From: Geothrix sp.
GTDB taxonomy: Bacteria > Acidobacteriota > Holophagae > Holophagales > Holophagaceae
Direction of reading: 5' to 3'
Length of the DNA stretch: 64,000 bases
NCBI RefSeq assembly: GCF_030219325.1
Contig: NZ_CP126625.1
Coordinates: 2,902,857-2,966,856 of the forward strand
Shown: positions 1 to 64,000 of the stretch, in pieces
How positions within the stretch are numbered: position 1 is the first letter of the stretch
Layout: each line of letters starts with the position of its first letter
Notes under the pieces: model-generated
Told to the model about the DNA's origin: nothing
Databases searched by the model: none
The model's input: the letters and a program-made list of their open reading frames with translations, nothing else
Program-made: the position numbers and the translations under genes

Positions 1-386
1 CGGTGATGCCGGGTCAGGTCCGTGAAGGTGATGACGGGGTTCTCGCCAAGCCGGGCGCAGGCGGCCCGGACGAACCGCCAGGAGCCGTCCCGCTGCCGCA
101 TGGGGAGGTCCATGGGCGCCATGGGCCGGCTCCCGTCCCTGGGGGGCCGCAGCGCCTCCGCCCAGGCCCCCTGCAGCTGCTGGCGGGTGGCGGGGTCTGG
201 AAGGAACGACTCCCACCATGCTCCGGCGTCCCGGAGATCCCCGCTCCCGTAGCCGAAGAGCTCCGTGAACGCCAGGTTGGGGCAGAGGGCCTCCTCCACG
301 GGATCCCACGCCACCATGGCCAGGGGCAGGCTGTCCACCCATTGGCAGGCGGGGGGGACCTGAGGCGGCGGGAGTGGCGAGGTCAT
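1..386 (-). CDS. PAS-domain protein, N-terminal part (runs off left edge)
   Basis: The reading frame starts at the ATG at 386 and stays open to the window edge, giving 128 visible residues. The sequence looks like a PAS fold: a region like ALCPNLAFTELFGYGSGDL near residues 32-50, then MRQRDGSWRFVRA and a final VITFTDLTRHH, the usual end of a PAS domain before a linker. PAS domains sense small ligands or redox state and usually precede a histidine kinase or GGDEF output, which would lie outside the window. It is transcribed away from the next gene. No signal peptide or membrane segment is visible in this part. Confidence 0.7.
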   Translation of the reverse strand, partial: MTSPLPPPQVPPACQWVDSLPLAMVAWDPVEEALCPNLAFTELFGYGSGDLRDAGAWWESFLPDPATRQQLQGAWAEALRPPRDGSRPMAPMDLPMRQRDGSWRFVRAACARLGENPVITFTDLTRHH

Positions 387-520
387 GCAGGGGCCCCGGG
401 GGAGATTCCATCTATTCGGCTTGACCATCCCATCGCAGTAACCCGGTGCCGTCAACCGGGCCTAGCCGCTCCGGTCATCCCGGCTGTCTGGATCCACCTT
501 CTTCAGGGATACTTGACCCC

Positions 521-1090
521 ATGTCCCTCCTTGCCCGCCCCGCCGTCCGCTGGCCCGCCCTCCTCGGCCTCTGGGCCCTGGCGGGGGCGGTGGCCTGGAT
601 CGTGACGGTGCAGGTCTTCCTCCTGGTCCTGAACCCGTTCTGCCACCTGCAGCGGCCCGGGTTCTCGCACCTGGAGGTGGTGAGCGTGGACCGGAACGCG
701 GACAGCCAGATCACGGACTTCGTGACGGCGAAGCAGGGCGAGGAGACGCGGGTGCTCACCGTCAGCAAGGCCGAGGCCGCCGAACTGCACCCGCACGACG
801 AGGTGTGGATCCTGGACGCCTGGTACGCGGACAGCCTGCGCCCAACCCAGTTCCTGCTGACGCCCCAGCGCATCCTGCTGGAATACCCGCTGCTGCTCCT
901 GCTGCCGGTGGCCCTGGGCCTCTGGCGCGTGCGCCGCGCCCGCCGGGAGGCCGAGGCCGCCCCGCCCCCGCCCGTGCGCCGCACCTTCACCGACGACTTC
1001 CACCTGCGCGCCCAGCGCTTCGCCAAGCCGGAGGCCGCCGATGCTGGCGCCGGGATGACTGAGACCAAGAACACCGATGGGGAACGATAG
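521..1090 (+). CDS. Hypothetical two-span membrane protein, 189 aa
   Basis: I do not recognise this family. A hydrophobic helix lies at about residues 13-38 and a second at about 122-140, with a roughly 80-residue hydrophilic stretch between them that is probably periplasmic. The C-terminus is basic and proline-rich (AEAAPPPPVRR) and probably cytoplasmic. The ATG at 521 is chosen because the frame upstream has no hydrophobic start and no ribosome site. A GATACT hexamer ends 7 nt before this ATG, so the transcript may be leaderless. It converges on the next gene. Confidence 0.65.
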   Translation: MSLLARPAVRWPALLGLWALAGAVAWIVTVQVFLLVLNPFCHLQRPGFSHLEVVSVDRNADSQITDFVTAKQGEETRVLTVSKAEAAELHPHDEVWILDAWYADSLRPTQFLLTPQRILLEYPLLLLLPVALGLWRVRRARREAEAAPPPPVRRTFTDDFHLRAQRFAKPEAADAGAGMTETKNTDGER

Positions 1091-1149
1091 GACCTGATCG
1101 GCTTTCCTCCGGGGCCGGGCGATGTCCGCCCTGGTCGCCGCGAAGGGGC

Positions 1150-1644
1150 TCAGCCCTGCTTGTCGGGGGTTTCCGCCTTGGGCGGATCGGCCTTGGGAGC
1201 CTCGGCCTTCGGCGCCTCGGCGGGCTTCACAGGGGCCTTGGCCTTCGGGACTTCCACCGGGCGGGTGGCGGCCTGGTAGGTCTTCCAGGATTCCTCGGCC
1301 TTGCGGTGGATCTCCTCCGCCCGTTCGCGATGGACCTCCGCCTTCTTCTGCAGACCATCGGCCTGGCGCTTGGCCTGGTCGGCCTTCTTCAAAGCCTCGG
1401 CCTCGGCCCGCTTGTAGGCGGCCTGCCGGGTCTTCTCCTGGGCCGCGCGGCGCTTCTGCGCCCGGGCCTCGCCGGCAAGCCTGTCCGCCTGCGCCTCCCG
1501 CTTCTCCAGTTCCTCGGTGCGCCGGGCCGACTTGTCGGCTGCCTTCGCCTTCATCGGGGCGGGCCCACTGGGTTTCGGGGTCGGGTCGGGAGTCTGGGCT
1601 CCCAGGAACACGGGCAGGAACAGGGTGCAGGCCAGCAGCTTCAT
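1150..1644 (-). CDS. Secreted Ala/Lys/Glu-rich coiled-coil protein, 164 aa
   Basis: The first 16 residues (MKLLACTLFLPVFLGA) form a signal peptide. The mature chain is a long charged helix rich in Ala, Lys, Glu and Arg with heptad-like spacing, probably a coiled coil, ending in a low-complexity tail of repeated PKAEAPK-like units. No enzymatic motif is visible. The start at 1644 is chosen for the signal peptide and the GAGG site just upstream; the open frame extends further but without either. It is probably a periplasmic structural or scaffold protein; the function is unknown. Confidence 0.6.
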   Translation of the reverse strand: MKLLACTLFLPVFLGAQTPDPTPKPSGPAPMKAKAADKSARRTEELEKREAQADRLAGEARAQKRRAAQEKTRQAAYKRAEAEALKKADQAKRQADGLQKKAEVHRERAEEIHRKAEESWKTYQAATRPVEVPKAKAPVKPAEAPKAEAPKADPPKAETPDKQG

Positions 1645-1771
1645 GGGAAACCTCGGGGTTGGGAATGGGAAGCCTCCATTCTGCACCCCCGCCGACCCGG
1701 ATCGGAACCTTTGCACACCGTTTCCCAGCCCCGTCAACCGCAGCCACACTGAAGGCTCGCGCGAGGCATCC

Positions 1772-2062
1772 ATGGACATCAAGCTCACCCCCGACACCGA
1801 GAAGCGCCTGGCCGGCCCCATCCAGCGCTTCGTAGCCGAGGAGTACGGCGAAAGCATCGGCGAGCTGGGCGCGGGCAACTTCCTGCGCTTCTGCCTGAAG
1901 GAGATCGGCCCCGCCATCTACAACCAGGCCATCAGCGATGCACAGGGCTGCCTGCAGGAGCGGGTGACGGACCTGGAGAACATCTGCTTCGCCGAGGAGA
2001 CCAGCTACTGGGGGACCGCCGCGAAGAAAGGGATCCAGCGCAAGCCCGACCATCGGCGGTAG
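1772..2062 (+). CDS. DUF2164 family protein, 96 aa
   Basis: The start MDIKLTPDTEKRLAGPIQRF and the following segment with Glu-Glu and GNFLRFCLKEIGPAIYNQAI fit the small DUF2164 family, whose members are about 80-95 residues and of unknown function. There are no membrane segments. The ATG at 1772 matches the family N-terminus; the upstream frame is not conserved-looking. It is followed after 36 nt by the isomerase gene on the same strand, so the two may be co-transcribed, but nothing links their functions. Confidence 0.8.
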   Translation: MDIKLTPDTEKRLAGPIQRFVAEEYGESIGELGAGNFLRFCLKEIGPAIYNQAISDAQGCLQERVTDLENICFAEETSYWGTAAKKGIQRKPDHRR

Positions 2063-2098
2063 CATCCGGTACCCCCTCCACCCACGCACAGGCCCGCC

Positions 2099-2464
2099 AT
2101 GCCCCACTGCATCCTTGAAGCCTCGGACAACCTCCTCGACCAGCCCGACTGGGGCAGCCTGCTGCGGGAGATCAACGGCACCCTGGTGGGCACGGGGCTG
2201 TTCACCGCGGCGGACATCAAGAGCCGGCTCCTGCGACACCCGGTCTTCGCCATCGGCGATGGCGCCGCGGACCAGGCCTTCGTCACCCTGAACGTGCAGA
2301 TCCTGGGCGGCCGCCCGGACGAGGTGAAGGCCCAGCTCAGCGAGGCCCTGCTGCCCGTGCTGGCCAGGGCCTTCCCCCACACCTTCGCGAAGATGAGATG
2401 CAGCCTCACGGTGCAGATCACGGACATCCACCGGGCCAGCTACCGCCGCCAGATCAGCTACTAG
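2099..2464 (+). CDS. hpaF: 5-carboxymethyl-2-hydroxymuconate isomerase family protein
   Basis: This 121-residue protein opens with MPHCILEASDNL, the signature start of the CHMI branch of the tautomerase superfamily, in which Pro-2 becomes the catalytic N-terminal proline after Met removal. Length equals the family norm. The classic enzyme isomerises 5-carboxymethyl-2-hydroxymuconate in homoprotocatechuate breakdown, but no other gene of that pathway lies nearby, so its substrate here is uncertain. It sits in a run of small plus-strand genes between a DUF2164 protein and a 68-residue protein. Confidence 0.8.
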   Translation: MPHCILEASDNLLDQPDWGSLLREINGTLVGTGLFTAADIKSRLLRHPVFAIGDGAADQAFVTLNVQILGGRPDEVKAQLSEALLPVLARAFPHTFAKMRCSLTVQITDIHRASYRRQISY

Positions 2465-2483
2465 CACCCCTCCAGGAGCCTTC

Positions 2484-2690
2484 ATGGCCGAACCCATCAC
2501 CGCCCGCCAGCTCACCATCCTCCAGGTGGTGGCCAAGCACCCGGACGTGGTGCGGGACCACCTGGTGAAGGCCGGGGCCACCGATGCGGACCTGGCCTAC
2601 CTGGAGCGCCACGACCTCATCCGCGAGCGGGCCATCGGCCGCTACCGCGTGACCCACATGGGCCAGGAAGTGCTGAAGCGGAGCCTCTGA
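2484..2690 (+). CDS. Small hypothetical protein, 68 aa
   Basis: A GGAG ribosome site lies 7 nt before the ATG and the gene follows the isomerase by 19 nt, so it is probably translated from the same transcript. The protein is helical and soluble; the segment YLERHDLIRERAIGRYRVTH resembles the wing of a winged-helix DNA-binding fold, with the end of a helix followed by a basic beta hairpin. That similarity is weak, and I do not recognise a family. It is the last gene of this short run; a GC-rich hairpin follows. Confidence 0.6.
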   Translation: MAEPITARQLTILQVVAKHPDVVRDHLVKAGATDADLAYLERHDLIRERAIGRYRVTHMGQEVLKRSL

Positions 2691-2760
2691 GCCGGCAAGG
2701 CCCCGGCGCCCTCGGGTCCATTTCGACCCACCCCGGGTGGTGCGGGGAAATGCGTCTGCC

Positions 2761-2783
2761 CCGGGGGCTTGTCCCGCCCCCGG
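2761..2783 (+). terminator. GC-rich hairpin after the 2484-2690 gene
   Basis: An 8-bp perfect stem, CCGGGGGC with GCCCCCGG, encloses a 7-nt loop about 70 nt downstream of the last stop codon. There is no T-run, so efficient intrinsic termination is uncertain. Confidence 0.4.
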
Positions 2784-2789
2784 AGCCCC

Positions 2790-2880
2790 GCCTGGGTCAA
2801 AACCACATCAATTAGATATTATGCATTATTTTTCCATGTCATTGATTGACTGGTCATTACGAATTTTGCATGCATTGGCG
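2790..2880 (+). promoter_or_regulatory. AT-rich leader upstream of the 3012-5438 unit
   Basis: The stretch between 2691 and 3012 holds no gene. Its middle is sharply AT-rich against the GC-rich surroundings. TTGACT at 2846-2851 with CATGCA 17 nt on, and TATTAT near 2818, are promoter-like, but neither is a strong match. The remaining 130 nt before the start at 3012 is an ordinary GC-rich untranslated leader. Confidence 0.4.
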
Positions 2881-3011
2881 CGCTGATTGCCAGTGAAGGG
2901 GTCCGCCTCGGAGGGCCCATTCCGGTCTGTCGAGGCACCCCTTCCCCCAGCCTCCGATGCCTGGGCGGTCGGGCAGCTTGACGCATTGGAACCTCTGTCC
3001 GGAGTCACGCC

Positions 3012-4196
3012 ATGAAAACCGTCGTCGAAGAACCCGTCCAGACCCGGAGTCGCAAGAAGCTGAAGTGGGAGACCGCCAAGGGCCACGGCGTGGTCCCCAC
3101 CCATTTCGGCAAGGCCAAGCATCTGGATGCCAAGGCCCCCTCGGCCAAGGCCTTCCCGGGCGGGAAGGACCTCGTCATCGAGACCTTCAAGAATGCCGGC
3201 GACGCGCCGGCCACCACCACCATCAGCGACGGGGGCGGCAAGAAGCTCCGCAACGCCACCATCAACCTCATCTTCTGGGGCGATGCCTGGACCGCCAACC
3301 CCGCGCCGAACCCCTCGCTGGCCCAGGTGGTGAACGACGCGGCCAGCATCCTGGCGGGACCGTACCAGGCCCGCATCTCCCAGTACGGCGCCACGCCGGC
3401 CAGGCTGGGCGGCATCTTCGTGTCCGTCCCCGGCAACAACCCGCCCACGAACTACCAGACCTCGGACGTGGCAAACCTCATCACGGGGGCCATCGGCGGC
3501 GGCGCGCTGCCCGAACCGGACGAGGAGACCAACGACGTCCTCCACTGCGTCTTCATGCCGCCGGGCACCAACGCCCCACCCAACCTCGGGGGCCTGCACA
3601 CCTATGCGAACTGGACGGAGATCAGCCTCATCCCCTTCGACATCGACATCAACGACCGCACGCACATCGCCTGGGTGGCCTTCGGCAACCGGGGCTTCAT
3701 CTCCTCGGTGTTCTCGCACGAGGTGGTCGAGGCCCTCAGCGATCCCGAAGGGAACGGCGTCCAGGTGAATCCGACGAATGCAAACGCCTGGAACGAGATC
3801 GGCGACGTCTGCCAGTCCACGGGCCTGGTCAATGGCGTCACGGTGCAGTCCTACTGGTCCCAGAGCGACCGGGCCTGCGTGATTCCGGTGAACCTCGCCC
3901 TGGAGATGCAGATCAGCTTCATCCACAAGACGCCGCGGGATGACGCCTTCCATCCCATCCGGGCCGTGGGCGGCATGAACCTCACCCAGAACATCCCGTT
4001 CCGGATGACGCAGAAGGAGTGCATCGCCTCCATCGACCGGGGCAACAAGTTCTTCGTGGTCGGGGCCGACGGCAGCCGTGCCGAGGTGAAGGTCTTCGTC
4101 CACTTCCCGCCCTGGAACCGGCAGGGCATCCGCTACATCGCCACCGTCGCCGACAACTCGAAGGCGGACAACCTGCTGTCGCTGCCCGAGGGCTGA
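3012..4196 (+). CDS. Unknown protein with HEVVE-type putative metal site, 394 aa
   Basis: The basic N-terminus shows no clear signal peptide. Residues about 75-290 form one domain that begins TINLIFWGDAW and carries FSHEVVEALSDPEG followed by WNEIGDVCQ. The His-Glu..Glu plus downstream Glu/Asp pattern resembles a zinc-site helix of the kind seen in plant EXORDIUM/phosphate-induced proteins and in uncharacterised bacterial relatives, but the HExxH of classic metalloproteases is absent. A C-terminal part of about 100 residues looks like a beta domain. A GGAG site precedes the ATG. It is followed after 54 nt by the 4251 gene and probably forms an operon with it. The function is unknown; hydrolase activity is only a guess. 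Confidence 0.75.
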   Translation: MKTVVEEPVQTRSRKKLKWETAKGHGVVPTHFGKAKHLDAKAPSAKAFPGGKDLVIETFKNAGDAPATTTISDGGGKKLRNATINLIFWGDAWTANPAPNPSLAQVVNDAASILAGPYQARISQYGATPARLGGIFVSVPGNNPPTNYQTSDVANLITGAIGGGALPEPDEETNDVLHCVFMPPGTNAPPNLGGLHTYANWTEISLIPFDIDINDRTHIAWVAFGNRGFISSVFSHEVVEALSDPEGNGVQVNPTNANAWNEIGDVCQSTGLVNGVTVQSYWSQSDRACVIPVNLALEMQISFIHKTPRDDAFHPIRAVGGMNLTQNIPFRMTQKECIASIDRGNKFFVVGADGSRAEVKVFVHFPPWNRQGIRYIATVADNSKADNLLSLPEG

Positions 4197-4250
4197 GCCC
4201 CGCGGGCCTCCCTGCCTCCACTACCTGCCACGCATCCATCAGGAGCACCC

Positions 4251-5438
4251 ATGGCCGCCCATCCCCAGAAAGACCCCGCGCCACCGCCCCCCGAAGCCGG
4301 GGAGGAATCCGAGCGCTGCAGCGTCCGGCTGCCGAAGCCGGACCCCTGCTGCATCAGCCCCTGCGAACCCCCCTGGCTGAAGGACGAGCAGTGCCTGCGC
4401 TGGTACGAAACCAAGTACTTCCGGGTCCCCCTCGGCAAGGACCGCGGAAACGTCGGCGCCTTCGTCAACCTGCTGAGGGAGTACATCGAATTCCGGATCA
4501 CCTACGAGCACTGCCTGTGCCTCGTCGGCAAGCAGCACGGGCCGCTGCTCTACACGGTCACGCTGCTGCCCAAGGAGAAGGTGACGCTCTACCATAGCGA
4601 CCGCTACCGCCGCATCTCCAGCGAGCAGGACCGCTACGCGGTGCAGTCCACCTTCATGCAGTTCCTGTCCGTGGTGCACGAGGCGAGGACCACCAACACG
4701 ATGAACCTGCTGAACGACAGGCTGGCGAGCGTGAAGGGGAGTACCTCCGTCTCCGCCGGTGGCGGGCTCGCCGGCCTGCTGGGGCTTCCCAGCGGCAACG
4801 CCTCGGTGCAGACCAGCGTGACGGACCACACCGTCCTGCAGGTGGGGGCCGTGTCGGACCAGTTCAACCAGTCCGTGGCCCAGGCCTCGCAGCTCACGCA
4901 CGCCGAGCGCTCGGTGGTGGTCAGCACCTACGAGGACAAGGAGACCGCCGACATCACCGCCCGCACCATCCAGAACGACAACGACTGCCGGGCGGTCACC
5001 TACTTTGTCAGGAAGGTGGTCGAGCTCTACACCATCCGCACGACGGTGGTGGACATCTCGTACCACATCGTGGCACCGAATTTCCCGGCGGATTGGCACT
5101 CCCTCGACGACGTGGCCGGGCTCCCCGCTTCGGTCCAGGACGAGATCAAGCAGGTGCTCAAGCTCCTGCCCAAGCTCGGCGCCGAAGTCGAGAAACCGAA
5201 ACCCATCTCGCTGCCCACGGATGGCACGGTCTACGATCCCGAGCTGGCCCACTGCTGCTCCTGCGAACCGGAACGCGAAGCCGCCATGCGGATCTCGCTG
5301 GAAAAGCAGAAGGCGGAAGCCCGCAAGGCCTGCCTGGAGTCCCAGCTGCTGGAAGTCGAGCTGGAGCGGCGGCGCCTGCTGCTGGCGAAGGGGGATCTCG
5401 CCCCCTTCGAGCCGCCACCGGTGGAATGCTGCGAGTGA
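4251..5438 (+). CDS. Unknown Cys-containing protein, partner of the 3012 gene, 395 aa
   Basis: I do not recognise this protein. The N-terminal 50 residues are Pro- and Cys-rich (CCISPCEPPW near residue 35). Residues about 60-270 look like a folded alpha/beta domain containing a Gly/Ser-rich insert (SVSAGGGLAGLLGLPSG) and an Asn-Asp-Asn-Asp-Cys stretch followed by AVTYFVRKVVELYTIRT. Near the end are CCSCEPE and a charged helix, probably a coiled coil, then a final ECCE. The clustered CC pairs suggest metal binding or disulfides. No signal peptide is evident. A GGAG site precedes the ATG. A strong hairpin follows the stop, which closes the two-gene unit. Confidence 0.7.
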   Translation: MAAHPQKDPAPPPPEAGEESERCSVRLPKPDPCCISPCEPPWLKDEQCLRWYETKYFRVPLGKDRGNVGAFVNLLREYIEFRITYEHCLCLVGKQHGPLLYTVTLLPKEKVTLYHSDRYRRISSEQDRYAVQSTFMQFLSVVHEARTTNTMNLLNDRLASVKGSTSVSAGGGLAGLLGLPSGNASVQTSVTDHTVLQVGAVSDQFNQSVAQASQLTHAERSVVVSTYEDKETADITARTIQNDNDCRAVTYFVRKVVELYTIRTTVVDISYHIVAPNFPADWHSLDDVAGLPASVQDEIKQVLKLLPKLGAEVEKPKPISLPTDGTVYDPELAHCCSCEPEREAAMRISLEKQKAEARKACLESQLLEVELERRRLLLAKGDLAPFEPPPVECCE

Positions 5439-5472
5439 GCCCGCCCATCCGGTAGGGACTCCCGCCCGCCCG

Positions 5473-5519
5473 ACCCCCTCCACTCACCAGGCGATGGTTG
5501 GCCTGATGAGGGAGGGGGT
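5473..5519 (+). terminator. Long hairpin closing the 3012-5438 unit
   Basis: Two arms of about 19-20 nt pair almost completely, with one bulged A and one G-T pair, around the 8-nt loop GATGGTTG. It begins 35 nt after the stop of the 4251 gene. Only a short TTCT follows, so the T-run is poor, but the stem is very stable. Confidence 0.6.
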
Positions 5520-5527
5520 TCTATGAT
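5498..5527 (+). promoter_or_regulatory. Candidate promoter for the M14 peptidase gene
   Basis: TTGGCC at 5498-5503 and TATGAT at 5522-5527 are 18 nt apart, 22 nt before the preferred ATG at 5550. It overlaps the right arm of the terminator hairpin. Confidence 0.35.
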
Positions 5528-5549
5528 CAGGGCCCGCCCCGGAGTATCC

Positions 5550-7082
5550 ATGTCCCTGCTGACCCGCGCCGAAGCCACCCGCTACGAGGAGACCAGCCGC
5601 CACGCGGACGTGATGGCCTTCATCGCCGGTCTCCAGGCCAAGGGCGACAAGCGCCTGCATGTCACCACCTTCGGCGTGAGCCCCCAGGGCCGCGAGCTGC
5701 CCCTGCTGGTGCTGTCGGATCATGGCGTCAAGACGCCGGAGGAGGCCCGCAGCCTGGGCCGCCCCGTGGTGCTGGTCATCAGCGGCATCCACGCCGGCGA
5801 GGTGGAGGGCAAGGAGGGCTGCCTGATGCTGGTGCGCGACCTGCTGGAGGGCCGGCCCGGGCTCGATGCCGGCGCCCTCCTCGCGGACCTGACGCTGGTG
5901 GTGGTGCCCCTGTTCAATCCCGACGGCAATGATGCCATCGATCCCGGCAACCGGCGCCTGCACCTGCCCAAGCTCACGGGTCAGCTGGGCCCCGACAGCG
6001 GCGTGGGCACCCGCGTGAACGCCGCCAAGATCAACCTGAACCGCGACTACCTCCGCATGCAGGGCGAGGAGATGCGTCTGCTGCAGACCCGCGTGTGCCA
6101 GCCCTGGGCGCCGGACCTCACCATCGACAACCACGCCACCAACGGCTCGGTGCACCGCTTCTCCATGACCTACGACATCCCCCACACGGTGGAGAGCGGC
6201 CGGGGCGAGCCCATCGAGTACATGCGCCAGCGCCTGCTGCCGCCGGTCACCGCGGCCCTGAAGCGCAACCACGGCCTGGACGCGGGCTGGTACGGCAACT
6301 TCGTGGAGGACGAGCGGGCCATGGACGCGGACGTGGACGCCCAGCCGGGCGCGCCAGTGCGCGAGGGCTGGATGACCTACCCACACCACCCCCGCTTCGG
6401 CAGCAACTACCGGGGCCTCACCAGCCGCATGGACCTGCTGCTGGAGTGCTACTCGTACATCAGCTTCGCCGAGCGCGTCCGCACGGCCTACGCCTTCATG
6501 CTGGAGACGCTCAAATACGTGGCGGCCCACCGGGACGAGGTGGTGCAGACCGTGGCGGCGAGCCGGACGCCCCGGGAGCGCATCGCCATCCGCTACGGCC
6601 TGGAGCGCTTCGCCGCGCCCGTCGAGATCCTCACGCGCACGCCGCGCACGCTGGAAGGAGCGCCCACGAGCGTGACCCTGCCGTACCTGGGCCGCTTCGT
6701 GGGCAGCACCGTGGTGGAGCGCCCCGAGGCCTACCTGGTGCCCGCGCCCATGGCCGCCCACCTGCGTCGGCACGGCCTCAGCCTCCAGGAGGCCGTGGGC
6801 ACCTTCGACGTGGAGGTCCCCGTCACCGAGGGCCTGGGCTCCGAGGGGGGCCGCGCCATCCTGGAGGCCGCCGCCGTGGGCGAGGTTTCGGTGTCCTGGC
6901 GCCGGGGCCCCCGGGCCGTGCCGCCGGGCTGGGCCCTGGTGCCCACCGAGCAGCCCCTCGGCGCCATCGCCGTCTACCTCTGCGAGCCCGAGAGCGATGA
7001 CGGCGCCGTGGAGAACGGCCTGCTGCCGGTCCCGGCCCTGGGCGAAGAGTTGGCCCTCTGGCGGGTGCCGGCCCTGGGCTGA
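5550..7082 (+). CDS. M14-family zinc carboxypeptidase-like protein, 510 aa
   Basis: The zinc-binding HxxE is seen in SGIHAGEVEGKEG, followed by FNPDGND, INLNRDYLRM and DNHATNG, which supplies the third zinc ligand His. This is the layout of M14 metallocarboxypeptidases, which remove C-terminal residues from peptides or act on related amides. The C-terminal third, about 180 residues, is beta-rich and matches the extra domain of large bacterial M14 proteins. No signal peptide is visible, so a cytoplasmic location is likely. An in-frame ATG at 5523 also exists, but it overlaps the likely -10 box; the ATG at 5550 has GGAG 5 nt upstream. The gene stands alone between a terminator and a repeat. Confidence 0.8.
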   Translation: MSLLTRAEATRYEETSRHADVMAFIAGLQAKGDKRLHVTTFGVSPQGRELPLLVLSDHGVKTPEEARSLGRPVVLVISGIHAGEVEGKEGCLMLVRDLLEGRPGLDAGALLADLTLVVVPLFNPDGNDAIDPGNRRLHLPKLTGQLGPDSGVGTRVNAAKINLNRDYLRMQGEEMRLLQTRVCQPWAPDLTIDNHATNGSVHRFSMTYDIPHTVESGRGEPIEYMRQRLLPPVTAALKRNHGLDAGWYGNFVEDERAMDADVDAQPGAPVREGWMTYPHHPRFGSNYRGLTSRMDLLLECYSYISFAERVRTAYAFMLETLKYVAAHRDEVVQTVAASRTPRERIAIRYGLERFAAPVEILTRTPRTLEGAPTSVTLPYLGRFVGSTVVERPEAYLVPAPMAAHLRRHGLSLQEAVGTFDVEVPVTEGLGSEGGRAILEAAAVGEVSVSWRRGPRAVPPGWALVPTEQPLGAIAVYLCEPESDDGAVENGLLPVPALGEELALWRVPALG

Positions 7083-7102
7083 GTGCCTCGAAGGAAAAGC
7101 GT

Positions 7103-7245
7103 GGAACCGCGAATGACGCGAATGGGCGCGAAGAAAGGGCTTTCGGCTGGATGCCCGCTGGCTCCGCACCCCTCTCTTTCGTTTCCCTTCGCGACCTGTC
7201 CCGTGCTTTCACCGATCCGTGAAAGCCGTTCGCCGGTTCCCACCT
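7103..7245. repeat. Interspersed GCGAATG-type repeat, degenerate copy
   Basis: The left arm carries three short tandem units of the form CGCGAATGR and closely matches the left arm of the element at 9886-9980. The right arm is only partly conserved (CCCTTCGCG and TTCGCCGGTTCC). It fills most of the gap between the M14 gene and the next gene and contains no credible ORF. Confidence 0.55.
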
Positions 7246-7292
7246 GAACCGCTCCGGGCTGCCCCGTAGCCTGGGACAGTTCCGGAGGTCCC

Positions 7293-7934
7293 ATGTCCCT
7301 GCTGCCCGCATCCCACCCAGGCTTCTTCGAGGCGCTGGCCCAGCGCCGGACCTACACCACCCTGCTCTACCTGCTGCTGTCCATGGCCACGGGCATCCTG
7401 GCCTTCACCTACACGGTGACGGGTCTCTCCCTGAGCCTGGGCCTGGCCATCCTCATCATCGGCATCCCCGTGGCGCTGACCTTTCTCGTGGGCGCCCGCC
7501 TGCTCTCCGTGGGCGAGGTGCACCTGCTGAAGGTGCTGGTGGGCGGAGAGGGCTCGGCAGGCCCCGCCCTGCTGCCCGGCGGGGAGGGATTCCTGGGCCG
7601 GCTGAAGCGCCTGCTGAAGGATCGCCGCACCTGGACCAGCCTCCTCTACCTGCTGCTCCTGATGCCCCTGGGCATCGCCTACTTCACCACGCTGGTCAGC
7701 CTGCTCTCCGTGGGCCTGGGCCTGCTCGCGGTACCCGCAGCGCGGCTCTTCCAGGCCACCGGGACCCTCAGCCTCGACCTGGGCGGCACGGGCTGGGCCC
7801 TGGCCCACCCGAACCTGACGGCCCTGCTCTGCGGCCTGACGGGCCTGGCCCTCATCCCCCTCACCTTCCACCTGGCGCTGCTGCTGGGCCGCTTCCAGGT
7901 CTGGCTGGCCAAGCACCTGCTGGTGAACGCCTAG
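7293..7934 (+). CDS. Membrane protein with duplicated 'sensor' domain, 213 aa
   Basis: Four or more hydrophobic helices are visible. The halves are related: RRTYTTLLYLLLSMATGI near residue 18 and RRTWTSLLYLLLLMPLGI near residue 112 occupy equivalent places. The motif LLYLLLLMPLGIAYFT is typical of the putative sensor domain found fused to histidine kinases in Actinobacteria and elsewhere. Here it is free-standing with no output domain, and no kinase gene lies nearby. GGAG precedes the ATG. The next gene, a DUF4342 protein, starts 29 nt downstream and is probably co-transcribed. Confidence 0.7.
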   Translation: MSLLPASHPGFFEALAQRRTYTTLLYLLLSMATGILAFTYTVTGLSLSLGLAILIIGIPVALTFLVGARLLSVGEVHLLKVLVGGEGSAGPALLPGGEGFLGRLKRLLKDRRTWTSLLYLLLLMPLGIAYFTTLVSLLSVGLGLLAVPAARLFQATGTLSLDLGGTGWALAHPNLTALLCGLTGLALIPLTFHLALLLGRFQVWLAKHLLVNA

Positions 7935-7963
7935 CCTCTCACCCACATCTGAAAGGACACCGC

Positions 7964-8233
7964 ATGACCACAGACACCACCCAGGACCGCACCCGCACCG
8001 AGGAATTCAAGCTCGAAGGCGGCAAGGTGCTCGACAAGATCAAGGACCTCATCCACCAGGGGAACATCCGCCGGATCATCCTGAAGAACGAGGCGGGGAA
8101 GACGCTCATCGAGATCCCGCTCACCCTGGGCCTGGTGGGGGCGGCCCTCCTGCCCGTCTTCGCCGCCGTGGGTGCCCTGGCCGCGGTCGTCACGCGCATG
8201 GTGATCGTGGTGGAGAAAACCGATGGCGACTGA
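7964..8233 (+). CDS. DUF4342 family protein, 89 aa
   Basis: The hydrophilic N-terminus contains KVLDKIKDLIHQGNIRRIIL, followed by GKTLIEIPLTLGLVGAALLP and one hydrophobic segment of about 35 residues. This is the pattern of DUF4342, a small membrane-associated family of unknown role. It follows the sensor-like membrane protein by 29 nt on the same strand, which suggests a joint envelope function. Confidence 0.75.
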   Translation: MTTDTTQDRTRTEEFKLEGGKVLDKIKDLIHQGNIRRIILKNEAGKTLIEIPLTLGLVGAALLPVFAAVGALAAVVTRMVIVVEKTDGD

Positions 8234-8268
8234 GATGGCATCTCAGCATTCATGACCTTCGAATCTTC

Positions 8269-8297
8269 TTGACACTCCCGGGAGCCAATGGAAGCAT
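8269..8297 (+). promoter_or_regulatory. Sigma-70-like promoter for the 8332 gene
   Basis: A perfect TTGACA at 8269-8274 is followed 17 nt later by AAGCAT, a weak -10. The start codon lies 35 nt further on, behind a GGAGG site. Confidence 0.5.
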
Positions 8298-8331
8298 GGC
8301 TCGCCAATCACTGGCTGACCTGGAGGTCGTT

Positions 8332-8934
8332 ATGAAAAAAACAACGCTCGCCCTCGCGCTGCTCCTGGGGGCGCCCCTGGCGGCCCAGTCTTTTGAAGTG
8401 GGTCTCTTCGTTGGCCAGCAGCAGTATCCCTCTCCCCATATGGAGGTTTCCCCTGGGGTGACCGGACAGCTCAACCTCGACAACAAGACGGTCTATGCCG
8501 CGCGCTTCGGCTATTCCGTCGTGGATGTCGGTCCCGCCCTGTTTCAGATCACGGCTGGATACCAGCCGGAATCCAAGGCGACCGTGAAGGCAACCCTGGG
8601 TGGCGCACCCTCTGGCATCCCCGCCGAACTCAAGCAGAGCCACTGGTCCGTCGGAGCCATGTTCAATTTCAAGGCGGTGGTGGCGGTGGGCGCAGGGCTG
8701 GAATACCGCGCCGAGAAGCTCGATCTGGAGGGTGAGAGGACCACCTACAACCGCCCCTGGATCCGCGCCAACATCGGCTACGCCATCCCCTCCCCCCTGG
8801 TGAAGCCGTTCTTCGGCCTTGAGGTGGCCTTCCCCCTCACCAGCACCAGCAACAAGTTCGACTCCATGGAGAATGTGCTGAAGTCCATGGCCCCCAAGAA
8901 CCAGATCGGCATCTACGCCGGCATCCGCTTCTGA
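8332..8934 (+). CDS. Outer-membrane beta-barrel-like protein, 200 aa
   Basis: A signal peptide (MKKTTLALALLLGAPLAAQS) is followed by alternating hydrophobic/polar strands and a C-terminus IGIYAGIRF that ends in Phe, the classic outer-membrane barrel signature. The size fits an eight-stranded barrel. GGAGG lies just upstream of the ATG at 8332. Upstream is a TTGACA promoter and directly downstream a perfect 18-bp hairpin, so the gene is probably a single transcription unit. Ligand and role are unknown. Confidence 0.75.
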   Translation: MKKTTLALALLLGAPLAAQSFEVGLFVGQQQYPSPHMEVSPGVTGQLNLDNKTVYAARFGYSVVDVGPALFQITAGYQPESKATVKATLGGAPSGIPAELKQSHWSVGAMFNFKAVVAVGAGLEYRAEKLDLEGERTTYNRPWIRANIGYAIPSPLVKPFFGLEVAFPLTSTSNKFDSMENVLKSMAPKNQIGIYAGIRF

Positions 8935-8943
8935 TCCAACGCC

Positions 8944-8984
8944 ATCACGGGTGGGTGCGACACCTCGTCGCACCCACCCGTGAT
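8944..8984 (+). terminator. Perfect 18-bp hairpin after the beta-barrel gene
   Basis: Arms at 8944-8961 and 8967-8984 are exact reverse complements around the loop ACCTC. The hairpin starts 10 nt after the stop codon. No T-run follows. Confidence 0.7.
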
Positions 8985-9028
8985 CCATGCCGCTTGCGGG
9001 CCCCGCAGGCTTCGATGGACCATGGGCC

Positions 9029-9787
9029 ATGCTCGAACACTGGCTGAACCATCCCCACGCCGCGCCCTGGCTGGTGGTGATGTGGATCGCGGGGCTGCTG
9101 GGTTCCCTGGGGCACTGCGCGGGCATGTGCGGCCCCATCGTGGCGGCCTTCGGGTTGTCGCAGGCCAAGCACGGCGGCCGCACCTGGACGCGGCACCTGC
9201 GCTTCCAGCTGGGCCGCATCAGCACCTACGCCATCCTCGGCGGCCTCATCGGCTTCCTGGGCGGCTTCGCCCGGCTGCAGACCGTGCAGGACATGCATGC
9301 CTGCTGCAAGCCCGAAGGCGCGGCCCTCATCGCCGCGCAAGCCTGGCCCTGGCAGATCTGGGTGAAGCTGGCCGTGGGCGTGCTCATGGTGCTCATGGGC
9401 CTGACCATGGCCCTGGGCGGGCGGGCGGATTCGCTCATGGAGTTCAGGCTGCCGGCGCCGCTGCAGAAGCTCATGGGCAAGGGCCTCGCCCTGGGCAGCC
9501 TGCCCTATGCCCTCGGAATGCTGTGGGGGCTCATCCCCTGCGGCCTCGTCTACATGATGCTGCTGCGCACCCTGGACGGCGGCGACTGGAAGATGGGCGC
9601 TGCGGGCATGGCCGCCTTCGGCCTGGGTAACGCGCCCCTGCTGCTGGGCCTGGGCCTGGCCAGCACCCGCCTCAGCCAGGCCTGGAAGGCCGTGCTGCTG
9701 CGCGTGGGCGGCGTCCTGGTGGCCGCCATGGGCGGGTACATCCTCTGGCAGGCCGTGATGCTGCTGCGGATCCAGGGGCAGGGCTAG
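9029..9787 (+). CDS. TauE/SafE-like membrane protein of the metal/cytochrome-maturation type, 252 aa
   Basis: The first helix carries GSLGHCAGMCGPIV, the hallmark Cys-containing motif of the sulfite exporter TauE/SafE-like group that often accompanies cbb3 oxidase and copper-handling genes. Six hydrophobic helices are visible, with a central Cys pair HACCKPEG and a second conserved motif LGMLWGLIPCGLVYMML. The likely role is transmembrane metal or thiol transfer for oxidase assembly. An in-frame ATG at 8987 sits only 3 nt after the terminator hairpin, so the ATG at 9029 is preferred. The cbb3 operon lies 2.4 kb away on the other strand. Confidence 0.75.
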   Translation: MLEHWLNHPHAAPWLVVMWIAGLLGSLGHCAGMCGPIVAAFGLSQAKHGGRTWTRHLRFQLGRISTYAILGGLIGFLGGFARLQTVQDMHACCKPEGAALIAAQAWPWQIWVKLAVGVLMVLMGLTMALGGRADSLMEFRLPAPLQKLMGKGLALGSLPYALGMLWGLIPCGLVYMMLLRTLDGGDWKMGAAGMAAFGLGNAPLLLGLGLASTRLSQAWKAVLLRVGGVLVAAMGGYILWQAVMLLRIQGQG

Positions 9788-9885
9788 ATCCAGTTGCATC
9801 GGAAAAAGAGGACCACAGAGGATTGAGAGAAACCCTTCTCCCCTTCCAGCAGGACGCCATGCGAGGTATTCAAGAGCAACAGCTG

Positions 9886-9980
9886 GAACCGCGAATGGCG
9901 CGAATGAGCGCGAATGCAGCGATCACCCATCCCTGTTTTCATTCGCGCGCCCGAAGGGCGATTCGCGGAATTCGCGGTTC
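9886..9980. repeat. Interspersed GCGAATG-type inverted repeat element
   Basis: The left arm (9886-9915) has three tandem CGCGAATG-like units starting GGAACC; the right arm (9940-9980) carries the reverse complement units and ends in GGTTC. The two arms would pair as an imperfect long hairpin. A degenerate copy is at 7103-7245. It accounts for most of the gap between 9788 and 10012. Confidence 0.7.
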
Positions 9981-10012
9981 AGGAACTCCCGTGTCGTGTG
10001 GGCAACCCCCTT

Positions 10013-10990
10013 TCAGACCGCCCGCCGGACCGCCACCAGCGTGAGATCGTCCCCGCGGGGCGAGCCGTCCAGGAAGCGGTCCAGCTCGGCCCGGCAGGAG
10101 GCCAGCAGCTCGGGCAGCGGCAGCGCGGCGCCCTTGCGGAGGGCGGCGGCGGCGCGGCCGATGCCGAACTCCCGGTCCCCCCTGGCCCCCTCGGTCCAGC
10201 CATCCGTGTAGAGCAGGAGGGTCTGGCCCGGCTGGAGCTTCAGGTCCCGCTCGGTGTAGACGGAATCACAGAAGAGGCCCAGGGGCAGGCCGCCGCCCTC
10301 GATGGGCCGCACTCCGCGGCCATCCGCCAGCAGGGGCCGGGGGTGGCCCGCATTGGCGATGGAGAAGCTGCCGTCGCAGCCCAGGCGGAGCGCCGCCAGG
10401 GTGGCGTAGCTCACCGAGGAGGTGGCCTCCGCGAAGAGTTCGTTGGCCCGCTTGAACAGGTCCGGCAGGGACTGCCCCGCGGGCACCAGGGCCCGGAAGA
10501 GGGCGTGCAGGTGGGACTGCAGCAGGGCCGCCGCCACGCCCTTGCCCGACACGTCGCCCAGCACCAGGTGGAGCGGCGCCCCGGGCGCGCTGGGCGGGAT
10601 GAGGTCCACGTGGTCGCCGGACACCACGCCCCGGGGCTCCCAGTGGTAGGCCACGTCCCAGCCATCCTGGGCCACGTGGGTCGGCGGCAGCAGGGTGCGC
10701 TGCACCTTGCCCGCGGACTGCAGGTCCCGTTCGAGGGCCCGGCGATCCGCCTCGGACAGGCACTCCAGGCACACCGTCAGCAGGGGATCTTCCGCCAGGC
10801 GCGAGGGGGACATGGGGTCGTGGCAGACGGCGCAGATGCCCCAGGTGCCCACCTCGATGGCGCCGATGGCCGCGTCCACCTGGCGCATGAGGTCCACCCA
10901 GCGCCGCTCCTTCCGGGCGGAAGTCAGCCCGGCCAGGTGGTTCCGGCGGGTGATGAGCCGTTCGAGGGTGCGGGTCTCCAGGGGCGTCAT
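10013..10990 (-). CDS. PP2C-type (SpoIIE/RsbU) protein phosphatase with DksA-like zinc finger, 325 aa
   Basis: Cys53, Cys56, Cys74 and Cys77 are spaced C-x2-C-x17-C-x2-C, as in the zinc finger of DksA/TraR proteins, preceded by a helical region. From about residue 85 (LERDLQSAGKVQRTLLPP) the chain is a SpoIIE/RsbU phosphatase: SGDHVDLI and LVLGDVSGKGVAAALL carry the metal-binding Asp residues, with LLLYTDGWTEG and SPRGDDLTLV later. Such enzymes dephosphorylate anti-anti-sigma proteins. It overlaps the DinB gene by 4 bp (ATGA), so the two are translationally coupled. No anti-sigma or STAS gene lies nearby. Confidence 0.85.
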   Translation of the reverse strand: MTPLETRTLERLITRRNHLAGLTSARKERRWVDLMRQVDAAIGAIEVGTWGICAVCHDPMSPSRLAEDPLLTVCLECLSEADRRALERDLQSAGKVQRTLLPPTHVAQDGWDVAYHWEPRGVVSGDHVDLIPPSAPGAPLHLVLGDVSGKGVAAALLQSHLHALFRALVPAGQSLPDLFKRANELFAEATSSVSYATLAALRLGCDGSFSIANAGHPRPLLADGRGVRPIEGGGLPLGLFCDSVYTERDLKLQPGQTLLLYTDGWTEGARGDREFGIGRAAAALRKGAALPLPELLASCRAELDRFLDGSPRGDDLTLVAVRRAV

Positions 10991-11487
10991 GGCCGCCCCC
11001 CGGCCGCGGCCTCGGCCTGCTTGCGCAGCAGGGCGATCTGCCCGGCGTGGTAGGCGTTGTGCTGCAGGGTGCCCTGCAGGAGCCCGCGGATGGTGGTGTC
11101 GGAACCGGACCTGGCCTCGTCGAGGCGGCCCTCCTCCAGTTCGAGGATCGCGGCCCGGAGCCCGCCGTAGGCGTCCTCCAGGGCGGCGCAGGCCCCCTGC
11201 CAGGCAGCCTCGGAGCCCAGGTCCGCGGGGCTCCAGTCCGAACCGGGCTCGCCGGGGAGGCGGGGAGTGCCCGCGAGCTGCCGCCGGGTGTCCTCCAGCC
11301 AGTAGGTCAGGTGCCCCACGAGATCGGCGATGGAATGGGAGGTGGGCTCTGGGCGCCACCGGGCCTGCTCGGCGCTGAGGTCCGCCAGCAGCTCCATCAC
11401 GGCGGGGCCGTGCCAGGCGCCGCCGCGGAAGCCGCGCTCCAGCTGATCCGCCAGACGGGTGGGGGCGAGGTCTTGGGTCTGGGCCAT
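10987..11487 (-). CDS. DinB-family protein, 166 aa
   Basis: A four-helix-bundle protein of the DinB/YfiT superfamily. The likely metal ligands are His in DLVGHLTYWLED and two His in LQHNAYHAGQIALL, spaced as in the family. Members include thiol transferases and uncharacterised stress-linked proteins; the substrate cannot be read from sequence. The start at 11487 has a near-perfect AAGGAGGTT ribosome site, part of which can pair with an upstream GGAGGTTA palindrome. The downstream phosphatase overlaps its stop by 4 bp. Confidence 0.85.
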   Translation of the reverse strand: MAQTQDLAPTRLADQLERGFRGGAWHGPAVMELLADLSAEQARWRPEPTSHSIADLVGHLTYWLEDTRRQLAGTPRLPGEPGSDWSPADLGSEAAWQGACAALEDAYGGLRAAILELEEGRLDEARSGSDTTIRGLLQGTLQHNAYHAGQIALLRKQAEAAAGGRP

Positions 11488-11490
11488 GAA

Positions 11491-11518
11491 TAACCTCCTT
11501 GATGACGAATGGAGGTTA
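11491..11518 (-). promoter_or_regulatory. Inverted repeat covering the DinB ribosome site
   Basis: TAACCTCC at 11491-11498 and GGAGGTTA at 11511-11518 form a perfect 8-bp inverted repeat with a 12-nt spacer. In the DinB mRNA it would hide the AAGGAGG site in a stem; as DNA it could be an operator. Confidence 0.5.
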
Positions 11519-11546
11519 AATATGAGGCGAATTTCTAACCTGTCAA
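11519..11546 (-). promoter_or_regulatory. Promoter for the DinB-phosphatase pair
   Basis: On the minus strand TTGACA (11546-11541) is followed 16 nt later by CATATT (11524-11519). Confidence 0.5.
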
Positions 11547-11561
11547 CCCATTCATACAAGT

Positions 11562-11567
11562 TATAAT
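11562..11567 (+). promoter_or_regulatory. TATAAT -10 box of the CGNR regulator gene
   Basis: A consensus TATAAT ends 6 nt before the GTG start at 11574, leaving no room for a ribosome site, so the message is probably leaderless. The -35 region is not clear. Confidence 0.55.
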
Positions 11568-11573
11568 TGACCC

Positions 11574-12203
11574 GTGGACGATGTCGCTTCCCTGCCTGGC
11601 CAGGGCCCCTTCGAGCTCTCCGGGGGGGACCTCTGCCTGGACTTCGCCAACACCTGGGGGGACCGGGGACGCCCTGAAAGCGACGACCTGCGGACCTACC
11701 CCCGGCTTCTGGCCTTTGCCCGCCAGACCGGCCTGCTGGAGGCCGCCCAGGCCAATGGGCTGGCCGCCCGGTCCCTGGCCGAGCCCGCCGCGGCCCAGGC
11801 GGCGCTCCAGGCGGCCCTGGACCTGCGCGAGGCCCTGTACGGCATCTTCTCGGCCCGGGCCCACGACCGGGAGATTCCGCCCGGTGACCTGGCCTGCCTC
11901 AACGAGGCCCTGGGCGAGGCCCTTCCCAACCTCCACCTCGGCCTCGAGGGAACCGCGCTGGCCTGGCACTGGCGGCGGGACGGGACCGCACTCACCGCGC
12001 CCCTCTGGCCCATCGCCCGGGCCGCGGCGGATCTGCTCACGGCGAAGGCCGCCGCTCCCGTGCGGGAGTGCGGCGGCGCCCAGTGCACCTGGCTGTTCCT
12101 CGACCACAGCCGCGGCCGCTCGCGGCGCTGGTGCTCCATGGCCAGCTGCGGCAACCGCGCCAAGGCCCGGCGCCACTATCACCGCAGCCGGCAGGGAGAC
12201 TAG
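11574..12203 (+). CDS. CGNR zinc-finger (ABATE-domain) regulator, 209 aa
   Basis: The N-terminal part (FELSGGDLCLDFANTWGDRG) matches the ABATE ligand-binding domain, and the C-terminus carries the CGNR zinc finger: C-x4-C in RECGGAQCTWLFLDHSRG, then RRWCSMASCGNRAKARRHY. Such proteins are stress-linked transcription regulators whose finger binds DNA. The GTG at 11574 matches the family start and lies one turn after TATAAT. It is divergent from the DinB-phosphatase pair with a short shared promoter region, so it may control that pair. Its stop overlaps that of the convergent ccoI gene by 4 bp. Confidence 0.85.
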   Translation: MDDVASLPGQGPFELSGGDLCLDFANTWGDRGRPESDDLRTYPRLLAFARQTGLLEAAQANGLAARSLAEPAAAQAALQAALDLREALYGIFSARAHDREIPPGDLACLNEALGEALPNLHLGLEGTALAWHWRRDGTALTAPLWPIARAAADLLTAKAAAPVRECGGAQCTWLFLDHSRGRSRRWCSMASCGNRAKARRHYHRSRQGD

Positions 12204-14605
12204 GCGCGATCCCGTCCCAGGCGCATGGAATTGCCGATGACCGAGAGGCTGGACAGCACCATGGCGCCGGCGGCGAGGATGGGGTTGAGCACGCCGGTCA
12301 TGGCCAGCGAAATGCCCGCGGTGTTGTAGACAAAGGCCCAGAAGAGGTTCTGTTTGAGCACCCGCAGGGTGAGGGTGGCCAAGCGGAACACTTTGGTGAT
12401 GCGGGTGAGCGAATCGCGCATGAGCACCACTGGCGCCGCATGCATGGCCAGGTCCGCCCCCGAACCCATGGCGATGCCCAGGTCGGCGGCGGCCAGGGCC
12501 GGGGCATCGTTGATGCCGTCGCCCACCATGGCCACCACCTTGCCCTGGGCCTGGAAGCGCCGCACGGCCTCGGCTTTCTCCGAGGGCGACACCTCCCCCA
12601 GGAAATCGTCCACGCCCACGGCCATGGCGATGCGCTCCGTGGTGGTCCGGGCATCGCCAGAGAGCAGGACCACGCGCACACCGCGGGCCCGCAGCTCGGC
12701 GATGACGGCCGCCGCCTCGGCCCGGGGCCGGTCCCCGAAGGCCAGGGCACCGGTACTGAGGCCATCCACCGCCGCGAAGGCCACGGTGAGGCCCTCGGCT
12801 TCCCAGGCGCTGGCCCGGGCTTCGAGGTCGGCCGAGAGGGCGAGACCCTCCTCGGCCAGCAGCCTGCGGTTGCCCACGACCACCCGCTTGCCTGCCACCG
12901 TGCCCAGCAAACCCCGGCCTGCCCTCACCTCGATGCCGGAGGCATCGAGCCGACCGATCCCCAGGTCGGCGGCATGGCGCCCCACCGCGTGGGCCAGGGG
13001 ATGCTCGGAATAGGATTCCAGGGCCGCCACGAGGTCCAGCCCTTCCAGCTCGGCATGGCGCACCCGGAAGTCGCCCTCGGTCACGGTGCCGGTCTTGTCG
13101 AGGATGAGCAGGTCCACCTTGCGGAAGGTCTCCAGCACCCGCACGTCGCGGATGATGATGCCCTGGCGGGAGGCCGCGCCGATGGCGGCGGTGGTGGCCA
13201 GGGGGGTGGCGATGCCCAGGGCGCAGGGGCAGGCGATGACGAGCACTGCGATGCCCCGCAGCATGGCCTCGGTGCCGGTCAGCCCGCGGCTGAGGCACAC
13301 CAGCACCGTGAGCGCGGCCAGGGCCAGCACCACGGGGATGAACAGCCGGGAGACGCGGTCCACCATCCGTTCGAGGGGGCTCTTGCCCGCCAGGGCCGCC
13401 TGCACGGACTTCACGATCTGGGCCAGGGTGGAATCCTCACCGCAGCGCGTGACCCGGATCTCCAGCACGCCCGCCGTGTTGAGGCTGCCGCAGATCACGG
13501 CGTCGCCCATGGCCTTGGCCTGGGGATCCGACTCACCCGTGACCACGGACTCGTCCACCGCGGACTGGCCTTCCACCACCACGCCGTCGGCGGGGATGCG
13601 CTCGCCGGGCTTCACCAGGATCAGGGCGTCGGCCTCCAGGGCCTCGATGGCCACGAAGCGCTCCTGCCCGTCGATGCGCAGGCGGGCCTTCCTGGGCAGC
13701 AGGCGGTGGAGCATGGCGATGGCCCGGGCGCTGCGGTCCTTGGCGTTGCGCTCCAGGGCCTTGCCCGTGAGCACCAGGGTCACGATGGCGCAGGCCGTGT
13801 CGAAGTAGAAGTGCCTCCCCCCCAGGACCGCCTGGGCCGAGCTGTAGGCGAAGGCCGCCAGCACGCCCGTGGAGATGAGGGCCTCCATGCGCAGGTGGCC
13901 GGACTTCACGCCGTACCAGGCGATGCGGTGGATGGGCCAGGCCGAGTAGAGCACCACGGGCAGGGTGAGGGCCATGAGGATGAAGGGCACGGCCCGCTGG
14001 GCCCAGCCGGCGATGCCCTCGAAGTAGCTGGCGTAGATGACGAGGCTGAAGAGCATCACGTTCATCCACAGGCCCCCGGCGATGCCCAGGCGCAGCAGCA
14101 TGTCCTGCCACTCGCGGCGATCGCCCTCCTGCTCGGTGCCGAACTCCGCGGCCTTGTAGCCCAGAGACTTCACGCGGTCCGGAACGACGCCGGGCGGCAC
14201 CAGCTGGGGACAGTAGGTGACCTTGAGGAGGTCCGAGGTGAACAGCACCTCGGCGGATACCACGCCCCGTTCCCGGCGCAGGGCATGCTCCACCACCCAG
14301 CCGCAGGCCGCGCACCACATGCCCGAGAGCTGGTAGAGGGCCTCCCGGGTCTCGACCCCTTCAGGCACGGCCGGGGTCGCGGCCTCCCCGCCCTGCCCCA
14401 GCAGGCCCAGGCGCAGGCTCTCCTGGTAGAGGTCGGTGCTGCGGAGATCCACGCCCGCATCCATGGCGCCGCTCTCCAGCAGGATGGCGTAGACGTTGAG
14501 GCAGCCGGTGCAGCAGAAGCGCTTCTCCTGGCTCCGGAAGACCTGGACCTGGGGCTTCTTCGTGGCGGCCGCGCCGCACAGATCGCAGGTGGCGCCTGGG
14601 CTCAT
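12200..14605 (-). CDS. ccoI: cbb3-oxidase copper-transporting P1B-type ATPase CcoI/FixI, 801 aa
   Basis: The N-terminus has the Cys-rich start CDLCGAA...FCCTGC found in CcoI/FixI, followed by a metal-binding domain with MWCAACGW. Eight membrane segments surround the CPC copper motif (IACPCALGIA), the phosphorylation site DKTGTVTEG, the HP motif SEHPLAHAV and the hinge GDGINDAPAL. The enzyme exports copper needed to assemble the CuB centre of cbb3 oxidase. Its start overlaps the stop of the 53-residue gene by 4 bp (ATGA). It is the last gene of the respiratory operon. Confidence 0.95.
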   Translation of the reverse strand: MSPGATCDLCGAAATKKPQVQVFRSQEKRFCCTGCLNVYAILLESGAMDAGVDLRSTDLYQESLRLGLLGQGGEAATPAVPEGVETREALYQLSGMWCAACGWVVEHALRRERGVVSAEVLFTSDLLKVTYCPQLVPPGVVPDRVKSLGYKAAEFGTEQEGDRREWQDMLLRLGIAGGLWMNVMLFSLVIYASYFEGIAGWAQRAVPFILMALTLPVVLYSAWPIHRIAWYGVKSGHLRMEALISTGVLAAFAYSSAQAVLGGRHFYFDTACAIVTLVLTGKALERNAKDRSARAIAMLHRLLPRKARLRIDGQERFVAIEALEADALILVKPGERIPADGVVVEGQSAVDESVVTGESDPQAKAMGDAVICGSLNTAGVLEIRVTRCGEDSTLAQIVKSVQAALAGKSPLERMVDRVSRLFIPVVLALAALTVLVCLSRGLTGTEAMLRGIAVLVIACPCALGIATPLATTAAIGAASRQGIIIRDVRVLETFRKVDLLILDKTGTVTEGDFRVRHAELEGLDLVAALESYSEHPLAHAVGRHAADLGIGRLDASGIEVRAGRGLLGTVAGKRVVVGNRRLLAEEGLALSADLEARASAWEAEGLTVAFAAVDGLSTGALAFGDRPRAEAAAVIAELRARGVRVVLLSGDARTTTERIAMAVGVDDFLGEVSPSEKAEAVRRFQAQGKVVAMVGDGINDAPALAAADLGIAMGSGADLAMHAAPVVLMRDSLTRITKVFRLATLTLRVLKQNLFWAFVYNTAGISLAMTGVLNPILAAGAMVLSSLSVIGNSMRLGRDRA

Positions 14606-14763
14606 GAACGATGCGTCGGCTGGGGCCGCCCCTGGTCGTCGAGCATGATGGGGTTGGCCTGGCGCGTGATGCGGTAAGCCACGACGAGGATGGTGATGAA
14701 GAGCAGGCTGATGAGGCCGAACATCACCAGGTACGAGCCGCCGCCTTTCTTGGGTTCAGTCAT
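14602..14763 (-). CDS. Small single-span membrane protein in the ccoH position, 53 aa
   Basis: The 53-residue frame starts MTEPKKGGGSYLVMFGLI, has one hydrophobic helix at about residues 11-29 and a short polar tail ending QPTHRS. Its stop overlaps the ccoI start by 4 bp and its start lies 3 nt from the ccoG stop, so it is almost certainly translated. In other genomes this slot holds ccoH, which also begins with a membrane helix but is about three times longer. It may be a shortened CcoH or a new assembly factor; sequence alone does not decide. Confidence 0.75.
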   Translation of the reverse strand: MTEPKKGGGSYLVMFGLISLLFITILVVAYRITRQANPIMLDDQGRPQPTHRS

Positions 14764-14766
14764 GGT

Positions 14767-16107
14767 TCACTTCCTTTTCAGCGGCGTGATGAAGGTGAGC
14801 TCCTCGGCGTCCGCCTTCCGCGCCGCGTCGGCCTGGGCCAGGATGCGGATGTGGTGGACGTCCTGCCCATCCTGAACAAAAGGCGCCCGCAGTTCCACCG
14901 TTCGCTCGAAGGTCTCGCCCGGCTGCAGCGCCACCGGGTTGGCCGGCAGGGCGAGGTCCGCACCGGCCAGCCCCTCCACCCAGAGGCGGACCTGGGTGGC
15001 CTTGCCGGTGCGATTGGCGAGTTTGAGGCGGATCAGGTTCGCGATGCGGCCATCCTCCAGGACCTTGAACATGGTGGACCGGTCCGGGTTGATCTCCACC
15101 AGCACAGGGCGGCGCAGGGACAGGGCCATGGCGAGGCCCCCCAGATAGAAGGTCATGATGAGGAGGATCACCACCCGCTTGGCATCCCGGAAGCCCCAGC
15201 GCTTGTACCAGGGCTCCTGTGCGGCGATCGCCTTCGGCGTCTCGCCCCAGGCGTAGTGGATGAGGCCCGGCTTGCCGAGCTTGCGCAGCACGTCCTCGCA
15301 GGCATCGATGCAGTCGCCGCAGTGGACGCACTCGATCTGGTAGGGCGATTCGCGGATGTCGATGCCCATCTCACAGACCCGGACGCACTTCTTGCACTCG
15401 ATGCAGTCCTTGGCCTCGTCAATGCCGTCCTGATAGCTCACCAGCAGCGTGTGCTTGTCCTGGAGCATGCCCTGGATGTAGCCGTAGGGGCAGACGGTGG
15501 TGCAGAACTTCTGCCGCACCAGGGTGAAGTCCAGGAAGGTGATCAGGGTGACCGTGGCGCCGGTGATGCCGCCCACCGTCACGAGGTCGAAGTGCATGAG
15601 GCGCCCCAGCAGGTCCCGGGGTTCCACGAAGTACGAGGTGAACACGAAGGCCAGGAAGACCGAGGCCAGGGCCAGCACTCCGTAGAACAGCCCCCGTTCC
15701 AGCGCTTTTTTCGACGCAGCGCTGGCGCTTTTCAGCCAGCGCTGCGCAGAGCGCTTGCCCCAGCGCTCCACGTCCTGGCTCCACTCGCTGAAGATCATCT
15801 GGGGGCAGGCGTAGCTGCAGTAGATGCGGCCGTGGATGATGGCCGAGGCCGCGATGACGAACATCAGGAGCATCATCGCGAAGAAGATGATGGCGAACTC
15901 GCTGATCCACAGCTCGAAGCCCGCGAAGTAGAACCGCTGCCGCGGGATGTCGAAGCGCATCAGATTGGTGAAGGGCGCCGCCACGAAGGCCAGGAAGAAG
16001 GCCAGGTGGAACCGCTTCCGGATGGGCCGGTACACGGTCTCCTGCGGCGGCAGGGGCGGCAGCCGCTCGATTTTCGGCTTGGGGGAAGCCTCGGTCTGTA
16101 TGCTCAT
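14767..16107 (-). CDS. ccoG: cbb3-oxidase assembly protein CcoG (ferredoxin-like copper reductase), 446 aa
   Basis: The N-terminal start with PIRKRFHLAFFLAFVAAPF and several membrane helices carrying YCSYACPQMIFSEW and CTTVCPYGYIQGML precede a two-cluster ferredoxin domain (CIECKKCVRVC and CVHCGDCIDAC) and a C-terminal Ig-like domain. CcoG is proposed to reduce copper for delivery to the oxidase. Length matches the family. It starts directly after the stop of the SfrB-like gene. A TATAAT lies just upstream of its start but within the preceding coding sequence. Confidence 0.95.
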   Translation of the reverse strand: MSIQTEASPKPKIERLPPLPPQETVYRPIRKRFHLAFFLAFVAAPFTNLMRFDIPRQRFYFAGFELWISEFAIIFFAMMLLMFVIAASAIIHGRIYCSYACPQMIFSEWSQDVERWGKRSAQRWLKSASAASKKALERGLFYGVLALASVFLAFVFTSYFVEPRDLLGRLMHFDLVTVGGITGATVTLITFLDFTLVRQKFCTTVCPYGYIQGMLQDKHTLLVSYQDGIDEAKDCIECKKCVRVCEMGIDIRESPYQIECVHCGDCIDACEDVLRKLGKPGLIHYAWGETPKAIAAQEPWYKRWGFRDAKRVVILLIMTFYLGGLAMALSLRRPVLVEINPDRSTMFKVLEDGRIANLIRLKLANRTGKATQVRLWVEGLAGADLALPANPVALQPGETFERTVELRAPFVQDGQDVHHIRILAQADAARKADAEELTFITPLKRK

Positions 16108-18042
16108 TCAGTTATTATACAGGATCTTCGGATTGGGCGACGGGATCGACACGCATTCCGTGCTGTGGTCGAAGCGCTTCATCAGGATGGCGTGGGTGGG
16201 GCAGCGGGATGCGCACATGGCGCACCGGATGCAGGTGCTCTCGTCCTTCAGCATGACCCCGCCCAGCTCATCCTTGTCCTGGGGGCTCATGGCCTGGTAC
16301 TCGGCCAGGCTGATCTCGGCGCCGGCCGCCACCAGCCGTTCGTGGGCGTCGTAGTCGGTCAGGGTGCTGATGCCCACCAGCTTGATGAGGTCCTCGGGGC
16401 ACACGTCCACGCAGCCGTTGCAGGCGATGCAGTGGTCCGTCTCGAAGACCGTGTTGACGTTGCAGCGCAGGCAGCGCGAGCCCTGGCGGCGGGCCATCTC
16501 CTCGGGGAAGCTCAGCTCGACGATCTCCACCGAGGTGGCGCGGATCTCGCTCTCCAGGACCGGCGCATTGCAGCGCTCCTCGCGGTGCCAGCCCTCGGCC
16601 ATGGTGTAGGCGGCGGGCAGCCAGCGCTTGCGCACCACCACGTCCGTGCGGGTGCCCCGCAGGAAGTCGTGCATGGACCGGGCCGCGGTGTGGGCCGAGG
16701 CGATGGCGTCGATGAAGAGCCGGGCGCCATGGGCCACGTCCCCGCAGGCGAAGATGTCCGGGGCCGTGGTCTGGTAGGTGGCGGGATCCACCTTCACGAG
16801 GCCGCGGTTGGTCTCGACACCATCCTCGGGCTTGAGGAAGCTGAGGTCGGAGGTCTGGCCGATGGCGAAGACCACGGAATCCGCATGGATGTCGCTGAGG
16901 TCCGCCTCGTCGAACTTCGGGTTGAAGCGGCGCTCTTCGTCGAACACCGAGAGGCACTTCACCACCCGGAGGCCCTTGCACTTGCCGTTCTCGACGATGA
17001 TCTCCTTGGGGCCCACGCGGTTGTGGAGGCGGATGCCCTCCTCCTCGCCTTCGTGGATCTCCACCTTGTCCGCGGGCATCTCCTCCAGGGACTCGAGGCA
17101 GACCACGTGGATCTCCTTGTCGCCGCTCATGCGCAGCGCCGACCGCGCCACGTCGTAGGCCACCTTCTCGCCGTGGCCCATCTCCTGGAGGGCGTCCTCC
17201 TGATTCAGCGCCTCGAAGGGGCGCAGGGCGGAGCGCGCCACGTCATAGGCCACGTTGCCGCCGCCCACCACCACCACGCGCCGGCCCAGGGGCAGCGGCT
17301 TGCCTTCGTTGAAGGCCTTGAGGAACTCCATGCCGTCGTAGACGCCCTCGGCCTCGCCGCCAGGTAGCGAGAGCTTGCGGCCGTTGGGCAGGCCCACGCC
17401 CAGGAAGATGGCCTTGTAGCCCTGGGCCCGCAGGTCCGCGATGCTGAAGTCGCGGCCCAGCTTCATGTTGCATTTCAGGTCGACGCCCAGGGACACGATG
17501 GCGTTGATCTCGTGGCGCACCAGCTCGCGGGGGAGCCGGAAGACCGGCACGCCGGCGGTGAGCATGCCGCCCGGTTCGGCGTTGGCCTCGAAGACCGTGA
17601 CCTTGTAGCCGATCTGGACCAGGTCGTGGGCCACGGTCATGCCAGCCACGCCGCCGCCGATGACGGCCACCTTCTCGTAGTCGCCCCGGTTGGGGGGCAG
17701 CATCTTCTGGTTGGCACCGTCCCGGTAGGCGGTGTAGTCACCGGTCTCGGGCCCGAACTTGTCCGTGACGAACCGCTTGAGGGCGCGGATCGCCACGGGC
17801 TCGTCCAGGGAGCCGCGGCGGCAGTTGGCTTCACAGGGTGCGCCGCAGACCCGTCCGCAGATGGACGCGAAGGGGTTGGTGGCGCGGGCGATCGCGTAGG
17901 CCTGCTCGTATCGCCCTTCGGCGATGGCCGTCACGTACCCGCACGCGTCCGTGTGCACCGGACAGGCGTGCTGGCACTTGACCATCTCGACCCAGTACTG
18001 CGAGTCGTCGGGAACCCTGAACTGCCAGCTGGCGTTATCCAC
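16108..18042 (-). CDS. SfrB/GltD-like NAD(P)H flavoprotein oxidoreductase with ferredoxin domains, 644 aa
   Basis: The N-terminal Cys-rich helical domain (CQHACPVHTDACG, then CGRVCGAPCEANC) is that of glutamate synthase small-subunit-like enzymes. It is followed by an FAD Rossmann motif VIGGGVAGMTVAHDL, an NAD(P) motif VVVVGGGNVAYDVARSAL, and C-terminal 4Fe-4S motifs CIACNGCVDVCP and CIRCAMCASRCP. Related proteins (SfrB, NfnB-like) shuttle electrons between NAD(P)H and iron-sulfur carriers. The segment VAYDVARSALR occurs twice, 30 residues apart. Placement inside the bc/cbb3 operon suggests it feeds electrons to CcoG or the respiratory chain; that is inference. Confidence 0.85.
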   Translation of the reverse strand: MDNASWQFRVPDDSQYWVEMVKCQHACPVHTDACGYVTAIAEGRYEQAYAIARATNPFASICGRVCGAPCEANCRRGSLDEPVAIRALKRFVTDKFGPETGDYTAYRDGANQKMLPPNRGDYEKVAVIGGGVAGMTVAHDLVQIGYKVTVFEANAEPGGMLTAGVPVFRLPRELVRHEINAIVSLGVDLKCNMKLGRDFSIADLRAQGYKAIFLGVGLPNGRKLSLPGGEAEGVYDGMEFLKAFNEGKPLPLGRRVVVVGGGNVAYDVARSALRPFEALNQEDALQEMGHGEKVAYDVARSALRMSGDKEIHVVCLESLEEMPADKVEIHEGEEEGIRLHNRVGPKEIIVENGKCKGLRVVKCLSVFDEERRFNPKFDEADLSDIHADSVVFAIGQTSDLSFLKPEDGVETNRGLVKVDPATYQTTAPDIFACGDVAHGARLFIDAIASAHTAARSMHDFLRGTRTDVVVRKRWLPAAYTMAEGWHREERCNAPVLESEIRATSVEIVELSFPEEMARRQGSRCLRCNVNTVFETDHCIACNGCVDVCPEDLIKLVGISTLTDYDAHERLVAAGAEISLAEYQAMSPQDKDELGGVMLKDESTCIRCAMCASRCPTHAILMKRFDHSTECVSIPSPNPKILYNN

Positions 18043-18046
18043 AGCT

Positions 18047-18355
18047 TTAATCCTCGTGGGGCTTGCGGAAGGCGAAGATCGCGACGATGGCCACGTAGAT
18101 CAGGACCATGGCAGCGATGCCGTACATCAGCACCGGGTTGGTCTTGGTGGCGGCATTGAACTGCTGGACCAGGGGCCCCCGGGTGGCGTGGCCCACATCT
18201 CCGTACATCTGGAAGATCAGGTAGCCAACTCCGCCCAGGCCGATGACCGGAATCGCCAGCTTTAAGAAGCCCGGGGCATCCGTGCCCTTGCGTTCCGTCA
18301 TCCAGCCGTCGGCATATTCCTTCAGTTCCTCGTGGCCTTTCTTGTCCTCGGTCAT
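18047..18355 (-). CDS. Small two-span membrane protein of the cbb3 operon, 102 aa
   Basis: A charged N-terminus of about 30 residues is followed by hydrophobic helices at about residues 31-49 and 74-96, ending FAFRKPHED. I do not recognise a family. It overlaps the ccoQ-like gene by 4 bp and precedes the flavoprotein by 4 nt, so it is translated with the oxidase. It occupies the place of ccoP but has no CxxCH haem motif, so it is not a cytochrome. It may be an extra oxidase subunit or assembly factor. Confidence 0.75.
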   Translation of the reverse strand: MTEDKKGHEELKEYADGWMTERKGTDAPGFLKLAIPVIGLGGVGYLIFQMYGDVGHATRGPLVQQFNAATKTNPVLMYGIAAMVLIYVAIVAIFAFRKPHED

Positions 18356-18534
18356 GGCGTCCTCCTGGGGGTCTCATCCTCATCGAACATCTGGAACTTG
18401 GCTTCCTCGCCCTTCTCGCCCCAGTACCCATCCCGCCGCGACTTGAAGAAGAAATAGACGGCCAGGAAGAACATCAGGGCGAAGAACAGGTAGGCGAAGT
18501 AGACGCTGGGGTAGGTGTAGTCCGTGGGGGCCAT
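18352..18534 (-). CDS. ccoQ: CcoQ-like small subunit, 60 aa
   Basis: One hydrophobic helix (YFAYLFFALMFFLAVYFFFK) is followed by a charged tail (SRRDGYWGEKGEE). Size, single span and position right after ccoO are those of CcoQ (subunit IV, FixQ), which stabilises the cbb3 oxidase. Sequence conservation in this family is poor, so the assignment rests mainly on context. The gene lies 3 nt after ccoO. Confidence 0.7.
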   Translation of the reverse strand: MAPTDYTYPSVYFAYLFFALMFFLAVYFFFKSRRDGYWGEKGEEAKFQMFDEDETPRRTP

Positions 18535-18537
18535 GAC

Positions 18538-19107
18538 CTACTTCTCGTAGTCGTTGGCCGGACGCCAGTCCTTGCCGCGGCCGAGGTTCTGAAGGTAGGC
18601 GACCAGGGCCTTGAATTCCTCGGGGTTGTTCACGATCCAGGGGTAGGGCGGCATGATGGAGCCCTTCACGAGGTCGCGGGGATTGCGGAAGTGGGTGCGG
18701 TGCCACTGCTCGTCGTACTTGCCGCCGATGCGGGCGAGATCGGGGCCCGTGCGCTTGGTGCCGAACATGTGGGGATCGTCGTAGACGAACTCGTCCGGCG
18801 TGGAGATGGGGGCGTCGACGCCGCGCCAGCCGTAGCGCTTGGTGTCGGCCAGGAGGGTGCGGATCTGCTGGGTGTGGCAGTACCAGCAGCCTTCGCGGAC
18901 GTAGATGGCCCGGCCCTTCTTCTGCAGGTCGGTGAGGGGGACCACCTTGCCGGTGATGCCCTTGGCGGGGTCGTGGTTCTCGAAGGGCTTGGCCCAGGTG
19001 GTGTCCACCAGGGGCGGCACCACGGTGGTCAGGATGCCCCCGATGAAGAACAGCACGAGGGAAATTCCGATGGCCCAAAGGGCGTTGTTGTCAGCTTTTT
19101 TGAACAT
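18538..19107 (-). CDS. ccoO: cbb3-type cytochrome c oxidase subunit II CcoO, 189 aa
   Basis: An N-terminal membrane anchor at about residues 10-33 is followed by one haem c site, CWYCH at residues 74-78, in the segment YVREGCWYCHTQQIR typical of CcoO, and the distal region with SIMPPYPW. It carries electrons to the CcoN catalytic subunit from the periplasmic side. It lies 21 nt after ccoN. Confidence 0.95.
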   Translation of the reverse strand: MFKKADNNALWAIGISLVLFFIGGILTTVVPPLVDTTWAKPFENHDPAKGITGKVVPLTDLQKKGRAIYVREGCWYCHTQQIRTLLADTKRYGWRGVDAPISTPDEFVYDDPHMFGTKRTGPDLARIGGKYDEQWHRTHFRNPRDLVKGSIMPPYPWIVNNPEEFKALVAYLQNLGRGKDWRPANDYEK

Positions 19108-19128
19108 GGTCGCTCTCCTTTCCGCGGC

Positions 19129-20523
19129 CTAAACGGCCGCCTCCTGCTGGTCGCCCAGGGCGGTGGCCAAGATGTTGTAGGCGAACATCACGATGCCGAT
19201 GAACATCAGGATTCCCGACACGAACCGGACGATCCAGATGGGCTTCAGGGCGATGACGGTGTCGATGAAGGGGATGCTCCAGTTGTTCCACTGCCAGCCC
19301 TGCCAGAAGCCGCCCAGCCAGAGGGTGGTGAAGAAGCCCAGGCCGCCGATCATCAGCATCCAGTAGCTCCAGTTGGCCAGGGACTGCGAGTGCAGGGGCT
19401 TGCCCCAGAGCTTGGGCACCGTGAAGTAGGTGCCGGCGATGGCGAAGAAGCTGAAGCAGCCCAGCACCGCCATGTGAGCGTGGCCCGGAATCCAGTCGGT
19501 CTTGGACACGATGGCGTTCACGGTGCGCAGGCTGTGCATGGGGCCCTGGAAGCAGGTCAGCAGATAGAAGACCACGCCCGACATGAGGAACTTGAGGGGC
19601 ACGCTCTCGCGGAGCTGGTGCCACTGGCCCTTCATGGTGGCGAAGAGGTTGTAGACCACGGCCCACACGGGGATGAGCAGCATCACCGAGAAGGCGATGG
19701 CGATGGTCTGCAGCCACTGGGAGATGGGCCCGTGGATCATGTGGTGGGCGCCGGTCCAGACGTAGACGAAGGCCAGGGACCAGAAGCCGACCATGGACAG
19801 CTTGTGGCTGTGCAGGGGCGTGTTCGAGGCGCGGGGGATGAAGTAGTAGGCGATGGCCAGGCCGATGGGCGTGAAGATCAGGCCCACGGCGTTGTGGACG
19901 TACATCCAGTTCAGGTTCGCCTGGTTGGTGCCCGTGGTGAACAGGGTGGCGAAGTTGCCCGTCAGGTAGACGAAGGCGGTCCAGAGGATGCAGCCCATGG
20001 TGTACCAGATGGTCACGTACATGGCCTGGTGCTTGCGGGAGGCCACGGTCATGAGCACGTTCAGGCCGAACATGATCCAGGCCACCACCACGAGGATGTC
20101 GAGGTACCAGGGCAGCTCGGCATATTCCCAGCCCTGGTTCTGGCCGGCGAGCAGCGTGACCACGGCGCCCAGGATGATGACGTTCCAGAGGATGGCCGTG
20201 GCCAGGCCCAGCTTCTCGCTCCAGAGCTTCACGCCGCAGAGGCGGGGGATGACGTAGTAGGCCAGGCCCATGTCGGCGGCCAGCAGCCAGCCGAAGAGCA
20301 TGCCATTCACGTGCAGGGGTCGCAGCCGCCCGTAGGTCAGCCAGGACATGGTGCCCATGAGGTCGGGCCACACGAACTTGGCGGCGATGATGACGGCGAT
20401 GATGCCCACGATGAAGAAGTAGGCCACCGAGCTCACCAGGAACCACTTGGCGGTGGAGTCGTCGTGGACGAGGGCCCCTTCGGGCGTCGTCGCCACTTCG
20501 GCCTTACTGAATTGCGGCTGCAT
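19129..20523 (-). CDS. ccoN: cbb3-type cytochrome c oxidase catalytic subunit I CcoN, 464 aa
   Basis: Twelve hydrophobic helices. The haem and CuB ligands are recognisable in [25 protein letters not shown] (adjacent His pair) and GHAHMAVLG. This is the haem-copper subunit that reduces oxygen to water with high affinity, typical of micro-oxic respiration. The start at 20523 overlaps the end of the upstream heptahaem cytochrome gene by 20 nt, which couples oxidase and bc-complex expression. Confidence 0.97.
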
Positions 20524-22318
20524 GCTGGCCTCCCTTCGGTTTCGGGTTAATGCTGCGGATGAAATTGACGAGGTCGCCCGCGTCGTTGTTCGTCAGTCCG
20601 TCGTTGATCCAGGACGGCATGGGCGTGCCCTGGACGCCATACAGGATGGACTCGAGGAGGCGCTGGTCGCTGACGCTGTCCACGAAGAAGGCGTTCCGGA
20701 GGTTGCGGGGCTTGGGCAGGATGTCCAGGGAGTTGGGGCCTTTGCCGTCGCCCTTCTTGCCGTGGCACCCGGCGCAACGGTTGACGAAGATCGCCTCGCC
20801 GCGGTCCACCGATTCCTTGCCCATGGCCACGGGGTTCTTCTCGGGAATGGCCCGGGCCTTGAGTTCGCGGCGAGGTTCCTTGGTGATGGCGGTCTGGATG
20901 TGGCCCAGCACCGCCTTGGCCTGCTCCTCGTTGAGGAGCTTGCCCCAGGCCGGCATGGAGGTGCCCGCCACGCCGTTGCGGATGGAGGCCACCAGCCGGG
21001 CTTCAGGCTTGGAGTTCATGAAGCCGGCCTTGGTGAGGTCGCGGGGGTAGGGATCCAGGTGCTCGGCGATGGGGCCGTGGCCGTCGCCCTTCTCACCGTG
21101 GCAGCGCAGGCAGAGGGCCTTGTAGATCCCCTCGCCGTTGGTGGCGGGGCTGGTGCCCTTGAGGGTGAGCAGGTAGGCGGTCATGGCCTTGAACTCGTCG
21201 TCCGTGAAGCGGAAGGCCGGCATGATCGAGTCGGGCATGGTGGACTTGGGGTTCTTGAAGTGCTCGTAGATCCAAGGGCCGTCCTTCAGCAGGCCTTCGA
21301 AGCTGAGGTCGGGGGCGATGCCGCCATCCCGGTCGCCCAGCTTGTGGCAGGCGGTGCAAGCGCGGTCGAGCACCAGCTTCTCGCCCTGCTTGACCATCTC
21401 GGCCGGGTTGATCTGCACGGGCTTGATGGTGGCCTGGACCAGCTCGGCGCCACCCGTGAGCTTCACCTTGAAGCGCTGGATCTCGGTCTCGGCGAAGTTG
21501 CGCCCCTTGCGGCTCTTGAGGAAGACGACGAGGGCCTTGATGTCCTCTTCCTTCAGGTTGAACTTGGGCATGATCGAGGTGGCCAGGATGCTCTTGGGAT
21601 CGGCGATGCGGCCCCACAGGTAGTCGAGCTTCCACTTCTTGCCCACGTCGGAGAGGTCGGGCCCGATGGTGCCGTCCGAGAGCCCTTCGATGCGGTGGCA
21701 GCCGTAGCAGTTGGAGCTGAAGAACAGCTCGCGGCCCTTGGTCACCAGCGGCGTGCCGGGGAAGGCGATCTCCGTGTGGCACTGGGCGCAGTTGGCCTGC
21801 ATGTATTCCTTGCCCCTGAGCTTGGGGGCGAAGTCCTTGCGCCAATGATCCTGCGTGGTGTAGCCCAGCAGGGGATCGGGCCAGTACTCGTCCTTGCCAT
21901 GGCTGTACTCGGAGTCGAGGCCCCGACCCTGGCCGTCGTGGCAGACCGTGCAACCGAACTCGGAGAACTTGTGGCGCCGATCCCACTTGCCGTTCTTCTG
22001 CTGGTCCCCCATGGCGGTGGAGTAGGGGTGGGTCTTCACGGGCTCAGCATGGGAGGAGAAACGCGGGTCGTCCGAGGCGATGTGGCAGGTGGTGCAGCGG
22101 TCCACCCGGGTCTCGCCGAAGTTGCTCACCACGATCTGCTCGATGCGTGGCTTGCGGGCGGCAAGGGCGGCCTTTTCCGTGTCGGTCTTGGCCAGCACCC
22201 TGGCCTGATCGAAATAGGTGTTCTGGTTCCGCTCCCATGGGTGGCCGAACTGGTTGTAGAAGACGACCCCGTGGATCACGAGGATGAAGAAGGTGCCGAT
22301 GGCGAGTGCCAGTCTCAT
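20504..22318 (-). CDS. Membrane-anchored heptahaem cytochrome c, 604 aa
   Basis: An N-terminal helix (residues about 3-21) anchors a large periplasmic part with seven CxxCH sites: C75, C123, C177, C204, C321, C403 and C515. The last four sit in class-I mono-haem domains with downstream Met ligands in SIMPKF, SIMPAF, TSMPAW and TPMPSW. Between cytochrome b and ccoN, and with no cytochrome c1 or CcoP gene in the operon, it probably connects quinol oxidation in the bc complex to the cbb3 oxidase. This electron-bridge role is inferred from position and haem content. Confidence 0.9.
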
Positions 22319-22328
22319 GTCGCGCTCC

Positions 22329-23621
22329 TCACCAGGGGGTCACGAAGGCCCAGTTGGCCCCGCGGAAGAAGGTGCCGATGATCACGAAGATGACGTTCGC
22401 CACCACGAAGGTGATGAAGATCGTGTTCGCCAGCAGGCGGTCCCGGGAGAACCACTTGCCCACGCCCTTGGGACCGCGGTCGAGGTAGGGGGTTCCCAGC
22501 AGCAGCAGCACGAAGATGCCGGGCACGCCGATGCCGCCCCAGAAGGCCGAGTAGCTGACCATCTCCTGCAGGCCCAGGAAGTACCAGGGCGCCTTGGCGG
22601 GATTGGGGGGATGCAGGGCGTTGACGGGCTCCTCCAGCGGCGCGTTGAAGAGCAGCGAGAGGATGAGGATCGCCGACAGGGTGACCACGAAGGTGAACAG
22701 CTCGGCCAGGAAGAGGTTGGGCCAGGAGAACACGGTGTTGTCGGGGATCTGGCCGACCTTGGTGAGCGGTCCGCGCACCAGGCCCTGGAAGCCGTAGAGC
22801 TTCTTCGGCTCCGGCACGGATGCCTTGGACACCGAGGCCATCTCCATGGGCTCGAGGGTCACCTTGGGGTCCGCGTCGTCGGGACGGGAGAGGCCGCCGT
22901 CCTTGCGGATGCGCCAAAAGTGGATGGCGATCATGAGGGTGAGGATGGCCGGCAGCACGGCCACGTGCAGCACGTAGAAACGCAGCAGGGCCTCCTGACC
23001 CACGCTGGTGCCGCCCATGAGCAGGAACTGGATGTCCTTGCCGATGATGGGGGCGTAGCCGGCGATGGCCGTGCCCACGGTGATGGCCCAGAAGGCCAGC
23101 TGGTCCCAGGGCAGCAGGTAGCCGGTGAAGCTCATGAAGAGGGTGAGCAGGAAGAGGATGACGCCCACCACCCAGTTGAACTCGCGGGGCTTCTTGTACG
23201 AGCCCGTGAGGAAGACGCGGCAGAGGTGCAGGAAGACGATGGCGACCATGCCGTGGGCGGACCAGCGGTGCATGTTGCGCAGCAGGGTGCCGAAGGCCAC
23301 GGAGCCCCGCAGGTCCAGCATGCGGTCATAGGCCTGGGTGGTGGAGGGCACGTAGTAGAACATCAGCAGGATGCCCGTCACGATCAGGATCACGAACAGG
23401 AAGAATGAGATCAGGCCGAGGCCGAAGGTGTAGGCGGGCCGCAGCGAGTTCTTGTGCACCTTCACGGGATGGATGTGCAGGAAGAAGTTCGTGAAGCTGG
23501 TGGCCGAGCGCTCCAGGTCGTTGGACGGGAGCGGGTTGCGGAAGATGGAGCTCCAGACGTTCTTCGGGAGGTCCATCAGCGTGGCGAGGAGGGAGGATTT
23601 GGGCGGAGTGGGGCGGCTCAT
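22329..23621 (-). CDS. Cytochrome b of a bc-type complex, b6 and subunit-IV parts fused, 430 aa
   Basis: The N-terminal half has four helices with the two-haem His pairs, seen in [11 protein letters not shown] and the later [21 protein letters not shown]. The C-terminal half has [15 protein letters not shown], the quinol-site PxWY-type motif in its APWY variant. The fused length is that of menaquinol/quinol-oxidising bc complexes. It starts within the 3' end of the Rieske gene (ATGA overlap), and the heptahaem cytochrome follows after 10 nt. Confidence 0.95.
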
Positions 23622-24109
23622 AGGGTCAGGTAGCTCCCAGGTGCGATTTCAATGTCCTTGTCCACTTCAATCTCGCCGTTGGGGGCGAGGGTGATCTGGA
23701 ACCAGGGCAGCGGGCGCGGCGCGGGACCGCCGGTCACGTTGCCATCCTGGTCGAAGCGCGAGCCGTGGCAGGGGCAGGCGAAGCCGGTGTCCGCGGCACC
23801 CACCGTGCAGCCCAGATGGGTGCAGGTGATGGAAATGGCCGCCAGCTTCGAACCCTCACGGACGATGCAGATGCCCCGCGGCGCCAGGATCGCCCGGGTG
23901 CCGGAGGGGTAGTCCTCGGGCTTGCCCACGCTGAAGCGCTGGGGCTGCCCATAGGTGGCCCGGGGCTTGATGAAGACGAAGTTGGACACGGCACTGAGCC
24001 CTGCGGAGCCAAAGAGGCCCGCGCCGGTCAACCACCCGAGCATCTTCCGCCGGGAGGTCTTCCCCCCATCGGAATCCTCCCCGCTACTTCGCTTTAGATT
24101 GACTGCCAT
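23618..24109 (-). CDS. Rieske 2Fe-2S protein of the bc complex, 163 aa
   Basis: A twin-Arg-like stretch ([18 protein letters not shown]) and one hydrophobic helix precede the Rieske domain with cluster ligands in TCTHLGC and CPCHGS. The protein moves electrons from quinol to the cytochrome c partner. It overlaps the ccoS-like gene by 26 bp and the cytochrome b gene by 4 bp. Confidence 0.95.
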
Positions 24110-24287
24110 CAGCCTTCTCCTGAGAGGGGTTCACGTGTTCGCTGTCCTGCCGGTCCGACCAGAAGACCTGGTACTTCGCATCCTCGATGTTCTTCATCCA
24201 GTCCCGCTTGACGGCGTAGATGAAGAGGAACGCGGCTCCCGAACCCATCGCCAGGCTGGCTGCGATCGAGATCCACGTCAGTTCCAC
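24084..24287 (-). CDS. ccoS: CcoS-like small oxidase-assembly protein, 67 aa
   Basis: One N-terminal helix is followed by [24 protein letters not shown], which lines up with the AVKxGQFDDLEGxAxRIL pattern of CcoS, needed for cofactor insertion into cbb3 oxidase. The tail ([13 protein letters not shown]) is longer than usual. The start is GTG. As first gene of the 12-kb operon it is far from its usual place beside ccoI. Confidence 0.7.
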
Positions 24288-24408
24288 GGAGTTGCCTTTC
24301 GAGAGCCATGCGGATGCGGTCGGGCGGGAAGGAATGGTTTGGTGCCGGAAATGGCATCTTGAGGATCTTGTGGTCGCGTTTCAATGATCACGATTTACCA
24401 GCATGATT

Positions 24409-24428
24409 CATGTGACAAGGGACACAAT
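24409..24428. promoter_or_regulatory. Candidate CRP/FNR-family site upstream of the respiratory operon
   Basis: TGTGA-N6-ACACA at 24411-24426 differs in one base of one half-site from the TGTGA-N6-TCACA consensus. It lies about 120 nt upstream of the operon's first start codon. No clear -35/-10 pair was found beside it. Confidence 0.25.
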
Positions 24429-24662
24429 TTATAAATATTTAAAAAATAACATATTTATAGATTTTGATAGATTTCATATTATAGATTATTGACTATTTAT
24501 AGAATATCAAAAAATATCATAATACAAATTATTTATTAATTTAAATGCACATGTCATATCGTATTTAACATGATTTGAATAACAACGACATAAAATTGAT
24601 ATTTTGTTTGCTATTGTTTGAACATTTTTTATAACTATTAATAATATTAAATTTAATTGCCT
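24419..24662. other. Gene-free, extremely AT-rich island
   Basis: About 240 nt are composed almost wholly of A and T, in a genome that is otherwise strongly GC-rich. It separates the divergent respiratory operon and the FadH-like gene (gap 24288-24761). Stop codons are frequent in all frames. Four TATAGATT-like units start at 24456, 24466, 24480 and 24498. Confidence 0.7.
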
Positions 24663-24719
24663 TCGAAATAGCCGGGATCGAATCGACGCCCTTGGCGCCC
24701 GCGTCCTGGCTCCGGGTAG

Positions 24720-26777
<2,058 letters not shown>

Positions 26778-26783
26778 ATTTTC

Positions 26784-26849
26784 GCCACAGATGAACACAG
26801 ATGAACACGGATGCTTCATGATCTGTGTTCATCCGAGTCTATCCGTGGC
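26784..26849. repeat. Interspersed ACAGATGAACAC-type inverted repeat
   Basis: The left arm (26784-26813) has tandem ACAGATGAAC units beginning GCCAC; the right arm (26821-26849) is its imperfect reverse complement ending GTGGC. The arms face each other across about 7 nt. The element joins the end of the FadH-like gene to the YcaQ-like gene, whose likely GTG start is in its last bases. Confidence 0.7.
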
Positions 26850-28038
26850 CCATTCCATTCCCTTGATCTCTTGCGCCGCCGCCCAGCGCCTCTTCCTCGG
26901 CGCCCAGGGGCTGCTGGACGATCCCGGGAAGCGGGTCACCACGACCTCTTTGCAGGCCCTCATCGAGCGGCTGGGCTTCGTCCAGGTGGACACCATCAAC
27001 GTGCTGGCCCGGGCCCACGACCTCACCCTCTTCAGCCGCCTGGATGGCTACCGGCCCGACCAGCTGAGGAAGCTGCTGGAACAGAAGCGGAACCTGTTCG
27101 AAGGCTTCACCCACGATGCCTCGGCCATCCCCACGGCCTTCTTCCACCACTGGAAGCCCCGCTTCGCCCGGGACCGGGAGCGCATCCACGCCCACGCCTG
27201 GTGGCAGTACCACTTCCGCGGAACGGATGGCGCCAAGGTGGTGAAGGACGTGAAGGCCCGCATCGAGCATGAGGGCCCGCTGAAGTCCTCGGACTTCGAG
27301 CACCCGGAGAAGCGCGGCCCCTGGTGGGGCTGGAAGCCGCAGAAGGCAGCGCTGGACTTCCTCTGGCGCAGCGGTGAACTGATGGTCCCCCGCCGCGAAG
27401 GCTTCCAGAAGGTCTACGACCTCACGGAGCGCGTGCTGCCGGAGCACCATGCCCTGCCCTGCCCCGGGCCCGCCGAGCACCTGGCCTGGGCCTGCGGCAC
27501 GGCGGCCGAGCGGCTGTGGGTGTTCACGCCAAAGGAGCTCGCCGAGTTCTGGAACAGCATCGAGGCGGTGGATGCCAAGGCCTGGTGCGCGGCCGCCGAG
27601 AAGGAGGGCCGCATCGTGCCCGTGCAGGTTGAATCGGCCGACGGCGAACTCCGGCCCGCCTTCGCCCTGGTGGATTGGGAGGCGCGGCTGGCCAGGCTGC
27701 CCGAGGCGCCGGAGCGCACCCGCCTGCTCTGCCCCTTCGATCCGATCCTGCGGGACCGCACGCGCGCCCTGCGCCGCTTCGGCTTCGACTACCGCTTCGA
27801 GGCCTTCGTGCCCGAGCCCAAGCGGCAGTACGGCTACTTCGTCATGCCCATCCTGGAGGGCGGCCGCCTCGTGGGGCGCCTCGATCCCAAGCTCCACCGC
27901 GACCGGGGCCTGCTGGAGATCAGGGGCCTGTGGTGGGAGGCCGGCGTACGCGCCACCAAGGCCCGCCAGCGCGGGCTGGACGAGGCCCTGGAGCGCATGG
28001 CGACCTTCGTCGGGGCCGCAGACATTCAGCTCCCTTGA
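26845..28038 (+). CDS. YcaQ-like winged-helix DNA glycosylase-family protein, 397 aa
   Basis: The N-terminal region (AQRLFLGAQGLLDDP, then VQVDTINVLARAHDLTLFSRL) is characteristic of the YcaQ family, whose E. coli member unhooks DNA interstrand cross-links. Later DPILRDRTRALRRFGFDYRFE and GYFVMPILEGGRLVGRLDPK match the C-terminal part of the family. Length is normal. The start is not certain: GTG at 26845 lies in the repeat, and TTG at 26863 is an alternative. Frame upstream of 26845 belongs to the repeat and the 3' end of the flavoenzyme and is rejected. Confidence 0.8.
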   Translation: MAHSIPLISCAAAQRLFLGAQGLLDDPGKRVTTTSLQALIERLGFVQVDTINVLARAHDLTLFSRLDGYRPDQLRKLLEQKRNLFEGFTHDASAIPTAFFHHWKPRFARDRERIHAHAWWQYHFRGTDGAKVVKDVKARIEHEGPLKSSDFEHPEKRGPWWGWKPQKAALDFLWRSGELMVPRREGFQKVYDLTERVLPEHHALPCPGPAEHLAWACGTAAERLWVFTPKELAEFWNSIEAVDAKAWCAAAEKEGRIVPVQVESADGELRPAFALVDWEARLARLPEAPERTRLLCPFDPILRDRTRALRRFGFDYRFEAFVPEPKRQYGYFVMPILEGGRLVGRLDPKLHRDRGLLEIRGLWWEAGVRATKARQRGLDEALERMATFVGAADIQLP

Positions 28039-28060
28039 TGACCGCGCTATCCTGCATCCC

Positions 28061-28903
28061 ATGTCCGCGACGAAGAACCCCCTGCTGAACCGCCTGCACA
28101 GCGCGCAGGGGCTGTCCCCCAGCCAGCGGCAGATCGCCGACTGCCTCATCGCCAACATGAACGAGGCCCCCCTCTGGGGCGTCGAGGAGCTGGCCCAGAA
28201 ATCCCAGACCTGCGTGGCGACCGTGGTGCGCTTCGCCAAGAAGCTGGATTACTCCGGCTACCTGGAGATGCGGAAGGCCCTGGTCACCGCCGCCAAGAAG
28301 CACTATGGACGGGGTGAGCAGCTGCTGCAGGCGCCGGTGCGGGCCTCGGCCACGCTCCTCGAGGTGGCCCGCCGGGACATCCGGAACCTCGAGACCCTGG
28401 TGCAGGCCGTGAACGAGGACCTCCTGAAGAAGGTCGTCCACCAGATCAAGTCCAGCCGCCTGCGCCTGGCCATCGGGGATGGCGTGTCGGCCCTCATGGC
28501 CCGCCAGCTGGCCTACCTGCTCATCAACACGGGGCTGCCTGTCATAGAGGGCAACCCGGCCGACTTCGCCACCCAGGTGGGCATGCTGGAGAGCAAGGAC
28601 CTGCTCATCGCCATCAGCATCATGCCCTACACCCAGGAGACGCTGGACGCCGCCGCCTATGCCCGGAAGCGGGGCATCCCCGTGCTGGCCTTCACGGACA
28701 CCCTCAACTCCCCCCTGGCCAAGTCCGCCAACCTGACCCTGCCCATTCCCGGCGAGAACCTGCTCTTCTCCCACAGCGTGACCACCTTCGGCGTGCTGGC
28801 CCACGCCATCGCCACCTCCATCGCCAGCCAGGACCCCCACCTGGCCCTCAAGAAGCTGCGCGAAGTGGAGCGAGTGGCCCTGCCGAAGTTCGCCAAGTCC
28901 TGA
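28061..28903 (+). CDS. MurR/RpiR-family transcription regulator, 280 aa
   Basis: An N-terminal helix-turn-helix (GLSPSQRQIADCLI through CVATVVRFAKKLDYSGY) precedes a SIS sugar-isomerase-type domain (about residues 125-255, with IGDGVSALMARQLAYLL and YTQETLDAAAYARKRGIPVLAFTD). RpiR regulators normally sense phosphosugars. Here it lies 150 bp upstream of the TonB receptor and the cyanophycin genes and may control them. A TATCCT box ends 7 nt before the ATG, so the message may be leaderless. Confidence 0.85.
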   Translation: MSATKNPLLNRLHSAQGLSPSQRQIADCLIANMNEAPLWGVEELAQKSQTCVATVVRFAKKLDYSGYLEMRKALVTAAKKHYGRGEQLLQAPVRASATLLEVARRDIRNLETLVQAVNEDLLKKVVHQIKSSRLRLAIGDGVSALMARQLAYLLINTGLPVIEGNPADFATQVGMLESKDLLIAISIMPYTQETLDAAAYARKRGIPVLAFTDTLNSPLAKSANLTLPIPGENLLFSHSVTTFGVLAHAIATSIASQDPHLALKKLREVERVALPKFAKS

Positions 28904-28983
28904 GAAGCCTTCTCAGGATTTCCATCCACCGGCGCCCGTCTCCGGCCGGTGGAGGTGAACCTTCCGCATCGATGAAAAAAAAC

Positions 28984-29012
28984 TTGACTCGCCTTTGAAC
29001 AAAGCATTACTT
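28984..29012 (+). promoter_or_regulatory. Promoter of the TonB-dependent receptor gene
   Basis: TTGACT at 28984-28989 and TTACTT at 29007-29012 are separated by 17 nt in a locally AT-rich stretch. Start codon 41 nt further on. Confidence 0.5.
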
Positions 29013-29052
29013 TTTGATCACCAATCCAACATCTTTCAACCTCGGAGGCGTG

Positions 29053-31848
29053 ATGGCTAGAAACGCTGGCTCTTTCAGATTCAGTGCGCTCGTGCTGGCG
29101 CTCGTGGCGTGTCCAGTGGCCCTCCTGGCCCAGAGCAACACCACGGCCGCCCTCACTGGCGTCGTCAAGGATCCCAAAGGCGCTCCTCTGGCCGGTGCCA
29201 CCGTGAGGGTGAGTTCTGCCTCGCAGATTGGCGGCGAACGTGTCGTCCGGACTGCCGACAATGGCATCTACCGAGTGCCCCTGTTGGCTCCCGGGCGATA
29301 CCGGATCGTTGTCGAGGCCCTAGGCCTCACGACCATCGTCAGCAATGAGACCCTCGAACTGGGCAAGACGACCACCCTCAACTGGAAGTTCGCCTCTGCT
29401 GCCTCCGCCACCGTCGAGGTGGTCGCGGCCGCAGCTGAACTGACCACCGTGGGCATCACGCAGAACTACAGTACTGAGGATCTGGCCACGCTCCCTGTCG
29501 AGCGGTCCATGTCTGGGATCATGAACTTGACGCCTGGCGTGAACGGCAAAGCCGCCTGGGGTGGCGATACCGGCGAGAATGCCTGGCTCATGGACGGCAT
29601 GAACATCGGCGATGTCTCCGGCGGTGGCCAGTGGTTGTATGCCAATCCGGACTGGTTCAGCGAAGTACAGGTGGGCGGCATCGGTGCGTCAGCAGAGTAC
29701 GGCAACTTCAACGGGGGTTATACCAATGCCCTGGTGAAGCGCGGAGGCAATAATTTCTCGGGTTCCCTAAATTTCTATTACGCCGACTCCGCCTGGGAAG
29801 CCAAGACCTCGAACCGCTATCCCGGCCTGGATCGCACCATCCTGCCCGGAAAGAGCTTTGACGGGGCCATCAACCTCGGTGGCCCCATCATCAAGGACAA
29901 GCTCTGGTTCTTCGCCTCGGCCTGGGCCAGCCAGAGTGAGACCACCCCCATCGGCGCGTTGGCCTCCCAGAAGCGCAGTTATCAGAATCTCCTGGCCAAG
30001 ATCACCTGGCAGGTCACCCCCGACGCCACACTGGAAACCCTTCTGGAGTACGACTCTCTGCCCGAGGAGAACAAGGGCATCGACAATACGGTCCTACCCA
30101 TCGCCTCCCATAAGCAGATTGCGCCGGACCGCCTCTTCAACGTCATCTGGACCCAGAGCCTGAACACCAGCATGGTGCTGACATCAAAGGTTTCGGGTTA
30201 TTCCGGCAACTACGAGGGCCGCCCCAACAACGGCAACATGCCCAGCCTGAACGCTGAAGGCAGCCTTCTGACCACGGCTGGTGATCCTTCCCCGCTTGAC
30301 TATTTCGGCAACAACCAGTGGTACCGGAACAACTACCGGGCCCGCATCGAAGGGGCAATCACCCTTGACTACTTCAAGACCAGTCTCTTCAACTCTGGCG
30401 ATTCCCATGCCTTCCGGTTCGGTTTTGAGCAGGCCCAGGCCACGAATGAGGATCTCAAGACCCCGACGGCCGGCTACCAGCTGTACGCCTATGAATATGG
30501 TTCGAACGCCAACGGCTTCCTCACACCCGACCTCATCGACGTGGGCGGTGGCTACAACATCAAGATGCACAGCAACCGCTCAGCTCTGTATGTCCAGGAC
30601 ACATGGGCCATCAACGACCGCGTGACCTTGCGCCCAGGCCTTCGTCTCGAGAAGTACACCGCCCGCGGCTATGGGGAGACCAGCAACATCTGGGACAAGA
30701 AGGTTGTCGCGCCTCGCTTCGGCGGCACCATCGCCCTCACCCAGGACCAGAAGAACGTTCTCAAGTTCCACTGGGGCAAGTACTACACCGCCTTCTCGTC
30801 CTGGTTCGTGGATCGCGCGTACCAATCCTGGACCCCCGTGATGACGGAGTACTACTGGCAAGGGAATGATTTCAATCCCCTGACGACCCCTCCAAGTCAG
30901 TACACGGACCCGGCCCAGGGTCGCACCCCCGACTTCAGTGCTGGAAACATCTCCTACTCCTCCAACAACATTTCGCCAGTGGACCCCAACGCCAAGCAGC
31001 CCTACACCGAGGAGACCACCTTCTCCTTCGAACACAAGTTTGAGGGCCCCTGGAGCACGTCCGCCACCTGGGTCTACCGAAAGCAGAAGGACATCCTGGT
31101 CCGCCTGAACAAGGCCGAAGTCACGACCGGACCGAACGCCACAGGCTCTTGGGAGACTGACACCGGCTATTACACCAACCATGGGGCCCCCCAGGACCTC
31201 ACTTGGTGGAACTCGAATGTGGATCCCAACAACCCGAACGGCACCAATTGGCTCGTCGCCACCGAACCGACGGCGAAGCGCAATTATCTGGCCGCCACTT
31301 TGGTCATCGACCGCAAGTGGATGGACGACTGGAGCCTGAACGCCAGCTTCACCCGCGCCCGACGCTACGGGAACATGAGCACGGCGGATGGCTATGACGG
31401 CTGGGCCCCCTACGAGAGCCCCAACTACATGATCAACGCCAACGGCCTCCTGCCTGGTTATAACGACTACGAAGGGAAAGTCCGTGGTGCCATCAAGTTA
31501 CCCTGGATCATGAAGCTCTCCTTCAACTTCACCTACCTCAGCGGCCAGCGGTACACGCCCTATGTCCGCACTTACAGGAATGATGCTGGAGTGCGTTCCT
31601 ACGTATTCGTGGAGGCCCGCGGCAGTGAGAAATACCCCAGCGAGCACCTCCTCGACATACGCCTGAGCAAGAACATCAAGTTCGGGAAGAAGGCAGATCT
31701 CGAAGTCTTCGGACAGGTATTCAACGTCCTGAACACTGGAACGACCCTCTCCTATTCCACCGAGCGCATCAACAGCAGCGCCTACGGCATCCCCGGCTCT
31801 GTCGAGCAGGGCCGCCGCCTCCAGTTGGGCGCGCGCCTCAGCTTTTAG
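29053..31848 (+). CDS. Oar-like TonB-dependent receptor with carboxypeptidase-regulatory domain, 931 aa
   Basis: A signal peptide (about 27 residues) leads to a carboxypeptidase-regulatory Ig-like domain (ALTGVVKDPKGAPLAGATV), then a plug domain (MSGIMNLTPGVNGKAAWGG; AEYGNFNGGYTNALVKRGG) and a large barrel rich in aromatic strand ends, finishing GRRLQLGARLSF with a terminal Phe. The type is very common in Acidobacteriota and imports oligomers. The ATG at 29053 is chosen for its GGAGG site; an upstream in-frame ATG at 29014 lacks one. A 15-bp hairpin follows before the cyanophycinase gene, so the receptor may be transcribed in excess over the enzymes. Confidence 0.9.
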   Translation: MARNAGSFRFSALVLALVACPVALLAQSNTTAALTGVVKDPKGAPLAGATVRVSSASQIGGERVVRTADNGIYRVPLLAPGRYRIVVEALGLTTIVSNETLELGKTTTLNWKFASAASATVEVVAAAAELTTVGITQNYSTEDLATLPVERSMSGIMNLTPGVNGKAAWGGDTGENAWLMDGMNIGDVSGGGQWLYANPDWFSEVQVGGIGASAEYGNFNGGYTNALVKRGGNNFSGSLNFYYADSAWEAKTSNRYPGLDRTILPGKSFDGAINLGGPIIKDKLWFFASAWASQSETTPIGALASQKRSYQNLLAKITWQVTPDATLETLLEYDSLPEENKGIDNTVLPIASHKQIAPDRLFNVIWTQSLNTSMVLTSKVSGYSGNYEGRPNNGNMPSLNAEGSLLTTAGDPSPLDYFGNNQWYRNNYRARIEGAITLDYFKTSLFNSGDSHAFRFGFEQAQATNEDLKTPTAGYQLYAYEYGSNANGFLTPDLIDVGGGYNIKMHSNRSALYVQDTWAINDRVTLRPGLRLEKYTARGYGETSNIWDKKVVAPRFGGTIALTQDQKNVLKFHWGKYYTAFSSWFVDRAYQSWTPVMTEYYWQGNDFNPLTTPPSQYTDPAQGRTPDFSAGNISYSSNNISPVDPNAKQPYTEETTFSFEHKFEGPWSTSATWVYRKQKDILVRLNKAEVTTGPNATGSWETDTGYYTNHGAPQDLTWWNSNVDPNNPNGTNWLVATEPTAKRNYLAATLVIDRKWMDDWSLNASFTRARRYGNMSTADGYDGWAPYESPNYMINANGLLPGYNDYEGKVRGAIKLPWIMKLSFNFTYLSGQRYTPYVRTYRNDAGVRSYVFVEARGSEKYPSEHLLDIRLSKNIKFGKKADLEVFGQVFNVLNTGTTLSYSTERINSSAYGIPGSVEQGRRLQLGARLSF

Positions 31849-31861
31849 CCTCACGGAAGGG

Positions 31862-31900
31862 CCGCTTGCAGTGGGTTTCGCGACCCGCTGCAGGCGGTTT
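31862..31900 (+). terminator. Hairpin between receptor and cyanophycinase genes
   Basis: Arms 31862-31876 and 31883-31897 pair over 15 bp with two G-U pairs around TTCGCG, followed by TTT. It begins 13 nt after the receptor stop and ends 16 nt before the next start, so it could act as a partial terminator. Confidence 0.6.
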
Positions 31901-31915
31901 GCTTGAGAGAAGAAC

Positions 31916-32755
31916 ATGCTCCGACGAATCTCCCTCCCTTTCCTCGCCTGCTTCGCCTTCAGCACCTGCCTGGTGGGGGCCGCGCCCCCCAAGGGCACCC
32001 TGGTCATCGTCGGCGGGGGCGGGATGCCGCAGCCGATCCTGGATGCCTTCCTGGGCGCTTCCGGCGGCAAGGGCGGGGTGGTGGGCATCATCCCCACGTC
32101 CACCAGCGATCCGGAGGGGGCCCTCAAGGAGTGGCAGGAGGATCTTGAGAAGGCGGGCCTCACTTTCGTGGCCTTGGATGTCCGGGCCCGGGAGCAGGCC
32201 TCCCGGCCCGAGCTGCTGGAGCGGGCCAAGCGCTGCACGGGGTTCTGGTTCTCGGGGGGCGACCAGAACCGTGTCGGCGACTGCATCGTCGGCACCCCGC
32301 TCCACAAGCTCATCCTCGAACGCTACGCCGCCGGGGCCGCCATCGGCGGCACCAGCGCCGGGGCCGCCATCATGTCCAAGGTCATGCTCACCGGCGATGA
32401 CCGGCACGGGAAGAACGAGTGGTCCGAGTTCGGCCCCGGCGCCTACCGTACCCGCGAGGGCATGGGCTTCCTCCCGCCAGGCGTGCTCGTGGACCAGCAC
32501 TTCCTGCGACGGAGCCGGCAGAACCGCCTCTTCAGCCTGATCATGGAACACCCCGACCACCTGGGTCTCGGCATCGACGAGGCCACCGCCCTGGTGGTGA
32601 AGGATGGGAAGGCCACCGTGGTGGGCGACCGCTCCGTGATGGTCTTCGATCCCGCAGGCATGACCATGAACGGCGCCACCCTGCGCGACCTCCGGGTCCA
32701 CGTGCTCCGCGCCGGACAGGCCATCGACCTGGGCACCCGCAAGGTCTCCCAGTGA
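31916..32755 (+). CDS. Secreted cyanophycinase, 279 aa
   Basis: A signal peptide of about 22 residues precedes an S51-family peptidase. GGTSAGAA holds the nucleophile Ser147; WFSGGDQNR and DQHFLRRSRQNRL are the family's other conserved blocks. Cyanophycinase cuts cyanophycin (poly-Asp with Arg side chains) into beta-Asp-Arg dipeptides. Secretion points to use of exogenous polymer rather than the cell's own reserve. The next gene starts within its stop codon region (GTGA overlap), the first of three such couplings in this operon. Confidence 0.9.
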   Translation: MLRRISLPFLACFAFSTCLVGAAPPKGTLVIVGGGGMPQPILDAFLGASGGKGGVVGIIPTSTSDPEGALKEWQEDLEKAGLTFVALDVRAREQASRPELLERAKRCTGFWFSGGDQNRVGDCIVGTPLHKLILERYAAGAAIGGTSAGAAIMSKVMLTGDDRHGKNEWSEFGPGAYRTREGMGFLPPGVLVDQHFLRRSRQNRLFSLIMEHPDHLGLGIDEATALVVKDGKATVVGDRSVMVFDPAGMTMNGATLRDLRVHVLRAGQAIDLGTRKVSQ

Positions 32756-34248
32756 GCCGGGGTGCCCGCCTGCTCCGCTCCGCCGGGCTGCTCCTGGCCC
32801 TCGGGATGATCGGCAGCGCCGCCCCACCCCGGGCGCCCTTCCCGGTGGATCACCGCAACCTGCGGCGGACGGTGTCCTACGAGGAGATGGCTGCCTTCCT
32901 GGACGGCGTGGCGAAACCCGGCTTCATCACCGTCACCGAGGAGGCCCGCAGCACGGAGGGGCGGAAGGTCTTCCTGGTGCGCCTCAACCGGGGCGGGGAC
33001 AAGGCCCGCTTCAAGGTGCTCTACTACGCCCAGCAGCACGGGGACGAGGTGGCGGGCAAGGACGCCCAGCTCACCCTCATCCGGGACATCGCCGCACGGC
33101 CTTCGCTGCTGCCCGAGGACGTGGACCTCTACCTCATGCCCATGCTCAACCCCGATGGCGCCGAGGCCCACCGCCGCGTCAACGGCGCCGGCGCGGACCT
33201 GAACCGCGACCACCTTCTGCTGGCCCAGCCCGAGACCCGGGCCCTGCACCGCGTGGCCCGGCGCATCCGCCCGCATCTCGCCGTGGACAGCCACGAGTTC
33301 GGCCGGGACAGCGAAGACTACGCCAAGCGCGGCTGGGAGGCCTGGCCCATCATCACCATGGACGCCTGCAACCACCCGCTGATCCCCGACTACCTGAAGG
33401 CCGCGGCCCTGGAGGCGGTGGCCTCCGCCGCGCCACTCCAGGCCCGGGCTGGCCACGCCTACCGGCGCTACACGGTGGGCGGTCCCCCGCCGGAGGAGGA
33501 AATCCGGCCCTCCACCTCCGAGGTGGACGATGGCCGCAACGGCATGGGCACCCTCGGGGCCCTCTCCTTCATCATCGAAGCCGGCGTGCGCCATCGCGCT
33601 GCCGATCCCTCGGCGGACCTGGGCGAGCGGGTGGACGGCTACCGCATCCTCTACCGGCACCTGCTGGGCGATCGCGCCTGGCGCGACCGGATCCGGAGGC
33701 TGGCGGAACGCGCCCGCCGTGAGCCCCTGCCCCCCTTCATCGCCACCAACACCTTCTGGGCGAATGTCGGCGGCAAAGTGAGCGCCGTGAAGGTCCGGGA
33801 CCTGGCCACCGGCCGAACCCTCGAGGTACCCACGGCCATGGCCATGACCGACCTGGTGGTGAAGGGCAGCGTGCCCACACCCCGGGCCTACGCCATCGAA
33901 CCCGCCGCCGCCGCACGCTTCATCCCCGTGCTGGAGGCCCAGGGCCTGCGCTGGGAGGCCCTCGCGGCGCCCCGCCGCGCGAAGGTCGAGCGCGTCCAGT
34001 TCCTCCGCCTCGAAGCACCCTACGACGACCTGTACCAGCGCTACAAGGACCGGCAGATCGTGGCGCGCCAGCCCCAGGTGGACCTGGACCTGCCCGCCGG
34101 GACCCTCATCGTCCCCCTGGACCAGGACCTGGCCCGGCGCGCCATCCAGGTGCTGGAGCCCTGCCTGCTCTACGGCCTTTATGGCTACCCTGGCTTCCGC
34201 GAGCTGGCCCAGCCCGGCGCCCCCCTGCCCGTGTCCCGACTCTTCTGA
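32752..34248 (+). CDS. Secreted M14-family zinc carboxypeptidase, 498 aa
   Basis: The GTG start overlaps the cyanophycinase stop. A signal peptide (LLRSAGLLLALGMIGSAAP) is followed by the M14 domain: YAQQHGDEVAGKD (zinc HxxE), MLNPDGAEAHRR, AGADLNRDH, VDSHEFGRD (third ligand) and FIIEAGVRH with the likely catalytic Glu. A C-terminal region of about 170 residues follows. In this operon it probably trims peptides outside the cytoplasm, perhaps Arg-containing fragments; that substrate is inference. It is a distant paralogue of the M14 protein at 5550-7082. Confidence 0.85.
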   Translation: MSRGARLLRSAGLLLALGMIGSAAPPRAPFPVDHRNLRRTVSYEEMAAFLDGVAKPGFITVTEEARSTEGRKVFLVRLNRGGDKARFKVLYYAQQHGDEVAGKDAQLTLIRDIAARPSLLPEDVDLYLMPMLNPDGAEAHRRVNGAGADLNRDHLLLAQPETRALHRVARRIRPHLAVDSHEFGRDSEDYAKRGWEAWPIITMDACNHPLIPDYLKAAALEAVASAAPLQARAGHAYRRYTVGGPPPEEEIRPSTSEVDDGRNGMGTLGALSFIIEAGVRHRAADPSADLGERVDGYRILYRHLLGDRAWRDRIRRLAERARREPLPPFIATNTFWANVGGKVSAVKVRDLATGRTLEVPTAMAMTDLVVKGSVPTPRAYAIEPAAAARFIPVLEAQGLRWEALAAPRRAKVERVQFLRLEAPYDDLYQRYKDRQIVARQPQVDLDLPAGTLIVPLDQDLARRAIQVLEPCLLYGLYGYPGFRELAQPGAPLPVSRLF

Positions 34249-34284
34249 ATCCCTTCCGGGCCGCCTGGTCCGGCTGGAGTCCCC

Positions 34285-35451
34285 ATGCTGCTCTTGATCA
34301 AGAACGCCGATGTCTACGCCCCGGAAGCCGGAGGGCGCTGCGACCTGCTGCTGGGCGGAGGCAAGATCCTCCGCATGGAGCCGGACATCCGCATCCCCCG
34401 GAAGTACTGCGAGGTGATCGACGCCCGGAACCTCAAGGCCGTGCCCGGCTTCATCGATGGCCACGTGCACATCATGGGTGGTGGCGGCGAGGGCGGCTTC
34501 GCCACCCGCACCCCCGACCTGCCTCTCACCGATGCCATCCAGGGCGGCGTCACCACCGTGGTGGGCTGCCTGGGCACGGACGGCTACACCCGCAACATGG
34601 CGGGCCTGCTGGCCAAGGCCAAGGGCCTGGATGAGGAGGGCATCAGCACCTTCGTCTATTCCGGGTCGTACGGCGTCCCCCTGCGCACCCTCATGCCCAG
34701 CCTGGAGGAGGACCTGCTCTTCATCGACAAGGTGATCGGCGCGGGGGAAGTGGCCCTGTCGGACCACCGCTCCAGCCAGCCCACCTTCGAGGCCTTCGCG
34801 CAGGTGGTGGCCATGGCGCGGCGCGGCGGCATGCTGTCGGGCAAGGCGGGCATCGTGAACGTCCACCTGGGCGACGGCCCCCGGGGGCTCGACTTCCTGC
34901 GCCGCATCCTCGCGGAGACGGAACTTTCCCCCACCCAGATGCTGCCCACCCACATCAACCGCAATCCGCGCCTCTTCGAAGAGGGCATCGCCTACGCCAA
35001 GGGCGGCGGCTTCGTGGACTTCACCACGTCGACCCTGGCTTCGTACCTCGAGGGTGGCGAGATCCCCTGCGGCAAGGCTTTGCGCCTGATGCTGGAAGCT
35101 GGCGTGGATCCGGGCCAGATCACCTTCACCTCGGATGGCCAGGGCAGCCTGCCGGACTGGGACCAGAACGGGCGGCTGCAGGAGATCTCCGTGGGCCGCG
35201 TCACGTCGCTGTTCCCCGCCGTGCGCAAAGCCGTGCAGGAGGAGGGCATCCCGCTGGAAACCGCCCTGCGCGTCATCACCGCGAACCCCGCCCGCATCCT
35301 CAAGCTGAAGGCCAAGGGCCGCCTGGCGCCGGGCCTGGACGCCGACGTGGTCCTCCTCGATCCGCAGAACCTGGAGGTCCGCACCGTCATCGCCAAGGGC
35401 CGTCTGCTGATGAAATCGGGCAAGCTGTTGGCCAAGGGGATGTTCCAGTGA
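34285..35451 (+). CDS. iadA: Isoaspartyl (beta-aspartyl) dipeptidase, 388 aa
   Basis: An amidohydrolase-fold enzyme with metal ligands in IDGHVHIMGGGGEGG, the Lys/His region LSGKAGIVNVHLGD, and the catalytic Asp in FTSDGQGSLPD. These blocks are typical of IadA, which hydrolyses beta-Asp dipeptides and is known to cleave the beta-Asp-Arg released from cyanophycin. It has no signal peptide, so it works in the cytoplasm after uptake. GGAG precedes the ATG; its stop overlaps the transporter start by 4 bp (ATGA-type junction). Confidence 0.92.
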   Translation: MLLLIKNADVYAPEAGGRCDLLLGGGKILRMEPDIRIPRKYCEVIDARNLKAVPGFIDGHVHIMGGGGEGGFATRTPDLPLTDAIQGGVTTVVGCLGTDGYTRNMAGLLAKAKGLDEEGISTFVYSGSYGVPLRTLMPSLEEDLLFIDKVIGAGEVALSDHRSSQPTFEAFAQVVAMARRGGMLSGKAGIVNVHLGDGPRGLDFLRRILAETELSPTQMLPTHINRNPRLFEEGIAYAKGGGFVDFTTSTLASYLEGGEIPCGKALRLMLEAGVDPGQITFTSDGQGSLPDWDQNGRLQEISVGRVTSLFPAVRKAVQEEGIPLETALRVITANPARILKLKAKGRLAPGLDADVVLLDPQNLEVRTVIAKGRLLMKSGKLLAKGMFQ

Positions 35452-36899
35452 GTAATCCAAGCCAGGCCGCCGAGGTGAAACCGCCGGTCCCATCCTCGGG
35501 GCTGAAGATGCCCCACACCCTGGTGATCGTCGCGGCCCTCATCGTGCTGGTGCTGATCCTCTCCTGGCTGGTCCCCTCCGGTGAGTTCCAGCGCATCGAG
35601 AAGCTGCTGCCGGACGGCAGCCGGTTGAAGGTCCCCGTGGATGGCACCTACCACCAGCTGCCCAAGACCCACCTGGGTCTGCAGACCCTCTTCCTGGCGC
35701 CCATCAAGGGCTTCCTGGATGGCGCCGGGCTCATCTCCTTCCTGCTCATCATCGGCGGCAGCTTCGGCATCTTCCAGGAGACCGGCGCCGTGGAGCAGGG
35801 CATCAAGCGGCTCACGGTCCACGTGCGGCGCCATCCCTTCCTGGAGCTGCTCTTCATCCCCGTGCTGATGACGGTGTTCTCCCTGGCCGGGGCCGTGTTC
35901 GGCATGGCCGAGGAACTCATCCCCCTCGTCCCGATTTTCATCGCGCTCGCCTGCGCCCTCGGCTACGACGCCATCGTGGGTACGGCCATCCCCTTCCTGG
36001 GCGCCGCGGCGGGCTTCGCCTGCGCCTTCTTCAACCCCTTCACCGTGGGCGTGGCCCAGGGTATCGCCGGAGTGCCCATCTACTCGGGCCTGGGCTACCG
36101 GGTCTGCGCCTGGGTGGTGGCGACCAGCGTCGTGATCGCCTACGTGATGGTCTACGCCGCCAAGATCAAGAAGAACCCCGAGCTGAGCCCCGTGCGAGAT
36201 CTCGACCTGGCCCGCGAAGCCCAGGCCACGGCCGCTTCCGGCGAGGCCTGGAACGCCTCCCACATCCTCGCCCTGCTCACCTTCCTGGCGGCCCTCATCC
36301 TGCTGGTCTGGGGCGTGCTGAAGCACCACTGGTACCTGGAGCCCATCGCGGCGCTCTTCCTGGGCATGGGCATCCTCATCGGCCTGCTCTCCCGCATGGG
36401 CCCCAGCACCATCGCCAGGCACTTCGTAGCCGGTGCCAAGGACATGGTGGGCGTGGTGTTCATCGTGGCCTGCGCCCGGGCCCTGCTGGTCATCGCCAAC
36501 GATGCCCACATCATGGACACCCTGCTGCTCTACGGTTCCAACGCCATCCGGGTGCTGCCCCATGCCATGACGGCCCAGGTGATGTTCCTGGTGCAGTGCG
36601 TCATCAACTTCTTCATCCATTCGGGCACCTCCCAGGCCGCGCTCACCATGCCGGTCATGGCGCCCCTCTCGGACCTGGTGGGCATCACACGCCAGACCTG
36701 CGTCTACAGCTTCGCCCTCTCGGAGCTCATCAACCCCATCCTGCCCACCAGCGCCGTCACCATGGGCATCCTGGGCGCCGCGAAGATCCCCTGGGAGCGC
36801 TGGGCCCGCTGGTTCCTGCCCCTCATGCTCATCCTCGTAGTGCTGGCCTTCCTGCTGCTGGTGCCGCCGACGCTGTTCTTCCACTGGGGCCCGGTGTGA
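35448..36899 (+). CDS. YfcC/DcuC-type permease, 483 aa
   Basis: About 12 membrane segments. The motifs LSWLVPSGEFQRIE near the start, GMAEELIPLVPIFIALACALGYD and SGTSQAALTMPVMAPLSDL are those of the YfcC/DcuC superfamily, whose members carry C4-dicarboxylates, basic amino acids or peptides. Located between isoaspartyl dipeptidase and an aminopeptidase, and translationally coupled to both (4-bp overlaps), it most likely brings in the dipeptides or free Arg/Asp. The exact substrate cannot be read from sequence. Confidence 0.85.
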   Translation: MSNPSQAAEVKPPVPSSGLKMPHTLVIVAALIVLVLILSWLVPSGEFQRIEKLLPDGSRLKVPVDGTYHQLPKTHLGLQTLFLAPIKGFLDGAGLISFLLIIGGSFGIFQETGAVEQGIKRLTVHVRRHPFLELLFIPVLMTVFSLAGAVFGMAEELIPLVPIFIALACALGYDAIVGTAIPFLGAAAGFACAFFNPFTVGVAQGIAGVPIYSGLGYRVCAWVVATSVVIAYVMVYAAKIKKNPELSPVRDLDLAREAQATAASGEAWNASHILALLTFLAALILLVWGVLKHHWYLEPIAALFLGMGILIGLLSRMGPSTIARHFVAGAKDMVGVVFIVACARALLVIANDAHIMDTLLLYGSNAIRVLPHAMTAQVMFLVQCVINFFIHSGTSQAALTMPVMAPLSDLVGITRQTCVYSFALSELINPILPTSAVTMGILGAAKIPWERWARWFLPLMLILVVLAFLLLVPPTLFFHWGPV

Positions 36900-38443
36900 G
36901 GCGGGTGGGTCGCTTCGCCCTGCCTTTCCTGCTGGCCGGCAGCCTCCTGGCCCAGGACCCGAGTGCAGACTTCATCCGCGCGAAGGAACCCGGGGCCAAG
37001 TCTGGGCCCATGGGCGTCGCCCTGGAGCGCCTGGATGCCTCGCGCATCGCCCGGCACATGGCCTGGCTCGTGGATCCCCGGCGCGAGGGACGGGGCCTGG
37101 GCACCCGGGGCCTGAACGCCACGGTGCACGACCTCAAGGACCAGCTGCAGGCCATGGGCATCCCGCCCCTGGGCACCTCGCCGCTCCAGGCCGTGCCCCT
37201 GCGCGAGGTCCGACCCGGCAAGGGCACGATCCGCCTCCGCACCGCCTCGCACCTGTTCACCTTCCACGCCGGGCAGGATGCGATCCTCCCTGCCGTCGAA
37301 CCCGGAGTGCTGTCCGGGCCAGTGGTCTTCGCGGGCCACGGCATCCAGGAGCCTTCGCTGGGCCACGATGATTTCCGCGGCCTCGAGGTCCGAGGGCGGA
37401 TCGTGGCCTTCCTGGACGGGCTTCCCCCGGGTGAGCCCTGGAAGAAGCCTGAGCTGATCGAACGCTACGCCTCACCCCGCCCGGCAGATCGCTACGACCA
37501 CCGCCTGGCCCTGCTGGAAAAGCTGGGCGCCCGAGCCGCCATCGCCCTGGAGGCCGGCCTCGACCAGCGCATCAGGGAAGGCAAGGAGCCGCCCTTGCCG
37601 TATTTCCTCGCGGCCCGGGGCCTCCCCCGCGCCGGAGAGCCGCCCCTGGCCCGCGTGGCCTTGACGGCGGAGCTGCGACAAGCCCTTGAGACGGGGCAGG
37701 CTGAGACGGCCACCCTCAGCATCCGCGGCCGCGAGAAGGACCTGCTCGGCTTCAACGTGCTCGGGCGCCTGGAGGGATCTGACCCGGTCCTGCGCCAGGA
37801 GGCCATCCTCATCGGCGCCCACATGGACCACCTGGGCCAGCCGAACGGCGTGCTGCATCCGGGGGCCGATGACAATGCCTCCGGCGTAGCGGCCCTGCTG
37901 GAGATCGCCCGCGCCTTCGCCAGCAGCCCCGTCCGCCCCCGGCGCACGCTCCTCTTCGCCTTCTGGACCGGCGAGGAGGAGGGCAAGTTCGGCTCCGGCC
38001 ACTACACCCGCCATCCCCGCTGGCCCCTGGCCACGACTCGCGCCTACCTGAACCTGGACATGATCGGCCACCCCTGGACGCTCGCGGACCTGCAGGCCCT
38101 CGCAGCCGAGGCCAAGGCGCCGGCGGCCTTCCTCGACGGCCTCGACCCCACCCGCTTCGCCGAACCCGGCCTCTCCTCGGCACACCGCGACCTGGGCCCC
38201 GTCCTCAGCCAGGCGGGCCTGGACACGGGCCTGTCCCTGCACCTGGACTGGACCGACGGCCGGAACGGCGGCAGCGACTACCGCGACTTTGCCAGGCTCG
38301 GCCTGCCCTTCGTGCGCTTCTTCGGCAGCTACTTCCCTGAGTACCACAAGCCCGGCGACACCCTGGACAAGCTGGATCCCGACCAGGTCAAGCGCATGGC
38401 CAGGCTCGTCCTCGCCACCGCCTGGCTCTTGGCAGACCGCTAG
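36896..38443 (+). CDS. Secreted M28-family aminopeptidase, 515 aa
   Basis: A GTG start overlaps the permease stop. A signal peptide (VGRFALPFLLAGSLLAQ) leads to a protein with a PA-like insert (about residues 140-240) and the M28 zinc site: IGAHMDHLG, GADDNASGVAAL, FWTGEEEGKFGS, YLNLDMIG and EYHKPGDTLDKLD. Such enzymes release N-terminal residues from peptides and would complete extracellular breakdown of peptide material. It is the last gene of the operon; a repeat element follows. Confidence 0.85.
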   Translation: MRRVGRFALPFLLAGSLLAQDPSADFIRAKEPGAKSGPMGVALERLDASRIARHMAWLVDPRREGRGLGTRGLNATVHDLKDQLQAMGIPPLGTSPLQAVPLREVRPGKGTIRLRTASHLFTFHAGQDAILPAVEPGVLSGPVVFAGHGIQEPSLGHDDFRGLEVRGRIVAFLDGLPPGEPWKKPELIERYASPRPADRYDHRLALLEKLGARAAIALEAGLDQRIREGKEPPLPYFLAARGLPRAGEPPLARVALTAELRQALETGQAETATLSIRGREKDLLGFNVLGRLEGSDPVLRQEAILIGAHMDHLGQPNGVLHPGADDNASGVAALLEIARAFASSPVRPRRTLLFAFWTGEEEGKFGSGHYTRHPRWPLATTRAYLNLDMIGHPWTLADLQALAAEAKAPAAFLDGLDPTRFAEPGLSSAHRDLGPVLSQAGLDTGLSLHLDWTDGRNGGSDYRDFARLGLPFVRFFGSYFPEYHKPGDTLDKLDPDQVKRMARLVLATAWLLADR

Positions 38444-38476
38444 GAAGGTCGAGGCATCGTGTTGGAAAAGAATGTT

Positions 38477-38575
38477 GAAAGCGGAGGAAAGCGGAGTGGC
38501 TGAGGAAAGCGGAGAAGTGAATCACCTGCCTCTGCTTTTCTCCGCTCTCCTCCGCTCCTCCGCCAACCTCCGCTT
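38477..38575. repeat. Interspersed AAGCGGAG-type inverted repeat
   Basis: The left arm (38477-38517) has GAAAGCGGAG units in loose tandem; the right arm (38535-38575) carries CTCCGCTTTTC-type complements. It lies between the convergent ends of the M28 and CapA-like genes and could fold into a long imperfect hairpin that serves both. Confidence 0.65.
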
Positions 38576-38602
38576 ATTGACATCTTTTGTAAAAGCTTGC
38601 AG

Positions 38603-39937
38603 TCAGAGCACCACTTCCGCGTACCACCCCTTGCTCACGATCTTGGTGCCGTAGGGCTCTGACAGCCTCTGCATGAGCGCGATGATCTCGGCGCCACGCT
38701 TCGTACCCGCCAGCTTCGGCACGCCGTAGAGGGGACCCTCGTCGTCGATGGTGATGGGCAGGAGTTGGATCCGCTTGAGCTTGCCCTGGTTCAGCGTCAT
38801 GCGGACCATCACGGTCTCCAGCACCTCACGGGATTCGCGGCGGTCCCACACGGAGACATTGAGGGGCCGGGGCATCTCGATGTCGCGCTGGTGGAGGAGG
38901 TCGGCGGGGATCCGGTCCGGCGTGCGGTACTGGTAGATGAAGTCGCCCAGGCTGTAGAAGATGGGGCGGCCCTTGTAGATCTCGATGCCGCGCAGCACGT
39001 GGGGGCCGGTGCCCAGCACCATGTCCGCCCCGGCCTCGATGGCGCGGCGGAACATGATCTCCTCGTTGGGCGGGGTCCTGTCCTGGATGCCGAAGGCGCG
39101 GTGGTGGGTCACGTCGTGGTTGTGCAGGGATACCAGCAGCAGGTCGGTCTTGCGCCGGGCCAGGAGGATGTCCTCCTCCATGACGGCCACGTCGGATTCC
39201 AGTGGCCCCTCCACCTTCTCCGCCTTGCCGTCCCTGGCCACCAGGATCACGGCAGGATCGATGGTGGCGAGCGAGGGCGCGTTCGCATCCTTGCTGCGGT
39301 ACTTGGCGGTCCAGTAGCGCATGTAGGAAAGCAGCCCCACGGTGGCCTTGTGACCGGCGAGTTCGGTCTTGGCCAGGGCGTGCGCCTCTGCCAGGGTGGT
39401 GCCGGCGCCCGCGTGGGTGATGTTGGCCTGATCCAGGGCCTGGAGGCACTCCTTCAGTCCCTCGGGACCGAAGTCCATCGCATGGTTGTTGGCCTGGCTC
39501 ACCAGGTTGATGCCGGTGCGGGCCAGCTCCCAGCGGAACTCCTTTGGCGCGCGGAAGTTGTAGAAGGGGCGCTGGAGCTCGGGCCGATCGTTGAGGGAGA
39601 ACTCCATGTTCCCGTAGGCGACATCGGCTTCCTGCATGAGCCGGAAGAGGCCGGCCCGGTCGGGATCCGGCAGCTGCGTGATGGGCTGGTTGAAGATCAT
39701 GTCACCCACGGCGGTGAGGGTCAGGTCGCCCGGCTCCTCCTTCAGCAGTTCCGTGATGCGCCCGGCCCAGTCGATGCGCTCGGCGGGTTCGGGGGGATGG
39801 ACGCGCCGCAGGTGGACGGCGCGGGGGTCGTCCTTCCCGGGGCCGGTGGCGGTCTGGGCCAGGGCCGGCAGCGCCAGCAGGGCCAGCAGGGCCGCACCCA
39901 GCGGCAGACTTCGAGGGCTCCGTTCCGTCCTGCACAT
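38603..39937 (-). CDS. CapA-family (poly-gamma-glutamate synthesis-type) secreted phosphoesterase-like protein, 444 aa
   Basis: The signal peptide (LPLGAALLALLALPALAQ) is followed by LTLTAVGDMIFNQPI, SQANNHAMDFG, VSLHNHDVTHH and GTGPHVLRGIEIYKGRPIFYSLGDF, the metal-site blocks of the CapA fold, a calcineurin-like hydrolase family. CapA proteins take part in poly-gamma-glutamate export, but many relatives have other unknown roles. The ATG at 39937 has GGAG 6 nt ahead; in-frame ATGs at 39958 and 39982 have no ribosome site. It converges on the cyanophycin operon; the common theme of polyamino acids may be chance. Confidence 0.8.
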   Translation of the reverse strand: MCRTERSPRSLPLGAALLALLALPALAQTATGPGKDDPRAVHLRRVHPPEPAERIDWAGRITELLKEEPGDLTLTAVGDMIFNQPITQLPDPDRAGLFRLMQEADVAYGNMEFSLNDRPELQRPFYNFRAPKEFRWELARTGINLVSQANNHAMDFGPEGLKECLQALDQANITHAGAGTTLAEAHALAKTELAGHKATVGLLSYMRYWTAKYRSKDANAPSLATIDPAVILVARDGKAEKVEGPLESDVAVMEEDILLARRKTDLLLVSLHNHDVTHHRAFGIQDRTPPNEEIMFRRAIEAGADMVLGTGPHVLRGIEIYKGRPIFYSLGDFIYQYRTPDRIPADLLHQRDIEMPRPLNVSVWDRRESREVLETVMVRMTLNQGKLKRIQLLPITIDDEGPLYGVPKLAGTKRGAEIIALMQRLSEPYGTKIVSKGWYAEVVL

Positions 39938-40049
39938 GGGTCGCTCCAGTCGCTGCATCGGGTTTGCACAATTTTGTTTCATTTCTTGATCATGCGCAAA
40001 ATTATTCGCGCAAATACCCGGGCGGGACGCAGGACCCTATCCTGGAGTG

Positions 40050-40643
40050 ATGACGACCCATCCCGACTACTGGAACCAGCTCTACCGGGACGAGGGCCGG
40101 CCCGGCTGGGACATGGACGGGGCCACGCCCCTCGTGCGCGAGCTGCTGGACCTGGCCCTGCCCCTGGGGCTGCGGGCCGGCTGTGACCTGGTGGTACCCG
40201 GCTGCGGCTACGGCCACGATGCCGCCGCGTTGGAATCGAAGGGGTTTTCGGTCACGGGCCTGGACTTCGCGCCCCTGGCCATCCAGGGGGCCCGGTCGCG
40301 GTACGGGGACCGGGTGGCCTGGTCCCAGGCGGACTGGTTCACCACGCAGCTCGGCCCCTGGGACGCCATCTTCGACCACACCTGCTTCCCCGCCATGGAC
40401 CCGGACCGGCGTCCCGCCTACGTGGAGGCCTGCACCCGCCACCTGCGGCCCGGCGGCCTCTGGATGGCGGCCCTCTTCCACGACGTGAACGGCCGGCCCG
40501 GGCCGCCGCACGCCATCCCCATGGCGGACCTGCGGCAGCTGGTCGAGCCCCGCTTCGAGATCCTGCACCTGGCAGAGGCCACCGCCAGCCACCCGCGCCG
40601 CGCCGGCCGTGAATACTTGATGGTGGCCCGCAAGCGGGCCTGA
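40050..40643 (+). CDS. Thiopurine-methyltransferase-like SAM-dependent methyltransferase, 197 aa
   Basis: The N-terminal YWNQLYRDEGRPGWDMDG and the SAM-binding LVVPGCGYGHDAAAL, followed by VTGLDFAPLAI, are typical of TPMT-family class I methyltransferases. These methylate small thiol, selenium, tellurium or halide acceptors. The acceptor here is unknown. The ATG at 40050 is preceded directly by an in-frame GTG at 40047; a TATCCT box ends 6 nt before the ATG, so the message may be leaderless. The sulfotransferase gene follows after 14 nt. Confidence 0.85.
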   Translation: MTTHPDYWNQLYRDEGRPGWDMDGATPLVRELLDLALPLGLRAGCDLVVPGCGYGHDAAALESKGFSVTGLDFAPLAIQGARSRYGDRVAWSQADWFTTQLGPWDAIFDHTCFPAMDPDRRPAYVEACTRHLRPGGLWMAALFHDVNGRPGPPHAIPMADLRQLVEPRFEILHLAEATASHPRRAGREYLMVARKRA

Positions 40644-40657
40644 GGACTGCCACCCCC

Positions 40658-41722
40658 ATGCCCACCCCGCCGCCGGTCTCCGACAAGCTCAGCTGGATGA
40701 TGTCCCCGCCCCTGGGACGGACCCTCCGTCTCCTGGCCCGGGAACCCCGCTGCGTGCGGCCGGGGAACTGGATGAAGAGCCTGGGCCTGCTGCTGCGCGG
40801 CGGCGCCGCGAGCCTCCTGAACCGCCTCGCCCCGCCCCTGCCCGGGGGCAGAGCGGCCCTGCCCCCGGTCTTCATCGTGGGCTTCTGGCGATCGGGCACG
40901 ACACTCCTGCACGAGCTGCTCTGCCTCGATCCGCGGGTGGCCTACCCCTGCTCCTTCGACTGCATGGCGCCAGGCCATGCCCACTGGACCCGGGACCGCG
41001 CGCTGCCCTACGGCCAGGGCCACTTCGAGTCGCGGCGTCCCATGGACAACATGGTCATCCGCCTCGACTCCCCCCAGGAGGACGAGTTCTTCCTGCTGAA
41101 CACCGGGGCGCGGTCCTTCTACGAGCTCTTCCTGCTTCCCGAGGAGGGCCTCGACCACCTGGCAGCCCTGGACCCGGCCGGATGGACGGCGCCGGAGCGC
41201 GAGCGCTGGCTCGCGGGGATGGCGCGGCTCATGCGCCTGCTGGCCCGCCCCGGCAAGGACCGCGCCGTGCTCAAGTCGCCCACCCACGCCTTCCGGATCC
41301 CCCTGCTCCGCGAGCGCTTCCCGGAGGCCGTCTTCATCCATCTGCGGCGCGATCCCCTGGAGGTCTTCCTCTCCACCCGGCACACCTGGCGGGCGAACGC
41401 CCGGATCTACGCGCTGCATCGCCCCAGTGCCGAGCGGGACCTGGATCCCCTCATCCTCGCCTGCCACCGGCTGCACCGGGAGCGGATGGCCGAAGCCCGG
41501 CAGAGCCTCGGCTCCCGCTGGTACGAGCTGGGCTACGCGGACCTGGTGCGCGATCCCGTCGGCTCCCTCGAGGCCATCTACCATCAGTTCGGCTGGTCCG
41601 GCTTCGAGGTCGTGGCACCGGCCCTCGCGGCCTACCAGAGCACCCACGCCGACTACCGGACCAACGGCTTCCAGGCGGCGGACGAGGCCGAGCGGAAGCG
41701 CCTCTGCGAGGCCCTGGCATGA
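40658..41722 (+). CDS. Sulfotransferase-family protein, 354 aa
   Basis: The PAPS-binding P-loop is VFIVGFWRSGTTLLHELL (about residues 71-88), and the 3'-phosphate motif is in HLRRDPLEVFLSTRHTW (about residues 228-244). The middle and C-terminal parts fit stf-type bacterial sulfotransferases, which transfer sulfate to hydroxyls on sugars, lipids or peptides. Its stop overlaps the start of the APS kinase gene (ATGA), so donor synthesis and use are coupled. No signal peptide is present; it acts in the cytoplasm or at the inner membrane. The acceptor is unknown. Confidence 0.9.
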   Translation: MPTPPPVSDKLSWMMSPPLGRTLRLLAREPRCVRPGNWMKSLGLLLRGGAASLLNRLAPPLPGGRAALPPVFIVGFWRSGTTLLHELLCLDPRVAYPCSFDCMAPGHAHWTRDRALPYGQGHFESRRPMDNMVIRLDSPQEDEFFLLNTGARSFYELFLLPEEGLDHLAALDPAGWTAPERERWLAGMARLMRLLARPGKDRAVLKSPTHAFRIPLLRERFPEAVFIHLRRDPLEVFLSTRHTWRANARIYALHRPSAERDLDPLILACHRLHRERMAEARQSLGSRWYELGYADLVRDPVGSLEAIYHQFGWSGFEVVAPALAAYQSTHADYRTNGFQAADEAERKRLCEALA

Positions 41723-42267
41723 GCGGGAACGCCCTGTCACCGGGGCTCCCCACAGGGGCGGTCCTCTGGCTCACGGGCCTCAGCTCCGCCGGCAAGACCA
41801 CCCTGGGCCGCGAGCTGGCCACTCGCCTGCGGGCCGGGGGCCACCGCGTCGAGCTGCTGGACGGGGACGAGATGCGGCAGCACCTCTGCCGCGACCTGGG
41901 CTTCTCCAGGCAGGACCGGGACGAGCATGTGCGGCGCCTGGCCTACGTGGCGGGACTGCTCGCGCGGAACGGCGTCGTGGCCGTGGTGTGCGCCATCTCG
42001 CCCTACCGGGCGGCCCGGGAGGCGGCCCGGCAACAGGCCGAACGCTTCTTCGAGGTGTTCGTGAACGCGCCCCTGGAGGTCTGCGAAACCCGGGATGTGA
42101 AGGGGCTCTACCGGAAGGCCCGCGCCGGGCTCATCCAGGGCTTCACGGGACTCGACGATCCCTACGAGGCGCCGCTGCAACCCGATCTGGAGTGCCGGAC
42201 CGACCAGGAGGATCTCGAGGCCTGTGCCCGCAGGGTGCTGGACTGCGTCTGTCCGATCCTGGGCTGA
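41719..42267 (+). CDS. cysC: Adenylylsulfate (APS) kinase, 182 aa
   Basis: The ATP-binding loop GLSSAGKTTLG, the APS-site block LLDGDEMRQHLCRDLGFSRQDRDEH and FVNAPLEVCETRDVKGLYRKARAG are those of CysC, which phosphorylates APS to PAPS. Length fits the stand-alone enzyme. The P-loop has GLSSAGK in place of the commoner GLSGSGK. Coupled to the sulfotransferase gene, it probably serves sulfation rather than sulfate assimilation, for which no other gene is nearby. Confidence 0.93.
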   Translation: MSGNALSPGLPTGAVLWLTGLSSAGKTTLGRELATRLRAGGHRVELLDGDEMRQHLCRDLGFSRQDRDEHVRRLAYVAGLLARNGVVAVVCAISPYRAAREAARQQAERFFEVFVNAPLEVCETRDVKGLYRKARAGLIQGFTGLDDPYEAPLQPDLECRTDQEDLEACARRVLDCVCPILG

Positions 42268-42285
42268 TCGCGGCGCGGTTCGTTC

Positions 42286-42291
42286 TACAAT
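42286..42291 (+). promoter_or_regulatory. -10 box of the ABC transporter operon
   Basis: TACAAT lies 22 nt before the start at 42314 and is followed by a GGAG ribosome site. The -35 region is weak. Confidence 0.35.
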
Positions 42292-42313
42292 CGGGGAAAA
42301 CCCCGGAGCGACC

Positions 42314-43276
42314 ATGAGCATGAAAGCCATCTTTGCCCTGCTCTGCCTTTCTTCCGCCGTACTGCCGGGGCAGGACCTGGTGCGCCTGGGCAACCTGAAG
42401 TTCGCCCACTATGGCGCCGTGTCCTACATGAAGGAGCTGGCGCCGAAGTACCGGCTCAAGATCGAGGAGCGCATGTTCGCCAAGGGCATCGACATCAACC
42501 CGGCCATCGTGGCGGGCGAGATCGATGCCAGCGCCGCCGCCCTGGATGCCGCCATTGCCGGACGCTCCGCGGGCGTGCCCATCGTCGTGGTGGCGGGCTT
42601 CGCCCGGGGCGGGGCCCGCCTGGTGGTGCGGCCCGATGCGGGCATCAAGTCGCTGAAGGATCTCAAGGGCAAGAAGGTCGGTGTGGCCCGGGGCGGCGCC
42701 CAGGAGCTGCTGCTGCTGGCGGAGCTGGCCAAGGCCGGCCTCAGCTGGGCCGACAAGCCCGGCAAGGACGTGCTGGTGCTCTACCTGCCCTTCGCCGACC
42801 TCAACCAGGCCCTGATGGCCAAGAACATCGACGCCATGTGCCAGAGCGAGCCCTACAGCTCCCAGGCCATCAACAAGAAATTCGGCGTCGAGCTGCTGAA
42901 GCCCTACGACACGCCCATCGGCGAGCCCATCCGCGCCCTGGTCATCACCGAGAAGCTCTACAAGGAGCGCCGCGACGTGGCCCTGCGCTTCCTGCTCTGC
43001 TTCGTGGAGGCCACCAAGAAGTTCATCGACGAACCCAAGACTGCTGAGAAGTTCGTCCGCGAAGTGATGTTCAAGAACCAGATCAGCGCCGAGGACTACC
43101 AGGATGCCATCGGCAACTCGCCCTTCAGCTACGACATCACCGTGCCCCACGTGCAGATCACCACGGATCTGATGGCCAAATACGGCGTGGGCAAGATGGC
43201 CAACCCGCCCAAAGCCGGCGACTGGGTGAAGCTGGACCTGCTCCTTGAAGCCAAGAAGCAGCTGAAGGTGAAGTAG
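42314..43276 (+). CDS. NitT/TauT-type ABC transporter substrate-binding protein, 320 aa
   Basis: A short signal peptide (MKAIFALLCLSSAVLPGQ) precedes a periplasmic binding protein of the SsuA/TauA/NMT1 type: IDASAAALDAAIAGR, then SLKDLKGKKVGVARGGAQEL. The family binds sulfonates, nitrate, taurine or thiamine precursors. The permease and ATPase genes follow directly. The APS kinase and sulfotransferase genes upstream hint at a sulfur compound, but the promoter between them separates the units. Confidence 0.85.
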   Translation: MSMKAIFALLCLSSAVLPGQDLVRLGNLKFAHYGAVSYMKELAPKYRLKIEERMFAKGIDINPAIVAGEIDASAAALDAAIAGRSAGVPIVVVAGFARGGARLVVRPDAGIKSLKDLKGKKVGVARGGAQELLLLAELAKAGLSWADKPGKDVLVLYLPFADLNQALMAKNIDAMCQSEPYSSQAINKKFGVELLKPYDTPIGEPIRALVITEKLYKERRDVALRFLLCFVEATKKFIDEPKTAEKFVREVMFKNQISAEDYQDAIGNSPFSYDITVPHVQITTDLMAKYGVGKMANPPKAGDWVKLDLLLEAKKQLKVK

Positions 43277-43278
43277 GC

Positions 43279-44097
43279 ATGAAACGGTACCGACACGCCG
43301 CCTCCGGCATCCTCGTCCCGCTGGCGGCCCTGGGCTTCTGGCAGCTGCTGTCCACCATGGGCTGGGTGAACGCCACCATCCTGCCCTCGCCCATGCGGGT
43401 GCTCATCAAGTGGTGGGCCTACCTGCGGCCCCTGGAGGTCTTCGACCCCGCCCAGGGTTCCTACCTGAAGTGGTGCTTCTCCGGGGAGCTCATCCAGGAC
43501 GCCATCGGCAGCCTCTACCGCGTGCTGGTGGGCTTCTTCATCGGCGGTGGCCTGGCCCTGCCGCTCGGTCTCGCCATGGGCTACAGCAAGGTGGCCTACG
43601 GCCTCTTCAACCCCCTCATCCAGGTGCTGCGGCCCATCCCGCCCATCGCCTACATCCCGCTGTCGATCCTCTGGTTCGGCCTGGGCAATCCGCCCGCCGT
43701 CTTCCTCATCAGCATCGGTGCCTTCTTCCCGGTGCTCATGAACACCGTGGCCGGGGTGCAGAACGTGGACAGCATCTACCTTCGCGTGGGCCGCAACCTG
43801 GGCGCCTCGCGGCTCACCCAGTTCACCCGCATCATCCTGCCGGCGGCCACGCCCTACATCTTCACCGGGGCGCGCATCGGCATGGGCACGGCCTTCATCG
43901 TGGTGATCGTCTCCGAGATGATCGCGGTGAACAACGGCCTGGGCTACCGCATCCTGGAGGCCCGCGAGTACCTCTGGTCCGACAAGATCATCGCCGGCAT
44001 GTTCACCATCGGCCTGCTGGGCCTGGGCATCGACACCCTCATGAGCCGCCTCAGCTCGTACCTGCTGAAGTGGCACCGCGGCCTGGAGCAGTCATGA
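43279..44097 (+). CDS. ABC transporter permease of the SsuC/TauC type, 272 aa
   Basis: Six hydrophobic helices carry the EAA-type loop with NLGASRLTQFTRIILPAATPYIFTGARIGMG, typical of the NitT/TauT permease group. LRPIPPIAYIPLSILWFGLG is also diagnostic. It lies 2 nt after the binding-protein gene, and its stop overlaps the start of the ATPase gene (ATGA). Confidence 0.92.
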   Translation: MKRYRHAASGILVPLAALGFWQLLSTMGWVNATILPSPMRVLIKWWAYLRPLEVFDPAQGSYLKWCFSGELIQDAIGSLYRVLVGFFIGGGLALPLGLAMGYSKVAYGLFNPLIQVLRPIPPIAYIPLSILWFGLGNPPAVFLISIGAFFPVLMNTVAGVQNVDSIYLRVGRNLGASRLTQFTRIILPAATPYIFTGARIGMGTAFIVVIVSEMIAVNNGLGYRILEAREYLWSDKIIAGMFTIGLLGLGIDTLMSRLSSYLLKWHRGLEQS

Positions 44098-44894
44098 GCG
44101 GGGCCACGCACATCAGCGTCCAGGGCGTGCACAAGGTCTTCCAGAGCGGTGGGCAGGACGTCCACGCCCTCAGGGCCATCGACCTGGAGATCCCCCGGGG
44201 CGAGTTCGTCTGCCTGCTGGGGCCCTCGGGCTGCGGCAAGTCCACCCTGCTGAACGCCGTGGCGGGCTTCAGCCTGCCCAGCTCGGGCACCATCACGGTG
44301 GACGGCTCCGTCATCAGGGACCCGGGCCCCGACCGCGGCATGGTGTTCCAGGAATACGCGCTGTTTCCCTGGATGACCGTGGAGCAGAACATCGCCTTCG
44401 GCCTCCAGGTCAAGAAGGTGGCCAAGGCCGCCATCCAGCAGAAGGTGGATGAGCTGCTCGTCCTGCTCAACCTCCAGGATTTCCGCAAGCGCTATCCCAA
44501 GGATCTCAGCGGCGGCATGCGCCAGCGCGTGGCCATCGCCCGGGTGCTGGCCATCGACTCGCCCATCCTGCTCATGGACGAGCCCTTCGGCGCCCTGGAC
44601 GCCCTCACCCGCCGCAATCTGCAGGACGAGCTCCTGCGGCTCTGGGTGGAGCTGAAGAAGACCATCCTCTTCGTGACGCACAGCATCGAAGAGGCCCTCT
44701 ACCTGGCCGATCGCACCGTGGTGATGACCTACCGGCCCGGCACCATCAAGCGCGATCTCGCCATCGACCTGCCCCGCCCCCGCGACGTGGCCAGCCCCGC
44801 CTTCAACGCGCTGAAGAAGGAGCTGAGCCAGCTGCTCATGGAGGAGCAGAGCCGGCACAATCAGGACGAGTTCAAGGGCGCAGCGGTGGACTAG
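44094..44894 (+). CDS. ABC transporter ATP-binding protein of the SsuB/TauB type, 266 aa
   Basis: Walker A (LLGPSGCGKSTLLN), Q-loop (VFQEYALFPWMTV), signature LSGGMRQRVAIAR, Walker B (ILLMDEPFGALDA) and the His switch (FVTHSIEEALYLAD) are all present. Energises uptake together with the two upstream proteins. The C-terminus shows no extra regulatory domain. Confidence 0.95.
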   Translation: MSGATHISVQGVHKVFQSGGQDVHALRAIDLEIPRGEFVCLLGPSGCGKSTLLNAVAGFSLPSSGTITVDGSVIRDPGPDRGMVFQEYALFPWMTVEQNIAFGLQVKKVAKAAIQQKVDELLVLLNLQDFRKRYPKDLSGGMRQRVAIARVLAIDSPILLMDEPFGALDALTRRNLQDELLRLWVELKKTILFVTHSIEEALYLADRTVVMTYRPGTIKRDLAIDLPRPRDVASPAFNALKKELSQLLMEEQSRHNQDEFKGAAVD

Positions 44895-44914
44895 ATTCAC
44901 GAAGGAGACGGCCC

Positions 44915-45508
44915 ATGGTCGACAGTTCCTGGGACAACGGCGGCCTCCCCCCGGTGAAGAAGGGCCTTGGCACGGGCATGAAAGTCCTGCTGGGATGCGG
45001 CATCGCCGCGCTCCTCGCCTTCGCCGCCTGCGCCGTGGGCGGGGCGATCCTGGGGAACATGATCAAGAAGGATCCCAAGGCCTTTGAGAAACGCATGGAG
45101 GGCTTCGCCGAGGGGCTGGTGCGGAAGGACTGGGAGCGGTTCCGGAACCTGGTGGACCGTCTCCAGTCGGACGAGGGCGCCGCCGGCATCTACCGATCCA
45201 ACCCCGGACTGCACCAGGCCTATGCCACCGAGGGGCAGTTCCTGCAGGCCGTCCGGTCCTGGCGACCCCACCTGACCCCGTTGCCCGACAAGGTCCCTGT
45301 GGGCAGGCGCCACCGCCGGCACCGGCGGGACGATGCCGCAGAAGAGCCGTTCCCGTCGGACGCCGCCACGCCGGAAGCCGCCCGGGAGCCGGCTGTCGAC
45401 ATCCAGAAGGTCTTCGGCACCACCCGGATCCAGTGCCGCTATCCGAACGGCACCAAGCTGTCCGTGACCTTCGATGGGGAACAGATCCAGCGCCTCGAAG
45501 TGGAGTGA
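44915..45508 (+). CDS. Hypothetical membrane-anchored protein, 197 aa
   Basis: One hydrophobic helix (about residues 22-48, LLGCGIAALLAFAACAVGG) anchors a probable periplasmic domain. A very basic stretch (VGRRHRRHRRDD) lies near residue 130, followed by a short beta-like domain (TTRIQCRYPNGTKLSVTFDG). No family recognised. AAGGAG lies 7 nt ahead of the ATG. The gene follows the ABC ATPase by 20 nt and may be read through from it. Confidence 0.65.
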   Translation: MVDSSWDNGGLPPVKKGLGTGMKVLLGCGIAALLAFAACAVGGAILGNMIKKDPKAFEKRMEGFAEGLVRKDWERFRNLVDRLQSDEGAAGIYRSNPGLHQAYATEGQFLQAVRSWRPHLTPLPDKVPVGRRHRRHRRDDAAEEPFPSDAATPEAAREPAVDIQKVFGTTRIQCRYPNGTKLSVTFDGEQIQRLEVE

Positions 45509-45570
45509 CCGGGGCCGCTTCCGGCACCAGCCTGCTCAGAAGCCACGCCCGGGATTCCGCAGGCCCAGGC

Positions 45571-45894
45571 TCATTTCAGCGCCTCCGTCGGCAGGGGGAG
45601 CCCGGCATCGCCCCGCCCCCGCGTGGCGAGGGCCACGGCCAGGGTCCAGAAGGGGGCCAGGTTGAGGTAGGGGATCCATTCCGTGAGGAAGGAGGGCAGG
45701 AAGGCCCAGTGGAACCCGAGCATGGCCCACAGGACGACCATGGTGACCACATCCAGCCCCACGCCCAGCAGCCAGCCCACCGGGCCGGTGACCTCCACGG
45801 GGATCTGGATCGCGTCCACGGCCAGTGCGATGCCCCAGGCCACCCGGATGCGGGTCCTGGAGAGCGGGGGCCTGGGGGCAGCTGCGGGAACCAT
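45571..45894 (-). CDS. Hypothetical membrane protein, 107 aa
   Basis: Three hydrophobic stretches lie between residues about 18 and 90, with conserved-looking FLPSFLTEWIPYLNLAPFWTLAVAL. Short predicted-membrane proteins of this pattern occur widely as hypothetical proteins. It converges on the 44915 gene and is divergent from the haemerythrin fusion. No function can be proposed. Confidence 0.6.
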   Translation of the reverse strand: MVPAAAPRPPLSRTRIRVAWGIALAVDAIQIPVEVTGPVGWLLGVGLDVVTMVVLWAMLGFHWAFLPSFLTEWIPYLNLAPFWTLAVALATRGRGDAGLPLPTEALK

Positions 45895-45971
45895 GGCGGA
45901 AGTCTACAGGATTGGGATATCGCCCCCGATGCACCGATGAGCCGTAAGAAGCTCCCCCACAAGGACGATCC

Positions 45972-46985
45972 ATGGCCCACATCCAATGGAAAGACCGCTA
46001 CAACATCAACTTCCGTGAGATCGACGCCCAGCACCAGGGGTTGCTGGACCTGCTCAACGAGTTGAGCGACAACCTCGACGGCCGCCGGCACCCCGATACC
46101 GTGGCCCACGTTTTCGAGGCCCTGGGCGACTACGCCCAGACCCACTTCAGCAGCGAGGAGCGCTACATGCGCGCCGCGGGCTACCCGAAGCTGCCCCAGC
46201 ACTGCCAGGAGCACGTCTTCTTCGTGAACCGGGTCAAGGAGCTGAGCCGGAGCTACGATCCGGGCGATCCCCGGGTGGTGGATGAGACCGCGACCTTCCT
46301 GCGGGACTGGTACATGAACCACATCATCAAGGTGGACCAGGACTACGGGCCCTTCCTCAAGCGGGCCCTGCCCACGGCCTCCATCGAGGGCATCCTCCTG
46401 GGGCTGGAGGGGGTGGTCTGCAGCCTGGACCCCGCGCCCCTCGTCCAGGCCGTGATCGAGGGCAGCGGCAAGCCGGAGGCCGAGGTCCGGTCTGCCCTCT
46501 GGGAGGACCCGGGCTTCCTGCCGCAGCTCGAATCCGGGCAGTGGGACCTGGACCGGTTCGAGGTGGAATGGACCGGGTGGGCGGGGCAGACCGCTGCCCC
46601 GGAGAGCCTGGCCCCGGCTTACGGAGCTTCGTACCAGCCGATCCCGGCCATGGTCCAGCTGGCCGGCCGCCTGAAGCAGCACCAGCCTGTGGCCCTGGTG
46701 GGCAACGCCGCCCCCTGGATGCGCAGCCAGGTCCTCGGCCGGCTGGGACTGGCCGCATCCTTCACGGCCAATGCCCTCTCCTGCGAAACCGGGGCGAGGC
46801 TGCCGGACAAGGCCCTGCTGCTGGCGGCGGCCTCGGCCCTGGGGCTGGCGCCCGAAGCCTGCATCCTCATCCACCGGGATTCCGCCTGCCTCGAGGCCGC
46901 CCAGGGCACCCGCATGCAGACCCTCCAGTACACCAACCCGGTGATGCTCATGGCGGAACTCCGGCGCATGGGCATCGGGTTCTGA
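45972..46985 (+). CDS. Bacteriohaemerythrin fused to a degenerate HAD-like domain, 337 aa
   Basis: Residues 1-130 are a complete haemerythrin: His21, His58, Glu62, His77, His81, His117 and Asp122 are the seven di-iron ligands. From about residue 134 the chain follows the HAD hydrolase layout (IEGILLGLEGVVCSLDP in place of FDxDGVxxDxDP; LVGNAAPWM; LPDKALLLAAASALGL; ILIHRDSACLEAA), but the two catalytic Asp of motif I are missing, so it is probably not a phosphatase. An oxygen-binding module with a ligand- or partner-binding domain is plausible. AGGA precedes the ATG. A paralogue without the HAD part follows. Confidence 0.85.
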   Translation: MAHIQWKDRYNINFREIDAQHQGLLDLLNELSDNLDGRRHPDTVAHVFEALGDYAQTHFSSEERYMRAAGYPKLPQHCQEHVFFVNRVKELSRSYDPGDPRVVDETATFLRDWYMNHIIKVDQDYGPFLKRALPTASIEGILLGLEGVVCSLDPAPLVQAVIEGSGKPEAEVRSALWEDPGFLPQLESGQWDLDRFEVEWTGWAGQTAAPESLAPAYGASYQPIPAMVQLAGRLKQHQPVALVGNAAPWMRSQVLGRLGLAASFTANALSCETGARLPDKALLLAAASALGLAPEACILIHRDSACLEAAQGTRMQTLQYTNPVMLMAELRRMGIGF

Positions 46986-47075
46986 GGCCCGGCCCAAGCA
47001 CGCCTTCCGTCCATCCGGAAACTTGGCCGGGAGCCCGGATCCGCCGATGGTGGGGTGACCGCTCCCGGAGGCCCC

Positions 47076-47498
47076 ATGGTTCACATCCAGTGGAAGGATC
47101 GCTACAACATCAACTTCATGGAGATCGACGACCAGCACAAGTCCCTGCTGGAGATCCTGAACGAACTCATCGACCTCGTGGGGGAGCGGGGGGATCCGGA
47201 GGTGGTGGCGGGGATTTTCCAGCGGTTGTGCCAGTACGCCCTCACCCACTTCGCCACGGAAGAGGCCTACATGGCCGCGGGGAACTACCCCCTGCTGGAG
47301 AAGCACAGGGGGGAGCACGGCGCCTTCATCCAGAAGCTGCTCGAGCTGAACCAGGCCTATGACCCCTCGGACCCGCACCTGCTGGAGGAGACCCTCGATT
47401 TCCTCAAGAACTGGTACCTCTCCCACATCCTCAACTCCGACATGCGGTACGTGCCCTTCCTCAAAGCCCAGACCCCGGACCCGGGGAAGGAGCCCTAG
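47076..47498 (+). CDS. Bacteriohaemerythrin, 140 aa
   Basis: All seven di-iron ligands are present: His21, His58, Glu62, His77, His81, His117 and Asp122. The N-terminus is nearly the same as that of the upstream fusion protein, so the pair arose by tandem duplication. Single-domain bacteriohaemerythrins bind oxygen reversibly and supply or buffer it for respiration. The ATG at 47076 has GGAG 5 nt upstream and matches the paralogue start. Confidence 0.92.
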   Translation: MVHIQWKDRYNINFMEIDDQHKSLLEILNELIDLVGERGDPEVVAGIFQRLCQYALTHFATEEAYMAAGNYPLLEKHRGEHGAFIQKLLELNQAYDPSDPHLLEETLDFLKNWYLSHILNSDMRYVPFLKAQTPDPGKEP

Positions 47499-47506
47499 GG
47501 TCTGCT

Positions 47507-47983
47507 TCAGAGCCGGGCCTTGCCCGTGGCCCGCAGGATCCGGATCCGCAGCACCGCGGTGCGGAACAGGTCCTTGTCCACCTCCCGCGCCACCACCTCG
47601 GGATGCTCCGCCGCGAAGCGCAGGCCCAGGGCTTGGAGGAGCCTGTGTTTCTCGCCGCCATCCGCGACCAGATCCGCCCGGCCGAAGACGATGACGCTGG
47701 CATAGCGGGTGGCCAGCTCCAGGGGCAGGGTTTCGGCCATGGTGACGGCGCAGTAGGAAACCTGGGGATTGAAGGCCAGGTTGTCCAGCTTGTGGCCCGC
47801 GGTGGCGCAATGGATGACCAGGTCCCCGTCCACCACCGCGTGGTTCACGGGCACGGCGTAGGGCCAGCCCTCGGCATCCACGGTGGCCAGCACGCCCCAC
47901 TCCGCCGCCCGCAGAAGGTCAAGGGCCTCCGCCTCGCTCAGCTCGCGGTCGCGCCGGCGCATGGGGTGGCTGGGCAGGTTCAT
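47507..47983 (-). CDS. Pyridoxamine 5'-phosphate oxidase-family flavin protein, 158 aa
   Basis: The split beta-barrel of the PNPOx-like/NimA-type family is seen in AAEWGVLATVDAEGWPYAVPVNHAVVDGDLVIHCATAGHKLDNLAFNP spread over residues about 25-75; FMN or F420 is the usual cofactor. Reductase or nitroimidazole-type activity is possible. The start overlaps the mutS stop by 4 bp (ATGA), so it is co-translated with mutS, an odd partnership with no obvious functional sense. Confidence 0.8.
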   Translation of the reverse strand: MNLPSHPMRRRDRELSEAEALDLLRAAEWGVLATVDAEGWPYAVPVNHAVVDGDLVIHCATAGHKLDNLAFNPQVSYCAVTMAETLPLELATRYASVIVFGRADLVADGGEKHRLLQALGLRFAAEHPEVVAREVDKDLFRTAVLRIRILRATGKARL

Positions 47984-50499
47984 CGTCGCCTCGAGGCGAT
48001 CCAGTTGAGGGCTTCGATGGGCGTCATGCGGTTCAGGTCCAGGGCCTCCAACTCCAAGCGCAACGCGTCGGGCTCCACCTCGAAGAGCGGCAGGGCCGGC
48101 TGCGAGGGCATGGGTGCCCGGGGCGGCGCCTCCGGGGCCTGGGCCAGCAGGCGCTGGGCCTTCTGGATGACGGACTTCGGCAGGCCCGCCAGCCGCGCCA
48201 CCTGGATGCCGTAGCTGCGGTCCGCCGGGCCCGGCGCCACGCGGTGGAGGAAGTGCAGCTGCTCCTCCCACTCCTGCACCTCCACGTGCAGGTTCTGGAT
48301 GCGGCTGTCGTCGGCCAGCTTGGTCATCTCGAAGTAGTGCGTGGCAAACAGCGTGCGCGGCGCGCCGCCTTTCAGATCCCGCAGGAACAGGGCGATGGCC
48401 TCGGCCAATGCCAGACCGTCGCGGGTGGAGGTGCCGCGGCCGATCTCGTCCAGGATCACCAGGCTGGCCGAGGTCGCCTGGTTGAGGATTCGCGCGGTCT
48501 CCGTCATCTCCACCATGAAGGTGGACTGGCCCTTGGCCAGCTGGTCCGAGGCTCCGATGCGGGTGAAGATGCGGTCCACCAGGCCGAAGCGCATCAGTTC
48601 AGCTGGCACGAAGGAGCCTGTCTGGGCCAGCACCACCAGCAGGGCCGCCGTGCGCAGGAAGGTGGACTTGCCGCCCATGTTGGGGCCCGTCACCACGGCC
48701 ATGGGCTGCTGCGCGCTGAACTGCAGGTCGTTGGGGATGCACTCCCGGCCCAGGCGGGATTCCAGCATGGGATGGCGGGCCGAGGCCAGCACCAGCTCGC
48801 GCTCCTCGCCCAGCTCCGGCCGGGTCCAGCCCGAGAGGCGCGCCCGCTCCGCCAGGGCAGCCATCACATCCAGGGTGGCCGTCGCGCGGGCGAGCCGCGT
48901 GAGGTCCGCCCGGTGCTCCAGCACGAGGGCCAGCAGGCGCTGGAACTGGACGGCCTCCAGGCGGGCCTGGTCGCTTTCGGCGCTGAGCAGCCGCTGCTCG
49001 AAGGCCACCAGCTTCTCGGTGGTGAAGCGCTCGGCGTTGGCCAGGGTCTGCTTGCGGAGGAAGTGGGCCGGCACAGCGCCCAGGTTGGATTTCGTGATCT
49101 CGAAGTAGTAGCCGAACACCCGGTTGTACTTGATCTTCAGGCTGTTGATGCCAGAGGCGGCGCGCTCCTCCTCCTCCAGCTCCAGCATCACCTGCTTGGC
49201 GTCCCGGGCCAGGCGGCGCACGCCGTCGAGCTCCAGATCCACGCCTTCGCGGATGACGCCCCCCTTCTCCAGGTCCAGGGGCGGAGCTTCAGCCAGGCAC
49301 CGCAGGAGTTCACGGAGCAGTGGCGTGCAGAGTGGCGTATCGCCAGGCCATAGACCCAGCTCGGCGACCTCTTCGGCCCAGCCCTCGTCCTGGATGCGCG
49401 TGGGCAGCTTCTGGAGCACGGCCAGGCCCTCGCGGAGCTGGGCCAGCTCCGGTGGCAGGGCCAGACCAAGGGCCACGCGGCCCAGCAGGCGGTCCAGGTC
49501 CGGCACCTGGGCCAGCAGGGTCTGGATGGGGCCGCGGCGGCGGTCCTCCGTCAGCCAGGCCACCTGGGACCAGCGGCGTTCCAGCGCGGGGCGGTCCCGC
49601 AGGGGCTGCTCCAACCAGGCTTTCAGCAGGCGGGAGCCCATGCGCGTGCGGCACTGGTCCAGCAACGCCAGCAGCGACCCGGCCCGGCCCCCATCCATGC
49701 CATTGGCGAGGACTTCGAGGTGGCGGGCGCTGGTGGCATCCACCAGCGGGCCGGAGGCACCCAGTTCCAGCGCCACGCCCTGCAGGTGGGCGGGACGGCC
49801 CTTCTGGGTGGCCTCCACATGATCCAGCAGGGCCGCCAGGGCGCCCAGGGCGGCCGGGTAGGAGTCCAGACCCACGCCCTCCAGGTGCTGCCAGCCGAAG
49901 AAGGCCAGCACCTGCTGCTTCGCGCGGGAGGGCTCGAAGCGCCAGGCGGGCAGCCGCGTGCGGGCGGCCTCCAGGTCGGCGATGTCCTCGGACCCTTCGG
50001 CCAGGATCAGCTCCTGGGGATCCAGCCGCTCCAGGGTGGCCTGCAGGGCCTCCTGGCCCTCGCCCGGCAGCACCCGCAGGGCGCCGGAGGCCAGCTGCAG
50101 CAGGGCCAGGCCCCAGGTATTCCCCACCCGATGCAGGGCGCAGAGCCAGCGGGCATCGTCATCCAGCCAGGTGCCCGGCGTGATGATGCGCTTGATGGCG
50201 CGGGGCAGCAGGCCCTTCACCTCCTCGGGCCTGGCCGTGGGCTCCGCGATGGCCGCGGAGAAGCCCGCCGCCAGCAGCTTGGGCAGGTACGATTCCAGCG
50301 CGAAGTGGGGCACGCCGCACATGGGCGTTTCCGCCTCCGTGCCCTTGCCCCGCATGGTCAGCGCGATCTCCAGCACCGGCGCCGCCCGCACCGCATCCTC
50401 CCCCAGGATCTCGTAGAAGTCCCCCATGCGCGTCAGCAGCACAGCCTCGCCAGCCTCGCGCTTGAGGCCCGCGATCTGCTGCAGCATGGGGGTGGACAT
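47980..50499 (-). CDS. mutS: DNA mismatch repair protein MutS, 839 aa
   Basis: The mismatch-binding motif is [10 protein letters not shown] near residue 30, preceding the connector and clamp domains. The ATPase domain has [17 protein letters not shown], the signature [18 protein letters not shown], Walker [16 protein letters not shown] and FATHYFEM. The C-terminus ends with a helix typical of dimerisation. ATG at 50499 (MSTPMLQQ) matches MutS starts; the open frame upstream lacks MutS sequence and overlaps lhgO on the other strand. No mutL lies in the window. Confidence 0.95.
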
Positions 50500-50577
50500 G
50501 GGTGGACTGGTCTCAGGAGGGAGGACGACGAATCCTCGATCTTCCCACAGGCCCACCGTTGCCGCGAAGATGGAGCC

Positions 50578-51675
50578 ATGGAACGGGTGGAGTGCATTGT
50601 CATCGGCGCTGGTGTGGTGGGGCTGGCCCTGGCCCGGAAGCTGGCCCGGTCGGGACGCGAGATAGTCGTCCTGGAAGCGGAGGACCGCATCGGCACGGGC
50701 ATCAGCTCGCGCAACAGCGAGGTCATCCACGCGGGGATCTACTATCCGAAGGATTCGCTCAAGGCGCGGCTCTGCGTGGCGGGCAACCGGGCCCTCTACG
50801 CGTACTGCGCCGAGCATCACGTAGACCACCGCCGCTGCGGCAAGCTCATCGTGGCCACGGACGCCACCCAGGTGGAGGCCCTGCGCCAGCTCCAGGCCCG
50901 GGCCGCGGCCAACGGCGTGATGGATCTCCAGTGGCTCGACGCCGAGGAGGCCCTGCGTCTGGAGCCACGGCTCCACTGCGTGGCGGCCCTGCTCTCCCCC
51001 AGCACCGGCATCGTCGACAGCCACGGCCTCATGCGCGCCCTGTGCCTGGAGGCGGAAACCGCGGGTGCCTCGGTGGTGCTGAAGAGTCCCGTGCTGGGTG
51101 GCCGCTCCACCCCGCAGGGGTTGGAGATTCAGATTGGCGGCGGGGAGCCCATGACCCTGCTGGCCCGGCGGGTCTTCAACGCCGCGGGGCTGGGCGCCCT
51201 CGCCCTGGCCCATGCCATCGAAGGAACTCGTTCCGCGAGCCTGCCACCCCAGCCCCGCCGCTTCGCCAAGGGCAACTACTTCAGCCTCACCGGCGCCGCG
51301 CCCTTCTCCCGGCTGGTCTACCCCATCCCGCCGCAGGGCGCCCTGGGCGTGCACCTCACCCTGGACCTGGCGGGCCAGGCCCGCTTCGGGCCCGACGTGG
51401 AGTGGATCGACCGCGAGGAGTACGACGTGGATCCGCGCCGCGCCGACAGCTTCTATGCCGAGGTCCGCAAGTACTGGCCCGGACTACCGGACGGTTCGCT
51501 GCAGCCGGCCTACGCGGGCATCCGCCCGAAGCTCCACGGCCCGGGCGAGCCCATGCCGGACTTCTTCATCCAGCGTGAAGCCGACCACGGCGTGCCGGGC
51601 CTGGTGAACCTGCTGGGCATCGAGTCCCCGGGCCTCACGGTCTGCCTGGCGCTGGCGGACGAAGTCGCGGGCTAG
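50578..51675 (+). CDS. lhgO: L-2-hydroxyglutarate oxidase/dehydrogenase LhgO, 365 aa
   Basis: An FAD-binding [15 protein letters not shown] opens the protein, followed by [21 protein letters not shown], the diagnostic LhgO block, and near the end [14 protein letters not shown] and [19 protein letters not shown]. The enzyme oxidises L-2-hydroxyglutarate to 2-oxoglutarate, passing electrons to the quinone pool. It is divergent from mutS. Its stop overlaps the stop of the convergent ferredoxin/anchor gene by 4 bp. Confidence 0.9.
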
Positions 51676-53012
51676 GACACCGGCGCGGCGGTCGTGCCCT
51701 GCCGGAGGCGGGCCATCAGGTCCGCCTGGGGCGTGGCGACGTCGAGTTCGTCGTAGTACTCGGCCCGATCGATGAGGTCGCCCAGGATCGCCAGGGCCGC
51801 CGCCAGCAGGGGATGCGTCGCACTCAGCCACAGGGGGCCCAGGAAGCCGAGGCCCAGCCGCAGGGCGGAGATCGCAGGCCGGACTGGCCTGCCCAGGTCG
51901 GCAAAGTACCGCTTCCGGTGCAGGTAGAGCAGCGCCTTGACCAGGCCCAGGACCAGGGCCAGGGGCCGGATCCCGACCAGCAGGCCCAGCAGGAAGAGTC
52001 CGTTGAACAGCACGTGGGCGCTGTGGAGGTTCCAGGGGCCCGTGCGCAGGGCCACGCGGTAGAGGCGGTCGATGGCGAAGAGGGCCCCAAATCCCGCCAG
52101 GGCGGCGGGAATGCCCAGGGCGGGCTGAACGAAAGCCGCCAGGGTGCCGAGCCCCAGGAAGAGCGATACGGCCGCCACCTCGCGGGAGAGCCAGCTGGTA
52201 CGCAGGTGCAGCAGGGCCCGCCAGGCGCGCTCCGGCCGCCCCAGGTGCGCCGTGCTCAGGGCCAGCACCAGGGTGCCCAGGAACAGGAAGGTCCAGCGGT
52301 GGAGGGGCGGGCCGCCCAGCAGCGAAGCGCCCAGCCAGGCGGCAAGGCCGCTGATCACCGTGGTGAAGAGCAGCAGCGTCCACTCGCCCCGGAGCGTGAT
52401 CTTCGGGTGTGCCACCCGGAGCAGCGCCTCGAGGTAGGGCCGCATGGCGGCGTCCGGCGGCCGGTGCCCCTGGCTGGGTGGCTCGGGGCGGCGCAGGGGC
52501 GCGATGGCGATGGCGGGTGCCGTGGCCGAGGGGGGCAGGCCCGGTACGCCGACGAGGGGCCTCCCGGGATCAAGGGCGGACACGCCCAGGGCCTCCATGG
52601 GACAGCGGGCCACGCAGGCGGGTTCGAGTCCCCGGGCCAGCCGCTCGGGGCACAGCGTGCACTTCTCGATGGTGCCGAGGGCTTCGTTGACATTCGGCGC
52701 ATCGTGGGGGCAGGCCCAGGTGCAGTAGCGGCACCCCATGCAGCGGTCCGCGTGGATGGTCACCGCGCCCGTGGCCGCATCCTTCGTGTAGGCATCGGCC
52801 GGGCAGTGTTCGAGGCAGGCGGGCGCCTCGCAGTGGTGGCAGGCGAAGGAGAGGTGGAAGACCGGCAGGTCGGGGTGGCCGCAGGCGTTGAAGGTGTGGA
52901 CCGTGCGCCAGGGGCGCGACTGCAGCTCGCGGTTCTCCATCCAGCAGGCCAGCACGCAGGCCTGGCAGCCGGTGCAGCGGTTGGGGTCAAAGGTGAACTG
53001 GGTCGCTGTCAC
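51672..53012 (-). CDS. DmsB-DmsC fusion: four-cluster ferredoxin plus membrane anchor, 446 aa
   Basis: Residues about 8-170 hold four Cys clusters ([37 protein letters not shown] and [21 protein letters not shown]) as in DmsB. After a linker near residue 180, eight hydrophobic helices of the DmsC type follow ([19 protein letters not shown] onward). In E. coli these are separate proteins. Electrons pass from quinol through the anchor and clusters to the molybdoenzyme encoded just upstream, with which it overlaps by 4 bp. Confidence 0.9.
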
Positions 53013-55045
53013 GCCCGCTCCACTTCGACCAGGTTGTCGTGGAAGCCGGCGCCGAAACCCAGGTCCGTCTCGCGCCCCAGGGAGAGCAGGTTCACGGAGC
53101 CGCCATCCTCGGCCCCGAACCCGTTGAAGGCCGCCACGGTGCCCGGCCGCATCCCGAAGCTGATGCGCAGGGGCAGCTCCAGGTTGCCCCGGTCGTTGAA
53201 GACCCGCACCCGCTCGCCCTCCTTCAGGCCGCGCAGGTGGGCGTCCTCGGGGCCCATCTCCAGGCTGGGCCCGGGCATGAGCTGGCGGATCACCTGCAGG
53301 GGCAGGAACTGGCTGTGGATCGAGTTCTTGGTGTTGGGCGTGAGCAGCTGCAGCGGATGCCTGCCACCCCCGGCGGCCTGGCTCTCCACGGGCGGCGTGA
53401 AGTCCGGCAGGGCCGCCACGCCCCAGCGGGCGACGGCCTCCTCGCTGAGCAGCTCCACCTTGCCCGAGGGCGTGGTGAAGTGCAGGTCGGCGAAGGCCAC
53501 TTCTTCGGCGCCGGGCGCCAGCACCGGGCCTTCCCGCAGCTGACCGAGGGAGAGTCCGTGCGGCGCCAGGCGGGCCTCCAGCCAGGCCTCCACGCCGGCA
53601 TCATCAGGCTCGGGCAGGAAGGCCAGCTCCTCCGGGCCCAGGCCGAGGCGCTGGCCCAGGGCGCGGTAGATCTCGGTCTCGGGCCGCACCTCGCCGGGGG
53701 GCTCCACCACCTTCTGCCGGAGCTGCAGATAGGCGTGCCAGTAGGCCCCGATGACATCCGTCTGCTCGAAGAGGCTCTTGCTGGGCAGCACCAGGTGGGC
53801 CTCCCGGGCCGTGTCCGTGAGCCGCTCGTCCACCACCACCAGGAAGTCCAGGGCCCGCAGGGCCGCCAGCACCGCGGGCGTCTCGGGGTTCTGCGCGGCG
53901 GGATTGCCCCGCTCCACCCAGCCCACCTTCAGCGGCGGGTCCTGCTGCGCCAGCATGTCCGTGCCCAGCCGCGCGGTGCTCACGGAGACGCGCACCACGC
54001 CGTCGGGCTGCTCCGGCGGGTAGAAGTCCAGGGGGTCCTTCAGGTGCCCGAAGATCTGGGTGGCGAGGTTGGCGTAGACCCAACCCGCGCCGGGCTTGCC
54101 GAGGTTGCCCGTAAGGGGCAGCAGGGCCTGGATGGCCCGCATGGTCTGGCCGCCGTTGGTGTAGCGCTGCATGCCGAAGCCCGCGCAGATGCTCATGGGG
54201 GCCACCTGCCCCATGAGGTCGGCCAGCTCGAGGAGCTGCGCCTCGGGGAGGCCGCACACCTGGGCGGTGCGGATCGGCGTCCAGGCCTTCACCTGCGCGG
54301 CGAAGGCCTCGTAGCCCAGGACGTGCTCCCGGATGAAGCCCAGGTCCACCTGGCCATCCTCGATGAGCAGGTGCGCCAGCCCCAGGGCCAGGGCCCCGTC
54401 GGTGCCCGGCCGCGGCTGCAGCAGCAGGTGGGCCCGGTCGGCGGTGGGGGTGCGGCGCGGATCGATCACCACCAGCCTGGCCCCGCGCTCCAGCGCCTGA
54501 TGCACGAAGCGCATCTGGTGGAGGTTCGTCTCCGAGGCGTTCTTGCCCCACATGACGATGAGGCGGGAGTGGGCGATGTCCCAGGGCGCGCTCTGGCGGT
54601 TGTCGCCGAAGGTGAGGCGCGTGGCCTCCAGCCCCGCGGGCCAGCAGAGGTCCCCGTACGTGGTGGTGCAGCCTCCGAACTGCCGCCAGAAGGCCGGGCC
54701 GCAGCTGTTGAGCAGGCCCTTGGTGCCGCTGGCCGCGTAGTAGAAGACCGACTGCGGCCCGTGGGCGCGCCGCGCAGTTTCGAGGTGGCGGGTGATGAGG
54801 TCCAGCGCCTCGTCCCAGCCCACCCGCTCGAAGGCGCCGGTGGCGGTCCGCTTCATGGGGTGCAGGATCCGCTCGGGGCTGGCCTGCCGCTCCAGGTAGC
54901 TCAGACCCTTGAGGCAGGGGCCTTCGGCGGTGGCCAGGTTGCCCTCGTGGGGATCGATGGCCGTTACCCGGCCCTGCTCCACCGTCACCCGCATGGCGCA
55001 GGTGCTGTAGCAGTTCCGGGGACAGGCGGTGGTGTGGACGGTCAT
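53009..55045 (-). CDS. DMSO-reductase-family molybdopterin oxidoreductase, 678 aa
   Basis: CPRNCYSTCAM, with a later Cys in AEGPCLKG, forms the N-terminal 4Fe-4S site, and MWGKNASETNLHQMRFV and TPNTKNSIHSQF lie in the molybdopterin-guanine-dinucleotide-binding regions. The N-terminus begins directly at the cluster domain and carries no twin-Arg signal. Family members reduce DMSO, TMAO, polysulfide or related acceptors, or oxidise substrates; which one cannot be told. The ferredoxin/anchor fusion gene overlaps its stop (ATGA). Confidence 0.9.
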   Translation of the reverse strand: MTVHTTACPRNCYSTCAMRVTVEQGRVTAIDPHEGNLATAEGPCLKGLSYLERQASPERILHPMKRTATGAFERVGWDEALDLITRHLETARRAHGPQSVFYYAASGTKGLLNSCGPAFWRQFGGCTTTYGDLCWPAGLEATRLTFGDNRQSAPWDIAHSRLIVMWGKNASETNLHQMRFVHQALERGARLVVIDPRRTPTADRAHLLLQPRPGTDGALALGLAHLLIEDGQVDLGFIREHVLGYEAFAAQVKAWTPIRTAQVCGLPEAQLLELADLMGQVAPMSICAGFGMQRYTNGGQTMRAIQALLPLTGNLGKPGAGWVYANLATQIFGHLKDPLDFYPPEQPDGVVRVSVSTARLGTDMLAQQDPPLKVGWVERGNPAAQNPETPAVLAALRALDFLVVVDERLTDTAREAHLVLPSKSLFEQTDVIGAYWHAYLQLRQKVVEPPGEVRPETEIYRALGQRLGLGPEELAFLPEPDDAGVEAWLEARLAPHGLSLGQLREGPVLAPGAEEVAFADLHFTTPSGKVELLSEEAVARWGVAALPDFTPPVESQAAGGGRHPLQLLTPNTKNSIHSQFLPLQVIRQLMPGPSLEMGPEDAHLRGLKEGERVRVFNDRGNLELPLRISFGMRPGTVAAFNGFGAEDGGSVNLLSLGRETDLGFGAGFHDNLVEVERA

Positions 55046-55143
55046 GGCACTACCAGGATAGGGAGGGCCATGCGCCGGGCCGCGCTCCTCCAGGTGCTTG
55101 TGATCAAGATCCGCAGGGTGGCCCGGGGCCGCTAACCTGGGTC

Positions 55144-56391
55144 ATGTCCGCGCCCGAAGCACCAGGTCCCGCCACCGCCCCGCCGGCCGCCACGCCGCCC
55201 GAGATCGCGCTCTGCCTGGAGCTGGGCCGGGCCTTCCAGGCTTTTGGAATTCCCGCCCACCGCTTCGAGGACGCCCTGGCGCGGATTTCGGAGCGGCTGG
55301 GCCTGGAGGGCCAGTTCTTCGCCCTGCCCACGGCCTTCTTCGCCTCCCTGGGGAAGGGCGGCCACCACTGGACCTTCATCCAGCGGAGCCCCTCCGGCGA
55401 CGTGAACCTGGAGAAGCTCTCGGACCTGCAGGAGACCACGGATGCCCTCATCGCCGGGGACCTGGACGCCGCCGGCGCCCACGACCGCGTGCAGACGATC
55501 CTCGCCGCCCCGGATCGCTGGAGCGCCCTGCTGACGGTGCTCTGCTTCGGCCTCGGCTCCGCCCCGGCCGCCATGTTCTTCGGCGGGGGATGGCGCGAGA
55601 TGCTCCTCACGGCCGTGCTGGGTTCCCTGGTGGGCCTCATGGTCATCCTGCTGGGACGGAAGGCCGGCCTCGCGCGGCTGGTCCATCCCGTGGCCGGCAC
55701 CCTGGTGGGCTTCCTGGCCGTGGCCGCCGCCTACCGGTTCCCCCAGGTCTCGCCCCAGGTGCTCACGGTGGCGGGCCTCATCGTCCTTGTGCCGGGACTG
55801 CGCCTGGTGGTGTCCATGAACGAGCTGGCCACGGGCAACCTCGTCGCCGGCACCGCCCGCCTGGTGGACACGGCCATGACCTTCCTGTCGCTGGGGTTCG
55901 GCGTGGCGCTGGGCCAGCGGCTTGCCGTGGCCATGCTCGACCGCGCCCTGCAGGGCACGCCCCTGCCCCTGCCCGCCTGGACCATCCTGCCCACGCTGCT
56001 GCTGGCCGCCTCGGCCTTCGTGGTGATCTTCAAGGCACGGCCGCGGGACCTGCCCTGGATCTTCGCGGCCTGCGTGCTGGCCTTCTTCGGCGCGCGCCAG
56101 GGCGCCGTGCTGCTGGGCCCCCAGTTCGGCGTGGGCCTCGGCGCCTTCGCCCTGGGCCTGGGCAGCAACCTCTTCACGCGGCTCACCCGGCGCCCTTCCG
56201 TGGTGACGCTGCTGCCGGGCCTGATGGTGCTGGTGCCCGGGGGCCTCGGCTTCAAGGGCCTCGAGTTCATCATCCAGAAGCAGCTGGTGATGGGCCTCGA
56301 CACGGCCTTCCAGGCCCTCTTCGTGGCCATCGCCCTGCTCACGGGCCTGCTCCTGGCCCACGCGGCCGTGCAGCCGAGGACCGCCCTGTAG
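55144..56391 (+). CDS. ThrE-type threonine/serine exporter family protein, 415 aa
   Basis: A soluble N-terminal domain (AFQAFGIPAHRFEDALARISERLGLEG spread over residues 30-57; FFALPTAFFASLG) is followed by 10 hydrophobic helices, the two-part design of ThrE (YjjP-like and YjjB-like halves fused). The motif LVVSMNELATGNLVAGTARLVDTAM marks the end of the first half. It would export small amino acids. TAACCT ends 5 nt before the ATG, so a leaderless start is possible. Confidence 0.85.
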   Translation: MSAPEAPGPATAPPAATPPEIALCLELGRAFQAFGIPAHRFEDALARISERLGLEGQFFALPTAFFASLGKGGHHWTFIQRSPSGDVNLEKLSDLQETTDALIAGDLDAAGAHDRVQTILAAPDRWSALLTVLCFGLGSAPAAMFFGGGWREMLLTAVLGSLVGLMVILLGRKAGLARLVHPVAGTLVGFLAVAAAYRFPQVSPQVLTVAGLIVLVPGLRLVVSMNELATGNLVAGTARLVDTAMTFLSLGFGVALGQRLAVAMLDRALQGTPLPLPAWTILPTLLLAASAFVVIFKARPRDLPWIFAACVLAFFGARQGAVLLGPQFGVGLGAFALGLGSNLFTRLTRRPSVVTLLPGLMVLVPGGLGFKGLEFIIQKQLVMGLDTAFQALFVAIALLTGLLLAHAAVQPRTAL

Positions 56392-56754
56392 CCCTTCCGG
56401 CTGGGGCGCTCTGGACCCGGCCCTGGGTCCACTGAAGCAACCAACCTGGGATCAGCGCCTTGCCCGCCAGCCGCCGGGACAGCATGGGTCATTGTCCCTC
56501 TTGAAAACGATTGAGCCTGTTTTTTCTATGTTGCTGCAATGTTTTGATTAGCTTTGAAAAAGATGAATTGGCTTTCTCGTTGCAAATGCCTGGATCAAAT
56601 CTCCACGGCTTCGTGAGGGTGTCCAGGGCTTCGGCCTGGTCCGCTCCTGCCTGGCCTTGGCGACCTCCAGGAGAGCGCCCTTGCCGAATCCCGATGCCAC
56701 GATCCTTCCCGCCGCCCGGTGCATCGTCGGGGATCCGTCCCCTGCGGGGCAGCC
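56392..56754 (+). promoter_or_regulatory. AT-rich leader of the 56755-58876 unit
   Basis: The gap of 363 nt holds no gene. Bases about 56500-56590 are AT-rich against their surroundings. TTGAAA at 56501-56506 and TTCTAT at 56524-56529 (17-nt spacing) form a weak promoter candidate. The remaining 160 nt before the ATG is GC-rich untranslated leader. Confidence 0.4.
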
Positions 56755-57024
56755 ATGAAGCAGCTGCGCGACGATGCCTGCGGCTGCGCCATGGGCGCGG
56801 TGTTCACGGTGGTCGGCCTCGGCCTGTCATCCGGCTATGCCGTCTGGCAGTGCCGGACGAACGGCATGGCCACCTCGGCGGCGGTGCTGAGGGTGTTCCT
56901 CGCCACCTTCCTGGCGGCGGGGGCCGGGAAGGTCCTCGGCATCCTGCGCTACCGCATGGGCCGGAACCGGCCGGCCAGCCCTGCCCTGTCCCCCAACCTC
57001 GACCCACACCCCACAGGAGAATGA
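56755..57024 (+). CDS. Small two-span membrane protein, partner of the kelch protein, 89 aa
   Basis: MKQLRDDACGCAMGAVFTVV begins a first hydrophobic helix (about residues 11-28), and a second runs over about 40-58. A Cys-Gly-Cys sits at the entry to the first helix and a lone Cys lies in the loop. The tail is Pro-rich. No family recognised. The next gene starts 1 nt after its stop, so the two are almost surely co-translated. The ATG at 56755 is chosen for its fit with the first helix; no strong ribosome site is seen. Confidence 0.65.
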   Translation: MKQLRDDACGCAMGAVFTVVGLGLSSGYAVWQCRTNGMATSAAVLRVFLATFLAAGAGKVLGILRYRMGRNRPASPALSPNLDPHPTGE

Positions 57025-57025
57025 G

Positions 57026-58876
57026 ATGGCCGGAACCTGGAAGCAGCTCCCCTCGAATTGCACCCGCAACCTGGGCCTCACCCTCGTCCGCTGCGCGCAG
57101 CTCGGACAGACCATCCGGACGGCCTGCGTGGGCTGGGCCAACCAGGTCGAGCAGTCCTGCGCGCAGTGGGCGGACCAGGGCCATTCCGAGTGCGCCGCCT
57201 GGTCGGACCATGGGCACAACGAATGCTGCGATTGGGCCCCCTGCTCCTGGTTCTGCGATGCCTTCTACTGGGTGGCCAACGTGCTCTGCGACGCCTTCTA
57301 CTGGGTGGCCAACGTGGTGTGCGTGGTCTTCACCACCATCGTGAAGGTCGTCTGCGTGCTGGTGTCGATCATCGTCGAGGTGTTCTGCGCGCTCTGGAGC
57401 ATCATCACGATCTTCTTCTGCGTCTCCACTGCGAACGGAGGCACCGCCCTGCTGCTCACCGACGGCACCGTGCTCATGCAGGAGTGCCTGCTCGGGTACG
57501 GCACGCGCCGCTGGTGGAAGCTGGTGCCCGACAACACCGGCAGCTATTTCAACGGCACCTGGCGGCGGGTGCGGGACGCCAACGTGGGCCGGAAGTACTT
57601 CGCCTCGGCCGTCCTCGCCGATGGCCGCGTGCTGGTCTGCGGGGGCGAGTATTCCGATGCCAGCGGCATGAACGCGGCAGACGAGACGAACACCTGCGAA
57701 ATCTACGACCCGGTGGCGGACACCTGGACGGCGATCGACCCGCCCAGGGACGCGGGCGGGGCCTTCTGGGCCAAGATCGGCGATGCGGCCTGCTCCCTGC
57801 TGGCGGATGGCACCTTCCTGATGGGGAATGCCATGGACCGGCAGACCGCCACCTTCGATCCCGCCACGAACGCCTGGTCGCTGGCCGGCGGCAAGCGGAA
57901 CCGGGCCACGGAGGAAAGCTGGGTCCTGCTGCGAGACCAGACGGTCAGCACCCCCAACTGCTCGGGGCATCCGGCTGCGGAGAAGTACCTGCCCGCCACG
58001 CGGACCTGGATGGCGGACCGCAGCATCCCGGCGGCCTCCGACATCGTCGAGGATGCCTCGAGCGAGACGGGGCCCGGCGTGCTGCTGCCCGATGGCCGAG
58101 CCTTCTGGGTCGGGGCCACGGGCAAGACCGTGCTCTACACGGCACCAGCCACCGCGAACGCCCAGGGAACCTGGATGGCCGGGCCCGACCTCCCCAAGGC
58201 GGGCCGCATGGAGCAGGGCACGAAGGATGGTCCGGGCTGCCTGCTGGTCAACGGCAACGTGCTGTTCGGGATCGCTCCGGTCAACGGGAAGGGCGGCGAA
58301 GAGGACTACCTTTCGCCCACCAGCTTCTTCGAGTTCGATGGGACGGGCGTCAACCGCGTGAGCGATCCTCCAAACAGCAACCATGCCACCTACGTGGGCC
58401 GCATGCTGCTGCTGCCCAACGGCGATGTCATGTTCATGCGGGAGGACGACTCGAGCTTCTATGCCTACACGGACTACGGCCGGCCGCAGGACATCTGGCG
58501 GCCCGTGATCCAGGCCTGCCCGGGCATGATCCAGCCCGGCCACACGATCCAAGTCTCCGGGCTGAACTTCAACGGTTTCTCCCAGGCCGTCGGCTACGGC
58601 GACGACTCCACCGCCGCCACCAACTACCCGCTGGTGCGGATCAGACACCGGCAGTCCGGCCATGTGGCCTACTGCTGCACCTTCAACCACACCACCCCCG
58701 ATGCGGCGGGGAACCCAGTTCCCTCCATGGGCGTCGCCACCGGAGCCGCCGTGATCACGACCCATGTCGCGGTGCCGGCCGGCCTCCCCTTGGGCGATTC
58801 TGATCTGTTCGTGGTGGCCAACGGCATCGAGTCCCTGCCCTTCCGGGTGGACATCGTGCACCGGAGGAAGGATTGA
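57026..58876 (+). CDS. Kelch/galactose-oxidase-like protein with N-terminal 11-residue Cys repeat and membrane helix, 616 aa
   Basis: Residues 12-132 carry a Cys every 11 residues (12, 23, 34, 45, 56, 67, then 77, 88, 99, 110, 121, 132), with one 10-residue step. The first half is polar and Trp-rich; from about residue 79 (DAFYWVANVL twice) it becomes hydrophobic and membrane-spanning. From about residue 137 several kelch blades follow (for example VLADGRVLVCGGEYSD, CEIYDPVADTW), then a C-terminal Ig-like domain of the galactose-oxidase/DUF1929 type (PGHTIQVSGLNFNG). The copper ligands of galactose oxidase cannot be identified, so enzyme activity is unproven. The blade part is probably displayed outside the membrane. 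Confidence 0.85.
   Translation: MAGTWKQLPSNCTRNLGLTLVRCAQLGQTIRTACVGWANQVEQSCAQWADQGHSECAAWSDHGHNECCDWAPCSWFCDAFYWVANVLCDAFYWVANVVCVVFTTIVKVVCVLVSIIVEVFCALWSIITIFFCVSTANGGTALLLTDGTVLMQECLLGYGTRRWWKLVPDNTGSYFNGTWRRVRDANVGRKYFASAVLADGRVLVCGGEYSDASGMNAADETNTCEIYDPVADTWTAIDPPRDAGGAFWAKIGDAACSLLADGTFLMGNAMDRQTATFDPATNAWSLAGGKRNRATEESWVLLRDQTVSTPNCSGHPAAEKYLPATRTWMADRSIPAASDIVEDASSETGPGVLLPDGRAFWVGATGKTVLYTAPATANAQGTWMAGPDLPKAGRMEQGTKDGPGCLLVNGNVLFGIAPVNGKGGEEDYLSPTSFFEFDGTGVNRVSDPPNSNHATYVGRMLLLPNGDVMFMREDDSSFYAYTDYGRPQDIWRPVIQACPGMIQPGHTIQVSGLNFNGFSQAVGYGDDSTAATNYPLVRIRHRQSGHVAYCCTFNHTTPDAAGNPVPSMGVATGAAVITTHVAVPAGLPLGDSDLFVVANGIESLPFRVDIVHRRKD
57254..57319 (+). repeat. 33-bp tandem repeat within the kelch gene
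   Basis: Two adjacent 33-bp units, at 57254-57286 and 57287-57319, differ at very few bases and encode CDAFYWVANVL and CDAFYWVANVV. They are the clearest copies of the 11-residue unit. Confidence 0.8.
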
Positions 58877-58882
58877 GCCCGA

Positions 58883-58911
58883 CCGCCCGGTCCTTGTGCG
58901 AATCCGGGCGG
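58883..58911 (+). terminator. Hairpin after the kelch gene
   Basis: CCGCCCGG (58883-58890) and CCGGGCGG (58904-58911) form a perfect 8-bp stem with a 13-nt loop, 6 nt after the stop codon. It overlaps the next promoter and has no T-run. Confidence 0.5.
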
Positions 58912-58921
58912 TTCCTATATT
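58894..58921 (+). promoter_or_regulatory. Promoter of the 58955 gene
   Basis: TTGTGC at 58894-58899 and TATATT at 58916-58921 are 16 nt apart. A 5' leader of about 27 nt contains AAGGAG, 6 nt ahead of the start. Confidence 0.55.
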
Positions 58922-58954
58922 GAGCCAGGCCCCAAGGCTCACAAGGAGATGTGC

Positions 58955-59224
58955 ATGAACAAACTGGGCATGTTTGCCCTGGCGTTGGCGTTGGCCGGAA
59001 CCACGGTCCTCTCCGCCCAGTCCAAGGAAGACAAGAGCCGGGCGAAGGCCAAGGACACGGTGGACCGGGTCCGGGAGGCCGATCCCCCCAAGGTGAAGGA
59101 GCGCCAGAAGGACGACACGGCGCAGAAGCGGGCCGACGAGGCCAATGCCCAGGAGCGGGCCCGTCAGAAGGAAGTCGCCAAGAAATACCCCGCCAAGGGC
59201 AAGGACGTGCCGCCACCGAAATAG
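58955..59224 (+). CDS. Small secreted Lys-rich protein, 89 aa
   Basis: A signal peptide (MNKLGMFALALALAGTTVLSAQ) is followed by a highly charged helix of about 65 residues rich in Lys, Glu, Asp and Arg, ending KGKDVPPPK. It resembles in style the secreted coiled-coil protein at 1150-1644 but is not obviously homologous. No family recognised. An in-frame ATG at 58949 is too close to the AAGGAG site, so 58955 is chosen. It has its own promoter and a strong terminator. Confidence 0.7.
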   Translation: MNKLGMFALALALAGTTVLSAQSKEDKSRAKAKDTVDRVREADPPKVKERQKDDTAQKRADEANAQERARQKEVAKKYPAKGKDVPPPK

Positions 59225-59253
59225 GCGCCGGCTCGCACCCCTTCCCGACCAGA

Positions 59254-59276
59254 CCCCGCCGCCGGCGGGGTTTTTT
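59254..59276 (+). terminator. Intrinsic terminator after the 58955 gene
   Basis: CCCCGCC and GGCGGGG pair perfectly around GCC and are followed directly by TTTTTT. It is the only textbook terminator with a full T-run in the window. Confidence 0.85.
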
Positions 59277-59308
59277 GTTGGCCTGATCAGGCGGGTATGG
59301 ATAATATT

Positions 59309-59336
59309 TTGGAAGAAAATTTTAGTTGATTACAAT
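59309..59336 (+). promoter_or_regulatory. Promoter of clpB
   Basis: TTGGAA at 59309-59314 and TACAAT at 59331-59336 are 16 nt apart in a locally AT-rich stretch, 34 nt before the ATG. No heat-shock-type operator (CIRCE) was seen. Confidence 0.5.
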
Positions 59337-59369
59337 CATATTTGGATCATTCTGGATGCGAGGTGCCGC

Positions 59370-61943
<2,574 letters not shown>

Positions 61944-62015
61944 GGGCGGCCCAGGCTCCCGAAACTTGCCCCGGCCCGGCCCCGGTCCGATGAGGGTGGC
62001 GTAGCCGGAGTCTGC

Positions 62016-63446
62016 GTGCCCCTCCCCTCTCCCATCCCCATCCTCATCGTGGACGACGAGGCGGACCTCCGAAACCTGCTGGTGGAGGCCCTGGAGGACC
62101 AGGGCTACGCGGCCGTGGGGGCGGATGGTGGAACCCAGGCCCTGGCCCGGGTGCGGGAGCGTCATTTCCCGGTGATCTTCACGGACCTGAACATGCCCGG
62201 CGGGCTGTCGGGGCTGGAGCTGCTCCGGGCCATCCATGACGAGGATCCCCAGGCCATGGGCATCCTCATGACCGGCTACGCCACCACGGAATCTGCCATC
62301 CAGGCCCTCAAGCGCGGCGCCTACGACTTCATCCAGAAACCCTTCAAGCTCGCCGAGATCGAAGCCAGCCTGGAGCGCGCCCTGGAGCACTACCGCCTGG
62401 TGCAGGAGAACGAGGAATACCAGAAGAACCTGGAGCAGATGGTCGAGGCCCGCACCCAGGAGATCCTGGGACTGAAGAACGACATCGAGAGGCTCTTCGA
62501 AGGCTTCGTGAACGCCTCCGTGACGGCCATCGAGGCCCGCGATCCCAGCACCTCAGGCCACTCCAGCCGGGTGGCGGACCTGACGGTGGGCCTGGCCGAG
62601 GCCGTGAACCAGACGCCCAACGGCCCTTATGGGGGCCTCCACTTCAACCCGCTCCAGATCCGCGAGATCCGCTACGCCAGCCTGCTGCACGACTTCGGGA
62701 AGGTGGGCGTCCGCGAGCAGGTGCTGGTGAAGGCCAAGAAGATCGAGGGCGAGCACCTGGAGAGCATCTACCAGCGCCTGCACCAGCGCACCCTCGAGTC
62801 CATGCGCGACCGCATGCTGGATGCCTGGAGCAAGGGCAACCCCTTCGACCACGACGCCCTGGGTGGCCTCCTGAGGCAGCAGGAGGAGGAGACCCGCCGC
62901 CTGATGGACCTGGTCCGGCGCAGCAACGAGCCCACGGTCCTGCCCGAGAAGGTGGCCCTGGAGCTGGACCAGCTGGAGGAGCTCACCTACCAGCACTGGT
63001 CGGGTGACCGCCGGACCCTCATCGAGCGCCAGGACATCGACCTGCTGAGGATCACCAAGGGCAGCCTCTCCGACCAGGAGCGGGACGAGATCCAGAACCA
63101 CGTCACCTACACCTACCGGTTCCTCAGCCAGATCCCCTGGACCTCGGAGCTGGCGGGCGTCCCCGAGATCGCCTGGGCCCACCACGAGCGCCTCAACGGC
63201 AAAGGCTATCCCCGCCAGCTCAAGGAGCCGGACATCCCCGTCCAAAGCAAGCTGATGGCCGTCTCGGATGTCTACGACGCCCTCACCGCCGCCGACCGGC
63301 CCTACAAGGCCGCCGTGAGCGTGGAGCGCAGCCTCCAGATCCTGGAGCAGGAGGCCAAGGTCAACCTGCTGGACACCGAGGTGCTGCGGATCTTCCTGGA
63401 GGCGAGGATCTACGAGCGCACCATCCCCACGGTACGGGTCCCATGA
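62016..63446 (+). CDS. Response regulator with HD-GYP-type output carrying an insert, 476 aa
   Basis: A receiver domain (IPILIVDDEAD; phospho-acceptor in IFTDLNMPGG; LMTGYA; IQKPFKL) occupies residues 1-125. A coiled coil follows, then an HD-GYP domain with SGHSSRVADL, LLHDFGKVG (His225-Asp226) and HHERLNGKGYP (Gly397-Pro399). The two halves are about 170 residues apart, roughly 100 more than usual, so a helical insert splits the catalytic domain. HD-GYP proteins hydrolyse cyclic-di-GMP. The start is GTG. The next regulator overlaps its stop by 4 bp. Confidence 0.9.
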   Translation: MPLPSPIPILIVDDEADLRNLLVEALEDQGYAAVGADGGTQALARVRERHFPVIFTDLNMPGGLSGLELLRAIHDEDPQAMGILMTGYATTESAIQALKRGAYDFIQKPFKLAEIEASLERALEHYRLVQENEEYQKNLEQMVEARTQEILGLKNDIERLFEGFVNASVTAIEARDPSTSGHSSRVADLTVGLAEAVNQTPNGPYGGLHFNPLQIREIRYASLLHDFGKVGVREQVLVKAKKIEGEHLESIYQRLHQRTLESMRDRMLDAWSKGNPFDHDALGGLLRQQEEETRRLMDLVRRSNEPTVLPEKVALELDQLEELTYQHWSGDRRTLIERQDIDLLRITKGSLSDQERDEIQNHVTYTYRFLSQIPWTSELAGVPEIAWAHHERLNGKGYPRQLKEPDIPVQSKLMAVSDVYDALTAADRPYKAAVSVERSLQILEQEAKVNLLDTEVLRIFLEARIYERTIPTVRVP

Positions 63447-64000
63447 TCCAGCAGCCCATCCTCATCGTCGATGACGAGCTCGAAGTCCGCGAGACGCTGC
63501 TGGAGGCCCTCGGAGATCAGGGCTACAGCGCCGAGGCCGTGGCCAGCGGCGAGGCCGCCCTGGCCCGCATGGCCGAGCGGTCCTTCCCGGTCGTCCTCAC
63601 GGACTTGCACATGCCCGGCGGGCAGACGGGGCTCGACCTCATCGGCGCGATCCGGCACCACTTCCCGGACACGCTCTGCGTGCTCATCACCGCCTACGCC
63701 ACCCTGGACACCAGCATCGAGGCCCTGAAGCGTGGCGCCTACGACCTGATCCAGAAGCCATTCCGCCTGGCCGAGATGGAAGTGGTCCTCAACCGGGCTC
63801 TGGACCATGCCAGCCTGCTCGGGAAGGTCCGCGACTACCAGCAGGAGCTGGAAAGCCGGATCCTGAGCCGGACCCGCGACCTCCAGGAAGCCCATGCGGA
63901 GGCCCTCACCCTTTGCGACCTGGGGCTCCAGGCCCTGGACGCGCCCTCGTTCCGGGAGGCCCTCGACCCCCTGCTGGACCAACTGGCGGCCCGCTGGTCC
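63443..64000 (+). CDS. Response regulator, N-terminal part (runs off right edge)
   Basis: The visible 186 residues hold a receiver domain (PILIVDDELEVRE; VLTDLHMPGGQTG with the phospho-acceptor Asp; CVLITAYATLD; LIQKPFRL) closely related to that of the upstream gene, followed by a coiled coil and LTLCDLGLQALDAPSFREAL, which could begin a GAF or other signalling domain. The ATG overlaps the stop of the previous gene (ATGA). The receiver is a tandem duplicate of the preceding one. The output lies beyond the window. Confidence 0.85.
   Translation, partial: MIQQPILIVDDELEVRETLLEALGDQGYSAEAVASGEAALARMAERSFPVVLTDLHMPGGQTGLDLIGAIRHHFPDTLCVLITAYATLDTSIEALKRGAYDLIQKPFRLAEMEVVLNRALDHASLLGKVRDYQQELESRILSRTRDLQEAHAEALTLCDLGLQALDAPSFREALDPLLDQLAARWS

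Follow-up and report, generated by a model that had tools for sequence, protein, structure and literature searches.

A cysteine ladder, predicted to fold as a helical hairpin, is joined to different heads and encoded beside a small C-G-C membrane protein in Geothrix and other bacteria

We report a cysteine-ladder protein of Geothrix sp., encoded within a 64,000-nucleotide stretch of contig NZ_CP126625.1 (the window), together with its relatives in two phyla. The ladder itself, its conservation, a mirror-like spacing of its cysteines in the relatives, the different heads swapped behind it and the pairing of its gene with that of a small membrane protein were all computed from the sequences. The ladder is predicted to fold as an antiparallel pair of helices. 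In the explanation we prefer, to which we give an even chance, this hairpin is zippered by its cysteines and would act as a membrane-associated anchor for exchangeable enzymes, served by a dedicated membrane partner.

The ladder gene (57026..58876, + strand) is an open reading frame of 616 amino acids plus a stop codon, coding for an N-terminal cysteine hairpin and a C-terminal kelch head. The sequence AGGAG is located at 57015-57019, upstream of the start codon, and one base separates this gene from the stop codon of the preceding one. An open frame of 712 amino acids runs antisense to the gene (56804-58942, - strand) and is probably a side effect of GC-rich codon usage. Cysteines are found in the translation at residues 12, 23, 34, 45, 56, 67, 77, 88, 99, 110, 121 and 132, exactly where an earlier note on this DNA had placed them, with Cys68 and Cys73 in the linker as additions to that list. 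Residues 1-140 hold 10 Cys-Cys pairs spaced by 11; none of 100,000 shuffles equalled this number and the shuffle maximum was seven, bearing out the hendecad period that had been proposed. An 11-residue period in a (predicted) helix, the feature of hendecad coiled coils, is therefore present.

The note had also described a polar half followed by a hydrophobic one, and the mean Kyte-Doolittle values (-0.27 for residues 12-77 and +1.92 for residues 77-132) agree with this; the starts of 19-residue windows exceeding 1.6 run almost without interruption from 83 to 120, and a further one lies at 126. The polar arm (57053..57226, + strand; residues 10-67) carries the rungs at 12, 23, 34, 45, 56 and 67, the turn CDWAPC (57227..57244, + strand; residues 68-73) contains the additional Cys68 and Cys73, and the hydrophobic arm (57245..57421, + strand; residues 74-132) carries the rungs at 77, 88, 99, 110, 121 and 132. 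Within the hydrophobic arm lies a 33-bp tandem repeat (57252..57323, + strand; 2.2 copies, 92% matches), so part of the hydrophobic ladder is a tandem duplication and the rungs concerned are not independent of one another. Cysteine occupies the hendecad a position in 0.96 and 0.92 of slots; the d position holds W at a frequency of 0.72 in the polar arm and an aromatic residue (W, F or Y) at 0.88 in the hydrophobic arm. The motif C-C-x-W-x-P-C-S-W-x-C around the turn was kept in all seven rows of one ladder alignment and is not present in the relative from genome G703.

When the ladder alone was modelled with AlphaFold2 as a monomer from a five-row alignment, the best model (pLDDT 78.6, pTM 0.49) had helices at residues 10-70 and 74-137, and the remaining four models had pLDDT values of 57.0 to 71.8. 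The full-length protein, also a monomer from five rows, gave a poor model (pLDDT 51.1) with helices at 10-67 and 74-132. The break between the helices falls at residues 71-73 in the ladder-only model and at 68-73 in the full-length model, and this turn coincides with the single 10-residue step of the ladder. The earlier note had pictured the ladder as an unbroken helix that starts in water and passes through the membrane, and had itself named a broken helix as evidence against this. Since both models break into two helices and relatives show mirror compensation in their spacing, the single straight transmembrane ladder was set aside as the best reading and retained as a rival; the ladder is probably not one straight membrane-crossing helix. 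The hydrophobic arm, of approximately 56-60 residues, is about three times the length needed for a single membrane crossing. An in-plane 11/3 amphipathic helix, of the synuclein or perilipin kind, was also considered and is probably a poorer fit: the polar strip of the hydrophobic arm is narrow and the polar arm would be left unexplained.

Structural neighbours of the ladder model include the chemoreceptor hairpin 3g6b_A (Z 10.4, rmsd 6.8, 135 aligned) and the ATP-synthase c subunit 7jg5_1 (Z 10.0, rmsd 2.5, 80 aligned, model residues 30-109), and Z values near 10 in helical models possibly reflect only a common arrangement. Chemoreceptor hairpins and ATP-synthase c subunits are both helix hairpins. 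A Foldseek search with the ladder model gave nothing significant (top match E 1.1).

Folding at the turn would bring the cysteines into opposed pairs, namely 12/132, 23/121, 34/110, 45/99, 56/88 and 67/77. Symmetry is trivial in a plain ladder, and the mirror test therefore rests on relatives that deviate from it. Where a relative has lost a rung or altered its spacing (11 to 7, or 11 to 26), the other arm mostly changes at the mirror position. The protein of G588 has a step of 7 adjoining the turn in both arms, and in the phosphoesterase type (two proteins looked at) the missing rung, Arg15, stands opposite Leu113, giving the sum of 128 shared by the other pairs. The steps in G516 and G392 are 26, 26 in one arm against 26, 27 in the other, with the outer pair one residue off the mirror, and those in G371 are 26 against 26; G703 has seven plus seven rungs with every step 11. 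Polar-arm cysteines having a mirror partner no more than one residue off number 6/6 in the kelch type, 4/5 in the phosphoesterase type, 7/7 in both G588 and G703, 3/3 in both G516 and G392, and 2/2 in G371. Across the five spacing types, the assignment that joins the two arms of the same type ranked first of 120.

The mirror has exceptions. C4/C128 of the phosphoesterase type is off by four, C146 of G588 and C150 of G703 are without a partner, and the polar arm of the phosphoesterase type matches its own hydrophobic arm less well (score 0.75) than that of the kelch type (0.89). Probabilities under random placement ranged from 0.0007 to 0.08 for single proteins. The test was designed post hoc, once the pattern had been noticed, so new members are needed. 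The mirror-symmetric spacing in relatives argues for pairing within one chain. For two ideal straight helices placed 8-10 Angstrom apart and wound at 3.63 residues per turn, the six window pairs are no more than 0.6 Angstrom from the CB-CB distance of a disulfide; they fit exactly at 3.67 and are 2.3 off at 3.60, and the G516 pairs fit at 3.71 residues per turn and are 2.2-2.9 off at 3.60-3.67. On this idealised geometry all six window pairings are possible, which does not imply that they occur. Pairing is the best-supported step of the argument, disulfide chemistry is less well supported and the compartment least.

The ladder is conserved and under purifying selection, its dN/dS (Nei-Gojobori) being 0.12-0.16 in comparisons of three kelch-type genes and 0.06 for the two phosphoesterase-type genes compared. 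Comparison of homologues, a check that the earlier note had proposed, showed that what is conserved is the period and not the other residues: between four types, rung slots were identical in 4-6 of 6 per arm, as against 7-20 of the 50-60 other slots.

Three kinds of head were found behind the ladder domain. The window head, a kelch-type beta-propeller to which another beta region is added at the C terminus (57431..58873, + strand; residues 136-616), matches Kelch_1 at E 9e-8 and, in Foldseek, kelch domains from E 1.2e-8. Kelch-type heads number three (the window and locus L013 by Pfam, L012 by alignment). Four heads are of the phosphoesterase type: L006, L011 and G588 score 211, 213.5 and 238.9 bits respectively with PF04185, against a gathering cut-off of 23, and L010 was assigned by similarity. 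The four zinc-metallopeptidase-like heads are those of G703, G516, G392 and G371. Reprolysin matches of the G703 and G516 heads are weak and below cut-offs, as is a match of the G703 head to an M6 domain; the G392 and G371 heads resemble that of G516 and contain in their translations an HExxH motif, which we take as a sign of a zinc metallopeptidase. Residues 173-293 of the kelch head (57542-57904) match PHROG 16216, of unknown function, at E 7.1e-6.

The kelch propeller of the window head is shared with GlxA and galactose oxidase. The head matches the NCBIfam GlxA model at E 6.5e-7 (28 bits, far below the 800-bit cut-off), and phmmer matched it at E of about 2e-7 to 3e-7 to chains whose records read 'secreted protein' and which we take to be GlxA. 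The Tyr-His pair of these chains, presumably their copper site, aligns with Tyr-Val in all three kelch-type members, making a copper oxidase activity of the kelch head doubtful.

The gene preceding the ladder gene (56755..57024, + strand) encodes the small membrane protein. It starts with ATG at 56755, with a GTG at 56719 also open, and its C-G-C codons occupy 56779-56787; alignments and hydrophobic windows showed two hydrophobic segments followed by K and R. A protein of this kind is encoded beside the ladder gene in 10 of 11 loci: directly upstream of it in the window, L012, L013, L006, L010, L011, G588, G516 and G392, and downstream with one gene in between in G703. No partner frame was found in the 11 kb taken around the ladder gene of G371. 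The intervening gene of G703, of about 150 amino acids (L279:8117-8584, - strand), has a sub-threshold Pfam match to AsqO_C (E 0.015), and in L011 two different CGC partner genes (7116-7433 and 7544-7936) stand in tandem ahead of one ladder gene. The C, G, C, K and R residues are invariant in a nine-row partner alignment and, judged by eye, are kept in G516 and G392 too. The partner gene of the window evolves fast (dN/dS 0.74 against L012) and that of L006 gives 0.33 against L010, so constraint along the length of the partner is loose.

A partner profile, searched against the 77 family genomes, matched the same three genomes as the ladder, with the same copy numbers (2, 1 and 2) and adjoining the ladders, and gave no match in the other family genomes. 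These five partner sequences had been included in the profile, so the weight of this result rests on the absences. G516 was discovered through the partner profile alone, as the one new genome among the 3 of 258 that matched, and the neighbour of its partner gene encodes a hairpin protein, which makes it an independent case for the ladder-partner pairing. By eye, the only neighbours common to different locus types were the ladder, the partner, and general regulators or chance antisense frames. Among individual loci, the kelch-type pair of the window is flanked by a gene for a ThrE-type exporter and one of ClpB type (55144-61943), with similar flanks in L013 and, partly rearranged, in L012. Ahead of the phosphoesterase-type pair in the window genome is a gene (L006:3311-4204) that by eye resembles an S1/P1-type nuclease.

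The window genome consists of a single 3.73-Mb contig and encodes, at L006, a second ladder protein with a different head. A single N-terminal protein query matched 1 of 297 genomes in a sample of the phylum, its own. In the family sample, a profile built from six ladders hit 4 of 77 genomes, of which three were kept (G000, G304 and G310) and G325 was dropped (E 0.0042, 35 residues, 87-aa frame). A scan of named genomes with two narrow peptide patterns, beyond whose reach distant relatives lie, gave 45 stretches with four confirmed: L010 and L013 in one Geothrix metagenome-assembled genome (MAG; G310), L012 in a Holophagaceae MAG (G304) and L011 in a Proteobacteria MAG (G347). In the class of G347, 4 of 274 genomes matched and G347 itself and G588 were kept, G568 and G463 being dropped (E about 0.008, internal stops). 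The order of G347 gave 2 of 250 (G347 itself and G703), its phylum the same two (2/398), and the order of G588 only G588 itself (1/40). With G516 as query, 4 of 155 genomes matched; G516 itself, G392 and G371 were kept and G445 was dropped (E 9e-4, internal stop). The same query, run without a positive control, matched none of 154 genomes of the window's phylum. The large samples include genomes whose candidates were only partly scored (G347, for example, with 9 or 14 of 35), and misses are possible. Judged by these low counts, the system is rare in the genomes sampled and its occurrence is scattered. Between the window genome and the Proteobacteria MAG, the phosphoesterase-type proteins share 78% identity over 705 residues, a likeness across phyla that suggests horizontal transfer.

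A mobile or viral origin of the ladder was considered and set aside, the plasmid, phage and viral-contig searches having given no relative. There was no tblastn match in plasmids with four ladder or hairpin queries or in phages with three, and none was confirmed in viral contigs with three profiles and one protein. Scans of viral contigs with DNA ladder patterns, two of which gave at least 120 matches, yielded no relative among the matches listed; those looked at were low-complexity, antisense or dissimilar to the ladder profile.

In the preferred explanation, residues 1-137 would form an antiparallel alpha-hairpin, with the polar arm (10-67) and the hydrophobic arm (74-132) joined at CDWAPC. 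The arms would be kept in register by six Cys-Cys rungs, most likely disulfides and spaced by about 16 Angstrom, to give a stiff zip of approximately 9 nm. The hydrophobic arm would pack into or along the membrane, or against other copies, its cysteine face being covered by the polar arm, and the hairpin would anchor or display the exchangeable C-terminal head. A disulfide lock and a displayed head, both proposed earlier, are possible. The ladder gene is presumably read together with that of the two-helix Cys-Gly-Cys membrane protein, which may be a dedicated partner in docking, insertion or thiol handling. No signal peptide was evident by eye, and the positive-inside rule would place the CGC of the partner on the cytoplasmic side, an unlikely site for disulfides. 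Disulfides, membrane anchoring, the compartment and the role of the partner are inferred.

In a first alternative, which we consider unlikely, the same hairpin, with its paired cysteines binding a soft metal (Cu(I), Zn or Fe-S) in place of forming disulfides, would make a metal-loaded or redox strip at the membrane. Paired cysteine layers suit a metal as well as a disulfide, and a cytoplasmic hairpin without a signal peptide would be reduced. Coa6, a CX9C-CX10C protein, is described as binding Cu(I) in the text available of PMC6743065. Spacing of rungs at 16 Angstrom is poor for charge hopping, however, and the aromatic d position dominates, with no conserved His or additional ligand beside the rungs and no metal gene adjoining the pair that is common to the locus types.

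The proposal of the earlier note, a parallel homo-oligomeric hendecad coiled coil with cysteines in its core, crossing or lining a membrane, is in our estimate quite unlikely. In hendecads, residues at a are directed towards the axis of the bundle according to the accessible part of PMC9858780, and the a position is where cysteine dominates here. The structure models were of monomers, and G703 has 14 rungs without a Pro turn. Against this, both models break the helix, spacing changes are compensated in a mirror-like manner, and the hydrophobic arm far exceeds one bilayer. A polymorphic toxin with its immunity protein, in which the hairpin enters a target membrane to deliver or display varied enzyme heads and the producer is shielded by the small membrane protein, is improbable: the hydrolase-type heads are swapped, occurrence is sporadic (3/77 family genomes), the cross-phylum copy is 78% identical and the weak structural neighbours include chains of MakA and colicin, but the partner motif stays constant despite different heads and is usually encoded upstream, unlike head-specific immunity, and the kelch-type gene lies between the same neighbours in the window, L012 and L013 under purifying selection.

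Family searches gave nothing significant over the hairpin or the partner in Pfam (seven hairpin proteins, three partner copies), NCBIfam (four and one), PHROGs (three and one; best partner match E 0.09) or PDB profile searches (best partner match E 0.17), and the ladder had no sequence match to any PDB chain. The literature searched, to which the main hendecad survey was external, held no description of a cysteine-hendecad hairpin or of the CGC partner. A hendecad family named 'MACH' reportedly comes from a 2023 survey by Martinez-Goikoetxea and Lupas. Hendecad coiled coils, including 'MACH', share the 11-residue helix period with the ladder; the family is known here by name alone, from its mention in the available part of the CCfrag paper (PMC11676326, section 3.2). 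This published family may be the same thing as the ladder, and it is what most threatens a claim of novelty.

Hairpins of helices with two cysteine pairs as staples are well known, and C-x-C is said to act as a disulfide-isomerase mimic, judging from the title of a 2003 paper by Woycechowsky and Raines. The closest likeness considered, that of the twin CX9C and CX9C-CX10C (CHCH) proteins Coa6, Cox6B and Cox17, would lie in a mirror-register cysteine helix pair with cysteines about three helical turns apart. In Coa6 the pair is tethered by Cys58-Cys90 and Cys68-Cys79, and mirror-register cysteines of CX9C-CX10C proteins are needed for import and trapping, as the passages available of PMC6743065 describe. 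CHCHD4, the oxidase of twin-CX9C proteins, acts through CPC in the excerpt seen of PMC12114033, and the ladder comes with a CGC partner; a CGC triad is discussed for Nox2 in the excerpt of PMC4316792. An antiparallel helix pair, as in CHCH proteins, is for the ladder a prediction of the ladder-only model. CHCH proteins are small, soluble and mitochondrial, imported into the intermembrane space through Mia40, with two cysteines per helix, separated by nine or ten residues, and two disulfides, whereas the ladder is an N-terminal bacterial domain with six or seven slots, six rungs per arm in the window with ten residues between them, and one hydrophobic arm. A fuller analogy with Mia40 and its twin-CX9C substrates is doubtful. 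In it the CGC protein would oxidise, reduce or capture the zip, and zipping or unzipping would decide whether the hydrophobic arm is covered or membrane-inserted, making one thiol-gated anchoring or delivery device for different enzymes.

A zip of six or seven cysteine pairs, built from one polar and one hydrophobic helix, placed on unrelated enzymes in two phyla and accompanied by a C-G-C partner, would have no counterpart in our searches of Pfam, NCBIfam and PDB. Its mirror-like spacing offers a sharp prediction of the individual cysteine pairs. Should the partner act on these thiols, the system would be one in which a thiol partner is encoded beside its own substrate.
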